49,752 nt of DNA, taken from the IMG/VR virus record IMGVR_UViG_3300035698_006516, positions 1-49,752 of that record; one strand, 5' to 3'. The translations under genes and the position numbers were made by a program. This DNA comes from a virus. The notes beneath the pieces are model-generated. The model saw only the letters and a program-made list of their open reading frames with translations. It was not told the origin of the DNA and searched no databases. Below, in pieces: positions 1-49,752 of the stretch. Each line of letters begins with the position of its first letter. Position 1 is the stretch's first letter.

Positions 1-16
1 ACAGATATTTGATGTT

Positions 17-628
17 ATGTCTAATCATGTTTGGGAGAAGATAGGAAATGATGCACTGTTTAAACCAACAGGGCAAATGCAATACCAAGATGGAAATCAA
101 GCCTCAAATTATGTATTGACCTCTGATGTTGATGGAAAAGCTAGCTGGCAACCAGCACAGACTGGCGGAGGCGGTAACACGTGCTCGTTCATTAATATAG
201 CAACATATACTGCTGGTGTCCCTACTACTTTAGTTCATGGATTAAATAGCACAAACTTAGTAGTTGAATTAATTGATGTGACGACTAATGAAAGTGTTGA
301 AACTCTAATTAGTAATTATCAAGCAAACTCTATAGATATTACGACGACAACTACTGTCGCAAGTTTAAAAGTAATCATATTATCTGGAGATTGCACAGGA
401 GGAGGCGGAGGAACAGGTTCTGGCTCAACAAAGGAAGTTCATAATTTTACAACTATTGCTGGAGTTCCACAAATTGTTCCACATACTTTAAATACATTAG
501 ACTTCACATATACAACACGAGAAGGAAATATTATACTCGATGTTGATTTGGAGATATTAGGACTAAATAGCGTACTAATAACGACAACCTCCGATGTTGT
601 ATTAGGAACATTAATAATTATTGGATAA
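17..628 (+). CDS. Putative tail fibre/tip protein with duplicated beta domain
   Basis: The product has 203 residues and no recognised enzyme motif. It reads as a short N-terminal segment, then a glycine-rich linker (GGGGN), a beta-rich domain of about 65 residues (from FINIATY), a second glycine linker (GGGGGTGSGS) and a second related domain (from VHNFTTIAG). The two domains share the pattern TIAGVP...HxLN, then alternating hydrophobic strands ending in LIIIG/VIILSG. Such domains are usual in phage fibre and tip proteins, so a virion role is likely. It lies 2 nt before the next fibre gene on the same strand. The frame stays open to the left edge of the window, so the ATG used here may be internal and the gene may begin outside. 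Exact function is unknown. Confidence 0.6.
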   Translation: MSNHVWEKIGNDALFKPTGQMQYQDGNQASNYVLTSDVDGKASWQPAQTGGGGNTCSFINIATYTAGVPTTLVHGLNSTNLVVELIDVTTNESVETLISNYQANSIDITTTTTVASLKVIILSGDCTGGGGGTGSGSTKEVHNFTTIAGVPQIVPHTLNTLDFTYTTREGNIILDVDLEILGLNSVLITTTSDVVLGTLIIIG

Positions 629-630
629 TC

Positions 631-2046
631 ATGGCAGACTCTAAACAATATAGCGATTTAAAAGTATATGGAAATATAACTGCTGAATCTATTGAAATAT
701 TCGGACACTATTCTCTACCATCGGTAGATGGAACAAATGGTCAAATAATATCAACAAATGGCTCAGGTGTAATAACATTCGTTGATCCAGATTCATTAGG
801 ATTAATTGTGAAATCAAATTTTATTCCAGGCATCGGAACTACTTGGCAAAGCGTAGGAGCAAATATTAAAGTCAATGTTAGTTTATCTCCATTTTCAACT
901 ACTAATTTAACAGAGGGTTCTAATCTATACTTCACTAATGAACGAGTTGATGATAGAGTTAATGATCTTATACGAAATGGAACTGGTATTTCATGGATAT
1001 ATTCAGATGGTGGAAACAGTTTAACTCCAACTATATCATTGGCTCCATTTGATACAGACTCATTATCAGAAGGAGCTGCTAATCTATATTACAATAATGA
1101 ATATGTAGATGATAGAGTTTCAGTATTATTGAGATCTGGATTAGTAGGAATTGATGCAACGAATCCAATTGTCTGGACTTATGTAGATGGACTAGGACAG
1201 TTAGTTCCAACTATATCATTAGCTCCATTCGATACAGATGCCTTATCAGAAGGAGCATCAAATTTATATTATGATGATGAATTAGTTGACGATAGGGTTG
1301 CAACTCTAATAACAAATTCAGCAACTATTACGTGGGTGTATGATGATATTCTAGGTACATTGACTGCAAGCTCTGCCGCCGGTATTACTGGAATAGGTAC
1401 ATATTATGATGGAGCATATATTGGTATTCAGCCTGCTTTGAATTTTACAACAGGTAAACACATGGAATGGCAAATATCTGAAGATTCATTCAATAATAGA
1501 ATAAATGTAGGATTAAATGCACTAGTCTCAATCGAAGCCGCCGACGATACACAAATAACTGCACCAATTGCTGGTGAACACTTAGTATTTGATGGAGTCA
1601 GATGGATTAATTCAAGTTCAGGAGTAGCACCAGAAGTATTAGAAGATCTAGATGATGTTTTCTTTGGAAGCCCAGGCCCGCAAGATGGAGATCATTTAAT
1701 ATATGAAGGAGGATTATGGGTTGCAGAACCTAGCGAATCTAATAGAATGACTGAAGTTACTTCTACACCATATATTATTATAGATTCTGACCGATATATT
1801 TCACATCAATATTCTAAAATCGGAACCTCTGCTATTTACTTGCCATTACTTACTTCAGATAACCATGGAATTGAGATAACAATAAAGGATGCAAGTTATA
1901 GTGCAGCTTCAAATAATATCGCAATTTATCCAGGAGGAGTGCTTGATAAAGTTGATGATAATGGTGCTGGCATTCTTATTTCAACAGATGGCGGGTATTA
2001 TTCATTTAAAGCAAATTTCAATACTAATAACTGGGAAGCATATTAA
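631..2046 (+). CDS. Tail fibre-like structural protein with three DDRV repeats
   Basis: The protein has 471 residues. Near the N-terminus is a segment of the SLPSVDGTNGQ...TNGSG type common in phage fibres. Three repeats of about 80 residues follow, each with the signature LxEGxxNLYxxxExVDDRV (starting near residues 95, 145 and 205). Repeats of this NLYYT/DDRV type are well known in tail fibre and adhesin-like phage proteins. The C-terminal third has mixed beta sequence with a segment rich in isoleucine and tyrosine (TPYIIIDSDRYISH), possibly a tip or trimerisation region. The gene follows the preceding fibre gene by 2 nt, so the two are probably co-transcribed. It converges with the minus-strand gene that follows; both stop codons lie in the same TTAA. 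A fibre or tail-tip role is inferred from repeats and context. Confidence 0.65.
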   Translation: MADSKQYSDLKVYGNITAESIEIFGHYSLPSVDGTNGQIISTNGSGVITFVDPDSLGLIVKSNFIPGIGTTWQSVGANIKVNVSLSPFSTTNLTEGSNLYFTNERVDDRVNDLIRNGTGISWIYSDGGNSLTPTISLAPFDTDSLSEGAANLYYNNEYVDDRVSVLLRSGLVGIDATNPIVWTYVDGLGQLVPTISLAPFDTDALSEGASNLYYDDELVDDRVATLITNSATITWVYDDILGTLTASSAAGITGIGTYYDGAYIGIQPALNFTTGKHMEWQISEDSFNNRINVGLNALVSIEAADDTQITAPIAGEHLVFDGVRWINSSSGVAPEVLEDLDDVFFGSPGPQDGDHLIYEGGLWVAEPSESNRMTEVTSTPYIIIDSDRYISHQYSKIGTSAIYLPLLTSDNHGIEITIKDASYSAASNNIAIYPGGVLDKVDDNGAGILISTDGGYYSFKANFNTNNWEAY

Positions 2047-2591
2047 TCGAAATCTAAACTAAGATCAAAATCAAAGTATGCAAATTTAGCAGTAAATGTT
2101 CTGAATTCTGGAACAACTGAACTGTATGATAATTTGAATCCATCTACACCTGTTAAAATAGGTTTCTTAAATAAAATAGATGAGACAATATATCCTTGAT
2201 TATCTAGTAAAGCTAATCTCATTGGATCAAAGGTCTGCTTCTTATTCTTGAAGTCTAAGAAAATATCTGCATTCTCTTTGAATATGAAGTAATTCAAATA
2301 CGCATCAGTAAGTTTAAAAGTTATTTCTAAAGTCCTCTTATGTAAATCAATAGGTTGTACTGAATTCTTATATTCTTGTTTCTTACCTAATACTCTGGTT
2401 TGAGTAGCAACATCCATGTTCCAACCTGGAAAATCTATACTTTGGATAGTTGCTGACATGAATTCACTAATAGTATCATATGGAACTATTAAGCTCTGGT
2501 AATACTTTTTATATTTCTCATTTATCTCAGGTGCAAAGAAGTCATCTGGGAAAAGAATAATAAAGCCATTCTGTCTTGCGTTTAGTAACAT
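2043..2591 (-). CDS. Putative tail tube or tube-baseplate junction protein
   Basis: The product has 182 residues. The order of elements resembles the gp19/gp54 tube fold: a central segment SIDFPGW, a beta-strand pair (HKRTLEITFKLTDAYLN), a helix-like FKENADIFLDF and a C-terminal strand pair ending TFTAKFAYFDFDLSLDFD, comparable with the F.V.LALDYW ending of T4 gp19. It lies directly downstream of the gp15-like gene, which fits a tail-completion cluster. A GAATAAATAT element lies 8 nt before the start codon and could be a weak late promoter, but it overlaps the end of the upstream gene. The assignment is by pattern and context only; another small baseplate protein is possible. Confidence 0.4.
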   Translation of the reverse strand: MLLNARQNGFIILFPDDFFAPEINEKYKKYYQSLIVPYDTISEFMSATIQSIDFPGWNMDVATQTRVLGKKQEYKNSVQPIDLHKRTLEITFKLTDAYLNYFIFKENADIFLDFKNKKQTFDPMRLALLDNQGYIVSSILFKKPILTGVDGFKLSYSSVVPEFRTFTAKFAYFDFDLSLDFD

Positions 2592-2602
2592 ATCTTAAAT
2601 AT

Positions 2603-3388
2603 TTATTCTGCTGGTGGATGATCCTTATCAACGAAGGTATCTCCAGTTTTTGTACTTTCGCCTTCAATTCCTTTACGTATATTCCAATGATCAATCTTGT
2701 TTCCTTTATACATTTTAGAATGCTCATCGAAACTAGGAAAATACGTCTCCATGTCAATTATGATATTGTGCTTAACCGTTGTATCATCATCATATGTAAA
2801 TTGTGACTTTTCTTCAACTGATCCAGAATCAGGAAATGATATTCCTGCAGGTATTCTATTTCCTCTATATTGAAAATATCTGACAGTATTCTTATGATAG
2901 AATCCTAGAATTCGTTCTATTATCTTGAACATCTTATTTAGGTTATCACTCTCTATTTCTATGTTGAATCTTAGAGTCATCGGTAAAACATATAATCTGG
3001 CTGAGAATGCCTTTAATTTCTTTTCATCATTTACTCCTTTCTCTTCTTGATTAAATGAACCTCTAACGAATTTATTAGTTATGTCTCCAGTTCTAATTGA
3101 GAAGTCTTGGAACTTAATAATTCCTCTAGGTAACTTCTCATAATTTCCTTCTGCTATGCTAGGATAATTACAATCACTTGGGAGACCCATAAAGAAATCC
3201 TTCATGAATCCTTCATCTCGTCCATAGTTATAAAAGAATGGAACAGGGTGTTTAGTAATTGCTCCATCTCTTTCAAGCTCAATAATTACTTCGTTATTAA
3301 GAAGATCAATCAGAGTAGCTGCCGCATTTCTAAAGAAAATGTCTTGTACGTTACTATTTCGAATATTTTGATTCTCTGGTAATTGCAT
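2603..3388 (-). CDS. Tail sheath stabiliser/terminator, gp15-like
   Basis: The 261-residue protein is close in length to T4 gp15 (about 272). Several blocks line up with gp15. The N-terminal IFFRNAAATLIDLLNNEV followed by a VPFFYNYGRDEGFMKDF segment corresponds to the gp15 opening and its VPITYASKEHFMMKL stretch. LPRGIIKFQDFSI corresponds to LPRINLHLVDFSY. MTLRFNIEIESDNLNKMFKIIERIL corresponds in pattern to the gp15 segment IYELSIFTRYEDDMFQIVEQIL. Known gp15 hexamers cap the sheath and tube and form the surface that joins the head. The gene starts 3 nt after the stop of the large gene upstream and is followed by a tube-like gene, which fits a tail-completion group. The relation is remote, so sequence-profile confirmation would matter. 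Confidence 0.6.
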   Translation of the reverse strand: MQLPENQNIRNSNVQDIFFRNAAATLIDLLNNEVIIELERDGAITKHPVPFFYNYGRDEGFMKDFFMGLPSDCNYPSIAEGNYEKLPRGIIKFQDFSIRTGDITNKFVRGSFNQEEKGVNDEKKLKAFSARLYVLPMTLRFNIEIESDNLNKMFKIIERILGFYHKNTVRYFQYRGNRIPAGISFPDSGSVEEKSQFTYDDDTTVKHNIIIDMETYFPSFDEHSKMYKGNKIDHWNIRKGIEGESTKTGDTFVDKDHPPAE

Positions 3389-3391
3389 ACG

Positions 3392-5536
3392 TTACTTATT
3401 TTTGGCTATGAATGGAACATTCAATTGAGGCTTACAATTATCAATGAAGATAAGCATAGACTCGTCTTTTATATATTGCTGACTAAGTATGAATTCATGC
3501 TGTTCTTCTTGTAAAACAGTATTGAATAGCCTTAGATTTGAAATCTTGATATTAGATGCAGGTAGTGCGTAAAATGTTTCAAGTTCATATTCAGAAACTG
3601 CTAGTGACCTCTGTGAAGAAAGTATTTGTCTTAACCCTGAATGATTTATGATATCAGAAGGATCTTCAGTTATTTCATATACATAAGTCGCTGCTTGTTT
3701 AAATTCATTAGAAGCAGATGCAATAATTGCATGCCATTCTCCTGATTTGAAGTCAGTTATTAGAAGCACAGTCACATTAGTATTTAGTGTAGTTGTTATT
3801 GTGAGGTCTCCTTCTGATGCACTTGCTGAATATAAAGCAAAAGTAGCTTCGATCTTCATTCCTTTACCTGTTTCTGGATCATATCCATCAATTAATTTAA
3901 CGACTGATCCATCTGCTGGTACATTAAATAGGCAAGTAAAGGTAAAGTTCTGAGCATCAGTTAAATTGAATCTAGGATTAGCTTCATAAATTACAGCAGT
4001 TTGTCCTGTTAAAAAGCTTACGAACGTTTCTCCGCTGATATCTTCAGTCACTACATCTTGTTGTTTAGTATATGATAGATCTCGATATGATTCTATTCGA
4101 ATATATCTCCCAGCTTCAGATTGGCCTATGTGATCTGGTATAGTATCATATGGTCCACGTGTTCTTATATATTTAGTAGAAGTTCCTTGAACGTTCTTAT
4201 CTCCAGTAATTAATGCACCGTTTCTCCAAGTCTTATAAATATCGCTATTTTGGTATGCGATAATTACGTCATTCGATACAGTTAATGTATCATCTAAACT
4301 TTGGAGATTCTCCTTATTCATAGACTCACGTAATGCTGGAGTGTCGTTAGTTAATTTATAGTTCTGATCCTCAGATGGAACTCGAACTAAATCATAATAG
4401 TTCTCAATAAGACTAGCAAAGTTGTAAGTATATTTCAACGGTTTTAACGATATGTCAGGATGCATCGCTCTTCTAGCGTTATCATATGATTGAGAGATGG
4501 TCTGAAACTGCTGAGGGAGTGTGGCGTCCTTCATAGCGTCCTCAATCTCTTCTGCAAATAGTTCCTCTCCGCTTACGATTACATTGTCGAGAAAGTGACG
4601 GGATTCATCGGTAAGCAACATGTCAATATTAGGATTATACTTCTTAAGTTGTATTTTCCAGAAGGTAGGAGACATCATGAATCCTCTATGTAGATATGAT
4701 CCTTGGATCTCATACATTCTATTGATTAATGGAAAGTATAGGAAGTCTCTTTTTCTAGGTTCTGATTTTACTCCAAATATTGATTGAAAGTATCTGTGAT
4801 CTAAATGAACTTCAAATGGCATTTCAAAATCTATACCGAATTCTCGATATTTTGGCATATTACTTGGGAATGCATTCTTAGGAACTGCGACTTTAACACA
4901 TTTCATATCCACATTCTTGTAGATTGTCCACTCCTTAAAGATGTAATCTCCACTCGTTGAATCTGGAACAGTTCTGAAATATACAACTTCATGTCCATAG
5001 ATCACGTTAGTAAAATATGAAAGTTCATTGAATACTCCTACTGCTGAGTCCACATCATATGGTCTAAAGGTAGGATCGCTCGTTGCTACAATTGATGTAC
5101 ACTTTTCATCAGAACACATTACTACTGGAGATATCACATTTGGAATAGTAACAGGTGATTTGAATCTCAGTTTTATTTCATTGATTGATAATGTTGCGGG
5201 TAATTCAGACATAGACCCATCATCATATTTGTACTTAATCTCGAAATAATATCTCTCATTCTTATCAAAGCTAATATCATCAGCCGTCATTAAATCAGTA
5301 GGCGATAATTCATACCATAATGACCAATCTAATCTGTTCCTAGAATATCTAAAAGTTCTAACAAGATTAGTTAAATCTAAAGCAGACGGTGAAGTTATCA
5401 TTAGGTCTTCTTCAAATAACGTTATTCTTGATATCCCTTTAACTGGTTCAGTAGTTGAGAATATTCTATAATTCTTACTGAACGTTATTGAGTTGCTATC
5501 GCTGTTAATTAGAAGCTTAACTGTAGTGTATGCCAT
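3392..5536 (-). CDS. Large virion structural protein with LamG-like C-terminus
   Basis: The protein has 714 residues and no signal peptide. The N-terminal half is beta-rich, with a conserved-looking aromatic block around residues 255-310 (FGVKSEPRKRDFLYFPLI, then MYEIQGSYLHRGFMM). The C-terminal third looks like a concanavalin/LamG-type sandwich: NFTFTCLF, GEWHAIIASASN and NIKISNLRLFNTVLQEEQ are typical of strand and edge positions in that fold. Such domains bind carbohydrate or serve as structural modules in phage tails. It is the first gene of a minus-strand group reading into the gp15-like and tube-like genes. An AATAAATAA late box lies 22 nt before the ATG. A baseplate or tail accessory role is inferred; the exact part is unknown. 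Confidence 0.55.
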   Translation of the reverse strand: MAYTTVKLLINSDSNSITFSKNYRIFSTTEPVKGISRITLFEEDLMITSPSALDLTNLVRTFRYSRNRLDWSLWYELSPTDLMTADDISFDKNERYYFEIKYKYDDGSMSELPATLSINEIKLRFKSPVTIPNVISPVVMCSDEKCTSIVATSDPTFRPYDVDSAVGVFNELSYFTNVIYGHEVVYFRTVPDSTSGDYIFKEWTIYKNVDMKCVKVAVPKNAFPSNMPKYREFGIDFEMPFEVHLDHRYFQSIFGVKSEPRKRDFLYFPLINRMYEIQGSYLHRGFMMSPTFWKIQLKKYNPNIDMLLTDESRHFLDNVIVSGEELFAEEIEDAMKDATLPQQFQTISQSYDNARRAMHPDISLKPLKYTYNFASLIENYYDLVRVPSEDQNYKLTNDTPALRESMNKENLQSLDDTLTVSNDVIIAYQNSDIYKTWRNGALITGDKNVQGTSTKYIRTRGPYDTIPDHIGQSEAGRYIRIESYRDLSYTKQQDVVTEDISGETFVSFLTGQTAVIYEANPRFNLTDAQNFTFTCLFNVPADGSVVKLIDGYDPETGKGMKIEATFALYSASASEGDLTITTTLNTNVTVLLITDFKSGEWHAIIASASNEFKQAATYVYEITEDPSDIINHSGLRQILSSQRSLAVSEYELETFYALPASNIKISNLRLFNTVLQEEQHEFILSQQYIKDESMLIFIDNCKPQLNVPFIAKNK

Positions 5537-5557
5537 GAATGTTGACTTTCATTTAGT

Positions 5558-5566
5558 TTATTTATT
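5558..5566 (-). promoter_or_regulatory. Late promoter-like box AATAAATAA
   Basis: AATAAATAA on the minus strand, 22 nt before the start codon at 5536. It matches the box found before several other virion genes and resembles the T4 late promoter TATAAATA recognised by gp55. It forms a divergent pair with the plus-strand box at 5605. Confidence 0.6.
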
Positions 5567-5604
5567 TGGATTTTTAATTTAAACTCAGTCACACTTCCTG
5601 AGTA

Positions 5605-5614
5605 GAATAAATAA
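5605..5614 (+). promoter_or_regulatory. Late promoter-like box GAATAAATAA
   Basis: GAATAAATAA, 19 nt before the ATG at 5633. Spacing and sequence match the other late boxes in the window. The 96-nt gap between the divergent genes holds this box and its minus-strand partner. Confidence 0.6.
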
Positions 5615-5632
5615 ACAAAAGAGACTTATCAC

Positions 5633-6448
5633 ATGTCTACGCCAGCATTCATATTAGATCCACTATGGATCACCAAAGGAGATTACCTTGATTCTGAAAG
5701 AATAGACTATGTTCTATTGGATGCCAGCATGAAATATCGAGATGCATTAGATGACGATATTCTAGACTATTTTTACGAAATTATGTTTCACTCATTGAAT
5801 CTGAATAATTTAGCTACGAATGGAACTATTATGAATCACAAATTCAAAGATGTTCTTTCTAATCCTAGATTAAAGGAGATACGTGATAATCTCAAGTCAG
5901 TATATCAAATAAAAGATGAAACTACTGAGATCTTTAAGAATGCTAATTTCGTATTCCTTAATATCCTTCTAGAATACATGACATTTGAACTTGAAATATA
6001 TGACAAGTTGAAACTCTTTTATAAGAACCAGAGATTCCATAAAAATCGAGAAATATTCATCGTAACTAATATGATGGGTGAGAAAATATACAAGATTTGG
6101 AAACTATCTGAAGACCGACGTAAATCTCTAGGTTACTCATTCGCTAAGATTAGAGATATAGAAGTACCTGAAATACGTGAGAATATTCTACCTGAAGAAA
6201 TAGCTAAATTAAATGATCCACGATTAAAGCATCTAGAGAGTAATAAGAATCTATGCTTCGTGATAATCGAAGAAGAAACAAATGAAGATCTAGCTGCAGT
6301 CGTAGTTAAAGACACCATTCTACTCAATAAAGGAATAGCTAAAGGATTAAACTTTGAGACTAATATTATTGAAGAACTTTATCGACTCCTATGGGGAGAA
6401 AAAGTAATGCCCTTTACATTAGATCAATGGGTTCATGATAAGATTTAA
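5633..6448 (+). CDS. Unrecognised late protein, mostly helical
   Basis: The product has 271 residues and matches no family I can name. It is rich in charged helices (for example EIYDKLKLFYKNQRFHKNREIF) with a short beta segment near residues 205-230 (NLCFVIIEEETNEDLAAVVV). There is no signal peptide, membrane segment or clear active site. It is the only plus-strand gene inside the minus-strand late module. It has its own late-type box 19 nt upstream and ends in a TTAA that also holds the stop of the converging fibre gene. Expression with the virion genes suggests a structural or assembly role, for example a chaperone for a neighbouring fibre, but this is inference only. Confidence 0.6.
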   Translation: MSTPAFILDPLWITKGDYLDSERIDYVLLDASMKYRDALDDDILDYFYEIMFHSLNLNNLATNGTIMNHKFKDVLSNPRLKEIRDNLKSVYQIKDETTEIFKNANFVFLNILLEYMTFELEIYDKLKLFYKNQRFHKNREIFIVTNMMGEKIYKIWKLSEDRRKSLGYSFAKIRDIEVPEIRENILPEEIAKLNDPRLKHLESNKNLCFVIIEEETNEDLAAVVVKDTILLNKGIAKGLNFETNIIEELYRLLWGEKVMPFTLDQWVHDKI

Positions 6449-9400
6449 ACCAATCTGTCAATTCTACCAATTATTCCGTTTATTTGATTTATATTTATGA
6501 AATAATGCTGCCATAATTCTATATCATCGCCAGCCTCTAATTCAAGTACCCAAGAAAAAGAATTAGTTATGTCAGCTGTACGTATATCTTGAAATATTGG
6601 AGTACCAGTAGTAGGATCATCATTGATATATAATCCAAGGTCAGTCCAATCACCAATATTACTTAATCCTGCATGCTGAAAGCTAAACAAATATGTTCCA
6701 GAATATTTAGGACTAAATCTACTTAAAGACCCACCAGTTTTAAATTCATCATTTACATCGCCAGTATCATCAAAGTCCATTAGTTGCTCGGGATTACCTC
6801 CATTTACTTCAGTTTGAAGACCACCAGTCAACCCAATATGGGTAAATCGTGGTGCTCTGATATCTGCCGCAATTGCTAGATTTCCCATAACTCCTAGCTC
6901 TCCGCCGACTGTTGCTGATTGACTCATTTGAACATCTCCACCAAATTTAGAGTCTTTAGTAACTGTTAAACTATCAGTCCTTAGTGATTCTATATGAGCA
7001 CCACCTGTATAAAAACCATCAAAATCAACAGCAATTAAGGATTCAACATCATTTTCATCAGTGAATCTATCAAGAGCAGCGACGTATATATACTTTCCAA
7101 TAACGATAAACCTATTTCCTCTAACTGTAAATCCAGTATCTGGATCAAGTAATTCTTTACTCCATATTAAGTGCAGTTGTGAACCAAGTAGAAAAGTTCG
7201 ATTTGTTATATCAAATTTGTAAATAGTTGACATCCAAAATTCATCTCTAGTTAAAATATATAAACTGTTTCCAATCAGCTTCATATCTAATATCATCCGG
7301 TTAGATGGTATATTAATAGCATCTGAACCTAATTGTGGATAACTGAACTCACAATCTGGATAATTAGTCTGTAGTCCATTTACATCCTTTGTTGAGTAAA
7401 CGACTAATTTATTACCATAACCGACGAATATTTCATCTCGACTTGCACATATTGCACCATGTCGATGTACATTAGGAAAATTGACTTCATCTACGCTTGA
7501 TGTTAATAAAGTAGTAGCAGATTTACCAATATATTGTAATGACTTAGACGAACCATATCCGCTATCTAGTTCTCTAGTAGTAAAGGCTTTAACATCGATT
7601 ACTATGTCATTCGTTGGATTAGTTCCAACATTATATTCAGTTGTCTCTTGTTCCCAATTTAAAGTATAGATATTTTCACCAACGATATCCATATCCATAA
7701 TTGCATGTCTAGGATTTTCTAAAGGATCCAATGTAGTTGGGGCAATTGCAAATGAAGATACTGCTGGATTTTCAGGGTCAGATACGTCTACTGAAACGAC
7801 TCTACCGTCGTAGTTGATTCCAGCTAAAGTATATGAATCACCTGGTGTATTGAAACCATGTAGATTATTAGTTCCGACTATTGCATGATTTCCATGCATC
7901 ATAACTCGATATGCACTAGTTAAATAAGTTATATCAGATGCAGGATCACCATCCCAACCGATTTGTCCTACTCTTTTTAATCCATAATCATTATGTTCAT
8001 TTGTTTTAAGTACTTGAAAATAAGTATGATCATATTTATCATTAAAGTGCGAAGGAAATGTAGTATTTGCTTCATCAGTTAATCCACGTTGTTGAGTATT
8101 AACTACACAAATATATTCACCAAAACTAGCCGCGTCACTTGCACCAGGGCCAATCGGATTAGTATAATTATATGGCTGTGGACAGACACCTACACCGACA
8201 CTAACGGTATTAGGATAAGTTCTACCATTAAATTTAACATAATTAAAGCTAGTATAATTGTGTCTAGATTTAATATCAGTAGGGTCATCTATATTGAACC
8301 TATTGAAATATCCATAATTATTAACCAAATCACTAGAACTTGCCGTTTTTACAAATGGGCTTCCAGATACAGTATATACATCAGTACCAATAACAGCTAT
8401 TCCCATATGTCCATAATGATATGATGGTGCACCCTTTTCAGCTATTCCTGTATTTTTCTCAGTAGGAGCTGTGGTTCCTAATTGAATAATATTTCCACCA
8501 TCTTGCCATAGCTCATCGTTTAAATAAATCGAAACGATGTTTGCAAGGTTGTCAACCATTATATACTTATTATCAATATTGTATTGAACATATCCAGTAT
8601 CAGCTGGAAATCTTCCACCATTAATAGTATTGTCAATAGATAATCCGATTGTTCCTAATGCTCCTGATCCATTAAAGGCAATGCCATCTACTTTAGTAAG
8701 TTCAGTAAGTCCAGCTAATTGGTCAATTCCATATCTAGAGCCAATATATGTTGTAGCAGTTTTATGAACAGTCAATAATGGATTCACGTCATATAAATAT
8801 TTCGGTGTAGTGAATTTAAAAAGACCGTTCATTGTTTGATTAGGATCAAGTGCAATGCCATCAGGAACTTCTAATGAGAAATCCATAAGTGTATTGTATT
8901 CTTGAGCAGGATGAACAGAACCTACATTCTTATAGAATTTACCTTTAAAGTTTTCAAAGATTGTAGATAATTCAACATCACCGCCTGTATTAGTATATAA
9001 TGATCCTAGCTCTATGTGATACCTACCAGTCGTCGCTAGTGTATGATCAACAGAAAGAGCTAAAATTGAATTGAAGAACTCATCAGTATTTGGAAAGCTT
9101 ATTCCATTTACTTCTGGTCCTGGAGGATTAGCATAAGTTAATGCTCCATGTAAAGCATCTTCATCCCAATTATTAAGAAGAAGTATATCATTTTCTACAC
9201 GAGGTCCATTCACACCAAGTGCATTATCTGGATTATCTCGATTATTGAATAAAATATATCGATCATCATCTGGCGAACCGACTCCGAATCCTCTAATAAA
9301 TGGTGAAGGCGAAGCTAGTAAATAATTATTGATTATGTTAGAAATATCTGCTACAAAAATCCAAGCAGTTCCATCATATTGCCATATAGCCAGATTCGTA

Positions 9401-9675
9401 GAATCAAGGTACATATCTCCACTTATTAAATCAATAGGGAAGGTAAGAATATTAGGATCAGCTCCAGCATCTACAAACCAGGTTGCTCCTCTTGGTCCTG
9501 GATCTCCATCGATTCCGATTGGACCTAATCCGCCTAGTCCTCCTAGTAATCCGCGAATACCCTGTTCACCAATACCTAACTCCAATAATCTATTGAAGTT
9601 CCAGTTGGTCTTATCAACATGTATTTCTTGTGAGTCAGATGGAAATAATTCCTTTAAGTTAATTCTAATTGGCAT
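6445..9675 (-). CDS. Receptor-binding fibre: collagen-like, LVIVD propeller, C1q-like tip
   Basis: The 1076-residue protein has a modular fibre design. An N-terminal segment (NWNFNRLLELGIGEQG) runs into about nine Gly-X-Y triplets (GIRGLLGGLGGLGPIGIDGD and on, residues about 37-63), a short collagen-like stalk. The middle, from about residue 400 to 850, contains propeller-type repeats; one is a near-textbook LVIVD repeat, RVVSVDVSDPENPAVSSF. Next comes a fibre segment with SLTVTKDSKFGGDVQMSQSA. The last 110 residues look like a C1q/TNF jelly roll (SRFSPKYSGTYLFSFQHAG, SFSWVLELEAGDDIELWQ). Collagen stalks and C1q-like tips are known in trimeric receptor-binding proteins. The gene lies 2 nt after the 1757-residue gene. 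Host-recognition function is inferred from architecture. Confidence 0.7.
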   Translation of the reverse strand: MPIRINLKELFPSDSQEIHVDKTNWNFNRLLELGIGEQGIRGLLGGLGGLGPIGIDGDPGPRGATWFVDAGADPNILTFPIDLISGDMYLDSTNLAIWQYDGTAWIFVADISNIINNYLLASPSPFIRGFGVGSPDDDRYILFNNRDNPDNALGVNGPRVENDILLLNNWDEDALHGALTYANPPGPEVNGISFPNTDEFFNSILALSVDHTLATTGRYHIELGSLYTNTGGDVELSTIFENFKGKFYKNVGSVHPAQEYNTLMDFSLEVPDGIALDPNQTMNGLFKFTTPKYLYDVNPLLTVHKTATTYIGSRYGIDQLAGLTELTKVDGIAFNGSGALGTIGLSIDNTINGGRFPADTGYVQYNIDNKYIMVDNLANIVSIYLNDELWQDGGNIIQLGTTAPTEKNTGIAEKGAPSYHYGHMGIAVIGTDVYTVSGSPFVKTASSSDLVNNYGYFNRFNIDDPTDIKSRHNYTSFNYVKFNGRTYPNTVSVGVGVCPQPYNYTNPIGPGASDAASFGEYICVVNTQQRGLTDEANTTFPSHFNDKYDHTYFQVLKTNEHNDYGLKRVGQIGWDGDPASDITYLTSAYRVMMHGNHAIVGTNNLHGFNTPGDSYTLAGINYDGRVVSVDVSDPENPAVSSFAIAPTTLDPLENPRHAIMDMDIVGENIYTLNWEQETTEYNVGTNPTNDIVIDVKAFTTRELDSGYGSSKSLQYIGKSATTLLTSSVDEVNFPNVHRHGAICASRDEIFVGYGNKLVVYSTKDVNGLQTNYPDCEFSYPQLGSDAINIPSNRMILDMKLIGNSLYILTRDEFWMSTIYKFDITNRTFLLGSQLHLIWSKELLDPDTGFTVRGNRFIVIGKYIYVAALDRFTDENDVESLIAVDFDGFYTGGAHIESLRTDSLTVTKDSKFGGDVQMSQSATVGGELGVMGNLAIAADIRAPRFTHIGLTGGLQTEVNGGNPEQLMDFDDTGDVNDEFKTGGSLSRFSPKYSGTYLFSFQHAGLSNIGDWTDLGLYINDDPTTGTPIFQDIRTADITNSFSWVLELEAGDDIELWQHYFININQINGIIGRIDRLV

Positions 9676-9677
9676 CT

Positions 9678-12600
9678 TTAGATAAATTTGATTTTAATCT
9701 TTGGACTAATCTTCACACCAGCTCCAAAGTTCTTTTGAATAGTGTATTTGAGGATCAATCTATCTGGTTTATTTATTCCAACAGTTTTGATCCTTGAATA
9801 ACCTAATTCAAAACGATCAGCATCAGTTAAGAACTCGAATGAGACGGTATTTGGATTACCTTCTTCGCTTGAGGTTATTGATGCATCACGAAGTTCATAA
9901 AACTCTACTTCTTGTACTTCATAAAGTTTAAGAAGATTTAGTTTAATATAATCGATTACATATTCTTGGATTGATCCATATGTTCCAATATACTGAGTAT
10001 CATTTAATAGGTACTCATTGAACTTATCTTCAATTCCATTATCGATAAAGTAATTCGTAATAATGTTGTTTATGTTTAAATATCCTTCAACAGTATTAGT
10101 AGTTTCTTTTGCTACCATTTCAATTTGATCTAAGTCGACATCTGCTAGACTCTCTGATTCAGTAAGCGTAACTAAATCCAGCATCTCTAATTCAACTTCG
10201 TCCGGTAGAATTACAAGTTTACTTATGAAACTCTCATCTTCTTCTACCCTAAGTGCTCCAGAAACAGGAACATGATCTTTTCTATTTATATATTTATGAT
10301 GGAAGCCCCAGTCCCAATTACTACTCATTAAGAAATAGTTAGAATTACCTATTGCAATCTCATCGATCTTAGGATACTGTGGAGTATATATATCGTCTGA
10401 TTCTAAAGTAAGAATCTTAGAGTCAGCCACTTTGATATGATTGAAATTATCTAAACTCAATAGATTAGAAATATTCGTGTTCAATCGAGTGTTACCGAGA
10501 GCAATATCCTCAATATCATTATATTTGAAGTAGAACTTCGATCTAGTAAATAGGGCATCTCGAACAACAGGCTCAAATTCTCCTTTGTACCTGTTTAAAT
10601 CAAGAGTATTATCTAATCTAGCTTGTTCATAAACATAACCAATAGTTGTATTTCCAGAATACTGAGACGGCTTATCATCATCTGAAATTGAGATAACTTG
10701 ACTAGTTTTATTGATCTCACTTTGATCAGCAAGTTCTGCATAATATTTTGAGGATGGAACAATTACGGTATTTCCATTCACATCGTACTCGTAAGATTCA
10801 TATTCAATAATTGGGTTCAGTTCATTTACATACTTCTTAAATTGACCAAATGCTAATTTAGAGAATAGTCTCTCATAGTATTGTTCTCCACCCATTAATA
10901 CGAAGAATGCATAACTGTTCTTAACGATATTCTCGAAAGTAGGAGACAATGGTAGAGTTTGAACGAATCCTACATATGGGCTTATTCCAGTCGGGATAAT
11001 GATTCCTATATCTTCTGGAAAATATAATTCTGGGTGACTAACAAATTCATCAAAACTTTTATTTATTGGATTATAACTAGTAGCTGATGAGCCAGATATT
11101 AAATCAATGAAATAATGTTGGCCAGTATTAGAATCCCGATATCCAATTATCATATTAGAGGTAGGATTAATTATTTCGTCAGTTAAGAAAGATGGATAAT
11201 TTGGTATATATGGGCTATCTACTCTTACTAAATTCTCAGCAAGTACTGGACTATATATGTTAAGTTTACTTGATAATCTTACATTAGAGAAATGATCTAG
11301 TTTTGCATTATATTTCTTGTTCTTTACTGCATATAAAATAGTATGACTTAAATTAGCAATAGGTAATCCATTTACTATATCGAAATCAAATCGATAATCA
11401 CCATATATTGTCTCAAATGGAAGACCTGGTGCAAATGCGCCTGGATAACCTGGATTAGTTAAAAATACATTATCTGCAGGAACAGCAGTATCTAAAATAT
11501 TGCTAGTGACGACCGTTGGAACTCCATTATTGGCTTTCCAATGTCCAGCTATTTGAGAAAGATCACCAACTGCTATCTCAATAACAACTACAATGAATTT
11601 GAACTCTTTATGTTCAATGAATCTATATCTGATTGGAGGTTGTGATGGATCTCCCCAATTCTCAAGAACAGGTTTAAGTATACAGCTGAATTTATAGTCA
11701 GTAAATCTACTAGTCTTGTCTTTAGATATAGGCTTACCGTCTTCTCCTAAATCATTCTCATCATTTACATCTTTGAATAAGACTTTGAATCCTTTGAAGA
11801 ATGCTTCAAATTGTCCAGCTTTATTCTTATAAAGTCTAGAGTATCTAAATTGAGTCTCAGCAATATCTATTGGGTCACCATCTCCATTTACTCCGAACTG
11901 AGGAGTATATGTGAAGTAATTCAAGAAATAATCAGGATTGTTTAATAAATCTACTTCATTTAATGGATTATCAAAATAATAGTCATTCTTCTGCATCGCT
12001 TCTAATGCATCAGCATAATTAAATTTACTTTCAATATAGAACCATTCGTGAGTAAAGTTATCTGGATTTTGAGATAAGTCAGTATGATCTGGAGAAAAGT
12101 TATTTCTTCCAAATACAATCTCAGTGTTTAATCGATATGGGTTACTTCGTGAATCTTTACCGTCTTTAATTGCCCATTTCGTTATATATGGAAGAATCTT
12201 AGATCTAAGTGCAAAATCACTAGCCTCATTTTCTTTGTAGAAGTCATATTCAGTTTCGCTTAGTCCATTTATATATTTCGTTTTAAGAGCAAATTCAGTA
12301 GATTCATCGTCTGCTATTACTTTTTCTGGATCCTTAAGTATTGAGAATCCTTGGAAATTAGCTAATTCTGAATTTTCATCTATTATTCCAGTAGTATAAG
12401 AAGCAAGTGGAGCAATAAAATCATCATCAAATGAAACTAGTGGATTTCCAGAAACAATATTATATGATGTCTGGGCAGGTACAGTAAATGTAGGTATTAC
12501 TGGAATTCCTGGAGCTGAAGCTAACTCAATAGTACCAGTTCCATATATTTTATATGAAATGCCAGGTTCAAGTAATTCTACTCCTTCTGGGATATAATAA

Positions 12601-14951
12601 TCTTTATAGAAGTCAATAGTAGGAAAGTTCAAGTATTTACTACTTAAGAAGTCAAAGTCTAGATCCTTTATTGGAAATAGCGAAAGTAATCCAAAACTAG
12701 GTCTGAATTTCTTACGTATTAAGAATTCTGTGTAATTGATACTCGGTTCATCATCTTCGACTAGTGTAATTACTATTTTCTCATTATACTCTTGAATAGC
12801 CTTAGTAACACCAGCAGTAGTTGCTAAATTACCTTCTGTGACTAAGTCAACATAACTTGCAATTTTACTTATTCTTGACCAAGTATTCTTAGTTTTTACG
12901 AGTATATTGTTGAATTCAGCATTAATCTTATCCAGATGTTTCCTATCGAGTATTAGACGATTGCCTACTGGCTTAGAACCACCTTTGAAGTAGATTATAT
13001 TAGAAATCAAATCAGTTCCGTCTACGCCATCTACGTTGATTGAGGAGTAGTTTAGTGTTGGTGATTCTAGGCTAATCGCATGAAGATTATCAAATTCACC
13101 ATTAGCATTACATTTAATGAAGACATGATCATTGAATGCGTATGCTGTGAATGTACGATTTCTCATTCCATTCATTGCAGTTGCAATTGCGGTAGCTATT
13201 TCAGATGGATATCCGCCAGCATTAAAGTAAAATACATCATATCCGACTGTATTATCTATGTCGTTCCAGATGTATGCATCACCAGAATTTGGAACTTCTG
13301 CATATCCGAGGACAGCAGTCAATAAATCATATTTTCCAGTAGAATCACTTCTAGTTCCTCGTGGATGATATATTCTAAGCTCATCAGCATGTGAGAAGTC
13401 AGAATTAATTTTTATAGCTTGATATGAATAACCCTTAGCATTAGTTCCAAAGCCTGTATCTTGTAAATAGATCTCCTTGCTTGGACCAAATAATGTCGAT
13501 ATATCTATAACAGTATCGCCTAATGTTATTTTACCAGAACCAGTCTCAGTATATCCTGACCCAACTGCTGTTGGATTAATAGGAACAGAACTTAATTCAT
13601 ACGTAAATGACTGAGCTGATATTCTAGTAGTAACGAAAGTTCCAGCATAATCTGAATCTAAGCTTTCTACAAAAATTAAAGTATTGTCAGGAATATCAAT
13701 AGGATCACTAGTCGTAGCTGTAACTGTTGTCCCAACTGAGCTTAATGAATCAAGGGAAATTGGACTTTGAGTCCTATCAATTTCATATGGATCATTAGGC
13801 CTAGGAATATGTAAGCCACCTCTATTGTCTGATAGGTAATTAAAATATAGTGATTCTGAATCAGAAAATATATCTCTGAATTCTGACATATAAACTCCTA
13901 GATTCTTATATGGAATAACTACACCATCTGAATTACTTTGAGAAAGAATCGTTTCTTCGTTCTCATAATACAGACGTTTTAATGGTTCATTATTTGGCCA
14001 AGTAGAACGCTCAGAATAAGCACGATCTAAATCTATTTCTAATTTAGATAATTCAATACTATTTACATATACTCCCAAGTATCTATTGATCTCATAGTTT
14101 TTTGAAGTATCGTCATTAAATATGAATTCAAGATTTAGGATATTTGGAAATATTACCCCATTTCTTTCATAACCTTTAGTTATATTTTCTTCAAATGATT
14201 TTAATGGAGTAGAAGCAATATATTGATCATACATTAGTTCTCCTTTATTACCCATTACTCCAGAATCAATAACTATTCCATTCCATGTAGTATATTCGCG
14301 AGAATCAAATGAAACTGATAATGGACTAACTGGAAAATCAGAAGCTTCTTTATAGTCTCGTATATATTTACCTAACACAGAATCTGAACTTAAATCAAAG
14401 GTTTTAATAATTGAAGCTTTCTTAAATAGATCAATTAAGTATTCGTCTGAATTATAACCAGATTCATATTTTGTTTTGAAGGCATCAACTGAATGATTCA
14501 TAGGATCCTTTAATTTAAAGATTACGAAATATTTAGGAATATCCTTCTTTAAATATAGTGGAGCTAAATATGAAAATCGTTCTTCATACTTACTTGATGC
14601 AAAATACTTAGCTCCACTAAAATAGTTTGAAAAATCAAATTGATCTTTAAAGTCTTTAGAGGTTTTAGTCGAATCTACTTTAGCAGTTGCATCAAAGATT
14701 ATCTCATTTGGTGTTGCTCCACCTTTAAAAAATTGATAGATATTCGATGCTAGCGAGTGTGATACATCTATTGGAAATTTAGAATAATCATCTTTAGCTA
14801 GTTCTAAGTTAGCTGGTATTGCATTAAGCCAAAGTTCACTTGTTCCATTAGTAGTTAATTTAACGTTTCCAGTTAATTTTGGATTCGTTCTGACTAATTG
14901 GAAACTAGAATCTTCGCTTAGTACTTTAGTATATACGAGTTCTTTTGCCAT
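9678..14951 (-). CDS. Giant virion structural protein (1757 aa), likely baseplate
   Basis: At 1757 residues this is the largest gene in the window. I recognise no catalytic motif. The N-terminal part (MAKELVYTKVLSEDSSFQLV...) and a region around residues 90-150 (SYLAPLYLKKDIPKYFVIFK) look like a baseplate scaffold. Residues 390-470 contain a beta-rich insertion (SSVGTTVTATTSDP, DYAGTFVTTRISAQSFTYEL) of the kind seen in phage fibre proteins. There are no membrane segments or signal peptide. Its place between fibre and wedge-like genes in one minus-strand series, with gaps of 2 and 9 nt, suggests co-expression and a baseplate position. The sequence CCTAAATAAATGG at its start overlaps the ATG and was not accepted as a promoter. 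Confidence 0.55.
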   Translation of the reverse strand: MAKELVYTKVLSEDSSFQLVRTNPKLTGNVKLTTNGTSELWLNAIPANLELAKDDYSKFPIDVSHSLASNIYQFFKGGATPNEIIFDATAKVDSTKTSKDFKDQFDFSNYFSGAKYFASSKYEERFSYLAPLYLKKDIPKYFVIFKLKDPMNHSVDAFKTKYESGYNSDEYLIDLFKKASIIKTFDLSSDSVLGKYIRDYKEASDFPVSPLSVSFDSREYTTWNGIVIDSGVMGNKGELMYDQYIASTPLKSFEENITKGYERNGVIFPNILNLEFIFNDDTSKNYEINRYLGVYVNSIELSKLEIDLDRAYSERSTWPNNEPLKRLYYENEETILSQSNSDGVVIPYKNLGVYMSEFRDIFSDSESLYFNYLSDNRGGLHIPRPNDPYEIDRTQSPISLDSLSSVGTTVTATTSDPIDIPDNTLIFVESLDSDYAGTFVTTRISAQSFTYELSSVPINPTAVGSGYTETGSGKITLGDTVIDISTLFGPSKEIYLQDTGFGTNAKGYSYQAIKINSDFSHADELRIYHPRGTRSDSTGKYDLLTAVLGYAEVPNSGDAYIWNDIDNTVGYDVFYFNAGGYPSEIATAIATAMNGMRNRTFTAYAFNDHVFIKCNANGEFDNLHAISLESPTLNYSSINVDGVDGTDLISNIIYFKGGSKPVGNRLILDRKHLDKINAEFNNILVKTKNTWSRISKIASYVDLVTEGNLATTAGVTKAIQEYNEKIVITLVEDDEPSINYTEFLIRKKFRPSFGLLSLFPIKDLDFDFLSSKYLNFPTIDFYKDYYIPEGVELLEPGISYKIYGTGTIELASAPGIPVIPTFTVPAQTSYNIVSGNPLVSFDDDFIAPLASYTTGIIDENSELANFQGFSILKDPEKVIADDESTEFALKTKYINGLSETEYDFYKENEASDFALRSKILPYITKWAIKDGKDSRSNPYRLNTEIVFGRNNFSPDHTDLSQNPDNFTHEWFYIESKFNYADALEAMQKNDYYFDNPLNEVDLLNNPDYFLNYFTYTPQFGVNGDGDPIDIAETQFRYSRLYKNKAGQFEAFFKGFKVLFKDVNDENDLGEDGKPISKDKTSRFTDYKFSCILKPVLENWGDPSQPPIRYRFIEHKEFKFIVVVIEIAVGDLSQIAGHWKANNGVPTVVTSNILDTAVPADNVFLTNPGYPGAFAPGLPFETIYGDYRFDFDIVNGLPIANLSHTILYAVKNKKYNAKLDHFSNVRLSSKLNIYSPVLAENLVRVDSPYIPNYPSFLTDEIINPTSNMIIGYRDSNTGQHYFIDLISGSSATSYNPINKSFDEFVSHPELYFPEDIGIIIPTGISPYVGFVQTLPLSPTFENIVKNSYAFFVLMGGEQYYERLFSKLAFGQFKKYVNELNPIIEYESYEYDVNGNTVIVPSSKYYAELADQSEINKTSQVISISDDDKPSQYSGNTTIGYVYEQARLDNTLDLNRYKGEFEPVVRDALFTRSKFYFKYNDIEDIALGNTRLNTNISNLLSLDNFNHIKVADSKILTLESDDIYTPQYPKIDEIAIGNSNYFLMSSNWDWGFHHKYINRKDHVPVSGALRVEEDESFISKLVILPDEVELEMLDLVTLTESESLADVDLDQIEMVAKETTNTVEGYLNINNIITNYFIDNGIEDKFNEYLLNDTQYIGTYGSIQEYVIDYIKLNLLKLYEVQEVEFYELRDASITSSEEGNPNTVSFEFLTDADRFELGYSRIKTVGINKPDRLILKYTIQKNFGAGVKISPKIKIKFI

Positions 14952-14960
14952 TTATTTAGG

Positions 14961-17900
14961 TTAGAATGAAGTTACTGTTCCTTGTGATTGGACGATTGGT
15001 GCATCTAATGAAGTCTCTTTATTATATTGACAGTCGACTTGTATATCGAATGAGAATGGAGAGTCGTCCTTTAAGATAAGGTCTATGCCTATTCGTTTTT
15101 GATATTTAACATTAGTTAATGTCTCAGAATTTCTATAACCTCCAATATGCCCTAATTTGTCTGAACATCTATATTGAAATAATACTGGAATATTTATAGC
15201 ATTTTCGCTACCGAAATCAATATCTTTAGTTGAACGAGCTGGGAAGTTTCCTTCTACTGATGCTGATTCATAACTTAGTGGGAACATATATAAATATGTT
15301 CCACATGTGAATTTTCCAAGTAAATATTCATCATTTTGAGTAAATCCTAATTTAATTGGATAATGTGACATATTTCTAGTAGCATTGTTAGTAGGAGTAT
15401 TTGGTGTAATTCTACTTGCTTGTTTGTAATACTCTATACCAAATGAATCAACTCCTTCTGATATTGAGGTATTAAAATGTCTAGCTTGTGAAAAAGGAAG
15501 AGCTGCTTGTGGAACATTTGGAAAAGTACCAATAAATTCTGGCATAAATAGCTCAGATAGATTAGTACCAACTGTAATATCATATGATGCGCCTAATGTG
15601 GCTAATTTAGGGTGATCTTTGTGAATACTAAATTCACTTAAATATCCACCGCCTTGTGGAATATTATTCACATCAGTATATCCATTCCAAACATTAGTTT
15701 GAATAGTAGGAGATATATCAGTTGGGTCATATGGTAAGAAGTGTCCCCAATCTGTTGGAACTAAGTTAGTAAGTAAATAATTGTAAGTAGGAACTGCTGA
15801 ATATGCAGTAGTGTCGCTTGGGAAATATAATTCCTCAGATAATCCATAATCTCTAACTCTACTATTTATATACTGACTTCTGACTTGTCCAGATTGTAGA
15901 CTAGGAATTTGCTTAAAGTTTCCAATCTCTGGAACATCATTTCTATTAACACCTAATGGAACAATATCGTATCTACGATTAACGTGATAATCATCTGCTG
16001 GATTAGCAATAGGATCACTATCATTAGCTAACTGAGATTCTCCTCCAAATAATAATGATATTAATTGTAATTGAGTCGCTGAAGTGTTTTCAACAGATAT
16101 AGTGTATTTTTTAGTTATTATGGCTCCATCTTTATAGATAGTAGTTCCACCAGTAGTATCTTTAATTTGATCACGATAGAATCCTGCAAATAATTTTACA
16201 GTATCGCCATTTTTAACAGTTGAAACATTTCCATTAGGATCAATTACTGAAACTTTAATTACGCCTGAATCAGTCGATAATGCTTTTTGAACTGCTTCTA
16301 ATTCAGCAGTTACTGTTTTAAGCTTTTCATATAAATCGATGACATTACCTTCGCTTGTATAAAAACCACTAGCTATGTCTGGAGATAGGTGAGCAAAGAA
16401 TCGTTCACCGGTAGTAAACTGATTCGCAATGTGAGTATCAACCCCTTTGTCTATTAAACTCTTTTCAAAATCTAGTCTAGATTTATCAGCAAACACTTTT
16501 TGAGCAATTACAGTTCCTTCTTCTTCAGAAGATATGTTTTCTGGGAAAGCTACTTGAACTGCTGCTGACCATTTAGATTCTACTGAGTTGTCTGGCCATC
16601 CTGCTTCAGATAGAGTCTTAACTTGAATTTCAACAATTTCTCCTTTTCTAATTGGAATACTTAGTTGATTTGTGTTTACTACATCAGAATCAGATACTTT
16701 CTCCTCTGCCCATTCATATAAACCGGTTGCTGGATTTAATTCTTTTATTCTAGGTTTAGTAAGCTCTTCTTTCCATGGAGAATATGACGCAGCTTTATCT
16801 GCACCATCAATATCTACAAATTTTTGTTGTGATGCTTTAGGTTGATTTCCAGTTTGGCTCAAATATCTATATCGATATTTAAACTGTGCAGCGCTTTGTG
16901 GACCATATTTACTAGTTAGTTTTGCAGGTATTTGCCAAAATCCTCTAACTGCATATTTCTTTTTAGCTACAAATTGTGGAGTAGTAGATAATTGTAGAGT
17001 TAGATTATTAACGACCGTCATTAAATTAGTCGTCTTCTCACTTCGCTCTATTTGAACTTCTTTAAGTTGTTTTTCAAGACGCTTAGATTCTTGTTTAGTT
17101 TTAGAAGTAGTTGTAATATTTGCTTTAATATTATCAATTTTCTTACTAAGCTCTTGGATCTCTTTCTCAGTAGCAGCTTTTTCTTTAACTGTGTTCTTAA
17201 GATTAATAATATTCTTATCGTCTTGGATATGCTGGTCGATCTGGACAACACTAAAGTTTGCAGCACTTAATGCTGGTGGTAATGGTGTTTCACCTATGAT
17301 TGCAGGAAGCTTCTTCTCTTTAGCTAGATTCATAAGAATCAAACCAAAGTCAGACACAAAATTAGTATAGTAATCTTCAAGAGAAGAAGTACTATTATCT
17401 GATAATGGAATAGTTAATTCATTTGTGTAAATAGCTACGCCGCTTGAGTAGTCATCAATAGTTAAGTTTTTAGCTTTACTTATCGGTTTAATAAATACTA
17501 TTTGACGTTCATTGAATCCTACATTAACTTGTAGTTCAGGAAGTCTATATGGACTTGGCTTAAGTCTAAGAGAACTTGCACCAATAGTAATTGGATCATT
17601 TCCAAATACTCGTTCAAGCACAACTTCAAGATCTGTTTTATTTACAGTAGTTACTCGATATTCAGAATCACCATCTGTTATTAACATATCTCCTTCTGCA
17701 AGTACTCTAGTGTTCTTCACATCAGATAAAACATCAGTATAATGTAAGGTATTGAGTTTATATCTTTTTCTAAGAACAGATGCTGTTTTGTTGTTAGTAA
17801 GAGTTTGAATTCCTTCTTCTTCAAGTATACGTGAAACGTCAAAGGATCCTTTATATCTATTCACAGCAACTTCTACATCTACGGTATTATCATCTTCGAA

Positions 17901-18500
17901 ATAATCAATACCATTTGCATCAAGATCTGATTTTAGAGTATCAAGATTAATATTGTTGTTTTCTTTATAATTTACATCGAAGAAATCAGCAGAATCATCA
18001 TTGTTTACTGAATTGATTATAATTCGTTTTACTACAAATTGGTCAATATCATCAGTTAATACTGCGGCAATATCTAGACCAACATATAGAAGAGGATTTA
18101 AGAATGATTCGAAGAACCAATTATTCTTTACTCTAAATTCAGTAGGTAATTTAATATTAGCACCACTAATTGCTTCTAATTCATCAAGCAATTTAGCAGT
18201 ACGTTTAAGTTCAAACTTTCGAACTTCTCCATTTTTGTTCTTAATACCAATAGTATCAGAATTTGTTGATATGAGTGTTTCGAAATTTGAAGATACATCT
18301 TCTACTTTTCCTTTAAGATAACCGAATGATGGAACACTTATAGTATATGTCTCACCGTTTTGTTTAGTCTGAGTTATACTCACATTCTCAGACTTAGATT
18401 CAAGTATATCACTAAGACTAAACATGAAGTTATTCATATTGTCTATATCAGTTACCAGTCTAGCTAGAACTTCATCTAGAGTATGTTTAGTAGAACCCAT
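14961..18500 (-). CDS. Large baseplate-like protein with coiled coil and FnIII-like domain
   Basis: The protein has 1179 residues. The N-terminal 400 residues are mixed helix and strand. Residues about 418-500 form a long charged coiled coil (AATEKEIQELSKKIDNIKAN, QESKRLEKQLKEVQIERSEK). Next is a fibronectin type III-like module at about 510-625 (AQFKYRYRYLSQTG, KGEIVEIQVKTLSEAGW, ESKWSAAVQVAFP). The remainder is beta-rich with many aromatic and proline residues. Coiled coils and FnIII modules are common in phage baseplate and spike proteins. It sits 4 nt downstream of the 698-residue gene and 9 nt upstream of the giant gene, so all are probably one transcript. The specific baseplate component cannot be named. 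Confidence 0.55.
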   Translation of the reverse strand: MGSTKHTLDEVLARLVTDIDNMNNFMFSLSDILESKSENVSITQTKQNGETYTISVPSFGYLKGKVEDVSSNFETLISTNSDTIGIKNKNGEVRKFELKRTAKLLDELEAISGANIKLPTEFRVKNNWFFESFLNPLLYVGLDIAAVLTDDIDQFVVKRIIINSVNNDDSADFFDVNYKENNNINLDTLKSDLDANGIDYFEDDNTVDVEVAVNRYKGSFDVSRILEEEGIQTLTNNKTASVLRKRYKLNTLHYTDVLSDVKNTRVLAEGDMLITDGDSEYRVTTVNKTDLEVVLERVFGNDPITIGASSLRLKPSPYRLPELQVNVGFNERQIVFIKPISKAKNLTIDDYSSGVAIYTNELTIPLSDNSTSSLEDYYTNFVSDFGLILMNLAKEKKLPAIIGETPLPPALSAANFSVVQIDQHIQDDKNIINLKNTVKEKAATEKEIQELSKKIDNIKANITTTSKTKQESKRLEKQLKEVQIERSEKTTNLMTVVNNLTLQLSTTPQFVAKKKYAVRGFWQIPAKLTSKYGPQSAAQFKYRYRYLSQTGNQPKASQQKFVDIDGADKAASYSPWKEELTKPRIKELNPATGLYEWAEEKVSDSDVVNTNQLSIPIRKGEIVEIQVKTLSEAGWPDNSVESKWSAAVQVAFPENISSEEEGTVIAQKVFADKSRLDFEKSLIDKGVDTHIANQFTTGERFFAHLSPDIASGFYTSEGNVIDLYEKLKTVTAELEAVQKALSTDSGVIKVSVIDPNGNVSTVKNGDTVKLFAGFYRDQIKDTTGGTTIYKDGAIITKKYTISVENTSATQLQLISLLFGGESQLANDSDPIANPADDYHVNRRYDIVPLGVNRNDVPEIGNFKQIPSLQSGQVRSQYINSRVRDYGLSEELYFPSDTTAYSAVPTYNYLLTNLVPTDWGHFLPYDPTDISPTIQTNVWNGYTDVNNIPQGGGYLSEFSIHKDHPKLATLGASYDITVGTNLSELFMPEFIGTFPNVPQAALPFSQARHFNTSISEGVDSFGIEYYKQASRITPNTPTNNATRNMSHYPIKLGFTQNDEYLLGKFTCGTYLYMFPLSYESASVEGNFPARSTKDIDFGSENAINIPVLFQYRCSDKLGHIGGYRNSETLTNVKYQKRIGIDLILKDDSPFSFDIQVDCQYNKETSLDAPIVQSQGTVTSF

Positions 18501-18504
18501 GTAA

Positions 18505-20601
18505 TTATCTTATTTTATCTATTTTAAATGTTAAATTATTCGCGTCTAAACAAATAATATCAAACATTGGTGTATCATCTGGTGCAAAGTCAACTGAACT
18601 AAGAACATTCACTAATACTCCATACTCACCATTATTGGTTATGTTTTGAGAATCAGTGTAAACTTTAATATCATAAATGCCTAAAACAAATGGATCGTCA
18701 AAGACTAATCGAATAACTTGTCCCTTTTTCCATGAATTAATCTCATCATTTATGAATATTTCTAGATCTTTAATAAGAACGATAGGCTGACCACTATTTT
18801 GATGTGCAATATAATTCTTATTTTTAGATAAGTTAATGACGTTTGTTGTGAATAAATTAAGTAATGAATCATTCGCAATATTGAAGTCTTCATTAATATT
18901 TTCTATTCTTATTCGATTTGGAGTTTTACGATTAATGTATATTCCTGAACCTGGACGAATAGCATCAGTGTCATATGATACTGAGATATTAGAATCTCCA
19001 GATATAATCGAATCTACTTTATCATTTGTACTCTCAATTATCTTAACTAATGAATTAGTATTAGCAAATATTGCTGAATTCTCAGCAAGAGAAGTCTCAA
19101 GATTACTTAAACGAATCTGTAAATCATCAGCAGTTTCGGTATTAATAAGAAGATCCTTAGTCTTAGATAAATCTTGTCTAAGGGCTACCATTTCTAGTAA
19201 ATTCTCTTGAAATCCATATTGTAATTCAGTAAATTGAGTCAATACATCTGTGAATAGTTCAAGAGAGAATGTTGAATAATCATTTATTGATCGTTCAACT
19301 AATACGTTTTCAACTGAGTTATCTAATTTAAGATTTGATTTGAACGCATAAGCTGTACCATTAACTTTACTTAATGGGTCTGGCTTAAATTTAGTAATTA
19401 CTGGAATTTGGAATTCTAAACCACTTTGTTGGATTTTATCTAGAAATTGTACTCCATATAGATTTGTTTGAACATCAATAGGTTGTCCATTCGCATCTAA
19501 GTTATTTGGATCATACACATCATAGTAAAGTAGAACTGCATTAAACTCAAAGTCTCTATTTGCAACATAATCGTTAAATTGTGAGAAAACTGATATTTCT
19601 GGGTTTTCACTTGCTAATTTATAGTTACTTAATTCGAAATCAAGCTCAATTCCATCTAAGGTAGATCTCTGATATTCAACTACATCTGTACCTAATTGCT
19701 TATAAATTACTTGATCAGTAGCTACATTGAATTTTCCAGTGCCGTTATAATTATCTGTATAGTATGAATTCCTAATTGTTTGTGTGAACCAGTTTCCTGT
19801 AACGTATGGATCAGCTATTGCATTCTTAATTTGAGCAGTAGCACTCGCATCATCTAAGTCATAATATGCTTTCATAGATAATCCAAATGGGTGTGTCTCA
19901 TTATATTGTCTACCAGAAAGGTATTCAATATTTAGAGGGTTATCTGCATTATTTGCAATAACCATATTTGGATAATAATTAGCATCAGTCGTTGATTTGA
20001 ATAATACATGAGGAGTAGTACCTACATTAGTTGGAACATATACGTAAACTTCTGTGTAAGAATTATGATTTGATCTTACTGTGTTTACTACATCTATTTC
20101 ACCAATATATTTTACTATTTTATCATATGTTGAATTAGTCTCAGCTTTCTCTACAAATCGCTTATCTGAAATAACATCAGAATTAACTTCAAAGGCATTA
20201 GCATCTTGGAATCTAATTCCTCCTAATTCCTTTATCCATTTCCAAAATATACGCTCGGCAACAGTTTTCTTTTCTTCTCGTTTATATTGAGGACGACTTA
20301 TAAGTAATGACTCTAAGTTTAATGCATAATTTTGAAAGCTTTGTGCTAAATTGACATTATTGTCTGCATTTATACCATCAATTAATGGAGTTTCACCTTG
20401 TGCTAGAAACTGTAATTTATTATCAGTAGGCAGGTAATCTGGAGTCCCTATTATTGGGATCTTCAGAAGTGCAAATTTAGAAAATCGTACCGCATTATCA
20501 GTGTTGCTGATTGTAGTATTAATATCTTCGAGTGCACTTTGAAAGTTATATAATATTCCTTTCTTGTCTTGTACTGGCTTTATCAGCGGAGTTACAGTCA
20601 T
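18505..20601 (-). CDS. Baseplate-like structural protein (698 aa)
   Basis: The product has 698 residues. An N-terminal conserved-looking block (KKTVAERIFWKWIKELGGIR, near residue 110) is followed by mixed alpha/beta sequence. A coiled coil covers about residues 465-535 (LQIRLSNLETSLAENSAIFA). A compact C-terminal beta domain begins near residue 545 (SYDTDAIRPGSGIYINRKTP). No enzyme motif is visible. It is flanked by the 1179-residue protein (4 nt) and the 330-residue protein (18 nt) in the minus-strand series. A virion or baseplate role is inferred from context and from the coiled-coil-plus-beta design. No strong late box lies immediately upstream, so it is probably transcribed with its neighbours. 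Confidence 0.5.
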   Translation of the reverse strand: MTVTPLIKPVQDKKGILYNFQSALEDINTTISNTDNAVRFSKFALLKIPIIGTPDYLPTDNKLQFLAQGETPLIDGINADNNVNLAQSFQNYALNLESLLISRPQYKREEKKTVAERIFWKWIKELGGIRFQDANAFEVNSDVISDKRFVEKAETNSTYDKIVKYIGEIDVVNTVRSNHNSYTEVYVYVPTNVGTTPHVLFKSTTDANYYPNMVIANNADNPLNIEYLSGRQYNETHPFGLSMKAYYDLDDASATAQIKNAIADPYVTGNWFTQTIRNSYYTDNYNGTGKFNVATDQVIYKQLGTDVVEYQRSTLDGIELDFELSNYKLASENPEISVFSQFNDYVANRDFEFNAVLLYYDVYDPNNLDANGQPIDVQTNLYGVQFLDKIQQSGLEFQIPVITKFKPDPLSKVNGTAYAFKSNLKLDNSVENVLVERSINDYSTFSLELFTDVLTQFTELQYGFQENLLEMVALRQDLSKTKDLLINTETADDLQIRLSNLETSLAENSAIFANTNSLVKIIESTNDKVDSIISGDSNISVSYDTDAIRPGSGIYINRKTPNRIRIENINEDFNIANDSLLNLFTTNVINLSKNKNYIAHQNSGQPIVLIKDLEIFINDEINSWKKGQVIRLVFDDPFVLGIYDIKVYTDSQNITNNGEYGVLVNVLSSVDFAPDDTPMFDIICLDANNLTFKIDKIR

Positions 20602-20619
20602 CGGTAATTACTTAATTTT

Positions 20620-21612
20620 TTAGAAGAATTCCATTCCAATGGTACTCTTAATCAATAGTCGGTCATTCATATCTTGGTCAAGAATATACAGAAATGAAAT
20701 ATTTGCTCCATATATTGACGGGATATTACTTTGTAGAACTTGGCTTGCATTTAAAGTTGTACTTAATGGATTAATTCCAATATCTAATCCTGCGCCTAAT
20801 CCATTATGCAATACTATTGGAACTATTGGAGTAGCGTTCAAATTCTCTCCTGGCTTAATCTTAATTGGAATAGTTTCAGTAGCTACAAAGTTCATAATGC
20901 TATTATTTCCAGCATCAACTACATCTACGATATATATGGTAAATTCTTGATTTAATGCTGGAGGAACGTTTGCGTCAAAATTTAAAACTAATTGGAACTC
21001 GGTTATAACTCCGAAGGCACTAATTCCATCATATACAAAATCAGTAGATGGTGCAGTAGACGCTCTAAGTGTTACAAAGATATTTTGATTTGATCCAGCA
21101 GTAAGTGTAAGTTCAGCAGTTGCTACTGTTGCTGCTGGTGTAAGTTTAACTAATTCAGTAATAACTGTTTCTTTAGATTGAATACTTCCAGAAGTAACTT
21201 CAACCATCTCATTAAATACTGCTGGTCCATTAACCGTAGCTGAATCGTTTATAGTTAAAGTATTAACATCAAGTATTTCTGCATCAATATCAATATCTAC
21301 TGTCAATTTATCAACATTTAAAACAGATTCATTGTTTCCATTTTTGCTTAATCTTGCAATAATAGCAGATGGCGTTCCTGTTTGAAATATGAACCCAGTT
21401 TCCTCCATTATTACTGAAGTAGCACGGATATAATTTATTGCATTAGCAGTACCTATAGATAGAGTATTTAGATCAATCTCAAGGTTATTTATGAGATCTT
21501 CTAATAGATCTTGAATTAAAAGATCATTTGCGTTACTTTTACTACCAATATCAGGAATAAAATCCGACATTAATATCTCTTGCAAAGGTAATGAAACAGG
21601 TGAGAACGCCAT
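20620..21612 (-). CDS. Beta-rich tail/baseplate accessory protein
   Basis: The protein has 330 residues. The N-terminus (SLPLQEILMSDFIPDIG) is followed by a helical segment (DLLIQDLLEDLINNLEIDLN). A fibre-like run with heptad-spaced valines comes next (VLNVDKLTVDIDIDAEILDV). The C-terminal half is beta-rich (NIFVTLRAS, TEFQLVLNFDANVP). Such a layout suits a short trimeric spike or a baseplate connector. A GAATAAATAA late box lies 21 nt before the ATG, so this gene probably heads its own late transcript. The family was not recognised. Confidence 0.5.
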   Translation of the reverse strand: MAFSPVSLPLQEILMSDFIPDIGSKSNANDLLIQDLLEDLINNLEIDLNTLSIGTANAINYIRATSVIMEETGFIFQTGTPSAIIARLSKNGNNESVLNVDKLTVDIDIDAEILDVNTLTINDSATVNGPAVFNEMVEVTSGSIQSKETVITELVKLTPAATVATAELTLTAGSNQNIFVTLRASTAPSTDFVYDGISAFGVITEFQLVLNFDANVPPALNQEFTIYIVDVVDAGNNSIMNFVATETIPIKIKPGENLNATPIVPIVLHNGLGAGLDIGINPLSTTLNASQVLQSNIPSIYGANISFLYILDQDMNDRLLIKSTIGMEFF

Positions 21613-21632
21613 GTATGTATAATTATTTGTAG

Positions 21633-21642
21633 TTATTTATTC
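21633..21642 (-). promoter_or_regulatory. Late promoter-like box GAATAAATAA
   Basis: GAATAAATAA on the minus strand, 21 nt before the start at 21612. It overlaps the end of the upstream wedge gene, as T4 late promoters often overlap genes. Confidence 0.6.
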
Positions 21643-24600
21643 TTATTGCCCTCGTTCCTTCAATAATCTTATTTTTCTATTATTGAGTCGAGTCTCTATT
21701 TCTCCTATATATGTTCGTTTGTCTAATACTCGAATAAAATTAGGTATTTCAGATGTATATTGAGTTCCACGATTATCAAAGGTGTCAACCTTTAATGTAA
21801 AGTTACCAAGATCTTTGAATTTCCATACAAAGAATGGCACGCTTTTAGCCCTAACTATCTCTTCTCCAGTCTCAGTAACAGTTAGAGTCCAGACGAAATC
21901 ATTTTTTCCATCAAGATTATTAATAACGAAGTGAACTATTGCATTTTCAGGCACAGCAAATGTGCTTTCAAATATCTTAGTATCAGTTAAATTGAAAGCA
22001 TTCATATCGATAATTGTTGGAAGATGACCGGTTTGAACATCGTCTTCAAATTTCCAATATTTCTTTTCTTGCCAGAACATAGGATCTTGAACAGCTCCTG
22101 ATAATACATCACTAGTTTTAGCTAATAGGAACATAGTCTCATCATCGAAGACTGGAGATATTGATTTCATCCAATCGATTAATTGCGAAGTATGAGTTTT
22201 TCTTGGGAGAAAAAATGTATACTTATCACCACTTATGTTTCCACTACCTGGTGAAGGAGACGTTGGACTTAATCCGCCATACTTGTCTAATATGTGGTAC
22301 ATCTCTTTACTGAAATATTCAGCTTGAGCATGTATTATATATTGTTCATCTGAATGTCTACCATCAATTATCTCATAATTAAAGAGTCTAATTCCTGGAT
22401 GATCACTGTCATTTAACAGATCGACTAGTTCTTCTAAAGTATTAAATTCAGGCATTACATAATCTGAGAATAATGAGAGCTTTATACTTTTTCCAGGAAC
22501 AGGATTCTGTAAGTAGAAACCAGCATTAAAATCTCCTAAATGAACTAGGTTAGCAATACGTAACCAATATAGATCCCCAATAGCAACATCTCTCATATCA
22601 TTTAAAGTAAGAGGGGTGTCGTTTTCACCAAGTCCCCAATATCTTTTCTTAGGATGATCTTGAGCAGGATCATTAAATGCAACATATTCATTAATTTCAG
22701 TATCCCATAAGTCTACATCATTGATATGTTGACCCATTCCATAACGAGTCATATACATTGGAAGCCACTCCATGAGATTTTTATATACATCTACTTTAAA
22801 TGCTGCTTCTTCTGCATCTAATACATTTACTTTTGGATAATATAAGTATGATGTTCCAAAATCTTGAAGTTGAACATTAGCTAGATTTTCTATACTATAT
22901 TCGAATTTATCTTCTAGTCTAGTGTATGCTACTATTTGAGGTCGTTGATCATTTTGTACAGTTAGTAATTTACTCCATATACTAGTATGACCACCAAAAT
23001 CAGTAACTTGCATAGTTACTCGATATTCTCCTGCGTATGGAAGGAAGTGAGCTAATTGAAATAAATCAATAACTTTTCCTCGATATTCGAAGTTATATGG
23101 TTGTGGTGAGTTTTTAGTTATCTTCCAGACAATTTCATAATTATTACGATAGCCTATATTTTCAGCAGTCCAATATGGAGGTAATCCTGGAGCAATCTCG
23201 TCTAAATCATTAATTTGAACTCCTCTGAATCCGAAGATGTCTAAAGCTTCTAAATCAAATGTTAATACTACTGGTGCTCCAATAATTCTTTCTGGATCAT
23301 CACCGAATTCCCAAGATAATCTAGCATTTAGATTTGGCATTCTTTGATCTCTAATCTGCTTGTAATACTCTTGAATGTTTGCTTTAATTTTAGCATTCTC
23401 TGCTTTTGGATAACGTTGACCGCCTTCAAATGGATCCATAGACTCATCATTATTGACTCTAGCAACTCCAAAATCTTGTCCAGTAACATCTACTCTTCTA
23501 TAAAACGGATAAAGGTTCCTTAAGGTTAGATCCACATTCTTGTCCGGGTATATACCTACATCGGCGCGTTCATTTATATTATATTCAATTATTGATACGT
23601 TGTCTTGCCAAGCACTAATTGTATATTTCTGAAAGTAAATAAATTCTCCAATAAGATCCTTGATTTTTACATTGATTGGTAGAAACTCTTGCTTAAGCTT
23701 CTTATCAAGCATATTTAGTTTGTAGAATATTTCATCAACTGTAAATTCAGTAGTCTCTTCAATAATTGGGATGCCATCATCGTCGTAATTTCCAGACTCT
23801 CTGGTAAATTGATAAGCTAATGCTAAGAATTCAGTTTTCTTGAACTGTCTTCCATGTTTTAATCCTTTATGTTTATCATTAAGATCAAGAGTATCAATTA
23901 CTCCATCATCTAAGTAATCACTAATATCAACAAGAGTCATCTTCTCAAAATATGAAGATTTCGGATTCACATTCTTCCAATACTCTTTTACTTTTAAAAC
24001 ATCTTTGTACCCAAGAAGATCGATGATATTCTTAAGTCCCTTATACGTTCCTACATATGGGTAAATATGTTCTTTATTGACTAGAAGTTCTTTACGTATT
24101 TGATTTAGGTCAGCATAATTAGGAATAGCTTCTCTAATATTATAATCCTTCAAAATATTAGCATCAGTTCTAAGGAATTTAATACCGAAATTATCTCCCC
24201 ATATTCTGAATCGATCATCTTCTTCTATTCCTTCTCCGTAGAATGAGATTTTACCCAGTAATTCTTTATTTCCTAAAACATCGGTAGTATATATGTTTAA
24301 GACACGAGTGTATTTTATTTCTTGACTTGGACTAAATCCAATATTAATTTGAAATGCTGCTGAAATATCTAATACTCCAGTGCCGGTTGGATTAATATCT
24401 TCATATCTAAGAGTATATGAGTCTAGTCGATTTATAAACTGTTGATTTAATTCAATATCTCGATTGACTTCATATATGAAAAAGATGTCTTCATTCTCAA
24501 TAGACTCCCATTCTAAAACAATACTTGTTCCTGGATATAATGTAGGGTGTTTATAGACTCCATTGTCTTCTTCTATTAAAAAGATATTCTCATTATCAAA

Positions 24601-24711
24601 CAAATAAGTAGAAATCCCTTCGAAGTAAATAGTTCCTTCATATATATCAAGATCAGGGTTTAACTGAAAATTTAAGTTATCTCCATTCTTATCAAAAAAT
24701 AATACAGCCAT
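21643..24711 (-). CDS. Baseplate wedge protein, gp7-like segment, with PKD/Ig-like domains
   Basis: The protein has 1022 residues, close to T4 gp7 (1032). Residues 183-245 hold the pattern seen in gp7 and in tail protein I of simpler phages: a helical block (LNQIRKELLVNKEHIYPYVG) followed by TYKGLKNIIDLLGYKDVLKV, comparable with gp7 STKGIEASYKFLFKVLYNEE. Around residues 540-605 there is a PKD/Ig-like module (GEYRVTMQVTDFGGHTSIWS), and another near 930-1000 (LGNFTLKVDTFDNRGTQYTS). These are frequent in surface and virion proteins of Bacteroidota and their phages. A GATAAATAA late box lies 19 nt before the ATG. The wedge assignment rests on the short gp7-like block, length and context. Confidence 0.5.
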   Translation of the reverse strand: MAVLFFDKNGDNLNFQLNPDLDIYEGTIYFEGISTYLFDNENIFLIEEDNGVYKHPTLYPGTSIVLEWESIENEDIFFIYEVNRDIELNQQFINRLDSYTLRYEDINPTGTGVLDISAAFQINIGFSPSQEIKYTRVLNIYTTDVLGNKELLGKISFYGEGIEEDDRFRIWGDNFGIKFLRTDANILKDYNIREAIPNYADLNQIRKELLVNKEHIYPYVGTYKGLKNIIDLLGYKDVLKVKEYWKNVNPKSSYFEKMTLVDISDYLDDGVIDTLDLNDKHKGLKHGRQFKKTEFLALAYQFTRESGNYDDDGIPIIEETTEFTVDEIFYKLNMLDKKLKQEFLPINVKIKDLIGEFIYFQKYTISAWQDNVSIIEYNINERADVGIYPDKNVDLTLRNLYPFYRRVDVTGQDFGVARVNNDESMDPFEGGQRYPKAENAKIKANIQEYYKQIRDQRMPNLNARLSWEFGDDPERIIGAPVVLTFDLEALDIFGFRGVQINDLDEIAPGLPPYWTAENIGYRNNYEIVWKITKNSPQPYNFEYRGKVIDLFQLAHFLPYAGEYRVTMQVTDFGGHTSIWSKLLTVQNDQRPQIVAYTRLEDKFEYSIENLANVQLQDFGTSYLYYPKVNVLDAEEAAFKVDVYKNLMEWLPMYMTRYGMGQHINDVDLWDTEINEYVAFNDPAQDHPKKRYWGLGENDTPLTLNDMRDVAIGDLYWLRIANLVHLGDFNAGFYLQNPVPGKSIKLSLFSDYVMPEFNTLEELVDLLNDSDHPGIRLFNYEIIDGRHSDEQYIIHAQAEYFSKEMYHILDKYGGLSPTSPSPGSGNISGDKYTFFLPRKTHTSQLIDWMKSISPVFDDETMFLLAKTSDVLSGAVQDPMFWQEKKYWKFEDDVQTGHLPTIIDMNAFNLTDTKIFESTFAVPENAIVHFVINNLDGKNDFVWTLTVTETGEEIVRAKSVPFFVWKFKDLGNFTLKVDTFDNRGTQYTSEIPNFIRVLDKRTYIGEIETRLNNRKIRLLKERGQ

Positions 24712-24729
24712 TAAATAATGCTATTTAGA

Positions 24730-24738
24730 TTATTTATC
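24730..24738 (-). promoter_or_regulatory. Late promoter-like box GATAAATAA
   Basis: GATAAATAA on the minus strand, 19 nt before the start at 24711. It overlaps the stop codon of the late sigma factor gene and fits the constant 19-22 nt spacing seen elsewhere. Confidence 0.65.
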
Positions 24739-25135
24739 AGATAGTATAGATCGTGCTATCACCGCTCATATTAAGTGAAATAAACTCGAGCTTATCTTCT
24801 TTATCTAATCCTGTTTTCTTATGGATCTGCTTCCATTCTTTAGCATATCCGTTTTTACACATTTGAGTAAAGTAAGCAAAAGCATTCGGGTTTTCATATT
24901 TAGTATGATCAAATCCTCTCCAATATTTTACACAGTCATATAAAGCAGATTGGATACAATCTTCTCTATCTCTGTAATCTTCGTAGTATAGTCTATCAAC
25001 AGCTCTAGTAGCGAGTGCGACAAAACAGGAAACAGCAAAGTCATTTAATTTATCAGCTTTTTTACATTCGATGATAGAAGCAGTGAATTCTTTGTTGTTC
25101 ACATAGTGCTTGTCACCTCTTTTCTTTCTGGCCAT
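24737..25135 (-). CDS. 55: Late transcription sigma factor, gp55-like
   Basis: The 132-residue protein matches T4 gp55 in its core. HYVNNKEFTASIIECK corresponds to NYVNNKELLQAIIDWK. The block DREDCIQSALYDCVKYWRGF followed by DHTKYENPNAFAYFTQMCKN corresponds to the gp55 region [20 protein letters not shown]. gp55 replaces the host sigma factor and directs RNA polymerase to late promoters with the box TATAAATA. The protein is shorter than T4 gp55 (185) because it lacks most of the C-terminal part. The C-terminal sliding-clamp-binding motif of T4 is not obvious; the end reads LEFISLNMSGDSTIYTI. It lies 10 nt after the RuvC-like gene. Late boxes of the expected type occur before many virion genes here, which supports the call. 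Confidence 0.85.
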   Translation of the reverse strand: MARKKRGDKHYVNNKEFTASIIECKKADKLNDFAVSCFVALATRAVDRLYYEDYRDREDCIQSALYDCVKYWRGFDHTKYENPNAFAYFTQMCKNGYAKEWKQIHKKTGLDKEDKLEFISLNMSGDSTIYTI

Positions 25136-25145
25136 TCATATTTGA

Positions 25146-25805
25146 TTATTTTAAGAGTTTGTACAATTGAGCTATGCCTAAATAAGCATCAATCATATCT
25201 ATTATAGGGGATAAAACTATCCCTTTACTATTAGTTACCCAATCTTCATTCTTTAAAAGTTTATAAAGATCTGATTTCTTTGCGCTTGGTATGATAGGAT
25301 CTTGAATAAAGGCCTCAACTACTTCTACTTTGCTGGCATTGCCTTTACAATTAATTGCATTCTTCAAAGTTCCTGGACTAAAGACGAAAAACTTGTCTAA
25401 ATCTCCTTTGAGTAATTTGTACAATTCATTTTTAAGTATTCCTGTTGATTGAGACAAGTCTACTAAAGAGTTTCCACTAGATCCAAAGGATACTCCTTCT
25501 AAGCAGATGACTAGATCATCATCGCCTACTTCATTTTTAATCTCTTTGATTAGAGTTCCGACTAATTCGAAGTAATTAGCCATTTTAATTCTTTCAGTCA
25601 CATGATATTGATCATCTTTTTTACGACGAGTTTTAGTTGTGAAAATATTTAAGTCTTTATATCTATGATTGACAAGGTCGTAGTAGCCTGCATTTTTCTT
25701 AGTGGTACTAGTGTTTACACCAGCTATCCACTTAAAAGATTTGAAATCTCTACATACACATACTCCTGGAAATAGTATTGAAAAATCTATACTTATAATT
25801 GTCAT
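25146..25805 (-). CDS. RuvC-like Holliday junction resolvase
   Basis: The 219-residue protein has the RNase H fold signature of RuvC. The first acidic residue is D7 in ISIDFS, the second is E103 in VICLEGVSFG, and the last pair is D203/D206 in IIDMIDAYLG. The segment CKGNASKVEVVEAF (about residues 153-166) corresponds to the basic G-x-A-x-K-x-x-V stretch of RuvC family members. RuvC-type enzymes cut four-way junctions symmetrically. In a T4-like phage this would debranch replicating DNA before packaging, a role held in T4 by the unrelated gp49 endonuclease VII. It is the first gene of the minus-strand series, followed 10 nt later by the late sigma gene. A late box lies 64 nt upstream. Confidence 0.8.
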   Translation of the reverse strand: MTIISIDFSILFPGVCVCRDFKSFKWIAGVNTSTTKKNAGYYDLVNHRYKDLNIFTTKTRRKKDDQYHVTERIKMANYFELVGTLIKEIKNEVGDDDLVICLEGVSFGSSGNSLVDLSQSTGILKNELYKLLKGDLDKFFVFSPGTLKNAINCKGNASKVEVVEAFIQDPIIPSAKKSDLYKLLKNEDWVTNSKGIVLSPIIDMIDAYLGIAQLYKLLK

Positions 25806-25868
25806 TCATGTTTGATAATTTTATCAATAAGTATTGTACTCTATTTCTGAAAAGAGTTTTTCCTGTAT

Positions 25869-25877
25869 TTATTTATC
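25869..25877 (-). promoter_or_regulatory. Late promoter-like box GATAAATAA
   Basis: GATAAATAA on the minus strand (within AGATAAATAAATAC), 64 nt before the resolvase start at 25805. The spacing is longer than for the other late boxes, so a longer leader is implied. Confidence 0.5.
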
Positions 25878-26025
25878 TAAGAAAGTAAAAACCATGGCTC
25901 CGTGTCAAGTACAATAAGGGTGGTAAGGGCTGGGCTTGGTACTACTAAGACCCCTAGTTTTTTTTAACCCCTCAGTTTTTATCCCTAGTAGTGCGCCAGG
26001 TGCGGACGGGATGACTTTCTCCCCC
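25878..26025. other. GC-richer non-coding divergence region with hairpin and CCCCT repeats
   Basis: This stretch between the divergent minus-strand late and plus-strand early genes has no convincing coding frame. It is visibly richer in G and C than the rest of the window. Arms GTACTACTA (25939-25947) and TAGTAGTGC (25986-25994) can pair, with one G-U. The loop holds two copies of ACCCCT(C)AGTTTTT (from about 25949 and 25967), and a third partial copy (CCCTAGT) begins at 25983. Possible roles are a structured leader or non-coding RNA, a terminator for one strand, or a replication or packaging site; none is proven. Confidence 0.4.
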
Positions 26026-26060
26026 AATAGTTTACTTTTGTCATATGAATAGTGTATAGT
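26026..26060 (+). promoter_or_regulatory. Early promoter with AATAGT direct repeat
   Basis: The block AATAGTTTACTTT (26026-26038) is followed by a second AATAGT at 26048. TTTACT (26031-26036) and TATAGT (26055-26060), 18 nt apart, resemble -35 and -10 boxes. The same 13-nt block recurs at 29513 before the exonuclease gene, which makes a chance match unlikely. Confidence 0.55.
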
Positions 26061-26067
26061 AAGATTA

Positions 26068-26538
26068 ATGAAAAAATTACAACACGCTTGGAATATCCTA
26101 TCTGGAAAAGTACCAAAGAACAGAACAATAATTCTTAATCAGATTAAAACTCCTGATGGAACTATTATCAAATCTCTTCATCGACATGATTTCGTCCAAT
26201 ATAAGGACAAAAATGGTCATGTATATATGGTAGATGGAGGAACAGATTATCTACGTAGAAATAAAATCGATGAGGCAGCACCATATACTGAGTTGTCTAT
26301 TTATGACGATGCACCATTCTCATTAATACGTCAATACTATTGTAGAGGAGGTCGTGGAAAGAATAACGATCAACCTCTTACTTGGGTTCCACTTGAGAAA
26401 ATGAGTGATGACTGGTTACAAGCCTGTATTGAGTATAATGATGAGAGAGGATTAGGTGACAGTTTCGCTAGTGCTCAATACAAACGTGAAGTAGTATATC
26501 GCCTTGCAAATAAAATAACTGTAACTGACTTATCATGA
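26068..26538 (+). CDS. Conserved phage-type hypothetical protein, early operon
   Basis: The protein has 156 residues. Its central block, SLHRHDFVQYKDKNG followed by MVDGGTDYLRRN, has the look of a conserved family seen in several unrelated phages, but I cannot give it a function. There is no signal peptide or membrane segment. It is the first gene after the divergence region, 8 nt behind a TATAGT box. Its stop overlaps the start of the macrodomain gene (ATGA), so the two are translationally coupled. The histidine and aspartate in RHD and the DGG motif might be catalytic, but this is speculation. Confidence 0.65.
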   Translation: MKKLQHAWNILSGKVPKNRTIILNQIKTPDGTIIKSLHRHDFVQYKDKNGHVYMVDGGTDYLRRNKIDEAAPYTELSIYDDAPFSLIRQYYCRGGRGKNNDQPLTWVPLEKMSDDWLQACIEYNDERGLGDSFASAQYKREVVYRLANKITVTDLS

Positions 26539-27032
26539 TTGGAGTTTATAAAGAGAAAATGGGTAACATCATTACTTCAGGTTTAAATGGAGAATTTGAT
26601 GTAATTGTTCATGGATGTAATTGTTTCTGTACAATGGGAGCCGGTTTGGCCCCTCAAATGGCCAGAGCATTCAAATGCGACACTTTTCCATTGGAACAGC
26701 AGAATCATCGAGGCGATATCAATAAACTTGGATGCATAGATTATAAATATTATGATCTGAAGTCAAAGGACCCTAATCAGGAAGACAAGAGGTTATATGT
26801 AGTAAATGCATATACTCAATATTTCTATGATGCGAAAGCCAAGCCGGTAGATTATGAAGCTATCACTATATGTTTACGTAAAATGAATGTATTATTTGAT
26901 GGAATGCATATCGGATTACCTCAAATTGGAGCAGGATTAGCTGGTGGAAATTGGAAGAAAATCAAAGACATCATAGTGCGAGAATTACATGATTGTCAAG
27001 TAACTGTAATTGTTTACGATAAATTAGCATAA
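26535..27032 (+). CDS. Macrodomain protein (ADP-ribose binding/hydrolase)
   Basis: The 165-residue protein is a single macrodomain. The N-terminal NIITSGLNGEFDVIVHGCNC leads into FCTMGAGLAPQMARAF (about residues 32-47), the nucleotide-binding loop. IGLPQIGAGLAGGNWKKIKD (about residues 125-145) is the second phosphate-binding loop. Macrodomains bind ADP-ribose and often hydrolyse ADP-ribosyl adducts, ADP-ribose 1''-phosphate or O-acetyl-ADP-ribose. It overlaps the upstream gene by 4 nt and the topoisomerase fragment by 1 nt (TAATG), placing it in one early operon. Possible jobs are recycling ADP-ribose products or countering host defence that uses NAD-derived signals or DNA ADP-ribosylation. 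The fold is clear; substrate and role are not. Confidence 0.85.
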   Translation: MIGVYKEKMGNIITSGLNGEFDVIVHGCNCFCTMGAGLAPQMARAFKCDTFPLEQQNHRGDINKLGCIDYKYYDLKSKDPNQEDKRLYVVNAYTQYFYDAKAKPVDYEAITICLRKMNVLFDGMHIGLPQIGAGLAGGNWKKIKDIIVRELHDCQVTVIVYDKLA

Positions 27033-27922
27033 TGGCACTAATATACCTTGGGAAGAACAAGAAGCTTTATCCACACTTTGATGGATTCAAAGGAAAGATC
27101 AAAAAGTATCCTGACAGAGATAAAGGATGGATACTTGAAGGAGAATTCGATTTTGATGACAAAAAAATGGTGATGAAGATCGGTGATCTGCCACCATTGA
27201 TTAAGTATACGACCTTCATAAACCGATTGAACCAAAAACTTGATAGAATTGGTGATCGGTACACAATTACAAACAACTCCAAGAAGATTGTCGATATGAC
27301 TATCAAATGGAGATCCAGAACATCATGGGAAGAAGCAAGAGATACCGTTGAAAAACTAACTAAGGTCGCTGCGATCGAACAGTACATCTTGGTTAAGAAT
27401 GGCACAGCGGTTGAGTATGATAATATTCATGACTACCTTGATGAATTCCGAATCCATAGAGAGCGTGTTATACACATGCAAATGTCATACGATCTAAAGG
27501 TCTATAACGGTGAGTTAGAGTACCTGAAGGCCAAGAAAGTATTTTTGTTGTATATGATGGAGAAGAAGCGTAAAACAGCAGAGATCAAAACCTTCATTAA
27601 GAAGTACACAAATCCAATGATCCGTAGAAGACTTGACTCGATCAAGCTTACTGCATTATCACCAGAGACAGTTAAAGAGGTCGAACAACTTATTATTGAT
27701 ATGATTGCACAGATAAAGGGTCAAGAGAAAACCGTATCAGTTCAATTGACCAAGTGTAAGAAGCTCGAGAAAGGATTTAAGAGTAAGGGCAAGGTATCAC
27801 TTGGTACAGCATTATTTGAAGTTGATACACCATATCAACTTGATGGTATTGATGTCTTCGATGTTGAGGAAGCATTTGATGAAGATGATATGCCATCTGT
27901 GGATGATGATGACTTTGTTTAA
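27032..27922 (+). CDS. C-terminal half of type IIA topoisomerase A-type subunit, gp52-like
   Basis: The 296-residue protein aligns with roughly the last 240 residues of T4 gp52 (442). YPHFDGFKGKIKK followed by an acidic strand and KIGDLPP corresponds to FPEFRGEVVEIDG...ITEIP. The segment AAIEQYILVKNGTAVEYDN, then YLDEFRIHRERVIHMQMSYD, corresponds to the tower and coiled-coil gate (INEKGKLQVYDNV...FVEVRKTYVQKRID). The whole N-terminal part with the winged-helix domain and catalytic tyrosine is absent, and none is encoded upstream, where the macrodomain gene lies. A strongly acidic tail ends the protein (FDEDDMPSVDDDDFV). Codon choice has more C- and G-ending codons than the neighbours. It may be half of a split topoisomerase or a relic. 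Confidence 0.75.
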   Translation: MALIYLGKNKKLYPHFDGFKGKIKKYPDRDKGWILEGEFDFDDKKMVMKIGDLPPLIKYTTFINRLNQKLDRIGDRYTITNNSKKIVDMTIKWRSRTSWEEARDTVEKLTKVAAIEQYILVKNGTAVEYDNIHDYLDEFRIHRERVIHMQMSYDLKVYNGELEYLKAKKVFLLYMMEKKRKTAEIKTFIKKYTNPMIRRRLDSIKLTALSPETVKEVEQLIIDMIAQIKGQEKTVSVQLTKCKKLEKGFKSKGKVSLGTALFEVDTPYQLDGIDVFDVEEAFDEDDMPSVDDDDFV

Positions 27923-27963
27923 ATTTTATTTCTTACATTTGTGTTCTTAACCTTACACTTTAA

Positions 27964-28152
27964 ATGGTAGAAGTAGTAAAAGAAAAGCATCAAGCGATTA
28001 GTGATGCACTCGAAAACAAATTAGGAAAGGACTTTGAATTAAAAGGACTTGAGAAACTTGTATGGTTAACGTATGAATTCATTCATTCCAAACAATTTAA
28101 CTATAAAGAAAAACAAAAAAAATGGAAACAAAAAATCAAATTAAATTGCTAA
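27964..28152 (+). CDS. Small helical protein of unknown function
   Basis: The frame encodes 62 residues, charged and probably helical (KLGKDFELKGLEKLVWLTYE), with a lysine-rich end. Its last 31 nt overlap the start of the repeat-protein gene in another frame. No Shine-Dalgarno sequence is present, as usual here. The position 41 nt after the topoisomerase fragment and the overlap suggest a genuine coupled gene, but its short length keeps confidence moderate. No family was recognised. Confidence 0.45.
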   Translation: MVEVVKEKHQAISDALENKLGKDFELKGLEKLVWLTYEFIHSKQFNYKEKQKKWKQKIKLNC

Positions 28153-29105
28153 AAAAATATAGTGTTAGCAATTACACAATAGAAAACGGAATAACCATCA
28201 ATGGCTCTTTGGACTTACGCTCGCTTACAACAGTAGACAAAGATTTCCTTAAAGACACAACCATCAACGGCTATTTGGACTTACGCTCGCTTACAACAGT
28301 AGACAAAGATTTCCTTAAAGACACAACCATCACTGGCTCTTTGGGCTTAGGGTCGCTTGCAACAGCAGACAAAGATTTCCTTAAAGACACAACCATCAAT
28401 AGCTATTTGGACTTACGCTCGCTTACAACAGTAGACAAAGATTTCCTTAAAGACACAACCGTTACTGGCTCTTTGTACTTACACTCGCTTACAACAGCAG
28501 ACAAAGATTTCCTTAAAGACACAACCATCAATGGCTCTTTGTACTTACGCTCGCTTACAACAGTAGACAAAGATTTCCTTAAAGACACAACCATCAACGG
28601 CTCTTTGTACTTACACTCGCTTACAACAGCAGACAAAGATTTAATGAATAAGAATATATCTCAATTAGCAATTGGTTATAATGAAAAAAAATCTTATTGC
28701 TTCTTCGATGGCATCTTATCTGCTGTTTTATCTGTTTCCAATAGGAAACCATATACAATTTACACAACCCCGTTTGGGTTTATTGCCCAAAAAGATGACT
28801 ATACAGCACATGGGAAAACTGTTAAGAAGTCAATTTTGGACTTGGAATTTAAAATTATTTCAGAGAAAATTAAAAATGATCCAATCCATGCTGATACAAA
28901 AATAACCATTAAACATTATCGCTTAATCACTGGAGCTTGTGAGAGTGGTTGTAAAGATTGGATGAGCAAAAACAACATCCCGTTTAAAGTGGTTGATAAT
29001 GAAATAATAGAAGTTGAACCAATTCTAGCAAAGGATCTATTACCTATCCTAAAAAAGTCTAATGCTTATGGACTTAATAGATTTGAGGCTTTGATTAATT
29101 TCTAA
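28122..29105 (+). CDS. Leucine-rich-like 22-residue repeat protein with C-terminal ITGACE domain
   Basis: The protein has 327 residues. After a short N-terminus (METKNQIKLLKKYSVSNY), seven 22-residue repeats of the type TTINGSLDLRSLTTVDKDFL-KD follow (residues about 24-177), a beta-solenoid or LRR-like array. The rest is a globular domain with AHGKTVKKSILDLEFKI and HYRLITGACESGCKDWM. I recall this as a recurrent domain of unknown function found after such repeats in phage and bacterial proteins. The repeats are nearly identical in DNA, while variation sits at a few codons. Repeat arrays of this kind usually bind protein partners. The gene overlaps the preceding small gene and is followed by a 111-nt gap and a broken gene, so this is an accessory stretch. 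Confidence 0.7.
   Translation: METKNQIKLLKKYSVSNYTIENGITINGSLDLRSLTTVDKDFLKDTTINGYLDLRSLTTVDKDFLKDTTITGSLGLGSLATADKDFLKDTTINSYLDLRSLTTVDKDFLKDTTVTGSLYLHSLTTADKDFLKDTTINGSLYLRSLTTVDKDFLKDTTINGSLYLHSLTTADKDLMNKNISQLAIGYNEKKSYCFFDGILSAVLSVSNRKPYTIYTTPFGFIAQKDDYTAHGKTVKKSILDLEFKIISEKIKNDPIHADTKITIKHYRLITGACESGCKDWMSKNNIPFKVVDNEIIEVEPILAKDLLPILKKSNAYGLNRFEALINF
28191..28652 (+). repeat. Seven tandem 66-bp repeats
   Basis: Units begin at 28191, 28257, 28323, 28389, 28455, 28521 and 28587. Each holds CTCGCTTACAACAG (or close) and, except in the last unit, AAAGATTTCCTTAAAGAC. Synonymous sites are nearly unchanged between units, so the array expanded recently or is kept uniform by recombination. It lies in frame inside the 327-residue gene; there are no spacers, so it is not a CRISPR. 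Confidence 0.95.
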
Positions 29106-29216
29106 CGACTGGGTGTATTTGGTTCAACAATCAATAATGTTCAGTAGTGGTGTATGATGGTTGCCCAGAAGTGATAACTTGGACATTTGTATTATTAACT
29201 GGATTATTTTAAGGAG
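29106..29216. other. Short non-coding gap after the repeat gene
   Basis: This is the 5' part of a 462-nt stretch without an intact gene (29106-29567). I see no open frame, terminator hairpin or tRNA in it. A GGTTCAACAATC string looks superficially like a T-arm but has no cloverleaf around it. The rest of the stretch holds the frameshifted zinc-ribbon gene and the promoter at 29513. Confidence 0.5.
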
Positions 29217-29514
29217 ATGCCTAAAGAAATTATACGTTTAGAATTTACCAAGGCAAGTATTTGATAGGTCTGCTCCATTAAAGAAAGGACATTTAGCACC
29301 GGAATACTATGGATATAATGGCAGATATTGGAATATAAACAAGTGCAATAATTGTAATTTAATAGGCATGTATGAAGATATGCATGAAGTTAATCCATGC
29401 CCAAACTGTGGTCATAAAGTTTCAAGATTTGGCTCAGGTAGATTTACTGAACTAAATGGTGAAAAACAATGGGTTAATAAAAATGGAGAGATTATTTTAA
29501 AAACTGATTCATAA
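29217..29514 (+). pseudogene. Frameshifted zinc-ribbon gene
   Basis: An ATG at 29217 opens the frame MPKEIIRLEFTKASI, which stops at 29264. A second frame, shifted by +1 and open from 29242, continues as FDRSAPLKKGHLAPEYYGYN and ends at 29514. It encodes a zinc-ribbon-like core: CNNCNLIGMYEDMHEVNPCP then NCGHKV, four cysteines in two CxxC pairs. The second frame has no suitable start codon before its conserved part, so the intact product would need a shift between about 29242 and 29262. This could be a true frameshift mutation, a sequencing error or programmed frameshifting. An AAGGAG directly touches the ATG, too close to act as a normal ribosome site. No function can be given beyond probable zinc binding. 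Confidence 0.55.
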
Positions 29515-29546
29515 TAGTTTACTTTCCAGTCTACAAATAGTATGTT
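29513..29546 (+). promoter_or_regulatory. Early promoter with AATAGT direct repeat (second copy)
   Basis: AATAGTTTACTTT (29513-29525) is identical to the block at 26026, and a second AATAGT follows at 29536. TTTACT (29518-29523) and TATGTT (29541-29546), 17 nt apart, can serve as -35 and -10 boxes. The exonuclease ATG is 22 nt downstream. Confidence 0.55.
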
Positions 29547-29567
29547 AGGATAAAATAACGTACGTTT

Positions 29568-30314
29568 ATGTTTACAGAAACAGAAATTGAGAAAATGGTC
29601 TTCTTTGATTTGGAGACTGTTCCTGGTCATGAGACTCTCAGCGAATTACAAGAAGTAAATCCAGAATTAGCAAAACTTTGGAATAAAAGAGCCGAATATC
29701 TTGAATCAAGATTTGAGGAAAATAAAGGCAAAACCCCAGAAGAATTATACATTGATAAAGCAGCACTTAGCTCTGAGTTCAATAAAATAGTATGCGGTTC
29801 ATTTGGTCGGATTACATTCGAAAAAGACACAAATAATATTTCAACAGGAATTCCTAAATGGACGATTAAATCCTTTGCTTCTCCAAATGAAGAAGTAGTA
29901 CTTAAAGGAATTGATGTAGTCTTTTCAAAGTTCGCATCATGGAAATTCTGTGGACATACTGTTAAAAACTTCGATGTTCCAGTTATGGGTAAGAGATTAT
30001 TTATAAATGGCATGAAGTTACCAAAGGGATTACAAGTACAGACCCTTAAACCTTGGGAGATGCCATTCGTTGACATTGCTGAGCTTTGGAGTTTCGGAGC
30101 TTGGAAAGAAGGATTTACTTCACTTGATCTTATGACAACTGCTCTTGGAATAACATCACCTAAAGATGATATTGAAGGAAAAGATGTAGGTCGAGTATTC
30201 TATGAAGAAAAAGATCTACCTAGGATTGTTACATATTGTGAGAAAGACACATTAGCTTGTGCTCAAATCATATTAAAACTGTCAGGATTTCCGACAGTAG
30301 AAGAAGCAGTATGA
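29568..30314 (+). CDS. DnaQ/PolB-type 3'-5' exonuclease
   Basis: The 248-residue protein carries all three exonuclease motifs of the DEDD superfamily. ExoI is D14-x-E16 in VFFDLETVPG, ExoII has D136 in FCGHTVKNFDVPVMG, and ExoIII has Y223 and D227 in YCEKD, so it is the DEDDy type. The layout matches predicted stand-alone 3'-5' exonucleases related to the proofreading domain of family B polymerases. It would degrade DNA or RNA 3' ends in replication or recombination, using two metal ions. It has its own early-type promoter and overlaps the next gene by 4 nt (ATGA). It may work with the PD-(D/E)XK nuclease two genes downstream. Confidence 0.85.
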   Translation: MFTETEIEKMVFFDLETVPGHETLSELQEVNPELAKLWNKRAEYLESRFEENKGKTPEELYIDKAALSSEFNKIVCGSFGRITFEKDTNNISTGIPKWTIKSFASPNEEVVLKGIDVVFSKFASWKFCGHTVKNFDVPVMGKRLFINGMKLPKGLQVQTLKPWEMPFVDIAELWSFGAWKEGFTSLDLMTTALGITSPKDDIEGKDVGRVFYEEKDLPRIVTYCEKDTLACAQIILKLSGFPTVEEAV

Positions 30315-30547
30315 GTAATGAAGAAATGCTAGAATTAGTTAGAGCTGATAGACCTAGTCAAGTTATAAATGAGGTACTTTCTTTTGAGAAGAATAAGTAT
30401 GGTTTTTATAATGTGAAAGTCGATATGGAGAGTATGTTCTTTAATACTAAGATCTTACATACTCAAGCAATCTTACCGTATCCAGCTTTAAAATACGCAC
30501 AATTATCTGAGGACTACCAGTTCGATTGGAGATGGGATAATAAGTAA
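30311..30547 (+). CDS. Small unknown protein coupled to the exonuclease
   Basis: The start at 30311 (MSNEEMLELVRADRPSQV) is chosen over an upstream in-frame ATG at 30257 because it overlaps the exonuclease stop as ATGA, the usual coupling here. The product has 78 residues and ends YQFDWRWDNK. It holds a beta segment (YGFYNVKVDMESMFFNTK). No family or motif was recognised. Co-expression with nucleases hints at a DNA metabolism accessory role only. Confidence 0.65.
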   Translation: MSNEEMLELVRADRPSQVINEVLSFEKNKYGFYNVKVDMESMFFNTKILHTQAILPYPALKYAQLSEDYQFDWRWDNK

Positions 30548-30562
30548 AAAAATCCAATATGA

Positions 30563-32976
<2,414 letters not shown>

Positions 32977-32995
32977 TACCAACTAACATATTTCA

Positions 32996-33026
32996 AACAA
33001 AAGACTGTTAATCGCAGTCTTTTGTT
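32996..33026 (+). terminator. Rho-independent terminator after groEL
   Basis: A perfect 12-bp stem, AACAAAAGACTG and CAGTCTTTTGTT, has a 7-nt loop (TTAATCG) 20 nt after the groEL stop. The A-run and T-run inside the arms make it usable on both strands. Confidence 0.85.
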
Positions 33027-33032
33027 GTATCT

Positions 33033-33041
33033 GATAAATAA
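33033..33041 (+). promoter_or_regulatory. Late promoter-like box GATAAATAA
   Basis: GATAAATAA right after the groEL terminator and 20 nt before the ATG of the 1472-residue gene at 33062. It starts a late transcription unit inside the early and middle block. Confidence 0.65.
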
Positions 33042-33061
33042 TACTGAAATAATTCAACTAT

Positions 33062-36000
33062 ATGTCTAATATTGTAGACTTACTTATAGCAGAAGTATCA
33101 AATCTTTTAAAGATCTCACCAGACGAGGTGAGATCAAAATTTACTAAAGAGCAATTAGATGAATTATTATCAAATTCATTGTGTGAGCCTATTGCAGAGT
33201 CAGGCATTCCTATTATGTCTTTGGACAATTTACCATGTGATGACTTAGCTATTCCTAAACTTCTTCCTGACAGCATAGTTGATATGTCTATCTTAGAGAA
33301 ATCAGCAAATGCTGACTCTGCTACTAAATGTATCGATAAAGTTAAGGAAGTAAATATCATAATTAAGAAACAGATTGAGGAATATATGAAACACTTAATG
33401 CTATATGAGAAAATGGTTGAATATCAAGACAACTATTTTCCAATTCAATATTATTATGAAGAACTTTCTAAGGAAGCAGCTAAGATGTTTAATTTATTTG
33501 AACCTATTGTTGAATTAATAAACACCGGTGAAACTCAACTTAGTGGATTATCTGAAGAAATTAAACGATTAAAAACAGCTCAAGATATAGCTGGAGTTGC
33601 TTTAAATTTTGTATTAGTTCAAATAATATCAGTACAACGTGAATTAGTTCAAAAGGAATATGATACAGTTGATGCTAATTTAAAAATAGCAAAAGATCAA
33701 CTTGAAGTAGCTAAATCAAATTACAACATATATAGTAGCGTTGCTTATGATGTATTTGAAGATGCTCGTGTTAATATAGGAGTCACAACAGAATCAATAC
33801 GTATTCTCCTTAATACTAGTCTATCTAATGTAACTCTGTCAGACTTAAATAATCAACTTGGAAATTATTCACAAGGTATAAAAATAAGAAAGAATCAACT
33901 TGGAAATATTACAAGTATAGTTGGGCAGTCTTTACTTAGTTTTGAATTGGAATTTTTAGAACTAGATACTTTTAAACTAATAAGTGAGGAAATTAATGAA
34001 GACACTGGAGAGCGATATGAAGTAATTACCCCATTTCCGATACGTGGAAATACTTTGCTTAATACACAGACCTTTTTTGAAGAGACGCCCAGTTTCAATT
34101 TAAGTCAATTTAATTTATCTGGAGATAATCTTCCAACTGGAGTATTATACGAAGACTATTATAATCTATTAGCTGATCCTACTAATAATTTCTTTACTTT
34201 AACTGAGAGAGGTTTAACTGAAAATGAAGACCTAATTGACCCGAAAGTTAAAGGAACAGACGGAGAAAAGAAAGTAGAGGGAGACAATGAATATTTCATA
34301 TCAAACCTCAGCGTTATGCAGAGTTTTTATGAAAATTTCGAAGACTTGTTTGATCTTAGAAAGGCTGAGAGACGTGAACAATATATTCAACCTACTCGAG
34401 ATCAAATTCGTACAGTAGTTGGGAAGATAGCTAAATTAGAAATATCAAATGTCTTAGCTATTAATCAAATAGATACTTACACTAGATCTGATTCTAGTGA
34501 ATTACTAGATTTATCTTCATATTATGGAAATATTCAAGCTTCTATTATTAAAAATGCAACTGACTTACAATTAGAATTAACTAGATTAAGCAATAAGATT
34601 TCTGAATTAAAACCAACCAAAGATAAAATAAAGAAACTATTAAAGGATTTAAGTCCAGAGTGCTTTGATAAAATCGATGGCATATCTTCTCCATGCGGAT
34701 CAGTTATGTCTAAACTTGGAAAAGATCCAATGGGTACTGCTACTTTAAAGGGTGCAGATCCTAGTTTACCAAATCAAAATAAAATGTGTTATTGGGCGCA
34801 ATTCGCATTAATTGTAAATTTAATGGGATTAATACCTATGCCTAATTTACCAGATGTTACTGCTCTTAGATATTGGCCAGTAGGACTAGCGATAACTACT
34901 CCTGGAGGATTAGTTAAAATACCATTGCCTATTATTTGGATTCCACTTGTTGCTATTCCTTCTCCACTTGGCACAATAGTTATATTTCTAACAATTAATG
35001 GAATATTCATATCTCCAATTGTATTTTTTGTGTCTAGCTCTGGGACAAAGCAACACATCGTGACAGCAAAGGGCTCTGGAGATAAGATTGGATATTCATC
35101 AGATGATGAATCAATAAAACCTGATATCCAAAGTTCTATTGCAACATTATCAATAAAAGGTAAAACTAGTAGACTAGCAAAAGAAGCACAATATGGAAAG
35201 AATTATGAATTACCTGAACAACAGAGAAATCAACTTAAAACAGCTAAGAGTAGACTCGATGAAGTAGAAAAAGGCGCTAAATCCTCAGGAAATAAAAACA
35301 GACTGATGAAAGTTTCTCGAGAAAAGAAAAACTTAGAGCGAGCAACTAATACTAAATCTTCGTATGAGAAGATGGCTGCGATTTTAGATAAGGGAGATTC
35401 AGCAACAGATTTAATAGATCAAGTTAGACATGCTATATTTAACCAATTTGATAAATTAGGGAAACCAGTATTAACAAAAAGCAATAAGATAAAGGATAAG
35501 ATTGCAAAACGTGATACTGAAAAATTCAAAGCTAAACAGAAAGCATTAGCCGATAATAATCCAGAAGAAGCACGTAGAATATCATCTGAACTAAGTGAAG
35601 ATGGCTCTAATCTAAGCTCTAAACTTTCTGCGATATCTGATGATATGTTTTCATATTTCGATAGGCTAAACTTTCCTAAAGTTACTATTCCTAAAGATGC
35701 AAGCAAAATTGATCCTAAGCCTAATGCTATCCAAGAGTTTGCCTCAACGATTATTGATTTCGGTGATACACATAAAACCCAATTCAAATCTTTAGAAGAT
35801 TCTCAGCTTAATAATATTTTGTCTAAACAAATAGCTAAAAGTAAACAAAGCATATCAGATGAATTAAATAAAGTAAATCCTTCAGGTGAACGATACGATA
35901 TAGATAAAGACTTTGATAAAGTAAAGAAAGCTATGTCTAAAATAACAGAAGTAATTATCGATAATGCTTCTGGTCAAAACATTAAAACTTCATATTCTGC

Positions 36001-37480
36001 TCAAACTACGAAAGTTGAGGATATGGAAAAGAAAGCAGAAAGCGAAACTGATCCATCTAAGAAAAGAGTTTTAAAGAAAAGTGCACTAAAAGAGAAGTCG
36101 AAACTTTCTGAGATATATGAACAAGAACAAACTAAGGATGCTATGAAATTAGTACCAGCTGCAATGGCTGCATTTAGTGGAATGACTGTTGATTTTAATG
36201 CATTTTCATCATGCTGTAATGCTAGACCATTCACGTTACCTGATATTGCTTCTCCTGCATTACCAGTATTTGCAGCCGTGAAACTCATATTAGATGGTGC
36301 TATCTCTGGAATAGGAAAAGATGAGATGAAAGTTATGTTTGGCGGACAGACTTCTGTGTCTACTCGTGAATTAACTTCTGGTTATCTAGGTATAATAAAC
36401 CAAAATGTTCCAAAAAGCATGGTGATACCCTTACCTGCTTTAAATTTAGCAACACTTGCTGGTACTTTCGCTGGATTGTTTGGATCATTATTTGAACCGA
36501 AGGCTCCAATATTAGCAGCTCAACCTGCAATGCCAACTAGTATAACGATTGACCTGAACATACTCAAAGCACCCTTAAAGGCTTTACTCGTAGGATATTT
36601 AGTTAATAGTCTTCCAAAAGATAATCAATCAGACGCAACTCCTGATAGACCTAATACTACTTCTAGTTCTACTGGAACTGAGTCTAAGGCAAATATCGAT
36701 AAACATCTAAAAATATTAGATCATTGTGATCCAGATCCAGATAAATCTAGCCTAAGTGAAGGTAATTTTAATAGAAGAACTCCAGAAGAAAAATCTGAGA
36801 GTGCTGCTACCTTTAATACAACTGGAGTAATATTAAATACTTCTTTAGATATTCTACCTGCGTTTCAAAATCTAGATACTGATTTTATGAACGTTAATCC
36901 TGGAGATCTACTTGCTATTCTTAAGAATTTCATAGATATGGGATTAGATCAAGTAGAGGCAATACTTACTCCATTTTATTCTTTATTAAGTGTAGTAAAA
37001 TCACCAAAGGACGCAAATCTAAATGTTATAGAATTTGCGCAACAGAAAATTCCTCCTACTGGACCGGCTGATGAATTACAATTTACTGCTATTACTCAAC
37101 TTAAGAAAGTTATACCGAAATCTGCAACTATGAATATTGTAGACCAAGATGCAGTTGAGACAAAAAGTGCAATAATAGAATCAGTCCTTGCTCCAATCAT
37201 TAACTCGCCATTGCCTCAAATAATGGTAATTGGAGCAGGAGCAATAGATTCTATTCTACCTTCCGCTAAAATACCAAGTATAAACAGTAGCGGTTCTATT
37301 AAAACACAAGATTTAAAAATAGCTAGTTATGGATTACGTCAAATGAATCCAGTAGTTAGTCAAGACGATATTCCACCATGGGAAAGATTAAGTGGAAGCA
37401 ATATATTATTTTTATTGTTCTTAGACCAATTCATAGGAACTGCTGCAGATAAAGTAGGACTTTTTAGAAATTATCTATAA
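33062..37480 (+). CDS. Large virion protein with coiled coils and hydrophobic segment; tape-measure candidate
   Basis: The protein has 1472 residues and no recognised enzyme motif. The N-terminal half has long helical, coiled-coil stretches (EKEYDTVDANLKIAKDQLEV-like text around residues 195-225; LRKAERREQYIQPTRDQIRT near 435). A markedly hydrophobic, proline-rich stretch covers about residues 575-660 (IPLPIIWIPLVAIPSPLGT, IVIFLTINGIFISPIVFFVS) and could insert in a membrane. A second charged helical region and another hydrophobic region (LPALNLATLAGTFAGLFGSL) follow. This pattern fits a tape-measure or an injected internal protein. Its isolated late box and long helices support a virion role. 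It stands alone between a terminator and a middle promoter. Confidence 0.5.
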   Translation: MSNIVDLLIAEVSNLLKISPDEVRSKFTKEQLDELLSNSLCEPIAESGIPIMSLDNLPCDDLAIPKLLPDSIVDMSILEKSANADSATKCIDKVKEVNIIIKKQIEEYMKHLMLYEKMVEYQDNYFPIQYYYEELSKEAAKMFNLFEPIVELINTGETQLSGLSEEIKRLKTAQDIAGVALNFVLVQIISVQRELVQKEYDTVDANLKIAKDQLEVAKSNYNIYSSVAYDVFEDARVNIGVTTESIRILLNTSLSNVTLSDLNNQLGNYSQGIKIRKNQLGNITSIVGQSLLSFELEFLELDTFKLISEEINEDTGERYEVITPFPIRGNTLLNTQTFFEETPSFNLSQFNLSGDNLPTGVLYEDYYNLLADPTNNFFTLTERGLTENEDLIDPKVKGTDGEKKVEGDNEYFISNLSVMQSFYENFEDLFDLRKAERREQYIQPTRDQIRTVVGKIAKLEISNVLAINQIDTYTRSDSSELLDLSSYYGNIQASIIKNATDLQLELTRLSNKISELKPTKDKIKKLLKDLSPECFDKIDGISSPCGSVMSKLGKDPMGTATLKGADPSLPNQNKMCYWAQFALIVNLMGLIPMPNLPDVTALRYWPVGLAITTPGGLVKIPLPIIWIPLVAIPSPLGTIVIFLTINGIFISPIVFFVSSSGTKQHIVTAKGSGDKIGYSSDDESIKPDIQSSIATLSIKGKTSRLAKEAQYGKNYELPEQQRNQLKTAKSRLDEVEKGAKSSGNKNRLMKVSREKKNLERATNTKSSYEKMAAILDKGDSATDLIDQVRHAIFNQFDKLGKPVLTKSNKIKDKIAKRDTEKFKAKQKALADNNPEEARRISSELSEDGSNLSSKLSAISDDMFSYFDRLNFPKVTIPKDASKIDPKPNAIQEFASTIIDFGDTHKTQFKSLEDSQLNNILSKQIAKSKQSISDELNKVNPSGERYDIDKDFDKVKKAMSKITEVIIDNASGQNIKTSYSAQTTKVEDMEKKAESETDPSKKRVLKKSALKEKSKLSEIYEQEQTKDAMKLVPAAMAAFSGMTVDFNAFSSCCNARPFTLPDIASPALPVFAAVKLILDGAISGIGKDEMKVMFGGQTSVSTRELTSGYLGIINQNVPKSMVIPLPALNLATLAGTFAGLFGSLFEPKAPILAAQPAMPTSITIDLNILKAPLKALLVGYLVNSLPKDNQSDATPDRPNTTSSSTGTESKANIDKHLKILDHCDPDPDKSSLSEGNFNRRTPEEKSESAATFNTTGVILNTSLDILPAFQNLDTDFMNVNPGDLLAILKNFIDMGLDQVEAILTPFYSLLSVVKSPKDANLNVIEFAQQKIPPTGPADELQFTAITQLKKVIPKSATMNIVDQDAVETKSAIIESVLAPIINSPLPQIMVIGAGAIDSILPSAKIPSINSSGSIKTQDLKIASYGLRQMNPVVSQDDIPPWERLSGSNILFLLFLDQFIGTAADKVGLFRNYL

Positions 37481-37482
37481 TT

Positions 37483-37515
37483 GTTAAAACTCTTCTTATG
37501 CGTTCTTGTATAAGA
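37483..37515 (+). promoter_or_regulatory. Middle-type promoter GTTAAAAC-N17-GTATAAGA
   Basis: GTTAAAAC (37483-37490) and GTATAAGA (37508-37515) are 17 nt apart. The same pair with a 16-nt spacer occurs at 44052-44083 before the gp32-like gene. The start codon of the S1-domain gene is 19 nt downstream. Confidence 0.6.
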
Positions 37516-37534
37516 TTTCCTAACATATTAAAAA

Positions 37535-38713
37535 ATGGAATTATCTCCTCCCGAATTTGATTGGAGCGCTCACGAAAGAAATAAGTATAATGATTCAATT
37601 GTACTTTGCGAAGCTGACCAAAACACAAACGTAAGAATTCTTAGTCATGAGCCTCACGCTCAAAGTCTATATGATTTAATGGTTGAAGCCAGTGGCCCAA
37701 TCTCATTAATCAAATCTAAAGACTTAGTACAAGATCAAGTTTACAAAGTTCAAGTAAAAACTATTGATTATGCACATAATTACATATTAGCAGAAGAAAT
37801 TGAAACACGTTGCAATATTACTATTCCGCTTAAGGAAATGGTAAAAACTGTTGCTGATTTACAATCATCAGAAAAAGAACGAATTTTCCTAGTCAATATC
37901 TATAAAGTAAATGATTATGGAGAATATTGGGGATCTCAACGTAAAGCTCAAGCCGTTGCTTTTGAAATGGAGCTATTTGATCATGCTGAGAATAACACAT
38001 GGTTTGATGTTAAAATTACAAAACTTATTCGCGGTGGATATGTTGCCATGTATAAGAATGAAGTTAAATGCTTTATTCCAGGTTCACATGCTGCCGCAAA
38101 TGTAATTCGAGATTTTAATAGCTTACTTAATACAACATTAACTGTAATGGTTGATAATTATGATGCTACTAATAAGCTATTCATTCTTTCATATAAGAAA
38201 TATATTGCAGCATCAATGCCAACTAAAGTAACTGATCTTAGATTTGATAAAGCTTATGCTGGAACTCTTACTGCTCATCCATATGATTTCGGAATGTTTG
38301 TTGAGATTGATGGATATTTCACAGGACTTATACACTCTACTGAGTTTGAAAATTATGCAGAAGAACGTAAGAACTTTACAGCTGGTGGAGATATAACAGT
38401 TTATGTGAAGGACGTAACTTATTCTAAAGGAAAATATCGTTTAGTTTATACCTGTAATCCAGACGAAGTTGATTCTGAAAAGAAACAATGGCAAGCTCTT
38501 AGAAATAGAACAGAAGATAAAAGTTTTCCATATAAGGTAAATCCAGATAATCGTTCAATTGATATACAAATTGACGGAGAAGACTTCAAAGTCGCGGTTG
38601 AAACTAAAGATATTAATGAAAACGCGGATCGATTCGCCTTCGTTAAAGTATTTAAAGTCGACCCAATTAACAAGAGGCTTAATTTTGAATTTGTTAGTGA
38701 ACCAATTGATTAA
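37535..38713 (+). CDS. S1-domain RNA-binding protein
   Basis: The 392-residue protein has at least two S1-type OB folds. The first, near residues 150-220, reads WFDVKITKLIRGGYVAMYKN and continues to CFIPGSHAA and FILSYKKYI. The second, near residues 238-305, reads YAGTLTAHPYDFGMFVEIDG, then YFTGLIHSTEF and DITVYVKDV. A third OB-like segment may lie at about 60-105 (DQVYKVQVKTIDY). S1 domains bind single-stranded, A/U-rich RNA; ribosomal protein S1 has up to six and recruits mRNA to the 30S subunit. A phage copy could favour phage mRNAs, which lack Shine-Dalgarno sites, or bind phage RNA. The gene is a single unit between a middle promoter and a terminator. Confidence 0.8.
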   Translation: MELSPPEFDWSAHERNKYNDSIVLCEADQNTNVRILSHEPHAQSLYDLMVEASGPISLIKSKDLVQDQVYKVQVKTIDYAHNYILAEEIETRCNITIPLKEMVKTVADLQSSEKERIFLVNIYKVNDYGEYWGSQRKAQAVAFEMELFDHAENNTWFDVKITKLIRGGYVAMYKNEVKCFIPGSHAAANVIRDFNSLLNTTLTVMVDNYDATNKLFILSYKKYIAASMPTKVTDLRFDKAYAGTLTAHPYDFGMFVEIDGYFTGLIHSTEFENYAEERKNFTAGGDITVYVKDVTYSKGKYRLVYTCNPDEVDSEKKQWQALRNRTEDKSFPYKVNPDNRSIDIQIDGEDFKVAVETKDINENADRFAFVKVFKVDPINKRLNFEFVSEPID

Positions 38714-38738
38714 AATTTTCTAAAATTGAAGCTCATTC

Positions 38739-38777
38739 CAAGGTCATTCTAATAAATAAGTTAGGATGACCTTTTTA
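38739..38777 (+). terminator. Rho-independent terminator after the S1-domain gene
   Basis: AAGGTCATTCTAA (38740-38752) pairs with TTAGGATGACCTT (38761-38773), one G-U pair, with an 8-nt loop TAAATAAG and a T-run. It is 26 nt after the stop. The loop contains ATAAATAA by chance and is not a promoter. Confidence 0.85.
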
Positions 38778-38865
38778 TTAAAGACTAATTGATAAACTAA
38801 ATTAAACTATTGACTCAGCATAGTTAATAGTAGGCCATTCGTAGGCTCAAAAAATAAAATAACAA

Positions 38866-41800
38866 ATGCAAGTAGACACGAAAAATATAACCAAATCTGA
38901 TGAGAATTTAGAAGCGTTATTGAATTATTATCATGGAGATCTTCTCCCAATATCGGCATGGCAAGACAAGTATCAATTAGAAAATGAAGCAACTCCAACT
39001 GATATGCATATCAGAATGGCTGAGAACTTTGCTAGAAAAATTAAAGAATCTGAGAACATTAGATTTATTGGCGAATTATCAGAATATGGCAAGAATGGAG
39101 ACACATTAAATTACGACAAAATCCTCAGCTTATTCAAAGACTTCAAACATATCATTCCTCAAGGATCAGTAATGGCTATGTTAGGAAGTGGAAAGATTGG
39201 ATCACTATCTAATTGTTTCGTTGTTGGTCAGCCTAGCGATTCATACGGTGGAGTATTTGAAAAAGATCATCAATTAGCTCAATTAATGAAACGTAGAGGT
39301 GGAGTAGGAATAGATATTTCTACTTTGCGTCCAGCAGGAGTTCCAGTTACAAATGCAGCAGGCACCTCAGCAGGAGCTGTAAGTTTTATGGATAGATTCT
39401 CAAATACAACTAGAGAAGTTGCACAGAATGGACGTAGAGGTGCATTAATGATAACTATGGACTGTAATCATCCAGATATACTGGATTTTGTAAACGTTAA
39501 GAAAGATAAGTCACGAGTAACTGGAGCAAATATTTCAGTTATGTTACGCAACGAATTCATGGAAGCAGTTAAAAAGGATGAAGATTATATTCTTCGTTTT
39601 CCTTGTACTGAGAATCCAGCATATTATGCTACTAAATTAGCAGATGCTCCATATAATGAACTAGTAATAATTGATGGAAAACAATTCAGAAGAATAAAAG
39701 CAAAAGAGCTATATGCTTCAGTCGTTGAAAATGCACACGATAATGCAGAACCTGGACAAATGTTTGTCGATCGACATTGGAATTATAGTCCAGATGGAAT
39801 ATATCCTCAATATAGAGGAGTAACTACTAATCCTTGTATTATTGGCGATACTAAAATTGCAGTAGCAGATGGAAGAAATGCTGTAAGTATTAGACGCCTT
39901 GCTGAAGAAGGAAAAGATGTTCCGCTATATTCAATTAATCCAAAAACTGGAAAAAGAGAAATAAAAATTGGTAGATCTCCTAGAAAAACTAAAGAAAAAA
40001 CTGAAGTTTGGAAATTATCATTAGATGATGGAAGTCAATTAATTGCTACGCCAGATCATAAAATATTAACTAAAGATCTACGATATATTGAGCTTAAGGA
40101 TTTAAAATCAGGAGATAGCCTATTTCCATTTAATTCATTTAATTCAAATAAGTATAGACAAATCTGTGGAATAGGCAAGAAAATGTCTGGTGGTGCCTAT
40201 AGAAATAAAAGACAATATCGAGAAATATATGAATTTAATAATCAGCCTGTTGATCCTAAAAAATATGCTATTCACCATATAGATTATAATAGCCAAAATG
40301 ATTCTATTGATAATTTACAAACGATGCTTCATAAAGACCATATTTCCCTTCATGCAAAAAATATGATGGGAGAAAAAAACCCATATCATAAACAGACCGA
40401 TGTATGGAAGAAGAACTTTGCTTCTCATCCTGGAGAATCAAATGGTAAGTATATTGACGTAAGTAATGCTGATTTATTAAAAGAAGGCAAAAAAATATTT
40501 AAACAGCATGGAAAACTAACACAACCGTTGTGGATATCTCATGCTAAAAATAATAAGTTACCACAATCTTTATCAAATAACTTTAGATTCTCAACATTCT
40601 CTAATTTTAAAAATCAAGTATCAACTAATCATAAAGTAGAAAAATGTGAATTTTATGGATATGAAGACGTTTACAATATCACTGTTGATGATAATCATAA
40701 TTATGATATTATTACTTCTTGGGAGGATGATGACTATATAGTGTCTAGTGGTATAACCGTAAAAAATTGTGGTGAGATTTTCATGCAAAAGTATGATGCA
40801 TGTAGACTCATAGCATTGAATCTAATTTCAATGGTAGATAATCCATTTACACCAAATGCAAAAATCAATTATGCGCGTGTTTACACCAATTCATATAATC
40901 AACAAATGCTTGCAGATGTACTAGTTGATCTTGAACTTGAACATATAGATAGAATTATAGATAAGATCAATAGTGACCCTGAATCAGATTCAGTTAAAGC
41001 AGGTGAGCTATCTCTTTGGAAGAACATCAGAGACGTTGCATCAAGTGGTCGAAGAACTGGGAGTGGATTTACTGGACTAGCTGATATGCTCGCAGCAGTA
41101 AGTTTAAAATATGACTCAATTGAATCAAAGGCAACAATCGATGCAGTTCTTAAAATGAAAATGGAAGCTGAACTTGATGCTAGTATTGATTTAGCGGTTA
41201 AATTTGGTCCATTTAAAGGATGGGATCCAACTATTGAATACTCAGATATTTCTAAGAATGGCCTAAATGTTTCTGGAAACAATGAATTCTATGAAATGAT
41301 TAGAGTTAATTTCCCAAAGCAATTCACTAGAATGATGAAGTACGGTAGACGAAATGTTTCTTGGAACACAGTTGCTCCTACTGGAACATTATCTATGATT
41401 GCAAAAGCGGTTGAATATCCAAATATTTCAGCAGGCATGGAACCAAATTTTATGGTTAAATACCACAGAAACAAGAAAATCAATAACGAAGATAAAACTA
41501 CTGTTCCTGATTTCGTAGATCAGAATGGAGATGCTTGGAAACAATATCCAGTTATGATGGGAGCATTTAAAGATTGGATCAAAATAAACTATAATGTTGA
41601 TCCAGATACAATTACCGCAGAGCAAGCCGATGATTACTTTAAGCGTTCTCCTTGGTTTGGTGCTTGTGCTCCAGATATTAATTGGAAAACTAGAGTCGAA
41701 ATTCAATCAATCATCCAGAAGTACACTTCACACTCAATTAGCAGTACTATTAATTTACCAGAAGATGTGACTGTGGAGGAAGTATCTGAGATCTACATGC

Positions 41801-42399
41801 ACTCATATGAGCAAGGTCTAAAGGGAGTTACTGTATATCGAGACGGTAGTAGAACTGGAGTTCTTGTGAATGATGCATTAACTGATAAAGAAGGATTCGA
41901 ATATCGTGATTCTGCTAAACGACCTAAGTGTCTTCCTGTTGAAATAAACAGCACAAAATGTAAAGGAACACATTGGAATGTATTAGTTGGATTATATGAT
42001 GGGAAACCATATGAAGTATTTGCAGTTCCTTACTTTACTGATGAATCTGACTTAGAATTATGTAAAGCTAAACGAGGTCAATATGATCTTATGAAAGGAG
42101 ATCAAGTATTCCATAAAGATATAACATCAGTATTAACAGATGAAGAATCTGCTCTTACTCGTATGATCTCTACTTCACTTAGACATGGAGCCGATATTAC
42201 ATATATCGTTGAACAACTTAATAAATCTAATGGTGATATTACGTCATTTAGTAAAGCAATCGCTAGAACACTTAAACGTTATGTGAATGAAGAAAAAATG
42301 TTATCTAGAGCGCAATGCTCAGAATGCAAAAGCACAAATCTTAGATTCGAAGAAGGTTGTATGAAATGTATTGACTGTGGAGATTCAAAATGTGGTTAA
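38866..42399 (+). CDS. nrdJ: Class II (B12-dependent) ribonucleotide reductase NrdJ with intein
   Basis: The precursor has 1177 residues; after removal of a 311-residue intein, the enzyme has 866. NrdJ features include C117 in LSNCFVV, the radical loop NPC-GE with C635 and E637, APTGTLSMIAKA, and a C-terminal WFGACAPDINWKTRVEIQSI to LKGVTVYRDGSRTGVL region. The end is cysteine-rich (CSECKST, CMKCIDCGDSKCG) for reduction by a thiol partner. It makes deoxynucleotides from ribonucleotides, with adenosylcobalamin to start the radical. This suits a phage that must replicate where oxygen is variable. It sits alone after a terminator, with an A-rich leader and no Shine-Dalgarno site. Activity depends on splicing, since the intein cuts the active-site loop. 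Confidence 0.93.
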   Translation: MQVDTKNITKSDENLEALLNYYHGDLLPISAWQDKYQLENEATPTDMHIRMAENFARKIKESENIRFIGELSEYGKNGDTLNYDKILSLFKDFKHIIPQGSVMAMLGSGKIGSLSNCFVVGQPSDSYGGVFEKDHQLAQLMKRRGGVGIDISTLRPAGVPVTNAAGTSAGAVSFMDRFSNTTREVAQNGRRGALMITMDCNHPDILDFVNVKKDKSRVTGANISVMLRNEFMEAVKKDEDYILRFPCTENPAYYATKLADAPYNELVIIDGKQFRRIKAKELYASVVENAHDNAEPGQMFVDRHWNYSPDGIYPQYRGVTTNPCIIGDTKIAVADGRNAVSIRRLAEEGKDVPLYSINPKTGKREIKIGRSPRKTKEKTEVWKLSLDDGSQLIATPDHKILTKDLRYIELKDLKSGDSLFPFNSFNSNKYRQICGIGKKMSGGAYRNKRQYREIYEFNNQPVDPKKYAIHHIDYNSQNDSIDNLQTMLHKDHISLHAKNMMGEKNPYHKQTDVWKKNFASHPGESNGKYIDVSNADLLKEGKKIFKQHGKLTQPLWISHAKNNKLPQSLSNNFRFSTFSNFKNQVSTNHKVEKCEFYGYEDVYNITVDDNHNYDIITSWEDDDYIVSSGITVKNCGEIFMQKYDACRLIALNLISMVDNPFTPNAKINYARVYTNSYNQQMLADVLVDLELEHIDRIIDKINSDPESDSVKAGELSLWKNIRDVASSGRRTGSGFTGLADMLAAVSLKYDSIESKATIDAVLKMKMEAELDASIDLAVKFGPFKGWDPTIEYSDISKNGLNVSGNNEFYEMIRVNFPKQFTRMMKYGRRNVSWNTVAPTGTLSMIAKAVEYPNISAGMEPNFMVKYHRNKKINNEDKTTVPDFVDQNGDAWKQYPVMMGAFKDWIKINYNVDPDTITAEQADDYFKRSPWFGACAPDINWKTRVEIQSIIQKYTSHSISSTINLPEDVTVEEVSEIYMHSYEQGLKGVTVYRDGSRTGVLVNDALTDKEGFEYRDSAKRPKCLPVEINSTKCKGTHWNVLVGLYDGKPYEVFAVPYFTDESDLELCKAKRGQYDLMKGDQVFHKDITSVLTDEESALTRMISTSLRHGADITYIVEQLNKSNGDITSFSKAIARTLKRYVNEEKMLSRAQCSECKSTNLRFEEGCMKCIDCGDSKCG
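39835..40767 (+). mobile_element. Intein with HNH homing endonuclease in NrdJ
   Basis: The intein covers residues 324-634 of the precursor. It starts with C324 (CIIGDTKIAVADG, block A), has block B LIATPDHKILTKD, and ends with block F VYNITVDDNHNYDI and the C-terminal YIVSSGITVKN before C635. The endonuclease domain is of HNH type: YAIHHIDYNSQNDSIDNLQ with H470/H471, then LHKDHISLH. The insertion is in the sequence NPCGE, directly before the catalytic cysteine, a favoured site in reductases. The residue before the last asparagine is lysine, whereas most inteins have histidine there, so splicing may be slower or use another assisting residue. Confidence 0.9.
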
Positions 42400-42405
42400 T
42401 ATCCA

Positions 42406-42414
42406 GATAAATAA
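42406..42414 (+). promoter_or_regulatory. Late promoter-like box GATAAATAA
   Basis: GATAAATAA, 21 nt before the ATG at 42436 and just after the nrdJ stop. It implies that the next two genes are late. Confidence 0.65.
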
Positions 42415-42435
42415 CCATAGCAAAAACACTAAGCT

Positions 42436-42939
42436 ATGGTTAACAAATACATCAAAAGTCGAAAGGATTTTTTATTAGAACAAGATTTAGGAATGGAAGC
42501 AGCACCAGCGGAAGCTGCTCCTGTTCCTGTCGCTACTACAACTGTTCCATCGTTTAAATTTATTTTTATAGACAAAAAAGATAAAGGGTTCAAGGAACGA
42601 GACAAATATCCAGATGGAAGTAGTGAATTAAATCTGCCTACTTTTTCTACAAAAGAAAAGGAACTTACTGATTGGGTAAATAAAAACATTATTGATTCTC
42701 CAGAAAAAGCTGTATCTGACGCTGTTCTTAAAGTAAAGCGACAGAATATTATTGATTTAGTCAAAGGAGAAAAATCAAACATAGCAGATGATGATATTCC
42801 AAATATTGATAAATTAAAGAACGCAGTTAATTCCGATATATTTGGAAAAAGAGAAGCTGAATTATTAGTAGTCTTTACAGAAGATGGAGAACCTACCACT
42901 GAGAATATAGAAACTACATTCATAAAATATAACGTATAA
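42436..42939 (+). CDS. Unrecognised late protein with S-x-x-D-F-L N-terminus
   Basis: The 167-residue protein begins MVNKYIKSRKDFLLEQD, followed by an alanine/proline-rich linker (EAAPAEAAPVPVATTTVPS, about residues 21-39) and a mixed domain (PSFKFIFIDKKDKGF and on). No family was recognised. A late box is 21 nt upstream and the stop overlaps the next start by one base (TAATG), so it is co-translated with the metalloprotease-like gene. The N-terminal motif resembles that of the next gene (LLSYSDFITEN). A head-assembly role, such as a core protein, is possible but unproven. Confidence 0.6.
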   Translation: MVNKYIKSRKDFLLEQDLGMEAAPAEAAPVPVATTTVPSFKFIFIDKKDKGFKERDKYPDGSSELNLPTFSTKEKELTDWVNKNIIDSPEKAVSDAVLKVKRQNIIDLVKGEKSNIADDDIPNIDKLKNAVNSDIFGKREAELLVVFTEDGEPTTENIETTFIKYNV

Positions 42940-43673
42940 TGCTCTTATCATATTCTGACTTCATAACTGAGAATCAAAATAATGAGCAAGACTTTAATAA
43001 GAATCTAGCTGAGAAATTAATTGATCAATTAAGATCGAATTCTGAAAATAATTCATTTTCTTTATCTGGAATGGATTTTACTACCCCATTTACTTTTAAA
43101 TTAACTGTGGATGTCCGTAGAAATTCTAAATTTAATGTAGAGTCTGATGAACATTTTAAACAATTACCATGGGAGAAATTCAATTTTTCTAGAGATGGAT
43201 ATGTAGTTGATGCTAATACCACAATTAAAGGAGATGAAACTCCAATAATTGATATTGTTCTTGTTTTAGATCCATCAAAAGAACCACACATATTTTCAAA
43301 ATTACACGGAAAACTTCTTGATATTCTAACTCATGAAACTAACCATTTATCTCAATTAGGTATAAATAAGAATCCTACTGGAGAAGAAATATCAGATAAG
43401 GGCGATAGAGAAAAAGCAAAAGCTGGACATCAATACTTTCTATTAAAGGATGAGATTCAATCAATGGTAGAAGGAATGTATGCTAGATCACAACATGATA
43501 ATGTCCCATTAGATCATGTATTTAATGATTACTTAGAAGCATTTGTACGAGATGAGTACATAACTAAGGAAGAATATGCTGATGTTATGGAAACCTGGGT
43601 CAAATATGCTGCAGAACACTACCCTGATTCGAAGTTTTCTGATAAAGCTAGTAAAGTTTTAAACAAACTTTAG
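42939..43673 (+). CDS. Putative zinc metalloprotease with HExxH motif
   Basis: The 244-residue protein contains HETNH at residues 132-136 within LLDILTHETNHLSQLG, a match to the zincin motif HExxH. A third zinc ligand cannot be fixed; E or H residues in KDEIQSMVEGMYARSQHDN are candidates. The N-terminus, MLLSYSDFITENQNNEQD, resembles that of the upstream late gene. There is no signal peptide. Late expression and coupling to the upstream gene suggest action on virion proteins, for example in head maturation or cell exit, but this is inference. The HExxH match is short, so it could be structural chance. Confidence 0.55.
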   Translation: MLLSYSDFITENQNNEQDFNKNLAEKLIDQLRSNSENNSFSLSGMDFTTPFTFKLTVDVRRNSKFNVESDEHFKQLPWEKFNFSRDGYVVDANTTIKGDETPIIDIVLVLDPSKEPHIFSKLHGKLLDILTHETNHLSQLGINKNPTGEEISDKGDREKAKAGHQYFLLKDEIQSMVEGMYARSQHDNVPLDHVFNDYLEAFVRDEYITKEEYADVMETWVKYAAEHYPDSKFSDKASKVLNKL

Positions 43674-43701
43674 AAACCAATTACACCCCATCAGTATAAG
43701 A
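43670..43701 (+). promoter_or_regulatory. Candidate middle promoter before the H1-like gene
   Basis: GTATAAGA (43694-43701) is identical to the -10-like box before the S1 and gp32 genes. A weak TTAGAAAC (43670-43677) lies 16 nt upstream in place of GTTAAAAC. The ATG is 21 nt downstream. Confidence 0.45.
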
Positions 43702-43721
43702 GCTCAAAAAGTAACATACTT

Positions 43722-43988
43722 ATGAGTAAATTTGAAGATTTTAAAGCAGCGTTGGATAAAACCAAAGAAGAGTTGTTCGCACCACTATATGCGGTAGTTG
43801 AAGGACTAGAAGATGATGCCGTAAAATATTACGACAATGGCGTCAAGAGTGCAGGTAACAGAGTTAAAAAAGGAATGCAAGATGCTCGTAAGATCATTAA
43901 GCCAGCGGATGCTCGTAGAGCATTATCTGATTTACAGAATGTGGCTAAAGATGTTAGACAAGAGATCATTGATGATTTCAAAGTATAA
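43722..43988 (+). CDS. Histone H1-like (Hc1-type) DNA-binding protein
   Basis: The 88-residue basic, helical protein contains VKYYDNGVKSAGNRVKKGMQ, which follows the pattern KFYEKGNKAAGTRARKAL of small histone H1-like proteins widespread in Bacteroidota and their phages. The C-terminal half (RRALSDLQNVAKDVRQEIID) is a second amphipathic helix. Such proteins bind and compact DNA without strong sequence preference, in phage DNA packaging, host nucleoid change or genome protection. It is a single-gene unit with a GTATAAGA promoter box and a strong terminator. The family match is by pattern, and a general helical DNA-binding protein is the alternative. Confidence 0.6.
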   Translation: MSKFEDFKAALDKTKEELFAPLYAVVEGLEDDAVKYYDNGVKSAGNRVKKGMQDARKIIKPADARRALSDLQNVAKDVRQEIIDDFKV

Positions 43989-44012
43989 GAAAACAATACA
44001 CTTAATAATAAG

Positions 44013-44044
44013 AAAAAAGCCTCTAAAAATAGAGGCTTTTTTAT
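44013..44044 (+). terminator. Rho-independent terminator after the H1-like gene
   Basis: AAAAAAGCCTCTA pairs with TAGAGGCTTTTTT around the short loop AAAA, ending in a T-run. It lies 25 nt after the stop. The symmetric A and T runs allow action on both strands. Confidence 0.9.
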
Positions 44045-44051
44045 GTCTAGA

Positions 44052-44083
44052 GTTAAAACCTAACCACATGAGTGAGTATAAGA
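44052..44083 (+). promoter_or_regulatory. Middle-type promoter GTTAAAAC-N16-GTATAAGA
   Basis: GTTAAAAC (44052-44059) and GTATAAGA (44076-44083) with a 16-nt spacer, directly after the terminator. The gp32-like ATG is 32 nt downstream behind an A-rich leader. Confidence 0.6.
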
Positions 44084-44115
44084 CCTCATAAAAAAAAACA
44101 AATAACAAAAACAAT

Positions 44116-45138
44116 ATGTCAGATTTTTTTGATTTACCAGAGGAAACGGTCTCGAACACTACCGGAAATGCTTCAACCGCACGAAAAACAGATGAAAACA
44201 TTTTCGATCCCGATCCGAACTCGTACAATGGCAAGTACACTGCCGTTGGTCGATTAGTACCTTATATGAGAGATAAGGCGAAAAGCAAGTACACTAAGTA
44301 CACTGCAAAATTTTGGAACCCTTTAACTAGAGAATCACTTTATGTTGATTGTCCATCAAATGTCAGTCAGCCGTCAATTGTATGGAACGTAGGAACAGTG
44401 ATTGGCTCTCTTAGAAATGAGGAACCAGATCTTTACAAAGAATTGGATGAGAAATTCGGCAGATGGGTTACCCACATGTCTCCTATTTATATTAAGAAAG
44501 ATCCTCAACGTACTGAACTTGAAGGAACTGTTAAGTTCTACAAATTCAAGAAAATGATTGATGATCTTATTGAAGCTCAACTTCATCCAGAAGAAATTGA
44601 TGGAGTTGAAACATCAGCGAAAATCAATCCTTATAATTTACTCGAAGGAAAAGACATTTTATTTTCTGTAACTAAGAAAACTAAAACTTTTCGCGACTGG
44701 TCTAAGTGTAAATTCTTAGATACTGTTACTCCATTCACATTCAAAATTGGAGATACTACTGTTGTAGCTAAAAATGAGCCTAAAGTTGTAAAGCTATTAG
44801 GCGAGTTCCTTGAGAAAAATACTCCAGATATTACTCCATATCTACATAAAGACTGGACGGAAGGTACATATGAGCAAGTTGCAGACGCAATTATTGCATT
44901 ACTTCCAAGAAACCTAGTTACTATGGTTCTAGCTAAGAGTAAGGATGAAAAAACCAATGCTTTAATTAAAGCAAAGCTTGGAGACGCACCATCAAGTGCA
45001 CCATCAAAATCAAATGATGATGTTTCTTTTGATGATTCACCAGAAGATTCTGATGAATTATTAGATGAGGGATCAGTACCAGAATCATCTTCAGTAAAAG
45101 AAGAAGATTATGATACATTATTTGATGATGTTACATAA
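44116..45138 (+). CDS. 32: Single-stranded DNA-binding protein, gp32-like
   Basis: The 340-residue protein follows the gp32 plan. The N-terminal arm precedes an OB core (GKYTAVGRLVPYMRDK, YVDCPSNVSQPSIVWN, LEGTVKFYKFKKMIDDLIEA), then INPYNLLEGKDILFSVTKK, the counterpart of the gp32 CPWEGANFVLKVKQ stretch. The last 50 residues are strongly acidic and serine-rich (FDDSPEDSDELLDEGSVPES, ending YDTLFDDVT), like the gp32 tail that recruits replication proteins. Unlike T4 gp32, the cysteine/histidine zinc site is missing; only two cysteines remain. It coats single-stranded DNA in replication, recombination and repair. It is driven by a middle-type promoter and read together with the 106-residue gene and the FEN nuclease. 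Confidence 0.8.
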   Translation: MSDFFDLPEETVSNTTGNASTARKTDENIFDPDPNSYNGKYTAVGRLVPYMRDKAKSKYTKYTAKFWNPLTRESLYVDCPSNVSQPSIVWNVGTVIGSLRNEEPDLYKELDEKFGRWVTHMSPIYIKKDPQRTELEGTVKFYKFKKMIDDLIEAQLHPEEIDGVETSAKINPYNLLEGKDILFSVTKKTKTFRDWSKCKFLDTVTPFTFKIGDTTVVAKNEPKVVKLLGEFLEKNTPDITPYLHKDWTEGTYEQVADAIIALLPRNLVTMVLAKSKDEKTNALIKAKLGDAPSSAPSKSNDDVSFDDSPEDSDELLDEGSVPESSSVKEEDYDTLFDDVT

Positions 45139-45154
45139 AAATAAGTAAAGACAA

Positions 45155-45475
45155 ATGTCAGATACTAAAAACGAACAAGTAGAAGTAGAAACATCTGTAG
45201 AAAAAGAAGCTCCCGAAGTGGGAGCTTCTGCTTCTCCAGAAACACAACCTAACAACCTATTATTTGGAACAATCAGATATGATAACGATGATGCCTATGA
45301 GAAGTTCTTAGCTGTGATGAGTCCAAATCAAGCAGTATTTGTATTAATTGCATCTGCTAATTTTGCTCAACAAAAAGGAGCGTATAACATTCTAGAATCA
45401 GAAGTGCTAGCTACCGCAATCCGTAAAATAAAAAAGTCTTCTAAGAAAACAGAAACAGTACCTAAAGAAAAGTAA
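45155..45475 (+). CDS. Unknown protein between gp32-like and FEN nuclease genes
   Basis: The 106-residue protein has an acidic, low-complexity N-terminus (EVETSVEKEAPEVGASASPE), a compact helical core (NDDAYEKFLAVMSPNQAVFV, ANFAQQKGAYNILESEVLAT) and a lysine-rich end. No family was recognised. It begins 16 nt after the gp32-like stop and ends 1 nt before the FEN nuclease start, so it belongs to a replication operon. A helper of the SSB or nuclease, in the place of a T4 gp59-like loader, is conceivable but is only a positional guess. Confidence 0.7.
   Translation: MSDTKNEQVEVETSVEKEAPEVGASASPETQPNNLLFGTIRYDNDDAYEKFLAVMSPNQAVFVLIASANFAQQKGAYNILESEVLATAIRKIKKSSKKTETVPKEK
45206..45228 (+). other. 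Perfect 9-bp hairpin inside coding sequence
   Basis: GAAGCTCCC (45206-45214) and GGGAGCTTC (45220-45228) with the 5-nt loop GAAGT lie near the start of the 106-residue gene. No T-run follows, so it is not a standard terminator. It may shape mRNA stability or coupling in the gp32 operon. Confidence 0.7.
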
Positions 45476-45476
45476 C

Positions 45477-46616
45477 ATGGAATTTGCAGTAGATGGTAAT
45501 GCTTATTTAAACATTGCTATGAGCGTCGTTAAAGGCGTAGTTAGACGAGATAGAAGCTATAATGACGTGTATCATTATAACAATTTATTTAACGACCAAC
45601 CTATACTAAAGACAGCAATAGCTGAACACTTTAGAAAATTCTGTTTTACTTACTTAAGTTCATTAATGACACCACTTGGTAATTCACTAGGTGGTGTTCA
45701 TTTTGTTATGGATGCAGGTAGTTGGAGAAAAAGTTATGTCAGTGATTATTTCACAGACACAGATTTCAAATCAGAATCAGCACCATCTTCTTTTGTATAT
45801 AAAGAAGGACGAAAGAAGGATGAATTTGAATACTTATTCTTCGATTACTTCAGAGATGAAATTCTTCCAGGACTAGTATCATGTGGTGTAAAATTCTATC
45901 AATGTCCTAAAGCAGAAGGCGATGATCTACTTGCATATCTTGTGGAAACATTAGAAGGAGATATTTTACTTTACTCAGTAGATAAGGACATCAAGCAATT
46001 AGTAAATTCAGTAAATAAAAATATTCTTCTAATTATGCCTAAACAATCTAGTCAACATAAGAAAATATTCGTTCCAAAATATTATCTTCCTGGACCAGAG
46101 GATACTGTTGATGATGATGATTTTTTCTCAATGACTGATTCTGATATGCAAGGTGGAGCAACTACAATTGAGTCGATAATTAAGTCATATGAACTTAAGG
46201 ATTATGTTCAATATCAAATTGATCCAGTATTTGAAGTCTTAGATAAGATAATATCTGGAGATAAATCAGATAAAATACCTAGACTTAATAAATTGACTCC
46301 AGCTAAAGCTAAGAAGGTATTAGAAGCGACTATGGCAAAATTTGACAATATTTTAGATAAAGTTGATTCATTTGATACTGAATTTCTAGATTTTGTAGTT
46401 GATAAAGCTTGTGAAGTTACTAAAGTAAAAGAACAGGATAAACGAGATGATCTCAGATCACATCTAAAATTTAACATTATAACTACACGTCTATCATCTA
46501 AAGTGTTCCCTAGTGAACTCACAGAATCAATCAAAGCAGTCTTCGATGAAACCATTGATGTGACTTTTGATATTAGACTATATAACGCATTTAAAAACAC
46601 CCCGCATAAGTCATGA
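45477..46616 (+). CDS. rnh: 5'-3' exonuclease/RNase H, FEN family (T4 Rnh-like)
   Basis: The 379-residue protein carries the metal-binding acidic residues of the FEN superfamily: D6 in FAVDGNAYL, the FVMDAGSWRKSY region, KAEGDDLLAYLV, YSVDKDIKQLV and the GDKSDKIPRL motif before the helix-hairpin region. The order fits T4 RNase H, which removes RNA primers and 5' flaps on the lagging strand and works with gp32. The protein is longer than T4 RNase H (305). An acidic insertion is seen near residues 204-225 (EDTVDDDDFFSMTDSDMQGG). It overlaps the GroES start by 4 nt (ATGA) and follows the unknown 106-residue gene by 1 nt. Confidence 0.85.
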   Translation: MEFAVDGNAYLNIAMSVVKGVVRRDRSYNDVYHYNNLFNDQPILKTAIAEHFRKFCFTYLSSLMTPLGNSLGGVHFVMDAGSWRKSYVSDYFTDTDFKSESAPSSFVYKEGRKKDEFEYLFFDYFRDEILPGLVSCGVKFYQCPKAEGDDLLAYLVETLEGDILLYSVDKDIKQLVNSVNKNILLIMPKQSSQHKKIFVPKYYLPGPEDTVDDDDFFSMTDSDMQGGATTIESIIKSYELKDYVQYQIDPVFEVLDKIISGDKSDKIPRLNKLTPAKAKKVLEATMAKFDNILDKVDSFDTEFLDFVVDKACEVTKVKEQDKRDDLRSHLKFNIITTRLSSKVFPSELTESIKAVFDETIDVTFDIRLYNAFKNTPHKS

Positions 46617-46912
46617 GACCATTATATGAACGCATATTAGTTAAACCTAGAAAGAAAGAAACTGTAACTGCAGGAGGAGTAGTTCTCCCAACACAAGCCG
46701 TAAAACGACCTAATGTTGGAACAGTAATTGCCGTTGGTGGAGGATCTAAACATAATCCTATGATGGTTAAACCAGACGATCTAGTTATTTTTAATAGATA
46801 TGCTGGAATGGAGATAAAAGTAAAAGGAGAATTACACTATGTGATTCTATCAAATGAAGTAATCGCAGTATTAGAAAGCGAAGATGAAATCTCATTAGAC
46901 GAATTCGATTAA
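46613..46912 (+). CDS. groS: Co-chaperonin GroES
   Basis: The 99-residue protein has GroES length and motifs: RPLYERILVKPRKKE, then the mobile loop with GGVVLP (equivalent to the GGIVL contact to GroEL), NVGTVIAVGGG, KPDDLVIFNRYAGMEIKVKG and the last strand YVILSNEVIAVLE. GroES caps the GroEL ring and, with ATP, forms the folding chamber. It is unusual that it is not beside groEL but about 13.6 kb away, coupled to the FEN nuclease by an ATGA overlap. The partner is probably the phage GroEL, but host GroEL is also possible. The acidic end (SEDEISLDEFD) is extra compared with bacterial GroES. Confidence 0.95.
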   Translation: MRPLYERILVKPRKKETVTAGGVVLPTQAVKRPNVGTVIAVGGGSKHNPMMVKPDDLVIFNRYAGMEIKVKGELHYVILSNEVIAVLESEDEISLDEFD

Positions 46913-46927
46913 AAAAATAAAATTATT

Positions 46928-47239
46928 ATGGAAGGAATTGCCGCAATGCCAAAAGAGAGAAGAACTATAATGACTGCTCTTAAACATATGGAAGAAAGAA
47001 GTATTAGACTACATAGAGTACTATCTTCAACTAATTCGTTAGTTGAAAAATTAACTAATCCTCAAGGAATACATCGATGTGATTCAGAATCTGAATCTAT
47101 GATTAAGTCGCCAGTTGATCCTGCCGAACGAGCTGCTCCTGATTTAATTGAGTTGTTTTATAATACGGCCAAAGCAATGGAAGTAACTACTGATCGAATT
47201 TTACAGAATTTAGAAGTTATTTCTGAGACTATAGGCTAA
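46928..47239 (+). CDS. Small helical protein of unknown function
   Basis: The product has 103 residues, mostly helical (RTIMTALKHMEERSIRLHRV, PDLIELFYNTAKAMEVTTDR). No motif was recognised. It starts 15 nt after groES with an A-rich leader (TTAAAAAAATAAAATTATT) and no Shine-Dalgarno site. Its end overlaps the converging endolysin gene by 11 nt. A structural or regulatory role cannot be chosen. Confidence 0.65.
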   Translation: MEGIAAMPKERRTIMTALKHMEERSIRLHRVLSSTNSLVEKLTNPQGIHRCDSESESMIKSPVDPAERAAPDLIELFYNTAKAMEVTTDRILQNLEVISETIG

Positions 47240-48107
47240 GAAGCATTTCCACTAATTCAGGTTGAGGAAATAAGTCAGTTTTGTCGAGGCGAGTATTTGT
47301 GTGGGTCCATAGACCTTTAACTTTTCCATAATATGCATCCTCATTAAAATCAAAGGCCTTAATTGCGCCTTTCTTTTTGATTTCAGAGATGAGTCCTTTG
47401 TGAATATCGATACTATCTCGTTCTGCAATATAAAGGATTAGTTCTTTAAGAGAAGCAATTTGCTTATCTGAATATTTATGCCATTCAGTATATCCTCTAA
47501 AGTCTACTTGAACCTTTTGTGATTTGTGAACTTTAGTTCCTGCCCAAGTTTTTCCATTCTTAATCCATCCAAAGTTACATACTTCTATTCCTACAGAATG
47601 TGTATGCATACGTTGAGATCCATTCTTTCCTAGATGCCAGCCATATCCTCCTTCTGGGATTGCGCATATTATTTTACCATCGTGTTGAGAATCTGTTCCT
47701 TTAACCGATGGTCCACCTAATACAAACTCAGTTCCAACTGATCCTCTAGAATCTGAAGCCCAATCTTTAATTGTATTGTATGGGTTATGCCAGCCTGCCG
47801 TGTGATGTAGGAAAAGATATTCCTTTATCGTGGGTCCTACTTTATATTCGCCTTTAGGTAGATATCGATTCTCAATATGTTGTCCATTAGGTAGTACTAT
47901 ATTTGACTCTGAGATATCAGTAGACGCTAATCCCATCTCATCCCAAGTCTTAGGCCCAACTATTCCGTCTGGTTTAAGGTCATTATCAGATTGCCATCCC
48001 TTTAGGGCAACATCGGTTTTTGCACCGAATTCACCATCTGCAGGAATTCCTAAAAACTCCTGCAGATCTTTGACTTCTTTACCTTTACTTCCTAATCGCA
48101 GTAACAT
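47229..48107 (-). CDS. Endolysin: PG-binding domain plus N-acetylmuramoyl-L-alanine amidase
   Basis: The 292-residue protein begins with a peptidoglycan-binding repeat (LRLGSKGKEVKDLQEFLGIP, DGEFGAKTDVALKGWQ, DGIVGPKTWDEMG; residues 1-60). A type 2 amidase domain follows. Its zinc site begins with H101-H102 in YLFLHHTAGWHNP and continues through HSVGIEVCNFGW to the last ligand region near WTHTNTRLDKTDLFP. It cuts the bond between N-acetylmuramic acid and L-alanine, so it lyses the cell. There is no signal peptide, so a holin is expected; none is visible beside it. It sits 17 nt after the tail sheath gene on the same strand, so it is probably late. A virion-associated lysin is the alternative. 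Confidence 0.9.
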   Translation of the reverse strand: MLLRLGSKGKEVKDLQEFLGIPADGEFGAKTDVALKGWQSDNDLKPDGIVGPKTWDEMGLASTDISESNIVLPNGQHIENRYLPKGEYKVGPTIKEYLFLHHTAGWHNPYNTIKDWASDSRGSVGTEFVLGGPSVKGTDSQHDGKIICAIPEGGYGWHLGKNGSQRMHTHSVGIEVCNFGWIKNGKTWAGTKVHKSQKVQVDFRGYTEWHKYSDKQIASLKELILYIAERDSIDIHKGLISEIKKKGAIKAFDFNEDAYYGKVKGLWTHTNTRLDKTDLFPQPELVEMLLSL

Positions 48108-48124
48108 TTATATTATTAGATTTT

Positions 48125-49752
48125 TTAGAAGCTTGGAATAAATCCAGTAGATTCAGAACTAAGCTCTCCACCTACTCTAGTAATAGTAATTCTGTTGATG
48201 AACTTGTGAATTCCACGTGGGAAGTCTAGTTTAATATCAATTATTGCAGTATTTGCACTAATTACATCATTACTATTATTCTTAGTATCAAGTTGAACTT
48301 CATATGTACTAATTCCTCGTGCTGATACTACTGCATCTAAGTAGTTCTCAACAAGTGTCTTAACTCTAAGTCTAACGATCTCGTCATTATAATCGAATAA
48401 GTAGTTAAACAATATACGTTCAACATCTCGTTCAACTGTAGATAGACTATCTCTAACGTGAGCATTATTAAGTGCAGAGTTTAATCGTTGGTATGCAGTA
48501 TTGTTCGAGAACAACAGGATACCGAATCCTCTACGTTTAACAATCAAGTTATGACCAACTGGCTCTAAGAATTCTCTATCCTCATCAGTTAAGTCATACT
48601 CAACTCCTACAACTTCTGGATCTGTAATAGCTCCTCGTTTTCCACCAGCTACAATTAAGAATGGTGTTCCATTCTTGAATTTTCTGATGTATAGATTTGA
48701 AATATAACCAGCTGCTGGAATCGATAAATTCTTATTTCCTTCTCTAACGATTAAGTTAGGGAATGTAAAGTTCATATAAGAAGATAATGGAACTCCATTT
48801 ACATCTTCTTCTGCAAACTTATATAGGAATCTTGGATTAAGATCAACCGATCCACCACTTGCGATCAACTGCATTGACACAAGTTTATTAGACGAACTAA
48901 TGAAACTAGGATCAACTGATCTTTCGAATTGTTTTACTGATGGATCATTAACTAATGCCATTGCTTGTCCATGCATTGCTGCTAGTTTACCAAGGTAATA
49001 TTTAGATGATCCGCTAATCTCTCCTTCATATGTGTCTACAACATATCTAAAGTCTACAAGTTCTCCATTTGCTAGAGTCTTTGGGATATTAGTATCTGTG
49101 AACAAGTAAGAAAGAATACCAGATTGACGATCCGCTGTTGAATTCGGCAATGAGTCAGTTCTGATTTTAAATCCTGCTAGATATTGAGCTGAAAGGTTAG
49201 TCACAAAGTTATAAATTCCTTTGTAAACTTGTAGAGTATTTGCAGTAAGGTCTAAACCAGTTACTGTATCTGCTCCAGGCACCATAGTAGTAATTGTGTA
49301 ATACTGTTCGTATGGGCTCAACAATTCTTCTCTTGATGTAATAGAGATAATTTTAAGCAATCTAATACGACCGTCTGTGTGACGTGCTTTAATATAATGA
49401 TTGACTTTAATAAATTCATCAACTAATTCTTTATTAAGTGGATTAACTCCAATCTCAATAACATTTGGTTGAGTTACTGAATATGATACGAAATCCGCAG
49501 TCAAATCAAACGTGTGTTTGAATGATGATCCAGATTTAATTGTCATACCCATATAATCAGTATTACCTAATGACGTGTAAAGACCAGTACCAATGTTAAT
49601 ATCTACTTGATTCAATAGTGACATGTCCAAAAATAATTGGATTCTTATATAATTAATATCAATTGCAGGTAGACCGGTACTAGTTACAGGTGCTTGATTA
49701 TCAATAATCTTAACATAATATTCAGTAACACCGTCATTTACAATATCTCCAT
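48125..49752 (-). CDS. Tail sheath protein (5' end outside the window)
   Basis: The visible part has about 540 residues. The C-terminal third is typical of the contractile sheath family: VKRRGFGILLFSNNTAYQRL, DSLSTVERDVERILFNYLF, EIVRLRVKTLVENYLDAVVS and FPRGIHKFINRITITRVGGE. The conserved C-terminal fold drives contraction around the tube in gp18-type sheaths. The frame has no stop from the apparent TTG at 49630 to the window edge (upstream text reads GVTEYYVKIIDNQAPVTSTG), so the gene begins to the right and TTG is not the true start. It lies 17 nt upstream of the endolysin. The sheath call is strong from the C-terminus alone. Confidence 0.88.
   Translation of the reverse strand, partial: GDIVNDGVTEYYVKIIDNQAPVTSTGLPAIDINYIRIQLFLDMSLLNQVDINIGTGLYTSLGNTDYMGMTIKSGSSFKHTFDLTADFVSYSVTQPNVIEIGVNPLNKELVDEFIKVNHYIKARHTDGRIRLLKIISITSREELLSPYEQYYTITTMVPGADTVTGLDLTANTLQVYKGIYNFVTNLSAQYLAGFKIRTDSLPNSTADRQSGILSYLFTDTNIPKTLANGELVDFRYVVDTYEGEISGSSKYYLGKLAAMHGQAMALVNDPSVKQFERSVDPSFISSSNKLVSMQLIASGGSVDLNPRFLYKFAEEDVNGVPLSSYMNFTFPNLIVREGNKNLSIPAAGYISNLYIRKFKNGTPFLIVAGGKRGAITDPEVVGVEYDLTDEDREFLEPVGHNLIVKRRGFGILLFSNNTAYQRLNSALNNAHVRDSLSTVERDVERILFNYLFDYNDEIVRLRVKTLVENYLDAVVSARGISTYEVQLDTKNNSNDVISANTAIIDIKLDFPRGIHKFINRITITRVGGELSSESTGFIPSF

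What the first reader, a model, noticed from the sequence alone, without database searches (positions are those of the whole stretch)
28122..29105. Recently expanded 66-bp repeat array in an LRR-like protein
Seven 22-residue repeats are almost identical even at silent sites, while a few positions (S/Y, D/Y, R/H, V/A) vary. This suggests fast gain and loss of repeats, as in proteins that track a changing partner. It is joined to an ITGACE-type domain of unknown function, next to a broken gene, so the locus looks like an accessory hotspot.
Basis: partly seen in the sequence, partly recalled or inferred. Interest (0 to 1): 0.6.

Follow-up and report, generated by a model that had tools for sequence, protein, structure and literature searches.

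The report
Hypervariable repeat-array protein of phages
This phage gene makes a binding protein built from nearly identical repeats that differ only at a few outward-facing residues, and relatives in many other phages gain, lose and swap these repeats while the DNA on either side stays the same, so the protein looks like a fast-changing recognition surface similar in style to some immune receptors.

Summary
Window 28191-28652 holds seven 66-bp (22-residue) units in a 327-residue gene. Units are almost identical at silent sites and vary at set codons. AlphaFold2 gives a confident leucine-rich-repeat (LRR) solenoid plus a conserved C-terminal domain (motif YRxITGAC) with no Pfam or PDB relative found.

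Searches found 166 viral relatives (79 loci kept). In 85 LRR-type arrays the three outward strand positions x1, x2, x3 of G-x1-L-x2-L-x3 vary in 73-76% of arrays; the leucines between them vary in 4-8%. These hot codons show 300 replacement against 21 silent states (61 expected).

Repeat number and content change while flanks stay identical. Riemerella phages CRP5 and CRP6 have 4 and 2 units inside 100% identical flanks. Enterobacterial prophages with 99-100% identical flanks carry 4, 6 or 15 units. Half of the relatives' genes run off a contig end inside the array.

Best reading: an early, intracellular phage protein whose array turns over under diversifying selection to follow a polymorphic partner, probably a host or defence protein. 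The evolutionary pattern is shown; partner and biochemical action are inferred. The closest documented parallel is fungal HET-D/HET-E; the held literature describes no phage counterpart.

The parts
28122..29105 (+). Gene for the 327-aa repeat protein: N-terminal cap, seven 22-aa LRR units, C-terminal ITGAC domain
   Evidence: ORF; AlphaFold2 model mean pLDDT 86.5, pTM 0.74
28122..28190 (+). N-terminal cap (METKNQIKLLKKYSVSNYTIENG), helix 2-12 in the model
   Evidence: Secondary structure of the model
28191..28652 (+). Seven 66-bp units (starts 28191, 28257, 28323, 28389, 28455, 28521, 28587); the last diverges after codon 18
   Evidence: TRF, codon-phase split
28206..28208 (+). Variable codon x1 (unit codon 6, S/Y) in the first unit; recurs every 66 bases
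   Evidence: hot position across 85 arrays
28212..28214 (+). Variable codon x2 (unit codon 8, D/Y/G) in the first unit; recurs every 66 bases
   Evidence: hot position across 85 arrays
28218..28220 (+). Variable codon x3 (unit codon 10, R/H/G) in the first unit; recurs every 66 bases
   Evidence: hot position across 85 arrays
28638..29105 (+). C-terminal domain shared by the family; ITGAC motif at 28926-28940; invariant D, H, K, R, T, C, G columns in 66 sequences
   Evidence: Alignments A1, A5; AlphaFold2 domain model pLDDT 87
27964..28152 (+). 62-aa ORF overlapping the start of the repeat gene by 31 bases (possible co-transcribed small gene; no family match)
29242..29514 (+). Broken neighbour: zinc-ribbon-like reading frame without a start codon in frame

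Best explanation
The gene encodes an intracellular, probably early-expressed phage recognition protein. Its N-terminal part is an LRR solenoid whose exposed beta-sheet carries a changeable set of residues, mainly Ser/Tyr, Asp/Tyr and Arg/Ser/His. Whole 60-66 bp units are gained, lost and copied inside the array. This keeps silent sites uniform and makes new combinations of surface residues. Diversifying selection keeps variants that bind the current form of a polymorphic partner. The constant C-terminal ITGAC domain does the invariant job (inhibit, tether or modify) once the array has bound. Most likely partner: a polymorphic host protein, in particular a defence protein met early in infection. 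Shown: the array, hot positions, unit gain/loss in relatives, fold prediction and conserved domain. Inferred: binding, partner, intracellular early role and the job of the ITGAC domain.
For: (1) In 85 LRR-like arrays x1, x2, x3 vary in 73, 76 and 76% of arrays, the buried leucines in 8 and 4%. Hot codons: 300 replacement and 21 silent states, 61 silent expected, P about 1e-10; other codons: 318 and 205. (2) Unit turnover with near-constant flanks: CRP5/CRP6 4 against 2 units; L089/L090 2 against 5 units with flanks over 99.8%; L168/L171 21 against 12 units by the translations, flanks 98.5-99.3%; enterobacterial prophages L253/L218/L280 4, 6, 15 units with downstream flank 100% and upstream 99.2-99.7%. 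(3) Arrays break assemblies: contig ends within 1 kb on the array side in 45 of 79 loci, on the other side in 4. (4) The full-length model matches LRR ectodomains including lamprey and hagfish VLRs, Z 10-11 over residues about 1-198. (5) Neighbours of relatives: RecT, exonuclease VIII, ParB-like, methyltransferase, helicase; in E. coli prophages a similar array gene sits just past the repressor, beside exoX, an AAA ATPase and a methylase. (6) In the window: topoisomerase part, PolB-type exonuclease, PD-(D/E)XK exonuclease, GroEL.
Against: No partner, expression or phenotype is known. No close relative of this phage was found, so turnover is inferred from other phages. Most arrays come from short-read assemblies. 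Over all arrays, diverged ones included, and counted by state, silent changes are not depleted (P 0.6-0.9); the depletion is at the hot codons. Two E. coli strains share identical arrays (L282/L283), so turnover is not constant. Arrays are related by descent, so P-values overstate independence.
Confidence: 0.6

Rival explanations
1. Neutral replication slippage: the array expands and contracts because it is repetitive, and the variable residues are merely unconstrained surface positions.
For: Tandem repeats mutate fast by nature; exposed LRR positions are the least constrained for folding. Over all arrays the silent to replacement balance is near neutral.
Against: At the hot codons silent states are three-fold below the neutral expectation (21 against 61.3). 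The residue repertoire is narrow and recurrent (S/Y, D/Y, R/S/E), not what free drift would give.
Confidence: 0.15
2. A directed mutator such as a diversity-generating retroelement (DGR) changes the hot codons.
For: Changes are confined to set codons and nearly all replace residues; four-gamete frequency among homogeneous arrays does not rise with distance (0.27 at all distances), which does not point to crossover.
Against: A reverse transcriptase (PF00078) was found in 1 of 41 virus records that hold the gene (the records may be fragments). The dimorphisms are not adenine-specific (TCT/TAT, GAC/TAC, CGC/AGC). Every unit varies, unlike a DGR's single 3' variable region (general knowledge).
Confidence: 0.07
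3. The protein is a receptor-binding or adhesin component that sets host range.
For: Hypervariable binding surfaces in phages are classically on tail fibres; LRR proteins are common adhesins (general knowledge).
Against: Neighbours are replication and recombination genes, not tail genes. In the window the gene lies on the strand of the nucleotide-metabolism genes, opposite to the only head-connector-like match.
Confidence: 0.1
4. Phage-phage recognition: the array identifies kin or rival phages (superinfection exclusion, allorecognition as in HET-D/HET-E).
For: Several carriers are prophages with an array gene next to the repressor region. The evolutionary pattern is that of the fungal allorecognition genes (PMC1805685).
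Against: Carriers differ widely in contig size and no partner locus co-varying with the array was looked for.
Confidence: 0.15
5. Assembly artefact: repeat number and content differ only because short reads misassemble the array.
For: Half of the genes run off a contig end in the array (81 of 164); short-read assemblies of comparable fungal arrays are unreliable (PMC12222747).
Against: Differences also appear between phage isolate genomes (CRP5/CRP6) and in chromosomes labelled complete genomes (L280 15 units, L281 6 units). Collapse cannot create new residue combinations at set codons in so many scaffolds.
Confidence: 0.05

Closest known systems
HET-D/HET-E WD40 repeat domains of Podospora anserina (fungal NLRs with high internal repeat conservation; PMC1805685, PMC12222747)
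   Same: Near-identical repeats kept alike by exchange, few codons under diversifying selection on the interaction face, variable repeat number, unreliable short-read assembly
   Different: Eukaryotic NLRs with WD40 propellers; here a phage protein with an LRR solenoid and an ITGAC domain; no NLR domain was found
Variable lymphocyte receptors of jawless vertebrates
   Same: LRR fold (structural matches); variability on the beta-sheet face
   Different: VLRs are assembled somatically from gene segments (general knowledge); here variation is between phage genomes
Diversity-generating retroelements of phages (such as BPP-1; PMC6199706)
   Same: Targeted replacement variation in a phage binding protein
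   Different: Reverse transcriptase found in 1 of 41 carriers; variation in every repeat; not adenine-specific
Tandem-repeat proteins of Borg elements (PMC9879509)
   Same: Fast-evolving in-frame tandem repeats in a mobile element
   Different: Borg amino-acid repeats are perfect and commonly intrinsically disordered; here folded solenoids with set variable residues
Phage LRR-like proteins annotated 'ribonuclease inhibitor' (Riemerella phages CRP5, CRP6)
   Same: Same C-terminal ITGAC domain, 22-aa units
   Different: BspA-like LRR scaffold; annotation only, no function tested

Membership tests
LRR solenoid proteins | Repeating LxL strand stacked in a solenoid | tested here: met
   AlphaFold2 full-length model, strands in each repeat; second-look structural matches almost all LRR proteins, Z 9-11, over 150 residues aligned. 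Plain Foldseek E-values are weak (0.04 at best).
LRR solenoid proteins | Match to a curated LRR profile | tested here: inconclusive
   No LRR Pfam hit for the window protein; a sub-threshold LRR_14 hit for the enterobacterial relatives
HET-D/HET-E-like high-internal-conservation recognition proteins | Near-identical repeats with replacement variation confined to interface positions | tested here: met
HET-D/HET-E-like high-internal-conservation recognition proteins | Repeat number varies between close relatives | tested here: met
   (in relatives of the window gene, not in its own lineage)
HET-D/HET-E-like high-internal-conservation recognition proteins | NLR nucleotide-binding domain and WD40 repeats | tested here: not met
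   No NACHT, NB-ARC or WD40 hit; LRR-type fold
Diversity-generating retroelement target | Reverse transcriptase in the same genome | tested here: not met
   None in the window record; 1 of 41 records has RVT_1; records may be fragments
TAL-effector-type repeat code | 34-residue helical repeats that read DNA bases | tested here: not met
   22-residue units with beta strands and LRR fold; only the idea of a residue alphabet is shared
HicB or dsRBD-like fold (C-terminal domain) | Beta-beta-beta-alpha core matching solved members | tested here: inconclusive
   Z 4-5.7 over about 45 residues, below the level the tool calls reliable; no HicB Pfam hit among the families listed

The most novel reading that the evidence does not exclude
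Phages carry a general, swappable recognition module: solenoid arrays in which each unit bears residues drawn from a small alphabet (in enterobacterial prophages x1 = S/W/G, x2 = D/Y/H, x3 = R/E/S, each written with one codon). It is fused to different constant domains (ITGAC; the AAGCFFG tail) and rewritten by unit gain, loss and block duplication, a repeat-coded repertoire comparable to VLRs or HET receptors but on the phage side of the arms race.
Probability: 0.3. Interest if true: 0.9.

Novelty: new variant of a known kind. Interest (0 to 1): 0.7.

Why it matters
If the reading holds, phages have a protein family that keeps pace with a polymorphic partner by rewriting a repeat array rather than by a dedicated mutator. 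It would point to unknown, highly polymorphic host or rival proteins, give natural libraries of LRR binders with an alphabet readable from DNA, and explain why many phage assemblies end in this one gene. The question can be tested directly with isolates already in collections: in the stretch compared here, CRP5 and CRP6 differ almost only by repeat units.

Tried and rejected
Close relatives of the window phage: topoisomerase-part and exonuclease queries gave none, and DNA similarity found only GroEL. Plasmids: no match. Known families for the C-terminal domain: Pfam, PHROGs, NCBIfam and PDB sequence searches gave no convincing hit; the weak PHROG 'tail assembly chaperone' hits (best 6e-5, 3 of 66 members) and DUF4261 (9 of 66, best 1e-4) were not taken as membership. 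Fold search of the domain: no PDB match at E 0.001, one BFVD protein, A0A8S5PBF8. DGR hypothesis: rejected. Silent-site depletion over all arrays: not significant by state; it holds at hot codons and in homogeneous arrays. Four-gamete test for recombination: rises with distance at nucleotide level but flat at codon level in homogeneous arrays, so inconclusive. Defence-gene association: a PADLOC scan of neighbours gave mostly methyltransferases, not informative. Literature: no paper on a phage counterpart found in the held open-access library, which lacks preprints and most subscription journals.

Full report
What is there. The window is one IMG/VR virus record of 49,752 bases. At 28122-29105 on the + strand is a 327-codon gene. 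Its array was the only tandem repeat Tandem Repeats Finder reported in the window: 28193-28642, period 66, 6.8 copies, 91% matches, no indels. Split in codon phase it gives seven units of 22 residues, consensus TTINGSLDLRSLTTVDKDFLKD; the last diverges after codon 18. Units 1-6 differ by 2-8 bases of 66. Nearly every difference replaces a residue, at codons 4, 6, 8, 10, 13 and 15.

Fold. AlphaFold2 on the full protein gives mean pLDDT 86.5 and a regular solenoid with a strand at x1-L-x2 in each unit. Plain Foldseek ranks LRR proteins highest but with weak E-values. The second-look aligner places residues about 1-198 on LRR proteins with Z 9-11, among them hagfish and lamprey variable lymphocyte receptors, Slit2, Nogo receptor and a designed LRR. 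The C-terminal domain alone is well predicted (pLDDT 87): strands, a long helix, then short helices. No solved structure matches it convincingly and no Pfam, PHROG, NCBIfam or PDB sequence family covers it. Invariant D, H, K, R, T, C and G columns across 66 sequences suggest a functional site; that step is inference.

Family. A five-sequence alignment of the domain found 166 encoding stretches in viral contigs, of which 79 distinct loci were kept, and 16 loci in bacterial genome contigs. A second and a third scan brought further loci, giving 164 distinct genes. Isolate phages with the domain include Tetrasphaera phage TJE1 and Riemerella phages CRP5 and CRP6. The domain is constant while the N-terminal repeats come in many scaffolds: LPDNLTVGGSLDLRGT, IPEGFNPTVGGSLDLRSLTS, SGSVYVRQGATFTAPALTEV, BspA-like AFDGNQLTAVEIPNSVTHIG, and short beta-solenoid-like repeats such as ASSGDYAKV or NSSVEAWG. 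The same few residues alternate in unrelated scaffolds; the most frequent swaps between adjacent units are D/Y, S/Y and R/S.

Where the variation sits. In 85 arrays with the motif G-x1-L-x2-L-x3 I counted residue and codon states per column. Columns x1, x2 and x3 vary in 73, 76 and 76% of arrays. The leucines between them vary in 8 and 4%, all other columns with full coverage in 6-33%. With neutral expectations computed from the codons actually used, the hot columns have 300 replacement and 21 silent states, against 61.3 silent expected (P about 1e-10); the remaining columns have 318 and 205, against 147.2 silent expected, so the scaffold is under purifying selection. Tyr at both x1 and x2 of one unit is under-represented. 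Limits: arrays share ancestry, so these P-values overstate independence. Over all arrays counted by state, silent changes are not depleted, because some arrays are old and diverged.

Turnover. Riemerella phages CRP5 and CRP6 are separate isolates. Their sequences on both sides of the array are 100% identical over 2,452 and 1,939 aligned bases, yet CRP5 has four 66-bp units and CRP6 two; CRP6 lacks exactly units 2 and 3. Other pairs: L089/L090, flanks 99.8-99.9%, 2 against 5 units; L168/L171, flanks 98.5% and 99.3%, 21 against 12 units by the translations (19 against 12 by the automatic unit split) with different content; L191/L193, flanks 96.4% and 99.0%, about five against two repeats; L071/L075, downstream flank 100%, different arrays. 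Not all pairs differ: L079/L081 agree over their shared part. In contig statistics the contig ends within 1 kb on the array side of the domain in 45 of 79 loci and on the other side in 4, and 81 of 164 genes run off the contig in the array. That is expected for long near-identical arrays, and it is also the main caution on any array taken from short reads; the same problem is documented for fungal HET receptors (PMC12222747).

A sister system. A scan with the array scaffold alone showed that only 22 of 80 loci carry the ITGAC domain; some others are cut off by contig ends. One other group is an enterobacterial prophage family with a different tail (AAGCFFG). Its arrays use a very small alphabet, x1 S/W/G, x2 D/Y/H, x3 R/E/S, almost always with a single codon per residue. 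L253, L218 and L280 have 100% identical downstream flanks (534 bases) and 99.2-99.7% identical upstream flanks (726 bases) but 4, 6 and 15 units. L280 lies in a chromosome labelled complete genome and shows a six-unit block duplicated in tandem. Two other E. coli strains share an identical six-unit array (L282, L283), so arrays are not always changing. In these prophages the gene lies just past the repressor gene, beside exoX, an AAA ATPase and a DNA methylase, which from general knowledge of lambdoid phages is an early region rich in anti-host genes.

Context in the window and relatives. Downstream of the window gene are a PolB-type 3'-5' exonuclease, a PD-(D/E)XK exonuclease and GroEL; upstream a topoisomerase part and a macro-domain-like protein. 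Neighbours of the relatives include RecT, exonuclease VIII, ParB-like proteins, methyltransferases and helicases. A reverse transcriptase was found in 1 of 41 records, so a DGR is not the explanation.

Interpretation. The pattern, repeats kept alike at silent sites, few replacement positions on the interaction face, variable unit number, is the one described for HET-D/HET-E of Podospora, where repeat exchange plus diversifying selection makes allorecognition specificities (PMC1805685). I therefore commit to a recognition protein with a changing LRR face and a constant acting domain, most likely aimed at a polymorphic host or defence protein during early infection. The partner and the action are inferred. 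Rivals (neutral slippage, directed mutation, receptor binding, phage-phage recognition, assembly artefact) are weighed in their own section. How new variants arise is unresolved: the four-gamete tests disagree.

Novelty. No description of such a phage family was found in the held library. Each ingredient is known elsewhere; the combination on the phage side, with interchangeable scaffolds and a constant domain, is a new variant of a known kind.

Noticed in passing
38866-42399: Ribonucleotide reductase large subunit of 1177 aa whose RNR match spans 29-1176 with weak HNH-endonuclease hits in the middle (443-637): a likely intein or inserted homing endonuclease.
   Followed up: no
31330-32976: Phage-encoded GroEL chaperonin, the only part of the 26535-32976 stretch with DNA similarity to known phages.
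   Followed up: no
29242-29514: Zinc-ribbon-like reading frame without a start codon, possibly a frameshifted gene, directly after the repeat gene.
   Followed up: partly
27032-27922: 296-aa protein matching only part of topoisomerase IV subunit A / phage topoisomerase II, so the phage enzyme may be split.
   Followed up: no
L212, L253, L218, L280-L283: Enterobacterial prophage family with the same kind of hypervariable LRR array but a different C-terminal domain (AAGCFFG); a tractable E. coli system with 4-17 units.
   Followed up: partly
L004 and L198, gene after the array gene: CRP5 and CRP6 also differ in the next gene (684 against 531 bp), and the alignment offsets hint at a second, 48-bp tandem repeat there.
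   Followed up: no
L058/L175, L084, L094/L095, L161/L163, L125/L144: Some contigs carry two or three copies of the array gene with different arrays.
   Followed up: no
L082 contig (L102): The only one of 41 tested carrier records with a reverse transcriptase (375-aa open frame); it may be an unrelated defence RT or a DGR.
   Followed up: no
L076: One unit in the middle of the array is read out of frame and the frame is restored afterwards (GGGSPARHRYHIAARQPHRRRW), a double indel or sequencing error.
   Followed up: no
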